The notes under the pieces: generated by a model | The model's input: only the letters and a program-made list of their open reading frames with translations | Database searches by the model: none | What the model was told of the DNA's origin: nothing | Source of the DNA: a virus | Virus record (IMG/VR): IMGVR_UViG_3300030116_004457 | Span: 1-25,473 of that record | Strand: one strand, 5' to 3' | DNA: 25,473 nucleotides | Position numbers and translations under genes: made by a program | Part shown: positions 1 through 25,473 of the stretch, one piece after another | Position numbering within the stretch: the first letter of the stretch is position 1 | Layout of the letters: every line of letters starts with the position of its first letter

Positions 1-292
1 CTTCCATAGTTACTAAATGAACTGCTTTATTTTTGTTTACCTTATGAGTTTGACATACTATTGGTATCTTACCTGTAGTATTAGCAGCCTTTCTAGCTTG
101 ATCTACGGCCTTTAATGTCCTGGAACTAACAACGCTGCCAGCTTTTACTTCACCTGCAAACTTAATTGTTTCTATATCAGGCACATCTCCCGAATGTCTG
201 CCAGTTACTGGTATGCGTTTTGCGTTTACTTTATCTCCACCCAGCTTCTCTCTCCACCATCTCTCCCAGTTTTTCCATGTTGATCTATCCAT
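1..292 (-). CDS. PD-(D/E)XK nuclease-like phage protein, 3' end cut by window edge
   Basis: This frame is open from an ATG at 292 to the left edge, giving 97 codons without a stop. A clear ribosome binding site (GGAGG, 7-nt spacer) precedes the ATG. The protein begins with a Trp-rich stretch (W6, W9, W12, W13), then a GG(D)K...R.PVTG segment, then PDIE (38-41) followed by EVK (48-50). The spacing of D39, E48 and K50 fits the PD-(D/E)XK nuclease core. I know a family of small phage proteins with the layout W..WER..A..LGG.R.P.TG...DV.DIE...EVK, usually left as hypothetical or called endonuclease/resolvase-like. It is the last visible gene of the leftward replication block, next to the helicase loader, so a recombination or Holliday-junction role is plausible. 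The start overlaps the end of the preceding zinc-ribbon gene by 8 nt. The function is inferred. Confidence 0.7.
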   Translation of the reverse strand, partial: MDRSTWKNWERWWREKLGGDKVNAKRIPVTGRHSGDVPDIETIKFAGEVKAGSVVSSRTLKAVDQARKAANTTGKIPIVCQTHKVNKNKAVHLVTME

Positions 293-443
293 TGTTTTTC
301 CTCCATACACTACCGAACCTACCATCCATGCTATTGAATCCCTCTTTCTTCTCGCCGCACTTACACTTGCCAATAGACACAGGGCCATTCGGTGCTGGAA
401 ATATAAATTTATGTATATGTTCTTTCTTTTTATCTTCTGACAT
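285..443 (-). CDS. Small zinc-ribbon-like protein (52 aa)
   Basis: I start this 52-aa gene at the ATG at 443, which has a GGAAGG site about 7 nt upstream. The frame is open further upstream to 488, but that start would overlap the helicase loader more deeply. The start at 443 overlaps the end of the loader by 14 nt. The protein has an early histidine pair (H9, H11), a PNGP turn, then a C.CG knuckle and a following F.S. This resembles short phage and bacterial proteins with an H...PNGP.S.G.C..CG....F.NS pattern, which look like minimal zinc ribbons. The knuckle here is C-x-C rather than the usual C-x2-C. No function is known to me. Its position between the loader and the nuclease-like gene suggests co-expression with replication genes. 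Confidence 0.6.
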   Translation of the reverse strand: MSEDKKKEHIHKFIFPAPNGPVSIGKCKCGEKKEGFNSMDGRFGSVWRKNNG

Positions 444-1233
444 CGTATGCCTTCCACATTGATACGAGTTTACCTTCTGCTTTCTCACCTTGCTTAGACA
501 ATACCCTACTCATCACCCTTTGCCCTACTATGTTTGATAGTGCAGCTTCTGGGTTCTTTGCTTGGTTATCTTTGATGTTTCCTGCTACGAGTGTTGGCAT
601 GAATCTGTCTGATCGGTGTACTATGACCTCTTGAAGAGTTGTTCTTAGGTAATCGTTATTATCCCAAGAAACATACATTTCATCAAGGATTAACATTTCT
701 TTGGTTAGCAAAGCATCTTTAAATTTATGAACATTGTCCATATCTCTCATCCTGTGACCGAAGATTGTGCCAGTCACATACCAAACATCCAGGCCCGCAT
801 TGATAAGTTCGTTGGCTGCCGACTCGCACAAGTGAGTTTTGCCTGTTCCTGTTGGGCCTGTAAGCATAATCAGGTATGGAGTCTTCTTCTGAATCCATCT
901 AGCAACAATGTTCTTTGCGTTTCTACATTGACTCCTGGCTTCAACAGATGTCTGTTTATCAGGGTTGTAGTCTGAAAAGGTGTGTAAGGCTCTGTTTAGA
1001 CCCTCAAAACCAGCAAGATCATATTTTATCTTTGACAAATCTTGAGCCTGATCCTCTTTGCAGTCTGGACACCTAATGTATTTTACATTCTGTTTGTCTA
1101 CCTCTGCTGGTCTAAGCCACAATAAATCGTCACAAGTTCTGCATGAGATCAGTTGTGTACGATCATAGCTTGTCGAATATGTCTTCCCCTGTGGGCTTTC
1201 CCGCTTCAAGTGATCGAAGTTTAGTTTTTCCAT
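430..1233 (-). CDS. DnaC-like AAA+ helicase loader with N-terminal zinc finger
   Basis: This protein of 267 aa probably loads the replicative helicase at the phage origin, in the manner of DnaC, DnaI or phage loaders. It has a four-cysteine zinc finger near the N-terminus (C31, C34, C55, C58). It then has a P-loop GPTGTGKT (126-133), a Walker B MLILDE (180-185) and a sensor-I-like strand ending in asparagine (PTLVAGN, 213-219). The size and the zinc-finger-plus-AAA+ order are typical of phage loaders. The ATG at 1233 has an excellent AAGGAGG site. The first 71 nt overlap the end of the upstream initiator gene, and there is no sensible later start. Adjacent initiator and loader genes are the usual phage arrangement. 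The helicase itself is not in the window and may be host-encoded or lie further left. A related AAA+ role such as IstB/DnaC is the main alternative. Confidence 0.88.
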   Translation of the reverse strand: MEKLNFDHLKRESPQGKTYSTSYDRTQLISCRTCDDLLWLRPAEVDKQNVKYIRCPDCKEDQAQDLSKIKYDLAGFEGLNRALHTFSDYNPDKQTSVEARSQCRNAKNIVARWIQKKTPYLIMLTGPTGTGKTHLCESAANELINAGLDVWYVTGTIFGHRMRDMDNVHKFKDALLTKEMLILDEMYVSWDNNDYLRTTLQEVIVHRSDRFMPTLVAGNIKDNQAKNPEAALSNIVGQRVMSRVLSKQGEKAEGKLVSMWKAYDVRR

Positions 1234-1921
1234 TTCGTTGTTCCTCCTTTTTGCACCAATTTATGAATGCAGTTAATGGTTGTTTGTATTTGTATTTCTT
1301 TTCAACCTCGACTGCTGTAAAAAAAGCCAAAGCTGAATTATGCAGAATGTTATCAGAAAATCTTTTTTCTTGCATATCAATCCAATCATCGTTTAAATCT
1401 AGGCTCTTAATCTTCTCTAGCGTAAGAACCCAATCTTTTCTTTCTTTATATATTTCTTTCTTTTGATTAAGATTTATTATTCTTTTCTTTTTTGTGTTAC
1501 TTTTTTCTTTTCTTGATCCATCGGACATAGATGTCCTGTAGTTTTTATTATTGTTATGTCCATCGGACACCGATGTCCTGTGGTTTAGGTTTAAATCTCC
1601 AGGCAAATGTCCTACGAATTGAATACAATTTTCATCGTGTTCTCGTGAGTTATCGCCAGTAATTATCCGATAGACATTACCAACATATTTACCTTTTGTT
1701 TGAGCCTTAGATATTTGGATAAGATTAAGATCCTGGAGTTGTAGCAGCAATCTTCGTATCTGTCTTTCAACAAGTCCTGTCTTCTTACTTAGAATCTTCT
1801 GACTGGGCCAAGCACAAAGACAACCATCCCTAGCGTAATCAAGTAACACTAACAACAGAAGCCTTTGTCCTGACTTTAATCCGTCTAATCTAAATGCCCA
1901 TCCATGATGAGCAAACGACAT
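1163..1921 (-). CDS. Winged-helix replication initiator (O/DnaD/DnaT-like)
   Basis: The protein has 252 aa. Residues about 10-90 form a winged helix-turn-helix of the type seen in phage replication proteins: a hydrophobic helix, then WPSQ..LS..TGL..RQI.R.L..L..L.LI, and a wing ending in YRI. A polar linker (about 100-165) contains a duplicated RTS(V/M)SDG motif. The C-terminal part (165-230) is helical, with aromatic residues like the helicase-loader-binding domains of DnaD or DnaT-type proteins. The likely role is to bind the origin and recruit the loader encoded next to it. The linker DNA carries palindromic direct repeats (1518-1586), as expected if the origin lies inside the initiator gene. 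The start overlaps the previous stop codon (TAATG) with only a weak AGGT site, so translation is probably coupled. Confidence 0.75.
   Translation of the reverse strand: MSFAHHGWAFRLDGLKSGQRLLLLVLLDYARDGCLCAWPSQKILSKKTGLVERQIRRLLLQLQDLNLIQISKAQTKGKYVGNVYRIITGDNSREHDENCIQFVGHLPGDLNLNHRTSVSDGHNNNKNYRTSMSDGSRKEKSNTKKKRIINLNQKKEIYKERKDWVLTLEKIKSLDLNDDWIDMQEKRFSDNILHNSALAFFTAVEVEKKYKYKQPLTAFINWCKKEEQRNGKTKLRSLEAGKPTGEDIFDKL
1518..1586. repeat. Palindromic direct repeats inside the initiator gene: candidate replication origin iterons
   Basis: Two 27-bp direct repeats lie at 1518-1544 and 1560-1586, exactly 42 bp apart and 24/27 identical. Each contains a dyad of the form GGACA-N4-TGTCC (arms 1523-1527/1532-1536 and 1565-1569/1574-1578). 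In copy 1 the arms extend to six bases. A further TGTCC at 1557-1561 forms another dyad with the GGACA of copy 2, and an extra ATGTCC lies at 1607-1612. They sit in the linker-coding part of the predicted initiator gene, the same place as the iterons of the lambda O gene. The repeats also encode a repeated RTS-SDG peptide, so protein-level duplication is the alternative explanation. Confidence 0.5.
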
Positions 1922-2655
1922 TAGAGCTTACCTGTGGCTGCATTTTCAATGGCTTCTCTACAAGATGAATCTAAGTTTGGTCTAGCCAATACCCAATTTG
2001 CCCAACCAACATCATTCTTAACAACATCTATAAGTTCTTTACCTTTGTATTCAGACCAGGGAGTTCCCTCTTTACCACCAATTACAACTCTCCAAACTCC
2101 ATTCTCATCCTCTTTACATGGTGTAAATGGTGCATCAGGATCGTATTGTCTTTTTGGTTGTTCTTGAATCTGATTAGGTTTCCATTCAGATTGTTGTTGT
2201 GGTTCGTCTGCATATCTTACAACATCATCATCCTGACTAAAGATACCAAAGCTATTACTTGCATACCTTATCCCCAAGACATAGGCTCTCTTGTAAGCCA
2301 TAGCCAATCCTCTTTGCCTGGCACCTTTCATGTTGCCAAGTATCTCTCCATTATCCCAAGTACCAACTCCTGTACCCACAACCTTTCCGTCAGACTCAAC
2401 GATGTCCAAGATGATTGTAATCTTGCAACCTTCACCAAACGGCTCTTCGTTGATTTCTTTTAGTGTTGCGTTCAGTCCAAACTCTTCTGCTAACTTTGCT
2501 GCACCACCTACCCAGAGGAAATCTGATGTTTTGCCCTCAATCTTGCCAAAGTCAACACCTTCTTTCATCTGTTCTTTTAGTTTATTGGATCTTTGTAGTT
2601 TCGTTTCAACTACAAATTCTCCTAAATCTTCTGGATGTATATCTTTATTTGCCAT
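1921..2655 (-). CDS. Probable ssDNA-annealing/recombination protein with ExoX-C-like tail
   Basis: The protein has 244 aa. Residues 25-150 resemble a phage family with the pattern KEG.DFG.I.GK....GGA.KL.E.FGL, then a beta-strand pair with G.GVGTW, then a helix rich in A/K/R (110-127), ending in a F(S/T)QD motif (139-142). I associate that family with phage recombination or ssDNA-binding clusters, possibly Rad52/Erf-related, but the assignment is by pattern memory. After a Q/P-rich linker (150-175), residues about 195-240 (EYKGKELIDVV..D..WANWVL) look like the small ExoX C-terminal domain found on phage recombination proteins. The start has an AGGAGG site. It lies directly upstream of the initiator with a 1-nt overlap, supporting a DNA-metabolism role. 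Confidence 0.55.
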   Translation of the reverse strand: MANKDIHPEDLGEFVVETKLQRSNKLKEQMKEGVDFGKIEGKTSDFLWVGGAAKLAEEFGLNATLKEINEEPFGEGCKITIILDIVESDGKVVGTGVGTWDNGEILGNMKGARQRGLAMAYKRAYVLGIRYASNSFGIFSQDDDVVRYADEPQQQSEWKPNQIQEQPKRQYDPDAPFTPCKEDENGVWRVVIGGKEGTPWSEYKGKELIDVVKNDVGWANWVLARPNLDSSCREAIENAATGKL

Positions 2656-2809
2656 TGTTTACCTCCTTATTTGCATGGTGTAGTGTTCTTGCAACCCCAT
2701 CAACAACGAATTGTCTTACTAAAGCTGATGGTGAATTACCTGTTAGCTTGGCTATTGCTTTTAAATCTTCCCATATTTCTTCTGGGAATAGTATGTGTCT
2801 TCCTATCAT
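2645..2809 (-). CDS. Ribbon-helix-helix DNA-binding protein (54 aa)
   Basis: This short ORF runs from an ATG at 2809 to a TAA at 2647-2645, with a near-perfect AAGGAGG site just upstream. It overlaps the previous gene as ATGA and the next gene by 11 nt. The 54-aa protein starts with a beta strand (RHILFP), then two helices (PEEIWEDLKAIAKLTG and NSPSALVRQFVVDGVARTL). This is the layout of Arc/CopG ribbon-helix-helix proteins: a short polar strand, an E(I/L)W..L..IA helix, an S..ALVR turn and a final helix. Such proteins bind DNA as dimers and commonly act as small regulators. A likely target is its own operon or the repeat region further upstream. That target is inference. Confidence 0.75.
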   Translation of the reverse strand: MIGRHILFPEEIWEDLKAIAKLTGNSPSALVRQFVVDGVARTLHHANKEVNNGK

Positions 2810-3231
2810 AGTTCCTCCTTCTTTGAAACTTTTATTGATGATGTAATTTTTTTAGTTACCTTGTCTATGTAATCTGCTGTTCTTCCTCCTTGTCTATGAA
2901 TTTTATTAACTTCAGTTACACTTACCTTTTCAGGTACAGTTTTTATTTCTGTATGTTTAGGAACAATACATCTGTCTAGTTCCTCAGGCTCAACCCACTC
3001 CCCTATTGCGGCCCGTAATTCATCAGGTTTAATTATTTTAGTTGATCCTCTTTTAATAACCATGTTGTTACCAATTAACTCACTGGCCCAAGTGTTCTCA
3101 GATCGTTCCTCAAACTCAATCTCTATCTCTCTTTCTATTTTTGCTTTATCTTCTTTCATTGATTTCATCATGCTATTGATTGTCTCCAACCTATTAGCAA
3201 GAGTATCTATTTCTTGTCTACTTAGACTCAT
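2806..3231 (-). CDS. Hypothetical protein with N-terminal coiled coil
   Basis: The protein has 141 aa. Residues 5-45 are strongly heptad-like and charged (a long helix rich in E, K and L with S/N spacing). A compact middle follows (48-100), containing VIKRG and KPDEL...GEW, and the tail is basic. I do not recognise the family. It may be a phage accessory protein of the recombination cluster, because it sits between the ribbon-helix-helix gene and other short unknowns and is coupled at both ends (ATGA downstream, TAATG upstream). An AAGAGG site supports the start at 3231. No membrane segment, signal peptide or catalytic motif is visible. Confidence 0.7.
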   Translation of the reverse strand: MSLSRQEIDTLANRLETINSMMKSMKEDKAKIEREIEIEFEERSENTWASELIGNNMVIKRGSTKIIKPDELRAAIGEWVEPEELDRCIVPKHTEIKTVPEKVSVTEVNKIHRQGGRTADYIDKVTKKITSSIKVSKKEEL

Positions 3232-3527
3232 TATTTAACCTCTTTCTTTTTAATTGTTTTTAGTTTTTTTATGTGTTTTTTTACATCTTTATTTAGTTGT
3301 CCACTCCAAAAAGCAAGTCTTTTAAGTTGCTCAATATCATCACGCACAACTAATTTAAATGATGTTTCGGTTTGATCTGTTTGTAGTTCAACCCATACGT
3401 CTTTAAGTTTTAATTCTACCCAATTAGATCCTGGAGTATTCGTAGTATCAAAAATCCTTTTTGTTCGTGTTCCTAATGAATCCCCAAACCTATCCAAAAG
3501 GATTCCTCTGTGGTAGTAGGTACTCAT
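3231..3527 (-). CDS. Hypothetical basic protein (98 aa)
   Basis: I do not recognise this 98-aa protein. It begins YYHRGILLDRFGDSLGTR, has a central beta-rich part (WVELKLKDVWVELQ), and ends in a lysine-rich helix (residues about 78-98). The basic tail could bind nucleic acid. It overlaps the next gene by one nucleotide (TAATG) and the previous one as ATGA, with a GAGGT site, so it is part of a tightly coupled set. Nothing in the sequence allows a function to be named. Confidence 0.65.
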   Translation of the reverse strand: MSTYYHRGILLDRFGDSLGTRTKRIFDTTNTPGSNWVELKLKDVWVELQTDQTETSFKLVVRDDIEQLKRLAFWSGQLNKDVKKHIKKLKTIKKKEVK

Positions 3528-3724
3528 ATCTTAAACCTCAAATCATAAGAATCCAATGAAAGCTCTCCTTCAAATTTATCAGGATTTTTTATTGCCCATA
3601 TCATGTCTTCTGTACTCCCCTTGTAAATACATCTCAAAGGGTGTCCTTCCTTGTGAAAGTAGACTTCCCAATCATCCCTCTCTCCCATACCTAAAGTTTC
3701 TCCAGATATTTGTTTCTTTCCCAT
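3524..3724 (-). CDS. Hypothetical protein (66 aa)
   Basis: This is a 66-aa protein with a GGAGAG site before the ATG at 3724. Its stop overlaps the next start as ATGA, and its own start overlaps the preceding stop. The middle (WEVYFHKEGHPLRCIYKG, residues 19-36) suggests a small beta sheet, followed by an amphipathic helix. I do not recognise it. The coupling to its neighbours and its consistent codon use support a real gene. Confidence 0.6.
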   Translation of the reverse strand: MGKKQISGETLGMGERDDWEVYFHKEGHPLRCIYKGSTEDMIWAIKNPDKFEGELSLDSYDLRFKI

Positions 3725-3942
3725 TATGCTCTCCTGTTCTCGTAGTTGTTTAATTGGATTGAATCTATGTCAGGAGTATCAGGTTTCTCTGGCACTCTTA
3801 ACTTAACATCACATTGATCCAGAAATCTTACAGCTTGTAAGAGTTGAGGAATCATGATGTCATTTGCTGATGAATCTTGAATCTTTTCCATAGCCTGATT
3901 CAAGACATTCAGTATGTATTGTTTTGGTGTAAATGTTAACAT
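3724..3942 (-). CDS. Hypothetical helical protein (72 aa), first gene of the replication block
   Basis: This 72-aa protein is predicted helical in its first half (ILNVLNQAMEKIQ and IPQLLQAVRFLDQ), with a Pro/Asp-rich second half. It is not recognised. It is the first gene after the repeat-and-promoter gap at 3943-4299 and is preceded by an AAGAGGT site. It should therefore be the promoter-proximal gene of the transcript from the promoter at 4024-4053, with a leader of roughly 75 nt. Confidence 0.65.
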   Translation of the reverse strand: MLTFTPKQYILNVLNQAMEKIQDSSANDIMIPQLLQAVRFLDQCDVKLRVPEKPDTPDIDSIQLNNYENRRA

Positions 3943-4023
3943 TGTATTTACCTCTTCTAGTTAGTTGATTGATTGATTGTGTTAGCTTGTGCTGCTCCTC
4001 CAGTTTAAATTGTCTGTATGGTT

Positions 4024-4053
4024 ATATTACATCCATGTCATGTACTGTGTCAA
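4024..4053 (-). promoter_or_regulatory. Sigma70-type promoter for the replication block
   Basis: Read leftwards, there is a perfect TTGACA (4053-4048), an 18-bp spacer and TAATAT (4029-4024, four of six consensus bases). It lies about 80 bp upstream of the first gene of the replication block and just downstream of a terminator, where a promoter is expected. The tandem 15-bp repeats lie immediately upstream of the -35 box. Confidence 0.6.
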
Positions 4054-4070
4054 ATGTTTTTGTAGCTCTA

Positions 4071-4140
4071 GTCATTTGCCATTTTGTCATTTGCCATTTT
4101 GTCATTTGCCATTTTGTCATTTGCCATCTAATCGTTTGCC
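4071..4140. repeat. Tandem 15-bp repeats (four copies plus a degenerate fifth)
   Basis: The unit GTCATTTGCCATTTT occurs at 4071-4085, 4086-4100 and 4101-4115. A fourth copy at 4116-4130 differs in its last bases, and a degenerate 10-bp partial copy (ATCGTTTGCC) follows at 4131-4140. The first three copies are identical. They start 17 bp upstream of the -35 box of the leftward promoter at 4024-4053. Iteron-like binding sites for a replication initiator or a regulator are the likely explanation. A short plus-strand ORF across them only reflects the fact that 15 is a multiple of 3. Confidence 0.85.
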
Positions 4141-4181
4141 TAGATCTACTGGGCCAAAAGCTGATAATTTTCAAAATTTGT

Positions 4182-4207
4182 CCTGATTGATTTCCCTGAT
4201 TGATTTC
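4182..4207. repeat. Tandem 13-bp repeat, two perfect copies
   Basis: CCTGATTGATTTC is found at 4182-4194 and again directly at 4195-4207. It lies in the same non-coding gap as the 15-bp repeats. GATT steps also recur at about 3965-3978. CCAGG at 4207-4211 and CCTGG at 4218-4222 form a small dyad adjoining the second copy. The gap from 3943 to 4299 otherwise contains only the promoter, the 15-bp repeats and the terminator. I see no gene in it. Confidence 0.7.
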
Positions 4208-4248
4208 CAGGCAGAGATCCTGGTCAAATCCCTGAGATTGTCCAGGGC

Positions 4249-4290
4249 AAAAAAATAGGGCAGAATTTTACCTCTGCCCTACCCTTTTTT
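4249..4290 (-). terminator. Rho-independent terminator of the early small-gene block
   Basis: An 8-bp perfect stem (AGGGCAGA at 4257-4264 with TCTGCCCT at 4273-4280, 8-nt loop) is followed, in the leftward direction, by A then seven Ts. It sits directly after the stop codon at 4300, so it should end transcription from the 6861-6889 promoter. The other strand also has a T6 run after ACCC, so it may work weakly in both directions. Confidence 0.88.
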
Positions 4291-4299
4291 AGTTATACT

Positions 4300-4584
4300 C
4301 TAAAAGTATTTAGAATCAATCTGAATGACTTTAAAATCTGATAGGTCTCTATTGTCAAAATTGTCATCAATGCACTTTGTATGAATTGTCCAAGAAACCA
4401 TCATGAGATCTAAATATAAAACAACCTCATCTTTGTTAATTGGTTTTTCACAACTATCACATTGTGAATCTACCTCAACTTTTTTAGGATCAACAAATCT
4501 CCACTCCATAGTGTCATCTGTATTTTCGTCATAGTAGGATAGACCATATCCAACCTTTATATATTTTTCGTTTATTAATTTCAT
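4300..4584 (-). CDS. Small acidic protein with CxxC...HxxC zinc site
   Basis: The protein has 94 aa. A first beta-rich part ends at about residue 38, and then C42-x2-C45 and H68-x2-C71 form a likely zinc-binding site resembling a treble-clef or PARP-finger-like arrangement. The tail is acidic. A strong GGAGGT site precedes the ATG at 4584. It is the last gene before the terminator of the early block. Its function is not recognised. A DNA- or protein-binding accessory role (host takeover or counter-defence) would fit an early phage block, but nothing in the sequence shows it. Confidence 0.7.
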   Translation of the reverse strand: MKLINEKYIKVGYGLSYYDENTDDTMEWRFVDPKKVEVDSQCDSCEKPINKDEVVLYLDLMMVSWTIHTKCIDDNFDNRDLSDFKVIQIDSKYF

Positions 4585-4604
4585 TGTTTACCTCCGTGTA
4601 TAAG

Positions 4605-4628
4605 ACACCTCAAAATTAATCGAGGTGT
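4605..4628 (-). promoter_or_regulatory. Intergenic stem-loop upstream of the 94-aa gene
   Basis: ACACCTC (4605-4611) and GAGGTGT (4622-4628) form a 7-bp perfect stem with a 10-nt AT-rich loop in the gap between two early genes. In the leftward direction it is followed only by CTTAT, so it is not a good intrinsic terminator. It ends about 10 nt before the GGAGGT ribosome binding site of the next gene. It could be an attenuator, an RNA-stabilising element or a regulator of translation. Confidence 0.45.
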
Positions 4629-4651
4629 TTCGGATATTAAACCCTCGTCAG

Positions 4652-5065
4652 TTATACTTTAGTTATTTCCACATCCATTATGGTTTCCATATCATCAAGG
4701 TCGAAAGTTGCCGATTCGCATTCGTCTGAATCAAAATCGTGTTCATCTTCCCCACTATTACAAAGACACATATTAGTTTCCAAAAACTCAAACCATATCT
4801 TTTGTAATTCCTCAAACGAGATTTCTTTCTCGTCAATCCAATCGTTTTTGACATTGTATTTAATGTCATCTTGGTCTGAATAAACCACATCTTGGCACAC
4901 ATTACAGAAAACATAAGAGTCATTAATTCCAATGTCTTCCATATTGACCCAATCAACGAAACCGACATCCTCTGTGTTTAAGTCATATTTAACATATGCA
5001 ATATGTAAAACATCATCATTTCGACAGATTCTGCAAATACTCTTGGATTCTTTACTTTTATTCAT
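4652..5065 (-). CDS. Acidic cysteine-rich protein, putative zinc-binding (137 aa)
   Basis: This is a strongly acidic 137-aa protein. C11-x2-C14 and C54-x2-C57 could make a zinc ribbon whose two knuckles are 40 residues apart. C100-x-C102 and C116 lie in a second acidic region, and a helix at 83-97 separates the halves. An AAAGGAGGT site precedes the start at 5065. I do not recognise a family. The acidity could mean a DNA mimic or a protein-binding inhibitor, but that is speculation. The ribosome-binding leader is nearly identical to the one upstream of the next gene on the right, which suggests duplicated gene units. Confidence 0.72.
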   Translation of the reverse strand: MNKSKESKSICRICRNDDVLHIAYVKYDLNTEDVGFVDWVNMEDIGINDSYVFCNVCQDVVYSDQDDIKYNVKNDWIDEKEISFEELQKIWFEFLETNMCLCNSGEDEHDFDSDECESATFDLDDMETIMDVEITKV

Positions 5066-5080
5066 AATTAACCTCCTTTA

Positions 5081-5281
5081 TTAATTATTATAGTTACAAT
5101 CGTCTTGGTGTAAGTCTGCATAAAAGACATCACAATCACAGTCATCCAATGGGCAAGGAAAATCAGAATGATGAAGTTCTTCTATATCTGATTTCTCCAA
5201 TTCTTCACTTGCCCAACTATCACTGACCATGACATAAACTTTGCCTTTGTATTTCAATGCAGATGGTTTCTCGTTAGTCAT
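5081..5281 (-). CDS. Small acidic cysteine-containing protein (66 aa)
   Basis: The protein has 66 aa. An N-terminal strand pair (YKGKVYVMVSDSW, residues 11-23) leads into an acidic helix. The C-terminal third contains cysteines (C43, C48, C50, C62) and histidines (H37, H38, H58) in an Asp-rich setting. It could bind a metal, but there is no standard CxxC spacing. An AAAGGAGGT site and a 22-bp leader nearly identical to that of the 137-aa gene support the start at 5281. It is not recognised. Confidence 0.65.
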   Translation of the reverse strand: MTNEKPSALKYKGKVYVMVSDSWASEELEKSDIEELHHSDFPCPLDDCDCDVFYADLHQDDCNYNN

Positions 5282-5301
5282 AATTAACCTCCTTTGTTAA
5301 T

Positions 5302-5523
5302 TTATATATGATCGCAAAATTCTCTACGATCATTAGATATGCAATTTTCACACTCTATTGGTTTTTCTTTTTTATCACAATCTTGACACCAAAACATAAA
5401 CCCTCCACCTATTGAAAATGGTCTAACTACATCCCCAAAGTCTAAAGTCTTGTTGCAAATTTCACAGATGTTGCCAAAACATATATCTTCTAAAGTAGTC
5501 AATTCATAATCGTAATCATTCAT
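5302..5523 (-). CDS. Small zinc-ribbon protein with three CxxC knuckles (73 aa)
   Basis: I choose the ATG at 5523 because it has an AAAGGAT site and avoids overlap with the upstream gene. An in-frame ATG at 5553 lies within that gene. The 73-aa protein has CxxC pairs at 20/23, 46/49 and 58/61 plus C70. The first two pairs bracket a glycine-rich beta hairpin (FSIGGGFMFW), as in zinc ribbons, and the last pair with C70 and H72 could hold a second metal. It is not recognised by family. It belongs to the early set of small metal-binding proteins. Confidence 0.7.
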   Translation of the reverse strand: MNDYDYELTTLEDICFGNICEICNKTLDFGDVVRPFSIGGGFMFWCQDCDKKEKPIECENCISNDRREFCDHI

Positions 5524-5527
5524 TTTA

Positions 5528-6100
5528 TTATCCTTTCTTGAATCCATAGTCATTGAATTTAATCTTATAGTTTTCGTTATGGTGTTCCATACCCAAAAGA
5601 CTGTTTATGTGATGGATTACTCTGTCAGAGTTACCTCCAATTTCCCAATTTCGTATTTGTTTTTTTTCAAATCCATCTTTGGGGTCATAATTAATGCCAT
5701 TCTTATAATTGTAGATTGTTCCGACTGAACCATCTTTGAACTCAAATGCCCATTCACACAATATCTTTGCATCATCACTCTCTCCAAAATGTTCTTTGCC
5801 CAACTTTTGGACTAGATACTCATAAGATGTGTATAAATGCCCTTTGTTGCTCGTGCCAATGGCATCCACATTCTCTCCATCTTTTGCCACAATATCATCT
5901 TCGTAATTGTGTGAAATTTCTATTGATGTTCCACTCGTGATAATGTCTGCAAAAAGTCCACTCCAAATCCCATCATCTATTTTTCTTTTTGTTATCTCAT
6001 CCCCATTGTATTCATTAGTTACAAGAAGAGTTCCACTTTTTTTGTCGTAATTTAAAAGTAGTTTATATTTATTTTCTTCGTGAATTAATAATTTATCCAT
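5528..6100 (-). CDS. Hypothetical early protein (190 aa)
   Basis: The protein has 190 aa, with an AGGAGG site before the ATG at 6100. The middle, about residues 89-137, has a YEYLV.KLG...FG.SDDAK...EWAFEF.DG..GTIYNYK.G pattern. I have seen this as a recurrent small module in phage proteins of unknown function: a helix, then a W-containing strand, then DG and YN(W/Y)K. The C-terminus (H163, H164, H173, H174) contains histidine pairs but no recognisable catalytic motif. It lies in the early block among zinc-binding-like small proteins. The function is unknown. Confidence 0.7.
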   Translation of the reverse strand: MDKLLIHEENKYKLLLNYDKKSGTLLVTNEYNGDEITKRKIDDGIWSGLFADIITSGTSIEISHNYEDDIVAKDGENVDAIGTSNKGHLYTSYEYLVQKLGKEHFGESDDAKILCEWAFEFKDGSVGTIYNYKNGINYDPKDGFEKKQIRNWEIGGNSDRVIHHINSLLGMEHHNENYKIKFNDYGFKKG

Positions 6101-6102
6101 GA

Positions 6103-6282
6103 TTATTTAACCTCCTCAAGTCCTACCTCTGTAAGACATCTCAGACAATTTCCAACATTGTCATGATCCCAATCAATTTCCATCCTTTTGTTTGACTGTT
6201 GAAGAATGAAGACTTGAAAAGTAATATTTTCACTCTCACAATCAACACATTTCCACCTTTTATTTGTATATAATTTAGTCAT
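6103..6282 (-). CDS. Zinc-ribbon-like protein (59 aa)
   Basis: This short ORF starts at an ATG whose first base is 6282. It overlaps the stop of the upstream gene by one nucleotide (TAATG) and has an AAGGAGG site about 7 nt upstream. It ends with TAA at 6105-6103, directly before the next gene. The 59-aa protein has C12-x2-C15 and C46-x2-C49 flanking a predicted beta sheet (TFQVFILQQ), the plan of a minimal zinc ribbon. It resembles small phage ribbons with no assigned function. The spacing, ribosome binding site and coupling make it convincing despite its size. Confidence 0.72.
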   Translation of the reverse strand: MTKLYTNKRWKCVDCESENITFQVFILQQSNKRMEIDWDHDNVGNCLRCLTEVGLEEVK

Positions 6283-6743
6283 TATTTTTCCTCCTTAAGA
6301 GATTGGTATAATTCATCGTGTAATGTAAAAGAATTACATTCAATCGTGTAAATTGTTGAAGATATTTTAATATCGTCAACATCTGTTATTTTAGTTCCAT
6401 CGTGGTTAATTGAATCTAATAATTGAGTGTATGAAATTCCTTGTTCTTCGGATTGTTCGTACAAGAAATTATCAATAAATTCTGAATGTTCTTCGTAGAA
6501 TTTTAGAAGTTTAGAATTGTAAATAAGTTCCGTACTCCAATAATCAAAATTAGACCAATTAAAAATAATATCTAATATTTGATTTTTTACCTCTGAGAAA
6601 TCAAAATCTTCTTCCCCTATCCTCATTGAGTGAAATTCATCGTCCATCTCACTTAAGATAAATTCTTTTATCGTATTAGTTTCGTAGTGAATACCATCAA
6701 GTATTTCTACTTTATTATTTTTGTAGTTTAGTGTTGTAGTCAT
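6282..6743 (-). CDS. Hypothetical acidic early protein (153 aa)
   Basis: I place the start at the ATG at 6743 because GGAGGT lies at the right distance from it and the stop of the leader ORF lies two nucleotides upstream. An in-frame ATG at 6755 has no such support. The protein is acidic and largely helical. The segment at about 65-105, with W..ELIY...LLKFYEEH..FID.F, resembles DUF7222-like phage proteins, but I hold that only weakly. A C-terminal beta part follows. It is the first full-length gene of the leftward early transcript. Confidence 0.65.
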   Translation of the reverse strand: MTTTLNYKNNKVEILDGIHYETNTIKEFILSEMDDEFHSMRIGEEDFDFSEVKNQILDIIFNWSNFDYWSTELIYNSKLLKFYEEHSEFIDNFLYEQSEEQGISYTQLLDSINHDGTKITDVDDIKISSTIYTIECNSFTLHDELYQSLKEEK

Positions 6744-6745
6744 GA

Positions 6746-6817
6746 TTACCTCCATGTTAAGTCCAAAGAGATTATTAAATCCTCTTCGGTTGGTTTAATG
6801 ATTGTTTGTATGTCCAT
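6746..6817 (-). CDS. 23-aa leader peptide upstream of the early block
   Basis: A 24-codon frame (start 6817, stop TAA 6748-6746) opens the early transcript. It has a GAGAGGAT site about 7 nt upstream of its ATG. Its last codons contain the GGAGGT ribosome binding site of the next gene, whose ATG lies two nucleotides beyond the TAA. The peptide (MDIQTIIKPTEEDL...) has no codon run typical of amino-acid attenuators. Translational coupling is the likely role. It could also be the remnant of a longer gene. Confidence 0.5.
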   Translation of the reverse strand: MDIQTIIKPTEEDLIISLDLTWR

Positions 6818-6860
6818 TTTTTTATCCTCTCTTTACTTAGTTAATGGATTGTTTAAAACC

Positions 6861-6889
6861 ATATTACAACCATAAATATACAAATGCAA
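6861..6889 (-). promoter_or_regulatory. Leftward early promoter
   Basis: Read leftwards there is TTGCAT (6889-6884), a 17-bp spacer and TAATAT (6866-6861). Four of six bases match in each box and the spacing is ideal. It lies about 45 bp upstream of the leader ORF and is the only good candidate to drive the early block. Its -10 is identical to that of the second leftward promoter at 4024-4053. Confidence 0.6.
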
Positions 6890-7038
6890 TAGGGTAGGGG
6901 ATTATTTTACAAAGAAATCTCAGGATCCACCTGGAATCCAATAGCAAATTTTTTTAAAACGGGGCTAGGAAAGCTTTATAAAAATGGGCCAAAAAATATG
7001 CCTGGAATGAAACCAGGATGTGTTCCTGATACAACACT

Positions 7039-7071
7039 CAGGGTGTCATCAGGGTGTCATCAGGATGTCAT
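7039..7071. repeat. Tandem 11-bp repeat, three copies
   Basis: CAGGGTGTCAT occurs at 7039-7049 and 7050-7060, and CAGGATGTCAT at 7061-7071, directly head to tail. An 11-bp period places equivalent bases on nearly the same face of the helix, which suits cooperative protein binding. A related CAGGATGTG occurs just upstream at 7015-7023. Confidence 0.85.
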
Positions 7072-7092
7072 GGGCTGCAAAAATTATATGAG

Positions 7093-7114
7093 TAGGGGAG
7101 TGATAGGGGAGTGA
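7093..7114. repeat. Tandem 11-bp repeat, two perfect copies
   Basis: TAGGGGAGTGA is present at 7093-7103 and 7104-7114. It shares its period with the neighbouring three-copy repeat but not its sequence. GTAGGG (7092-7097) can pair with CCCTAC (7129-7134), just before a T-rich tract, so this may also belong to a weak rightward terminator. Confidence 0.8.
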
Positions 7115-7136
7115 TTTAAAAAGGTCTACCCTACCG

Positions 7137-7177
7137 ATTTTTAAAAATGTTTTTTTTCTTTTTTTTTATTTTTTCTT
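7137..7177. other. AT palindrome and T-tract
   Basis: ATTTTTAAAAAT (7137-7148) is a perfect 12-bp palindrome. It is followed by 28 bases of which 25 are T (7150-7177). This may be a rightward terminator, an easily melted origin element or a bent-DNA site. The sequence alone does not decide. Confidence 0.5.
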
Positions 7178-7303
7178 GTAACCATCTCGGACTCTTATAA
7201 GGGTTCTCTAAGAGAGGGGAAACTTTATGGGGAAATAATATTGGTGATCTAGTTTTGTAAGTGTTGTGTTATTGGTTAGTAATCTAAAGTTAATCTTATT
7301 TTT

Positions 7304-7331
7304 AATACATATTTATATATTTATATGTATT
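7304..7331. repeat. AT-rich inverted repeat with 9-bp arms
   Basis: AATACATAT (7304-7312) and ATATGTATT (7323-7331) are perfect inverted copies separated by 10 bp of AT-only sequence. A dimeric regulator operator or an origin element is possible. Confidence 0.6.
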
Positions 7332-7616
7332 GTTTGTATGTGTTTAGATTTGCAATAACTGTCGCCGATAGACCGACTGCTATATATAGTACATGTATGA
7401 GGTAGTCAGAGCGTTGAAATACTATTTTTAGATATAGGCCACCCCTTATATATATACCTAAAATCGCTAACTTTTCTAATTATTACAAGCATTGGTATTC
7501 CCGACCCTATACCCCTTGCATAATTCTGGCAGCGGAGCTATCCCCACCAGTGAAAGTAACCATGTAGGTCTTGGTCTTTTTTGGGTGACCTGACTCACCT
7601 ACTCCGTTACTGTGCG

Positions 7617-7644
7617 GTTACATTAAGTAAAATTAGTGTATACT
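7617..7644 (+). promoter_or_regulatory. Candidate rightward (late) promoter
   Basis: GTTACA (7617-7622), a 16-bp spacer and TATACT (7639-7644) resemble a sigma70 promoter. It lies 50 bp upstream of the GTG start of the small terminase gene. A GGTGA-N6-TCACC dyad (7584-7599) and a GTAGGT/ACCTAC pair (7564-7569, 7597-7602) lie just upstream and could be operators. Confidence 0.45.
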
Positions 7645-7694
7645 ATTTTGTAAAATTTGGTAAACCAATACTAGACTATTGCCTAGGAGTTCAT

Positions 7695-8261
7695 GTGACT
7701 TTAAAAAATATGTTAGCTAAAAGTTCGTCTGGAGTCTCAGAAATAGAGAGACGAGTATTAAAGGCAATCCCTGAGTGGAAGAAGTGGACTAGGCAGCTAA
7801 AACAAGTCTATGTACTACTCCCCGTCTTTGGGTCTAGTGACCAAGGTATAGAAGAGATGTGTGATGAGTTTGGCTGGAATAAAAAGAAACTATTTGAAAA
7901 GATAGAAGAAGACCAGACATTTAGATTAAAACTTGCACAATACAGAGATACGGACTCCTACCCTATCTTTCCTGGATCTAAGAAAACATATATTAAGAAG
8001 TCACATTTAGATACTGTGTATGCTCACGAATCAGCAGTTCTTAGTTTTATGCACTTAGAGAGAGCAAAGGCTCAAGGTAGTGCTGGTGTCAACTTTGCAC
8101 TTAAGATGATGGCTAACGGGTATTTAGAACACATGGAGCCTGTTTCTTCTAGGCCAGAGATAAAATACTTTTTAGAAGATGAAAGACAACCTGGCATAGT
8201 GCAAGACAATGGCCATGTACCAGAAGTTGATTACTCAGGAGACGGACTTCCTAACTTATGA
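7695..8261 (+). CDS. Terminase small subunit (probable)
   Basis: I place the start at GTG 7695, which has AGGAG (7685-7689) five bases upstream. The frame is open further upstream to a TTG at 7581, but that has no ribosome binding site and would cover the probable promoter. The resulting protein has 188 aa. A first helical part containing a helix-turn-helix-like segment (IEEMCDEFGWNKKKLFEKI, about 56-74) could bind packaging DNA. A later helical segment (SAVLSFMHLERAKAQG...ALKMMANGYLE, about 113-145) resembles the oligomerising region of small terminases. The assignment rests mainly on position, immediately before the large terminase. The last 20 residues are acidic. Confidence 0.6.
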   Translation: MTLKNMLAKSSSGVSEIERRVLKAIPEWKKWTRQLKQVYVLLPVFGSSDQGIEEMCDEFGWNKKKLFEKIEEDQTFRLKLAQYRDTDSYPIFPGSKKTYIKKSHLDTVYAHESAVLSFMHLERAKAQGSAGVNFALKMMANGYLEHMEPVSSRPEIKYFLEDERQPGIVQDNGHVPEVDYSGDGLPNL

Positions 8262-8383
8262 GATGTGGTAAAACATATAAGAGAGTGATTACTATTCGTT
8301 GCACAAACGAAATATTCGCAAATGGATTATGTAGAAAACACCACTACTATCACATAAAAAAAAATGGAGTAAGACATGGCTAA
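8258..8383 (+). CDS. Tiny zinc-binding protein nested between the terminase genes (41 aa)
   Basis: This 41-aa ORF starts with ATGA overlapping the terminase small-subunit stop and ends 8 nt inside the large-terminase gene, so it fills the gap between them exactly. Its cysteines and histidines (C3, C15, C25, H28, H29) and the string NGLCRKHHY followed by KKNG match the C...GLC..HY.R...G pattern of small phage zinc-binding and HNH-associated proteins. There is no strong ribosome binding site, so translation would be coupled to the upstream gene. It is too short to be sure, but the motif and its exact fit are unlikely to be accidental. Confidence 0.55.
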   Translation: MRCGKTYKRVITIRCTNEIFANGLCRKHHYYHIKKNGVRHG

Positions 8384-9890
8384 CCTATATGAAGCGTATC
8401 CTTGGCAAAAGGAAATGCACGAGTCAAAAGCTAAAATTAAATTTGTACAGGCTGGAAGACGAGCAGGTAAAACTAGATCATCTCTACAGGAAGCACTTAG
8501 GCAAATCAGAGAAGCATCAATAAACCCTATTGTGTTTCCAGGCAAGAAAGAAAAGTTAACAGCAGAACAAGCTGGACTTGTACCTCCCATACATATATGG
8601 ACTGTTGCACCTACAAGAGCTCAGATGTTACAGGTATGGAACGAGATGCAGGCATTTATTCCGAAACACATAGTTCGTAAAACAAGAACCAAAGCACAAG
8701 CTGGTGGTAGAGGTGGAGGATTCAAACAAGATGACCTTCATGTTTGGTTAGATTTAAAAGATGAGAAAGGCAACTGGTTACCCAACAGATGGAGACAATC
8801 TGTATTTTGGGAACTCAAGTCTGCTGACAACCCAGAAGGATTACAGACTGTAGGTCTTGATTTTCTTCACATGGCCGAATCCCAAGACATCAAAGAAGCT
8901 GCGTGGAATAAGGTCAGACCTACGCTTAACTCACCAGGAAGACTGGGTAGGGCCATTGTTGAAGGTGTTCCTCCTGAAAGTTCTCAGCATTGGTTTGCCA
9001 GAAACTTTAAGATAGCAAAAGAAAATCCGTCTACAAGAAGACAGGCTTTTCACGCATCAACCTTTGACAATCCCTACCTTACAGAAGAAGACAGACTTGA
9101 GATAGAGGAAGAGAAAGCATCACTTACTGAGGGAATATGGGAGAGATTCTACATGGCAAAGCAACCAGAGGGTGCAGGTAACTTTTTCAGAAACATTACA
9201 AAGGCATACACTAAAGACGCATACGAACTTATGCAGCCACTTGAAGAAGCAAGTTATGTTGCAGGTCTTGACTTAGGTAGAGCTAACGATCCAACAGTTA
9301 TGATTATCAAAGATAGAGTAACAAGAACATCTGTGTTTGCTGTAGAACTTGCAAAGACTGATTGGTCGTTGCAGGTAGAAACAATCAAGAATGAAGCTAT
9401 TAGATGGAACATAGAAGAGGTTTACATGGACTCAACAGGTCTAGGTGGTAAGTTGGGAGAAGATGTGCTGTATCGTGAACTGCTTGAACACTCTATTCCT
9501 GTGATTGGTTTTAACTTTACACCAAGTAAAAAGTATCAGTTGTTCTTAGATTACGCATTGTCACTTGAAAAAGAGACTGTTGCATTTCCACAGAGTTGGG
9601 GTAAACTAATAAGTCAGTTAGAAGATATTGCTCATAGGGAAACGGCAAATCGAGGTCACCAGTTCTATTCGGTGTCTGGAGGTAGGGATGACTGGGTTGA
9701 TGCAGAATGTTTAGCCTTAATGGCTTGTGATCCTGCACAAGAAGTCATGGAACTACTTACAGCTCCTAGATCAAAACGAGGTATTAAACCTCTAAATAGC
9801 AACTACAGAAGCAAGGGTTCGAGGATCTTGAGGTGGAGAGAAGAGAGAAAACTCCTTGCGATGGAAGAAGAAGGAACTAAAGCCTTATGA
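8376..9890 (+). CDS. terL: Terminase large subunit
   Basis: This 504-aa protein is the DNA-packaging motor. The ATPase part has a Walker A AGRRAGKT (26-33), a motif with WTVAPT (75-80) and a Walker-B-like hydrophobic strand followed by E169 (VGLDFLHMAES, 159-169). The nuclease part has the RNase H-like acidic residues D299 (GLDLGRANDP), D352 (VYMDSTG) and D442 (DDWVDAECLALM). Its length is normal for the family. The start has a GGAG site. The stop overlaps the portal start as ATGA. The insert rich in G/R/K (about 105-116) within the ATPase domain is slightly unusual. Confidence 0.93.
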   Translation: MANLYEAYPWQKEMHESKAKIKFVQAGRRAGKTRSSLQEALRQIREASINPIVFPGKKEKLTAEQAGLVPPIHIWTVAPTRAQMLQVWNEMQAFIPKHIVRKTRTKAQAGGRGGGFKQDDLHVWLDLKDEKGNWLPNRWRQSVFWELKSADNPEGLQTVGLDFLHMAESQDIKEAAWNKVRPTLNSPGRLGRAIVEGVPPESSQHWFARNFKIAKENPSTRRQAFHASTFDNPYLTEEDRLEIEEEKASLTEGIWERFYMAKQPEGAGNFFRNITKAYTKDAYELMQPLEEASYVAGLDLGRANDPTVMIIKDRVTRTSVFAVELAKTDWSLQVETIKNEAIRWNIEEVYMDSTGLGGKLGEDVLYRELLEHSIPVIGFNFTPSKKYQLFLDYALSLEKETVAFPQSWGKLISQLEDIAHRETANRGHQFYSVSGGRDDWVDAECLALMACDPAQEVMELLTAPRSKRGIKPLNSNYRSKGSRILRWREERKLLAMEEEGTKAL

Positions 9891-11815
9891 CAATGAGTTA
9901 TGGTTCGGGTGCAAACAGCAGTGTCAATCCTGAAGAAGAGATAGCACGAGAAGGTGCGAATCCGTTAGAAGAGCCTTTACTTACTATTGAGTGGGTAGAA
10001 AGCACGCTTGAAAACGGAAGAAGAAAATTTGACACATTCTACGACAACTGCGAAGAAGCCGAAGATTTTTATTTATCAAACTTTGATTTTTCAGTTCCAG
10101 AAACAGGTTCACAGATAAGACTTGGAACTGCAAGTTCAACAATCAACACACTTGTTGCTCATGTCACTCCACAATTTTTAGATATATCAGTACCTCCGCC
10201 TGGCCCGAAAGGTCAAGCGAGGGCAGAACTGCTTGAGAAGTTTCTCAGGGGTGCGAATCATATGCTTGAGCAGTTCTCACCAACAAGAAGAGAAACAGCA
10301 AAACACATGGCACTTTATGGAGTTGCCTTTGAGAAAACAGAGTTTGCTGCCAACAGATGGGAAGAGTTCCCTGAACCACCAGAAGATGGTGACATTGGTG
10401 ATTATCAAGAGCAACTACAAGATGTACTTAACAGAAGAAATATAAACTGGCCTATAACCTCAACTTGCGTAAACCCCAAGATGATGGTTTGGGATATCAA
10501 CAATATACAGAACCCAAGGTGGGTGATGCACTTTTACGAAATTGATGCGTCATGGGTGAAAGCTCACTTTCCATCATGGGATGGGCCTGTAGAAGGAACA
10601 GTGGAATTTGTGGAAACCTGGACTCACAGTCAAGTATGTTACATGGCTGAGGGCAAATTCGCATTAGAGCCGAAGCGACACGGCTACAAGACTTTGCCTT
10701 TTACAATGTACTGGCCACACACAGGTCTTATGAGTGACGGGTATGATCCCGAAAAACTCTACAGAGGTATACTGCATGGTAACTTTGATATGCTTAGAGC
10801 AGAATCAAGACTTGCATCGCAGTACCTTGATATTGTTGGAAACAGTGCTTGGCCTACTAGAGACTTTAGAGGGCCACCTGGTATTACAGAACAGGTAATG
10901 GAACAGTATGAAGAAACTCCTGGTGCTAAGAACTTTTTACCTCAAAATGTAAACATTGAAAGAGCAATCACACCAGATCCACCAAGTTCTATTGTGGTTG
11001 CACAACAGATGATGCAACAAGCTATTGAGGATAATACTGCACCTGCCGTATCAAGAGGTCAGAGACCAACTGGTGCCGCAAGTGGTTATCATACGGCTGT
11101 TCTTGCAGGTATTGCTGCACTTAACTTTGGTGCGTATGTAGAAGCAGCACAGAGAGGATTACAAGATAGAAACGCAATCATATTGCACATTATTGAGAAT
11201 GTAATTCAAGACAAGGTAACTGTATTCGGTAAAACAGAAACAGGCCCTATGGATGCAATCATAAGACCAAACGATATTAGAGGTCACTATGTAAACATGG
11301 TACAACTTACTCCTACATCTCCAGAAGAACAGGAAAGAAAACTAAATCTTTACAATAGTCTTTGGAGAACAGGATTCATTGATCAAGATACTGCACTTAG
11401 AAAAGCTGGTGTGTCAAACGCACTTGAAGTAAGATCTAAGTTACTTGCAGAAGGATTCTTGAAGAGTGAGCAAGTCCAACAAGTATTGCAAGGTGAAGCC
11501 GCTAGAAGAGTACCAATACTCCAACAGTTAGTTGAAGCAACTGGTATGTCATCTGGTCAAGAAGCCGAACAGATTGCTAGAAATATTTTAAATACACAAG
11601 GTTCAACACAATTACCAAACGCTGGTAATTTTAGCACAACTAACCAACCTCAAAGATCTCCTGCGACAGAAAGGGCAAGAGTAGAGACGAATATAAGACC
11701 TGTAGTTCCAGGTAGTTTAAGAGAACAAGAATTAGTCGGTAGACAGATAGCATCACCTCGTACTGGTAATCAAAGAGTACAAGGTAGAGATCTACCACCA
11801 GGATTAGGACAGTAA
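9887..11815 (+). CDS. Portal protein
   Basis: This 642-aa protein directly follows the large terminase. It would form the ring through which DNA enters the capsid. The N-terminal half has the mixed beta/helix pattern of portals, with a conserved-looking P-rich segment (NINWPITSTCVNPKMMVWD, about 185-203) and a strand WVMHFYEID. The long helix region at about 370-440 (QQMMQQAIEDNTAPAVSRG then GYHTAVLAGIAALNFG) corresponds to the stem and crown region. The last 100 residues are low in complexity and rich in Q/N/R, perhaps a disordered tail inside the capsid. The assignment is from position, size and general pattern. Confidence 0.8.
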   Translation: MTMSYGSGANSSVNPEEEIAREGANPLEEPLLTIEWVESTLENGRRKFDTFYDNCEEAEDFYLSNFDFSVPETGSQIRLGTASSTINTLVAHVTPQFLDISVPPPGPKGQARAELLEKFLRGANHMLEQFSPTRRETAKHMALYGVAFEKTEFAANRWEEFPEPPEDGDIGDYQEQLQDVLNRRNINWPITSTCVNPKMMVWDINNIQNPRWVMHFYEIDASWVKAHFPSWDGPVEGTVEFVETWTHSQVCYMAEGKFALEPKRHGYKTLPFTMYWPHTGLMSDGYDPEKLYRGILHGNFDMLRAESRLASQYLDIVGNSAWPTRDFRGPPGITEQVMEQYEETPGAKNFLPQNVNIERAITPDPPSSIVVAQQMMQQAIEDNTAPAVSRGQRPTGAASGYHTAVLAGIAALNFGAYVEAAQRGLQDRNAIILHIIENVIQDKVTVFGKTETGPMDAIIRPNDIRGHYVNMVQLTPTSPEEQERKLNLYNSLWRTGFIDQDTALRKAGVSNALEVRSKLLAEGFLKSEQVQQVLQGEAARRVPILQQLVEATGMSSGQEAEQIARNILNTQGSTQLPNAGNFSTTNQPQRSPATERARVETNIRPVVPGSLREQELVGRQIASPRTGNQRVQGRDLPPGLGQ

Positions 11816-11997
11816 TGGCAGCAAAGAAAAATACATCAATAGATATTGCTTTTAGTGAATTTGACACTATGGTAGGAAAGTTTTTTGAACAATCAAACAT
11901 CACATTTAAAGATGTTGTCAAACCAGATATGCCAAAACCTAAAGCAAAAAGGAAGCGAACACCCTTGAATATGAACAACAACCCATTTAGGATATAG
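11815..11997 (+). CDS. Small basic hypothetical protein (60 aa)
   Basis: This 60-aa protein begins at an ATG overlapping the portal stop (TAATG). The first half is helical with mixed charge. The second half is Pro/Lys/Arg-rich (residues 36-50 contain K/R runs). It may be a minor structural or DNA-binding protein. It is not recognised. Confidence 0.55.
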   Translation: MAAKKNTSIDIAFSEFDTMVGKFFEQSNITFKDVVKPDMPKPKAKRKRTPLNMNNNPFRI

Positions 11998-11999
11998 AT

Positions 12000-13811
12000 A
12001 TGAAATTTTTAGTTACATACACAAACGGAAGACAGTTTCCTATTGAAGTACCAGATGAAGCACCACAAGGTCAGTTTGGTTCACCACAAGCACGAGCAGC
12101 ACGAATTGCAAATGAACTTGCACAAGAAGCTGGTTTGGCAGTGCAAAGAGTAAATGTTGTTAATGAAACACCTTTGGGAACTGGCACACAAGAAACTGTT
12201 GGTAATGTAATATCAGTCGGTGGCAGTCCTTTTGGGTCTGAGAGGTCAAATGTTCCAGAAAGCGTTTTGCAGTCAGGTGATGTGTTAACTACTCAAACAG
12301 GTTCTGGCCCTATCATTGAAGATACTATGGGAGAATCAGCAAGTCTTGCTGAAAGTTTTAGAGAGCAAGAACTAAGAAGATTACTTGAAGAACAGCAAAG
12401 ACAACTTAATATTGACAGGCAGAGACTTGAACAACAGAGACAAGAAGATCTTGATGCTTTGAGAAGACAACAAGAAGAGTTTTTGGAAAACCAAAGACAA
12501 CAACAAGAAATTGAAAGACAGAGAGATAATGTCGATGTCCAGATAGAACCACTTACAGAAGATTTCTTTGATTTTGATCCTTCACAAGCTTTTTCACAGT
12601 TTCTTGCAACTGCACCTACACTTGGCATAGCAGTACCAAGAGACGAAAATGGTAACCCAATTAGGCTCACAGCAGAGGACTTACCAGGGTTTCCACCAGA
12701 AATATTAAATCCTAATAATTTATTTATAAGGGTAAGAGAAACAACAGTAATTGATGGTGAGCCTATTGAAACTTCAAGAGTTATTACAAATCCAGCAGTT
12801 GAAGTTCTAGTAAATAACTATGGTGAACAACTTAGAACTACACTTAATTTACAGGCATCAGCAGATGACATTATTCAAGCACAAATAAGTGCAAGTGGTG
12901 GTTTAGTAGGTGGCCCTGCAGGAAGTTTAAATATTGACGAACTAGAAGATATAACAAGAGCAACTAGAGCCTTAGAATCATCAGGAGGAAGACTAACATC
13001 AAATCCTGTTTTTGATGAACAAGGTAACAGAACAGGTAGGTTTGAATTAACAACCACACCTCTTGCAGATCAACAGTTTGCACTTGATCAACAAAGAATA
13101 GATGAAGAAACAAGAGCAAGAGAACAAAGACTTGCAGAAGAAGCTTTAAGGCAATCTGGTGGTTTAGTAGGTGGTTTTTTTACACCAGTTACTGATCCAG
13201 AGACAGGTATTCCTCTTGAAGATGGTCAACAAAGATTTGTGCAAGGATTTACACCACAACAGATTTTACAGAGACAAGAAGAGGAAGCAAGAAGACAGAG
13301 AGCTCAAGAGTTAGAACTTGCTAGACTAAATCAATCTGCTGAACAATTTAGAAATGTTGCAGATTTGTATTCTAACCCAGCACAGTTGGCTGCAATAGTA
13401 GCTTCTGGTGGTTCACCATTACTTAGAGGTCAACTGCCATTCTCTGGTGCATCTGTACCTATTGGTATGCAATCTGGTGCTATGACACCACAACAAACAA
13501 CTTCATCTCCTTTTATGGTGACAAATCCAAGCGGAACAGTGTTTGATCCAAACTTTGTACCTGTTGGTGGAAGAACAATAGAAGGTGACTTAAGAAGACA
13601 AGAATCAAATCCTTTTACAATGAGAGATTTTTCTGGTATTACCGAGGACAGACTTAGAAATTTATCTGACATTGAACTTGCAAGAGCTCAGGGTGAAGCT
13701 GCAGCACAAGGTATAACACCATCAGGATTAGAGGATATTGCTGCAAGAAACACACCAGGTGGCCCTCTTGACCTTACTGGTTATTTAGCACCAAGAACAT
13801 TATTTAACTAG
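12000..13811 (+). CDS. Probable internal virion protein with coiled coils (603 aa)
   Basis: The protein has 603 aa. A short beta-rich N-terminus (1-60) is followed by a Q/E/R-rich coiled coil (about 118-177), a globular part (180-295), and further Q/E/R helices (about 358-385 and 420-450). Two near-identical SGGLVGG turns occur at 299-305 and 386-392. The C-terminus is rich in G/P/S/T. No catalytic motif is visible. Located between portal and the 1417-aa protein, upstream of scaffold and capsid, it fits an ejected or internal capsid protein. I know no named family. Glutamine richness is extreme in places, which can mislead similarity searches. An alternative is a second scaffold-like protein. 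Confidence 0.6.
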   Translation: MKFLVTYTNGRQFPIEVPDEAPQGQFGSPQARAARIANELAQEAGLAVQRVNVVNETPLGTGTQETVGNVISVGGSPFGSERSNVPESVLQSGDVLTTQTGSGPIIEDTMGESASLAESFREQELRRLLEEQQRQLNIDRQRLEQQRQEDLDALRRQQEEFLENQRQQQEIERQRDNVDVQIEPLTEDFFDFDPSQAFSQFLATAPTLGIAVPRDENGNPIRLTAEDLPGFPPEILNPNNLFIRVRETTVIDGEPIETSRVITNPAVEVLVNNYGEQLRTTLNLQASADDIIQAQISASGGLVGGPAGSLNIDELEDITRATRALESSGGRLTSNPVFDEQGNRTGRFELTTTPLADQQFALDQQRIDEETRAREQRLAEEALRQSGGLVGGFFTPVTDPETGIPLEDGQQRFVQGFTPQQILQRQEEEARRQRAQELELARLNQSAEQFRNVADLYSNPAQLAAIVASGGSPLLRGQLPFSGASVPIGMQSGAMTPQQTTSSPFMVTNPSGTVFDPNFVPVGGRTIEGDLRRQESNPFTMRDFSGITEDRLRNLSDIELARAQGEAAAQGITPSGLEDIAARNTPGGPLDLTGYLAPRTLFN

Positions 13812-13818
13812 GAGAGTA

Positions 13819-16800
13819 ATGACAACTCCAAGATTTAGATTCGGTAATCAACAAGGCAGAAGGCAAAGACCTGAAGAACTTAGAGCCTTAGTTAGAAGAG
13901 CTCAACAAGTAAAAGCTGCTAGAAGAGCTGAAGAGATCTCAAAACAGATTCCAAACATAGAACCATCTTCTCCTCTAGGTAAAGAGGGATTACAGAGCCT
14001 TAGAGAATCTCAGACACCTTTAACACCAAAAGAAGAAAAAAGTTTCTTCGACAAGACTATGGATGCAATTAGTTTTACTGGTGATGTCTCAGGTGCGGGA
14101 ACTTTAAGTTTATTATCAAGAGTACCACTGACAAGAAGACTGATTGAAGAAAGTACACTTGGTCAAACAAGTAGAGGTGGTAGAGGAAGTGACACACCAT
14201 TCTATAAAAGACTTACAGACAGAAGAAGAGAACTTCAAAATGAAGGTATGTCATTTGTTCAAGCATCGAGAAAAGCATACCAAGAAGCCAGAGACGATAA
14301 AGAATTTAGAGTTGGTGTTCCAACTGTAACTGAAATAATTACAGATCCTCTTAACTTTATTGGAGTCGGTGTTGTAACAAAGGTTGCAAAAGGTGTATAC
14401 AAAGGAACTAAACCAGCATTAGAGATAGTTCCTGGTGCAAAAAGATTACTTTCTCAAGGTGAAATACTTGAAAAAACACTTGAAACTAAAATCAAAAAAT
14501 TCAAAGGTGACAATATACAGAAACTTGCTAATCTTGTTGAGACTGCACCATTTATTGGTAAGTCTCTTGCAAAAGTTTTTACTACAAGAGGAACTGCATA
14601 CAGAGATTCGCAAGATGTCATTGGTGCTTCACTTGCTGAACACAACATAAAAAATGCTCTTAGAGAATCTCAAATAACTGAAGCTATGGCTAACCTCACA
14701 CCTGCAGAATCAAAAATTAAATTTGGAAATATTGGTTCAAGAAAAACATTTGGTGAAAGACTTTTTGATGTTGACAACGCAGGAAGAGTTGAGATTGAAG
14801 TTGTAAACAAAAATATAAAAGTTGGAAATACAGTCGTAAACCCTACAAAACTAAAAGCAGATATTGATAAATTACCAAAAGATAGAGACATTCCATTTCA
14901 AGTTGCAGATAGAGAGTCACTGACAAATGTACTTGAAAAAATGTTTCCAGTCGTTCTTAAAGGTGAGTCTTTAGATCAATTTGCACAAAGGTACATCAAA
15001 GGTAAAAAAATTAGTGATGCAGCATTTAGAACTAAATACAAAACAACAAGAGAAAATTTTGGTTGGATGAATTTACAAGCAGATGATTTACGAGAGTTTG
15101 CAGCATTTAGAAAAATAAACGGGAAAGATTTAACACCTGACCAGTTACTTTATACTAGAAATCTGTATGAGTTAGTAGATGATGTTGCAAGGCAAATGGA
15201 AAATGCTGGTGTGCGTTTTGAAAGAGTTGGAGTTGGTTTTAAAGTAAAGGATGACGCAAATGCTTTAACACAACTTAGAAGATCTTACTTTCCAAGAACA
15301 TTATTATTTGAAGGCATGAGGGTTGCAAGAGATAAAGCTGCAACAAAAAATTCAAGTAGCAGATTTGGTGGTACATTTAGGTCAACTAAAGAAAGAAAAT
15401 TACTTGATGATTCTGTGTTTGAAAGCGAAATAGATGATTTAGTAAATGCTGATTTAATTAAGGTTGGAAACTCTATTGACGGAAGTATTGAAGCTTATCT
15501 TAGAGGTGCATTTAAAGCTATTGATGATGCTGATCTTGTTAAAAATGTTAAAGCTGAACTTAAAAAGAAAAATGGTTTTTCAATAAGAGCATCAAACAGA
15601 ACTGCAATATACAAAGAGATTGACGAAGTATTAGCAAAAACAACAGAGCCAACTGCAAAAGATTTAAAAGAGTTAGAAGATCTCATAGATAAAAACGGAC
15701 TAACTAGGCTTAAAAAATTTATAAATGAAAAAGATGGATTAAGAAAAATAAAATCAAACCTTAAAAATTTTAAAAGAGCAAAGATTGTTGATGGTGTAAT
15801 TGTCGATCCAGAAACAAAACAAGGAAAAGAATTTTTAAAAAGAATGAAAGGTCTTTTAAATGATGATGTTGTAGACAAAGGTTTTCTTGGATTAGCAGCA
15901 AAAACTGGTGACATAATAAGAATAGGTAAAACAGGTCTTGACATAGGGTTTTCTCTAATTCAAGGTCTTCCTTTACTTGGTGTTGCATCTGCAAATATAT
16001 TTACAAATCCAAAAAGAGCAGCAGATCTTTATGCAACTTGGGGTAAATCAACTGTCCAAGGATTTAAATCTTTATTTCAAAAAAATTCTATGGAAGCTTT
16101 TATGAGGGAAGCTGCATCAGAGATTATTGAGATTGATGGAAGGCAGATAAGTATGCTAAGACTCTTCGTAGAAAATGGTGGACAACTAGGAAGAAGAGCA
16201 ACTGATATATTTCAAGCAACAGACAATTCTTTATTTAGAGGGGATTTTACTGGTAGTCAACTTAAAAATGTGGGTCGTGTTGTACTCAATCAAACATTTG
16301 GTAGAGCTGAAGATGCCTTTACTCACGCATCGGATGTTTTGAGGATAGAGGGTTTTAGAAACCTATGGAGAACATTTGCAAAAGAACCAGATGGACTTGT
16401 TGAACTCACAAACTTTTTAAATAAATCAACAGGTGCATTAAATCCACTTGAACATGGGATATTGCCTAGACAACAACAAATTGAAAGAATGTTTTTGTTT
16501 TTCTCACCAAGATACACAAGATCATCATTATCACTTCTAACTGATTTAGCAAGAGGTGGTGTTCAAGGAAAACTTGCAAGGCAATCAATCGCAGGTATGG
16601 CAGGTTTTGGATTAGGTGTTTATCTTGTAGCTTGTGAACTTTTAGGTCAACAGGCACAACTTGATCCAACAAAAAGTGGTTTTATGCAAGTAAAAATAAA
16701 TGACGACATGGTAGGTTTTGGTACTTTTTGGACAGGACTTGCAAGAATGGTTGTCGGTGTAGCTGATGATATTAATCCATATTCAATAGAAACAGTGCTT

Positions 16801-18072
16801 GATCAACAACGAGCAGGGCCTATAGAAAACTTTGTTTATTCAAGGTTTGCATCTGCTCCTTTAACTGGCCTTGCAAGAGACATTTTTAAACAAGAAACAT
16901 TTATTGGAGAACAACTTGAAAGCCCACTTGATTATGCAAAACACATAGCAAAGTCACCACTACCTTTTTGGCTAGAAGGAGCTCTATTTGCTGATCCTTA
17001 TAGATCTGGAGGAGCAGGTGTTGCAGGTGAGTTACTTGGTTTTAGGACTACACCAGTAAGCATTTACAGAAGAAGAAATCTTAGAAGAGACTCAGTTGCA
17101 GAAGATAAGTTTGGTAAATTGTATGCAAACTTAAATACATTACAAAAAAGAGAAGTTGATGAGGATGAGATAATAAAAGACTTGAAAGAACAAATAGATG
17201 AAACACCTCCAGGCAGAACAACTGAATTAAATACCCAACAAGAAATTTTTTACAATGAGCAAGATAAAATCTCTGATATTTATATGAATGAACTAATGGA
17301 AGAAGTCTCCTACTTGGGCATTGATGGGTATACACACGCAAACCTTAGAGAAAACTGGAATGAAATCAAAGCTGAACAAAGAACAAGAAGAGAAGATTTA
17401 GAATTAAGAACACAACCTGATGGCGATTTACCACTTATGGAAGCCTATTTTAAAGATTTAAAGGCAAATCAAGATGATAAAAGACAACCTGAAGATCAAA
17501 TAGTTGATTTGTATGTATCGCAAGTTTTAGATGCACCACACCTTGACAGTCCAACAGGATATAACTGGAGAGAAAGAGACAAACTGATTGCAGAGTTTAT
17601 TCAAAAGTATGGTACTGAAATGTTTAATTACGCAGTAGCAGCGACAAGAAGTGGCAGAAAACTTCTACCTGTAGAACAAGAATATTACACAATGAGAGAA
17701 AAATACGCTTTCTATTGGGAAGCATCTGAACAAGCAGTCATTGAACAGCAAGATGATCCTCAAAGAGCTCAAGAATTGCTTGACGAATATTATAGAGTCG
17801 ACACAGACCCACACAGAGAAAGAATGGAAAACGATGAGTTGATTGGGCCTACTATCAAAAAGTTATTGAGAAACATTAGTGGCGTGAAAAAAGAACTAAG
17901 GAAAATGAATCCTGGTCTTGACGGATATTTATTTAGATGGGGATTTACTTCAACGCTACTACACCCTAGTAATCAATCAGGAGATGCTCTGAACTTATGG
18001 AGAAGTAATGACACTCTTGAAGAAGTACAATATGACAATAGTGAAAGACAGTTGACACCAAGAGACAACTAA
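13819..18072 (+). CDS. Giant virion protein with phage 'large polyvalent/internal protein' features (1417 aa)
   Basis: The protein has 1417 aa and an AGGAGAG site. N-terminal residues are basic. A hydrophobic segment lies near 94-105. A YFPR motif (about 489-492) follows a charged helical region, and long K/E-rich helices run from about 520 to 680. Residues 829-985 contain AFTHASDVLRIEGF..LW, a FLFFSPR segment, a short hydrophobic helix (AGMAGFGLGVYLVACELLG) and LDPT.SGFM.VKI, then a GFGTFW..LARM pattern. I know this series from very large phage proteins: FSPR, then a glycine-rich hydrophobic helix, then LDPRSSDF..I.., then a W/F-G strand. They are often called polyvalent or internal/ejection proteins. 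Its site between portal and scaffold suits a protein packaged inside the head and delivered with DNA. No transglycosylase motif was seen. Confidence 0.6.
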   Translation: MTTPRFRFGNQQGRRQRPEELRALVRRAQQVKAARRAEEISKQIPNIEPSSPLGKEGLQSLRESQTPLTPKEEKSFFDKTMDAISFTGDVSGAGTLSLLSRVPLTRRLIEESTLGQTSRGGRGSDTPFYKRLTDRRRELQNEGMSFVQASRKAYQEARDDKEFRVGVPTVTEIITDPLNFIGVGVVTKVAKGVYKGTKPALEIVPGAKRLLSQGEILEKTLETKIKKFKGDNIQKLANLVETAPFIGKSLAKVFTTRGTAYRDSQDVIGASLAEHNIKNALRESQITEAMANLTPAESKIKFGNIGSRKTFGERLFDVDNAGRVEIEVVNKNIKVGNTVVNPTKLKADIDKLPKDRDIPFQVADRESLTNVLEKMFPVVLKGESLDQFAQRYIKGKKISDAAFRTKYKTTRENFGWMNLQADDLREFAAFRKINGKDLTPDQLLYTRNLYELVDDVARQMENAGVRFERVGVGFKVKDDANALTQLRRSYFPRTLLFEGMRVARDKAATKNSSSRFGGTFRSTKERKLLDDSVFESEIDDLVNADLIKVGNSIDGSIEAYLRGAFKAIDDADLVKNVKAELKKKNGFSIRASNRTAIYKEIDEVLAKTTEPTAKDLKELEDLIDKNGLTRLKKFINEKDGLRKIKSNLKNFKRAKIVDGVIVDPETKQGKEFLKRMKGLLNDDVVDKGFLGLAAKTGDIIRIGKTGLDIGFSLIQGLPLLGVASANIFTNPKRAADLYATWGKSTVQGFKSLFQKNSMEAFMREAASEIIEIDGRQISMLRLFVENGGQLGRRATDIFQATDNSLFRGDFTGSQLKNVGRVVLNQTFGRAEDAFTHASDVLRIEGFRNLWRTFAKEPDGLVELTNFLNKSTGALNPLEHGILPRQQQIERMFLFFSPRYTRSSLSLLTDLARGGVQGKLARQSIAGMAGFGLGVYLVACELLGQQAQLDPTKSGFMQVKINDDMVGFGTFWTGLARMVVGVADDINPYSIETVLDQQRAGPIENFVYSRFASAPLTGLARDIFKQETFIGEQLESPLDYAKHIAKSPLPFWLEGALFADPYRSGGAGVAGELLGFRTTPVSIYRRRNLRRDSVAEDKFGKLYANLNTLQKREVDEDEIIKDLKEQIDETPPGRTTELNTQQEIFYNEQDKISDIYMNELMEEVSYLGIDGYTHANLRENWNEIKAEQRTRREDLELRTQPDGDLPLMEAYFKDLKANQDDKRQPEDQIVDLYVSQVLDAPHLDSPTGYNWRERDKLIAEFIQKYGTEMFNYAVAATRSGRKLLPVEQEYYTMREKYAFYWEASEQAVIEQQDDPQRAQELLDEYYRVDTDPHRERMENDELIGPTIKKLLRNISGVKKELRKMNPGLDGYLFRWGFTSTLLHPSNQSGDALNLWRSNDTLEEVQYDNSERQLTPRDN

Positions 18073-18090
18073 TGTTATTTTTAAATAAAA

Positions 18091-18111
18091 TGTCCTACGG
18101 ACAAAAAGTCC
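18091..18111 (+). promoter_or_regulatory. Intergenic palindrome before the scaffold gene
   Basis: TGTCC-TAC-GGACA (18091-18103) is a perfect dyad in the 62-bp gap between the giant protein and the scaffold. It overlaps a second dyad GGAC-AAAAA-GTCC (18099-18111). No U-tract follows, so it is not a standard terminator. The same TGTCC/GGACA elements occur inside the initiator gene (1518-1586). Confidence 0.45.
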
Positions 18112-18134
18112 GATAGTAGAAGGAGTTACGGCTC

Positions 18135-18944
18135 ATGGCAGACGAAAAAGAAGTTACGGCTTCTGAAGAACAACAAGAAACTGTTACGGCAGAAGAACAG
18201 CAGATAGCTGAAAAAGTAAATGATGCTGCAACGACACCAGTAGAAGCTCAAGGGCAAGAAGAGGAAGTCAAAGCAGATGAATCTCTTACACCTGATAAGA
18301 TAGCAGAAATGACAGCAAAGGCAGCAGCCGAAGCCAGTAAAGAAGCACTTAATTCTTTTCAAGGTAGATTTGCTAATTACACAGCAAGTCAACAAAAAGA
18401 GATACAGGAGATGATCGATAAAAGATTGGAGCCTGTTATTAAATTTACTGAGAGTGTTGAGAAAGCTCAAGTTGAACAACTTGATCCAGAACAACAGGTT
18501 GAGTATTACAAGGCAAAACTTGAAGAGAAACAAACTCCTGCACAAGAAGTGCAACAAGATAGTGGACTTTCTCAAGAGCAAAAAATCCTTGCAGATACAA
18601 CCAAGCAAATGATTCAAGACTCTGGTCTAAATATAGCAGAGACTGATGAAAAGGTTTGGAAAGGGTGGAATCAAAATATGTCTACGGCACAGTTGATAAG
18701 ACTAGCTCAGAAAAATATAGACGAGATGACGAAACCACAAAAACCTGCTGAACAAGTTACACAACAAGAGCCTACTCCTCAAGCTCAGACACCACCGAGT
18801 ACGAGCTCTGCTCCGAAAGCTGGAAGTAGCAGAGTTTCAACTTTATCCGATTTATCTCAAATGATGGCTTCAGGCCAAATAGATGCTACACAGTATCGTG
18901 CAGCAAAAAGTGAAATAAAAAATAAAGGTTACGCAAACCTATAA
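18135..18944 (+). CDS. Capsid scaffolding protein
   Basis: This 269-aa protein is acidic and almost entirely helical, rich in E, Q, A and K. It has an acidic disordered N-terminus (1-50), heptad-like helices (55-130 and 145-200), a Pro/Gln-rich linker (about 203-225) and a short basic helical C-terminus (about 232-269) of the kind that binds capsid subunits. The features and the position directly before the major capsid gene are those of phage scaffolds. A GGAG site lies upstream of the ATG at 18135. GTTACGGC occurs three times at the start (18125, 18153, 18183), probably by chance from Val-Thr-Ala codons. Confidence 0.85.
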   Translation: MADEKEVTASEEQQETVTAEEQQIAEKVNDAATTPVEAQGQEEEVKADESLTPDKIAEMTAKAAAEASKEALNSFQGRFANYTASQQKEIQEMIDKRLEPVIKFTESVEKAQVEQLDPEQQVEYYKAKLEEKQTPAQEVQQDSGLSQEQKILADTTKQMIQDSGLNIAETDEKVWKGWNQNMSTAQLIRLAQKNIDEMTKPQKPAEQVTQQEPTPQAQTPPSTSSAPKAGSSRVSTLSDLSQMMASGQIDATQYRAAKSEIKNKGYANL

Positions 18945-18957
18945 AGAAGGATAAATA

Positions 18958-19854
18958 ATGGCAACAGGATTGACTTTATCGTCAAGTTCTAGTCTATCAG
19001 ATCAATCTAGTATTGTGATCGCAGCAGCGATTTCAAACATTGAACCTGCTGGCCCTACAAACCAGTTGGTATCTAGGTATGATATTCCTCAAGGTTCTAA
19101 ACAAGTTAACATCCCTATCTGGGGTAGAAACGATGCAGCAGCTTTATCAGAAGGTGTGGACATAACAACTCCTCAACAATTATCTGTAACAGTGACTAGC
19201 ATAACTTCTTCTGAACACGGAATACTTACATTCGTATCTGACAGACTAACTAGACAAAATAACGAAGACATACTTTCTCATGTTGGAGATGTACAAGGTG
19301 GAGCTTTAGGTAGATTACTTGAAGACGACCTTATCACTCTATTCGATGGTTTTTCAAACTCTATCGGAAGTGCAGGAAGTAACTTAACTTACAGAGATAT
19401 TGCAGGTGCAGTATCTTTCTTAAAAACTGACAACAACTCATCTTTTGGTATGGCTCCTGGTACACCAAATGCAGTAATGCACCCAGAACACATCAGAAGA
19501 TTTGTACAAGAAGTATCATCTATCCAGGCAGGTGGTTCAGGTATGGCTGCTCAACCAATTCCAGAAGGAATTACAGCAGAAGTTATTCAGAACTACTTCC
19601 GAGGTAACGAAAGAGCTTTCGGTGTTCCAGTATACCAATCAGGTGTAATTGGAAGAGACGGCTCTGGAGACGCTAAAGGTGCTATCTTCGTTCCACAGGC
19701 TTTGGCTTTGGCTATGGCTCACGAAATGGAAGCTGAAGAAGAAAGAGATGCTTCATTAAGAGGTACAGAAATGGTAATGGTTGGTGAATGGGGAGAAGCT
19801 GAAGTAGCTGACCCTTGGGGTGTTGAAATGCTAGGTGCGGCAGACGCACTATAG
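18958..19854 (+). CDS. Major capsid protein (HK97-like fold, probable)
   Basis: This 298-aa protein follows the scaffold at 13-nt spacing with an AGAAGGA site. It has an S-rich N-terminus, then segments typical of phage capsid proteins: QLVSRYDIPQGSKQVNIPIWG (split by a turn near 46-50), L.EDDLITLFDGF (about 121-132), a P-domain-like stretch (residues 155-185, with NAVMHPEHIRRF), and VGEWGEAEVADPWGVEML near the end. Capsid proteins of related phages have this Ala/Gly-rich pattern and size. The expected highest expression fits the strong leader. A confident fold call would need a structure prediction. Confidence 0.85.
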   Translation: MATGLTLSSSSSLSDQSSIVIAAAISNIEPAGPTNQLVSRYDIPQGSKQVNIPIWGRNDAAALSEGVDITTPQQLSVTVTSITSSEHGILTFVSDRLTRQNNEDILSHVGDVQGGALGRLLEDDLITLFDGFSNSIGSAGSNLTYRDIAGAVSFLKTDNNSSFGMAPGTPNAVMHPEHIRRFVQEVSSIQAGGSGMAAQPIPEGITAEVIQNYFRGNERAFGVPVYQSGVIGRDGSGDAKGAIFVPQALALAMAHEMEAEEERDASLRGTEMVMVGEWGEAEVADPWGVEMLGAADAL

Positions 19855-19862
19855 GAGACTGA

Positions 19863-20183
19863 ATGACTACTGAGCAAGATTATTATGTAAAGAAGATTGA
19901 GAATAATGACGATCATCTATACACAACTATCTTTGATTCTATAAGTGGAGATCCCTTTAAGGTGAAAACCGACAGAGTAGGTCACTACTTATCTAAGATG
20001 AAAAGACAATCAAAGCTCAGTGGTGAAAATTTAGTTTTCACTGGCAAATGGATACCAGCATTTGTCAAAACAGAAAAAGAAATAATTGGTTCTCCGTCTT
20101 CCAGTTTGACTGAAAGGGTTGCTCCTTTGGGTCAAGTTAAAGCTGGGAAACGCAGAAGAGGTAGGAGAGGTAGAAAGAAATGA
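19863..20183 (+). CDS. Hypothetical small protein with basic tail (106 aa)
   Basis: This 106-aa protein starts 8 nt after the capsid gene with an AGGAGA site. An acidic/aromatic N-terminal part (YYVKKIENNDDHLYTTIFDS) is followed by a conserved-looking strand region. The last 16 residues are strongly basic (GKRRRGRRGRKK). The basic tail could bind DNA or the acidic head interior. It may be a head-completion or minor capsid protein. It is not recognised. Confidence 0.65.
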   Translation: MTTEQDYYVKKIENNDDHLYTTIFDSISGDPFKVKTDRVGHYLSKMKRQSKLSGENLVFTGKWIPAFVKTEKEIIGSPSSSLTERVAPLGQVKAGKRRRGRRGRKK

Positions 20184-20578
20184 CTACTACAGTTCAATTA
20201 GACAGATGGAATACGATTGTTAAAGAAATCAAATTTGACAACAAGTGGAACGAAACTCTTAAGAATTATCTGAAAGAGCAGAAGTTAGACAAGTTGCCAA
20301 CTCCTGAGTGGACAGAGAACGATCCTACCATGGCTTACATATACCTGCCTACAAGAGACCTTAAAGGTAATCTTGTTAGGATGGACAAAACCAAAGTCAG
20401 GATGTTTCCAGAGAGCATCGTTGGGTATCTTGAGAAAGGCGGACTGATGGAGCTCCCTAAAAAGGTTGAAGCACCTCAGAGATCGCAGAAGAAAGAGCAG
20501 CTCCCCAAGATGGAAACGGAGAAACCAACACTTGATAAAAAACTTGAAAATAAAATAGGAGACCTAAAAGATGAGTAA
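20180..20578 (+). CDS. Hypothetical structural-region protein (132 aa)
   Basis: This 132-aa protein overlaps the previous stop as ATGA. A helical N-terminus, a central strand region (TMAYIYLPTRDLKGNLVRM, split at the DLKG turn), and a charged Lys/Glu-rich C-terminal third (residues about 92-132) are visible. It may be a head-completion or capsid-associated factor. No family is recognised. Confidence 0.6.
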   Translation: MTTTVQLDRWNTIVKEIKFDNKWNETLKNYLKEQKLDKLPTPEWTENDPTMAYIYLPTRDLKGNLVRMDKTKVRMFPESIVGYLEKGGLMELPKKVEAPQRSQKKEQLPKMETEKPTLDKKLENKIGDLKDE

Positions 20579-20960
20579 CACTATGGGTAACAAGTATGAA
20601 TCATCCAATGCAGAGACTCTATCTGGAGCTAAGAGCTTAGCCGTTACAGACGCTAAATTTCAATTCTTAGACCCAGGAGGTTCTGCAAGAAACGTGGATC
20701 TACCTGACATGAGAACTCTTACTACAGACATTAACTCTGAAGGTACGGGTGATGCAGGTACAGACAGATACGCAGACACTCAAGGTGGATTCTTTGTAAT
20801 CAGCAACACTGCTGATGCAGCAGAAGTAATCACTGTGAGAGGATGGAATGGTTCATCTACTACAGGTACAATTATGACTCCAACCCAAAATGAAACAGCA
20901 GTCTGCTACTGGACTGGTGCGACTAACGGATGGATCGGCATAGCTGGATCTGACGCATAA
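20571..20960 (+). CDS. Capsid decoration/head-fibre-like protein (129 aa)
   Basis: This 129-aa protein overlaps the preceding gene by 8 nt. It has the pattern QFLDPGGSARNVDLPD near residue 31, then GGFFVISNTADAAEVITV, then a TP...NETAVCYWTG..NGWIGI ending. I know this plan from phage decoration and head-fibre proteins, whose beta sandwich carries a DPGG..R.V.LP start, an N.ADAAE strand and a closing W.G segment. It would sit on the outside of the capsid. The C-terminus is complete. A tail-fibre-base protein is the main alternative. Confidence 0.65.
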   Translation: MSNTMGNKYESSNAETLSGAKSLAVTDAKFQFLDPGGSARNVDLPDMRTLTTDINSEGTGDAGTDRYADTQGGFFVISNTADAAEVITVRGWNGSSTTGTIMTPTQNETAVCYWTGATNGWIGIAGSDA

Positions 20961-20973
20961 TAAATGAATAGTT

Positions 20974-21028
20974 GTGGTGAGGGTCTGAGTTAAAGTTACG
21001 GAAATTTAATTCCTTTGACCCTCACTGC
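20974..21028 (+). promoter_or_regulatory. Strong RNA hairpin between decoration gene and next gene
   Basis: GTGAGGGTC (20977-20985) and GACCCTCAC (21017-21025) are perfect inverted copies. Wobble pairs extend the stem to 12 bp (20974-21028). An inner GGAA-N6-TTCC hairpin (21000-21013) and AAAG/CTTT (20992-20995, 21013-21016) can stack inside. The 3' arm ends 1-2 nt before the GAGGAG ribosome binding site of the next gene. There is no U-tract, so this looks like an mRNA stability or expression-control element rather than a terminator. Confidence 0.7.
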
Positions 21029-21041
21029 ATGAGGAGAAAAT

Positions 21042-21344
21042 ATGGCATTAGGAAGCGAAGTCAATAAAACAGTTGCAGGTACAGCAGTATCTTTGACTGT
21101 TCCAGATGGTACGAACTATGCAGTTATGAGTATTGAGACAGCAGCAATCAGAGTAAGGCACGATGGTACAGCACCAACAGGAACAAATGGAGTTCTCGTA
21201 ACAAACGGAGAATTTTTAGAAATTTACGGAGAAGACACTTTAGACCAGATACAGTTAATTAGAGACACAAGCACAAGTGCAGTTGTCAATGTAGCTTATG
21301 GTGTAGACAGCAGTGGTCTTCACGGCATTAGAATTAGTAAATAA
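21042..21344 (+). CDS. Small beta-rich virion-type protein (100 aa)
   Basis: This 100-aa protein has a GAGGAG site and ends overlapping the next start (TAATG). Residues follow an all-beta pattern: AVSLTVPDGTNYAVMSIE, then IRVRHDGTAPTGTNGVLVTNGEFLEI, then IQLIRDTSTSAVVNVAYG. The R.R.DG..PT...G motif recurs in small phage structural proteins that I associate with capsid decoration or head fibre bases. The hairpin just upstream may change its level relative to the capsid genes. Its place in the virion is inferred. Confidence 0.6.
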   Translation: MALGSEVNKTVAGTAVSLTVPDGTNYAVMSIETAAIRVRHDGTAPTGTNGVLVTNGEFLEIYGEDTLDQIQLIRDTSTSAVVNVAYGVDSSGLHGIRISK

Positions 21345-21802
21345 TGGGAAAGTATACTAAGTCTAACAACAATAATATTTTTAGAGATAAACCTGAGATT
21401 GCCGTCTCAGAACATACTGTTGAAAAAGATGGTAAGAAAATGAAGATGGTAATCCCTGAAGGTAAGATTGGATATGGAGATGTTGAATCACACGCACAGA
21501 TTGCAGGTGACTTGGCAAACAAACATTCTGGAGACACCAAAGCAGGAGAAAGGGTTTATGAAGAAGTTCGGAAACAGAGAGAAGAAGATAACGGATCTTC
21601 TGTAGAAGAACATAAACTTAAGATGGCTGTAAATAAAATGGCAAGTAGAATGCCTGTAATGCAGCAGTTTAAGATTGTAGATAACACTGGTCAGCATATT
21701 GCAACCGATTATCTATTTATGAAAACAGAACAAAGTGGCCTTACTAGACCTCTTAAGATAAGAGTTGATCGTGATGGTCGCACATCGGAGATACCTGTAT
21801 AG
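21344..21802 (+). CDS. Hypothetical protein of the structural region (152 aa)
   Basis: This 152-aa protein is coupled at both ends (TAATG at its start and TAGTG at its end). The first 45 residues are lysine-rich. A central helical part (about 46-105) has E/K/R heptads, and the C-terminus is beta-rich (FKIVDNTGQHIATDYLFM and IRVDRDG). It may be a head-completion or adaptor protein. It is not recognised. Confidence 0.55.
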   Translation: MGKYTKSNNNNIFRDKPEIAVSEHTVEKDGKKMKMVIPEGKIGYGDVESHAQIAGDLANKHSGDTKAGERVYEEVRKQREEDNGSSVEEHKLKMAVNKMASRMPVMQQFKIVDNTGQHIATDYLFMKTEQSGLTRPLKIRVDRDGRTSEIPV

Positions 21803-23139
21803 TGGCAACAACAACACTTGATAATTTATTACCACAGTTTGGTAGAGCTATTGGAGCCTTCATTGGTTCTTTTACTACTACTACTGCTATTGCAGCAAAC
21901 ACATCAGTAGTATCTACGGAGCTTACTGATTCTGGTTTTAACAATGATGATGCACTAAATGACACATTTATAAAGATTACAAGTGCTAACAATGATGACA
22001 CTGTAAGGCGTGTAACGGACTATACAGCGAGTTCTGGCACAATTACTGTATCAGGTACTGCTTTGACATCAGATAGCAGCACACAGGCTACATTTGAGAT
22101 TTACAGATATGACCCTGATCAACTAAGAGATTCTCTAAATGATGCAAGGTTCAATGTATTTCCAAGACTATACAAAGAAGTAAACGACAGAACTTTATGC
22201 CTGGCAGACACACAGAACAAGTATGCAAGGCCTTCATCTATTGCACCAGGATATGTAAGACAGATATATGAAGAGTCAAGAATAGATGCTCAAAGCTACG
22301 GAAACAATATTGTAAACACACTAAACTGTGACTTTGAAACATGGACAGACTCAACTACACCTGCTGACTGGGTAAACTCAAACTTTACAAGTATTACTCA
22401 AGAAGAAGAAACTACATCACCAGATAACTACATGGTGTTTTCGGGCTCTAATTCAGCACAGTTTCAGGTACAGGCAAGTGCAGTTAACACAGCTTTACTT
22501 ACAGTACCTAGTGGAACTAACTACAAAGGTGAAGAAATAAATGTAGGTATATGGGTATATTCTAAAACTGCAAGCAGAGTATCTGCTGCAATACAGATTG
22601 ATTCAGATTCCATATCAACAGGAACTACCCACTCTGGAGGTGGATGGGAAAGACTTACCCACACACTAGATGCAAAAGACTTAGACACAAGTATAAAAGT
22701 TGGTCTTCATGTAACAAGTGACTCTGATGCTTTCGTTTTCTATGCAGACGAAATGGTAGCAACAGCAGGACAAAGTGAAGTACCTAGTTTACTTGGAGCT
22801 CCTTTGCTTGACTGGAGAGAAGAAGGCGACACCATAGTTATAAAAAGTTCTATCTCTAATAGTGATAGAAGTCTGCATGTCAGAGGAATGGGTTTGCTTT
22901 CTTCCGTGTCCTCTGGCTCAGACACAATGGAAATAGACCAACAACAAGCAAGATTGTTAATAAATCAAGCAGCAGCATTATGGTTTCAACAAGACATAGA
23001 TCAACTAGACATAGCAGATTTAAATGCTGCACAGAGAAGACAGACACACTTTCAGAACCTTGTAAACCAAGGACATGGTGGTATGGCCCCTTTAGCTTTA
23101 AAGAAAGGTGTTGTAAGCAGTCTTAACGGAGGTTACTAA
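21802..23139 (+). CDS. Neck/adaptor-type protein with inserted carbohydrate-binding-like jelly-roll (445 aa)
   Basis: Translation starts at GTG 21802, overlapping the previous TAG, with GGAG upstream. Residues 1-170 form a neck- or adaptor-like part (a T/A-rich start, then DQLRDSLNDARFNVFPRL, about 107-123, and PG.VRQIYEESR). Residues about 172-322 read as a jelly-roll of the CBM4_9 type: NCDFETW...TPADW, a FQVQ strand pair, an INVGIWVYSK strand, a GGGWERLTHTL strand and a closing VFYADEMV. The C-terminal part (about 325-445) returns to the adaptor-like helical pattern with QARLLINQAAALWFQQD. So the domain is inserted into a structural protein. A surface sugar-binding role is suggested. Confidence 0.6.
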   Translation: MATTTLDNLLPQFGRAIGAFIGSFTTTTAIAANTSVVSTELTDSGFNNDDALNDTFIKITSANNDDTVRRVTDYTASSGTITVSGTALTSDSSTQATFEIYRYDPDQLRDSLNDARFNVFPRLYKEVNDRTLCLADTQNKYARPSSIAPGYVRQIYEESRIDAQSYGNNIVNTLNCDFETWTDSTTPADWVNSNFTSITQEEETTSPDNYMVFSGSNSAQFQVQASAVNTALLTVPSGTNYKGEEINVGIWVYSKTASRVSAAIQIDSDSISTGTTHSGGGWERLTHTLDAKDLDTSIKVGLHVTSDSDAFVFYADEMVATAGQSEVPSLLGAPLLDWREEGDTIVIKSSISNSDRSLHVRGMGLLSSVSSGSDTMEIDQQQARLLINQAAALWFQQDIDQLDIADLNAAQRRQTHFQNLVNQGHGGMAPLALKKGVVSSLNGGY

Positions 23140-25473
23140 TGTCAACAGCTCCGTATAGTTCAGATATTGTATTAAGCAAAACAGATGGTTCTACTAATAA
23201 AGTAGGACTAAAACTATATAGAGATGCACCGAATGTACCTGGAGGATGGAGAATAGATCATGTGTCACCTGCACCTCCAAGACAGGTTAGCGATTCGGCA
23301 AACTACCAACAACAATCTCCTGACATAGGATTAGTTCTTGACCAAGACTCTTGGCATAGAGGATTTGGTGCATCAACAATATCTAGGTTCGGAACTGCAA
23401 CAGAAGCAAACAGAGCAAGGGCAAGGTATGGATATTCAGATGGTGTACTTGGTATGTTTAGAGGTGAACTTGTACTAGGATACCTGCAAGATGAAACTGA
23501 CATATTGATAAGAAACGGAAGATTTGAACAGGTTGCAAGTGACAGTTCTTTTGATTTAACAGATTATGCAACTAACAATTCCACACTGACATCTCAAACA
23601 ACTTATGTAAAAAATGGTAGCCGAGGTGGTCAGATAACTGCGACTGCAAATGGTGGTTATATAGAGCAAACTATAAACAGTCCGACATTATTTCAAAGTA
23701 AAAAAGTTTTTGCTCATGTATATTTACGAAGAATATCTGGTTCAGGTAATGCAAAGATACAGATTGTAGACTCTGCTGCTACTGCATCAGGTGATGAAAT
23801 AACAAGCACATCAGCTTTTGCTGCATCTCAAACCAACATAACTGTTGACGGAAGTGCATCAAGTCTAAAGGTAAGAATAACTTTGTCTACAAGTGGAGAT
23901 GTTTTTGCTATTGATGATTTAGCATTTTTCCCAGAAGGTGGCACAACATGGACAGAACCACAAGAGTTTAGCAGTAATATTTACGCAGCTTGTGGTAGAG
24001 CAATCTATAAATGGGATGATGGTAACGAAATATGGAACGCAGTATATGTAGACGGATCTTTCGCAATCACAGACTTAATTAGTTTTGATGGTGCTTTATA
24101 TGCAGGTAGAGGTACAAGTGCAAACTATTTAAGAAGCACCGATGGCACTACATGGTCAAATCCCTCTACAAACAGTGGTAACGGAAGACTTGCTGAGTTT
24201 TTTGCAAGAGCTCGTAATGCCAGTGGTGATTTAGCTTTATTTAAGAGTAGAGCAAACCAAATATCCGTATCAACAGATCCATCAGACACCGCTAATTTTG
24301 GCAGTGAAATCAAATGTGGTGACTCAGATAGAGACATTACAAATTTATTTTCAGCTAATGACAGGTTGTATGTAGGAAGAGAAGATGGTCTCTTTCAGTA
24401 TTCAAGAAGTGCAAACAAGTTTCTTGATTTACAACCAGAAGCAAACCTTTTTCCAGACGATTCAAACTTTAAATCTGCACAAGGTAGATCAGGTGCAATA
24501 TTTGCAGGTGGTGGTGACCAAGCATTTTTTAGAATTGATGTTGGAAACTTTGATGGATCTTATGTATTTACAGATCTATCGTATATATTTAAGGCTCCTG
24601 CGTTCAGAGGATTTGGTGGAAGAGTAACAGCTCTAACGCAAGATAGAAATAACCTCTTTGTCGCACTAGCAGATGATTTAGCATCTGAGAGTTCAGGTTT
24701 CCCGTACACTTTCCCTTATTCTTTCTCAGGAGCCAACCTATCAAGAACAGTCAAACTTCTTTCTGTAAGAACACAACAAGAAGAACCTGGTAGTCGTTCA
24801 GAAGATGTACCTCATACTATTGCAAGTTTTGATGTATCAGATATAAACGCTATGGGTAAATTCAAAGGTTCGGAAAGAACAAGCCTATTTGTGCTTGGTA
24901 ATCTTATTAACGATGACTCATCTGATAGCAATAACAATAGAGAGCCTAGAGCTTTTAGAATAAGGATGCCTATAAGAAACGAAAACCCTGCACTTAACTC
25001 TGTAATTGAACACAGACTTACTGGGGAGTTTTATACACCTTATGTAAACTTTAACTATCCTGACATAAATAAATCAGCGATAAAACTAACACTTACAGGA
25101 TCAAACTTGTCATCAAGTAAAAATGTACAAGTATTTTATAAAGTAGACGATGACACCGACAATGACAATATAGGTTGGAATACATTTGGAGACGGAACAG
25201 TTACATCTACAGGCCAAACTCTTGTAGGTGACTTTGCATCTGCATTGATTAACTTTGACAGAATTAGATTTAAACTTGTATTTACAACAGATGATATTGC
25301 GGTATCACCAAGAATAAACTCACTTGTATTTCACGCTGCATGGAATCCAATCGATTACAGAAGATGGACAGCAGTTATTAAATTATCAGATAAAAGGTCA
25401 ATGCAACTTAGAAGAGTAAGGACAAGCACTGTACTATCTACAGATGTTTCTACCTTAGAGACACTAAGAAAAG
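23139..25473 (+). CDS. Large tail protein with second jelly-roll and propeller-like repeats, 3' end cut by window edge
   Basis: This frame is open from an ATG at 23139 (GGAGG site, overlapping the previous TAA as TAATG) to the right edge, at least 778 codons. Residues 1-124 are a beta-rich head. From R125 (NGRFEQ) to about 270 it reads as another CBM4_9-like jelly-roll: IEQTI...SKKVFAHVYLR, LKVRITLSTSGDVFAIDDLAFF. From about 279 on there are repeated W/Y-G blocks with LYAGRGTSA, STDGTTWS, LYVGREDGLFQYS and FAGGGDQAFF, the style of beta-propeller tail proteins. Its size and position, after the head-completion genes, suit a tail hub or receptor-binding component. No enzyme residues were recognised. 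Confidence 0.65.
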   Translation, partial: MSTAPYSSDIVLSKTDGSTNKVGLKLYRDAPNVPGGWRIDHVSPAPPRQVSDSANYQQQSPDIGLVLDQDSWHRGFGASTISRFGTATEANRARARYGYSDGVLGMFRGELVLGYLQDETDILIRNGRFEQVASDSSFDLTDYATNNSTLTSQTTYVKNGSRGGQITATANGGYIEQTINSPTLFQSKKVFAHVYLRRISGSGNAKIQIVDSAATASGDEITSTSAFAASQTNITVDGSASSLKVRITLSTSGDVFAIDDLAFFPEGGTTWTEPQEFSSNIYAACGRAIYKWDDGNEIWNAVYVDGSFAITDLISFDGALYAGRGTSANYLRSTDGTTWSNPSTNSGNGRLAEFFARARNASGDLALFKSRANQISVSTDPSDTANFGSEIKCGDSDRDITNLFSANDRLYVGREDGLFQYSRSANKFLDLQPEANLFPDDSNFKSAQGRSGAIFAGGGDQAFFRIDVGNFDGSYVFTDLSYIFKAPAFRGFGGRVTALTQDRNNLFVALADDLASESSGFPYTFPYSFSGANLSRTVKLLSVRTQQEEPGSRSEDVPHTIASFDVSDINAMGKFKGSERTSLFVLGNLINDDSSDSNNNREPRAFRIRMPIRNENPALNSVIEHRLTGEFYTPYVNFNYPDINKSAIKLTLTGSNLSSSKNVQVFYKVDDDTDNDNIGWNTFGDGTVTSTGQTLVGDFASALINFDRIRFKLVFTTDDIAVSPRINSLVFHAAWNPIDYRRWTAVIKLSDKRSMQLRRVRTSTVLSTDVSTLETLRK

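Follow-up and report, generated by a model that had tools for sequence, protein, structure and literature searches.

A 15-bp repeat array upstream of an early phage promoter, and a likely replication origin within the initiator gene

We analysed a 25,473-nt stretch of viral DNA (IMG/VR record IMGVR_UViG_3300030116_004457, positions 1 to 25,473; hereafter the window), in which 15-bp tandem repeats stand just upstream of a predicted promoter of the replication genes. The repeats are truly there, as an earlier note on this sequence had described, but their explanation is ordinary and the origin is placed elsewhere, the likely origin being a lambda-type element at 1430-1590, inside the initiator gene, where the start of replication would fall. 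The array is probably an accessory, fast-changing control region; our leading though tentative reading is that it belongs to a small terminator-spacer-array insert upstream of the promoter (P2), which would insulate P2 and tune it as a protein site rather than act as an origin. The value of these results lies mostly in annotation: for an uncultured group of phages, the likely origin moves from the repeats to a conserved lambda-type element, and a conserved early promoter with a dyad is identified.

The repeat array and promoter P2

The features of the array region and of the operon behind it are as follows.

4066-4140, minus strand: 15-bp direct-repeat array of five units (from the letters, TRF, core counts and resampling)
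4140-4126, minus strand: array unit 1, GGCAAACGATTAGAT, 11/15 against the main unit
4125-4111, 4110-4096 and 4095-4081, minus strand: array units 2-4, GGCAAATGACAAAAT three times, each 15/15
4080-4066, minus strand: array unit 5, GGCAAATGACTAGAG, 12/15 against the main unit
4048-4053, minus strand: P2 -35 box, TTGACA (promoter scan, and conservation in six contigs)
4024-4029, minus strand: P2 -10 box, TAATAT, behind an 18-bp spacer (TAGAAT or TAGACT in relatives)
4018-4036, minus strand: imperfect dyad over the P2 -10 box, ATGGATGTAATATAACCAT (ATGGGTGTAGAATACCCAT in relatives), 7/9 pairs, candidate operator
4182-4208, unstranded: 13-bp tandem duplication (TRF), one copy in contig L002
4256-4281, unstranded: stem resembling an intrinsic terminator, flanked by T-runs on each side, between the upstream early operon and P2
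3724-3942, minus strand: first gene after P2, 72 aa, unknown function (ORF list)
2645-2809, minus strand: 54-aa ribbon-helix-helix (RHH)-like protein, a weak RHH_5 match below the Pfam cut-off
1163-1921, minus strand: O-like replication initiator, HTH_36 above cut-off, PHROG replication initiation proteins
430-1233, minus strand: DnaC-like helicase loader, directly downstream of the initiator gene

The five units run head-to-tail on the minus strand, read from 4140 down to 4066, an extent slightly larger than the 4071-4140 first given; three perfect units and a diverged one had been counted correctly, while the supposed degenerate partial copy turned out to be a full-length diverged unit. The array is far above chance: its TRF score of 114-120 is the top score in the window, and its column score over five units is 68/75, where the highest of 300 Markov resamplings of this gap reached 53. 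For the core GGCAAAYGAY, 0.15 occurrences are expected in the window and five are present, all of them inside the array; every unit (5/5) retains it, the only changes within it being transitions, in contrast to the variable 5-bp linkers. The coordinates bear out the distance reported before, 17 bp between the end of the last repeat core and TTGACA (4053-4048); from there the cores reach ~70 bp further upstream, and the whole array falls between about -130 and -55 relative to the presumed P2 start. The 15-bp spacing puts adjacent sites on nearly opposite faces of the DNA, the period being out of helical phase. The 13-bp direct repeat and the terminator mentioned in the earlier note are likewise present, and since T-runs flank the stem on both sides the terminator is taken to be bidirectional.

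A promoter scan of the window gave 26 sites against 31.5 expected from shuffles, so the scan alone is no evidence for P2; we accepted it as a promoter because it is conserved in relatives, the pattern TTGACA-N18-(TAATAT, TAGAAT or TAGACT) being present in six contigs. Its hexamers match the sigma-70 consensus at 10/12 positions, and its 18-bp spacer lies within the 16-18 bp range. On these grounds we predict that P2 serves the replication operon as a conserved early promoter of the sigma-70 type. The earlier interpretation was thus supported in part: P2 is conserved and precedes the block with the genes for the RHH protein, the initiator and the loader, and the position of the array would suit an upstream regulator site; an origin at the array was not supported. 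As a candidate operator, with a putative function, the dyad over the -10 box is better conserved than the array: L006 and L007 match the window in forming 7/9 pairs, and L003 has a weaker version.

Two side observations concern this operon and its counterpart. The C-terminal tail of the 3724-3942 product, PDTPDIDSIxxxNxENRR, also ends otherwise unrelated small proteins (L022-L031), among which L025 and L026 carry it on a protein related to the 244-aa protein of the window; its last residues overlap the ribosome-binding site of the next gene, and the conservation of PDTPDID looks protein-level. Upstream of the other early operon, a second promoter-like region (~6844-6880, minus strand) has a -10 context, ATGG-TGTAATAT, similar to that of P2, and a -35 box weaker than that of P2, where L004 and L007 have TTGACA.

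Carriers of the insert

Relatives were gathered by a scan with the initiator protein, yielding six other contigs of the same group with initiator identities of 76-91% where fully covered. Among cultured phages there was no nucleotide match to window positions 1-8000, only remote terminase matches; no integrase family was found in five related records, which therefore give no sign of a temperate lifestyle. L002 is the only other contig with the array: it has the same terminator (the stem being common to these two only), spacer and promoter, four units, and one copy of the 13-bp repeat. Over array and promoter it differs from the window by one substitution and one 15-bp unit, as against divergences of mostly 2-10%, and up to 17% in one stretch, in neighbouring genes. 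Such low divergence could reflect either constraint or a recent exchange of the block, and does not decide between them.

Four contigs (L003, L005, L006 and L007; about three independent cases, as L003 and L005 are near-identical at the locus) keep P2, as TTGACAC, an 18-bp spacer and TAGAAT or TAGACT, without array or terminator, P2 standing directly after the stop codon of the preceding gene. L004 has neither P2 nor array at this gene. The array-less records held no exact match to the core, only scattered one-mismatch matches. Exact and relaxed searches of IMG/VR for the array unit returned L002 alone plus two chance matches in coding sequence (L015 and L016), and the insert spacer was found elsewhere only in L002; within the collections searched (IMG/VR and GTDB) the insert thus appears specific to two phages, a number of carriers that makes its conservation hard to test well. 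The GTDB genomes contained six places with two 15-bp-spaced cores, where a rough expectation is under one; two of them (L040 and L041) sit in longer repeats with open frames, and at L039 and L042-L044 no transposase or phage-like shared gene was seen in a scripted listing of ORFs and cores judged by eye. We treat all six as convergence, although six exceeds the expectation, and on this basis also set aside a transposon-end reading of the array.

As a separate matter, the two ends of contig IMGVR_UViG_3300030098_001818 (L001 and L006) carry different versions of the 244-aa protein and initiator region, with 55% and 97.5% identity to the 244-aa protein of the window, which suggests a chimeric assembly or terminal variants.

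The candidate origin within the initiator gene

Three elements in the middle of the initiator gene form the candidate origin.

1517-1544, minus strand: candidate origin iteron, 28 nt, inner dyad GGACATCTATGTCC
1559-1586, minus strand: candidate origin iteron, 28 nt, inner dyad GGACATCGGTGTCC
1434-1511, minus strand: A-rich tract, candidate unwinding element, adjoining the iterons and conserved in aligned relatives

The two 28-nt direct repeats are 42 nt apart and each contains GGACAYNNRTGTCC, with the A-rich tract next to them. All aligned relatives retain this layout, although the dyads are changed in L004, which is more distant. Each of four records contains GGACAYNNRTGTCC in these two places only (expected number in the shuffled window, 0); a fifth record ends inside the initiator gene. 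Unchanged residues are encoded by identical codons at 29/35 positions in the origin stretch vs 83/135 elsewhere (P = 0.017; the limits of the stretch were set by eye).

In lambda and Stx phages the origin consists of iterons and an AT-rich tract within the O gene, and two iterons with the AT-rich region have been reported as the minimal fragment for unwinding (PMC7466680). The stretch 1430-1590 resembles these origins in its O-like initiator with an N-terminal HTH (PF13730, 36.3 bits, cut-off 25), in dyad iterons in the middle of the initiator's own gene, in an AT-rich tract on the loader side and in a DnaC/P-like loader gene downstream; it differs in having two complete iterons, where lambda has four and Stx phages six, and in its unrelated sequence. 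The GC skew followed gene direction and does not locate the origin. A search for the initiator in GTDB genomes found none. Between the RHH and initiator genes lies a 244-aa protein (1921-2655; PHROG 10048, unknown function), 55-99% identical in relatives, for which a recombinase role could only be guessed at from the gene position.

An origin at the array, proposed before, did not survive the comparison that the earlier note had itself named as its refutation, since the repeats are absent at the same place in the four close relatives L003, L005, L006 and L007; moreover, the element inside the initiator gene is the better, lambda-type candidate. That the downstream winged-helix initiator binds the 15-bp units as an iteron-type origin is accordingly very improbable in our view. 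Like plasmid-type iterons, the units are head-to-tail, asymmetric and near replication genes, but the array lies 2.1 kb from the initiator gene and is not conserved with it: the four array-less relatives keep an initiator 88-91% identical where fully covered (L005 and L007 cover the first part only), and conserved iterons with an A-rich tract are available inside that gene.

Explanations of the array and other early-region elements

In our preferred reading, a small non-coding insert (terminator, spacer, 15-bp repeats) has come to lie just upstream of P2 in the window phage and one close relative. Because the relatives lacking the array also lack the terminator, and in them P2 follows a stop codon, the insert would turn a continuous operon with an inner promoter into two terminator-separated units, insulating P2; by this layout the terminator would stop read-through from the upstream early operon and leave P2 the main driver of the replication genes. 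The cores fall in a zone where activators or accessory repressors can bind, and the units would most likely form a cooperative head-to-tail site for a putative DNA-binding protein that tunes P2, with copy number shifting by whole units (five in the window, four in L002). Array, terminator and P2 adjoin, P2 is conserved with or without the insert, and the constancy of the core among varying linkers, together with the single substitution relative to L002, also speaks for regulation. The arrangement is like that of the direct-repeat regulator arrays found upstream of bacterial and phage promoters in that tandem sites of variable copy number end just upstream of a sigma-70 promoter, and unlike it in the restriction to two phages, the putative binder and the 15-bp period; a literature search gave no published match to comparable upstream repeat arrays. 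Against regulation stand that out-of-phase spacing, the two carriers only, a recent 13-bp tandem duplication ~40 bp from the array, which shows slippage in the insert anyway, and the behaviour of the two proteins previously put forward as binders, the RHH protein and the winged-helix initiator, neither of which follows the array among relatives, as judged from sequence. Compared with that of the window, the RHH protein is 96% identical in array-less L006, as against 82% in L002, which has the array. Its N-terminal strand, MIGRHILFPE, does not differ between phages that have the array and phages that lack it, except for one residue after the strand in L004; the initiator keeps its own iterons in array-bearing and array-less phages. 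Repeated sites next to a promoter are thus present, while a cognate regulator that varies with the array was found in neither of the two proteins examined, and neither is likely to be dedicated to binding it. Regulators of the RHH type commonly recognise direct repeats and the promoters of their own genes, and the RHH gene lies inside the P2 operon; nonetheless, an array serving this protein to autoregulate its operon seems improbable, the protein being conserved in array-less phages and the conserved P2 dyad offering it a better candidate site.

The close rival, possible and nearly as likely as the accessory protein-site role, is that replication slippage in a non-coding insert produced the repeats, which would themselves be functionless, so that only P2 and its dyad matter. 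It is favoured by the confinement of the array to two close relatives, by copy numbers differing in whole units, by the second recent tandem duplication (13 bp) in the same insert and by an 11-bp tandem array in the other early intergenic gap whose sequence differs between strains; it fits less well with a core intact in all five units among variable linkers, with the placement exactly upstream of the promoter and with one substitution relative to L002 over array and promoter. We give almost no credence to the repeats being translated, into a peptide of MANDK or WQMTK units, or transcribed as a leader RNA. The unit length of 15 nt is divisible by three and open frames exist, but the array lies upstream of P2 and behind the terminator, and L002 has ATA in place of the MANDK start codon and a TAG stop in the WQMTK frame. 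A broader version of the control-region reading, which we hold unlikely, is that terminator and array are an exchangeable regulatory cassette making an operon-internal early promoter an independently controlled switch for the replication genes, and that related phages exchange hypervariable arrays at set sites between genes, such as the 15-bp units here and the 11-bp units, unlike each other, that the window and L007 have in the second early gap. Should the array indeed regulate P2, it would be an example of phages gaining and losing control regions before replication genes.

The 11-bp arrays, of about three copies each, are at 7038-7071 in the window and 2029-2062 in L007, with differing sequences; the window's unit is present about once in L002. 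The most striking nearby feature, unrelated to the array and perhaps of more consequence, is a conserved element of ~150 nt (7465-7616, minus strand) between the divergent early and late blocks, present in 11 contigs and preceded in most relatives by a promoter-like TTGAC ... TATA motif. It had no match in Rfam and is probably an undescribed phage RNA; a packaging site is a further candidate role. It folds into a closed multi-branch structure of 45 pairs, with 98.6% of cells paired (the reverse complement folds too), and 12 pairs show compensatory changes, a level reached by 0/500 shuffles.
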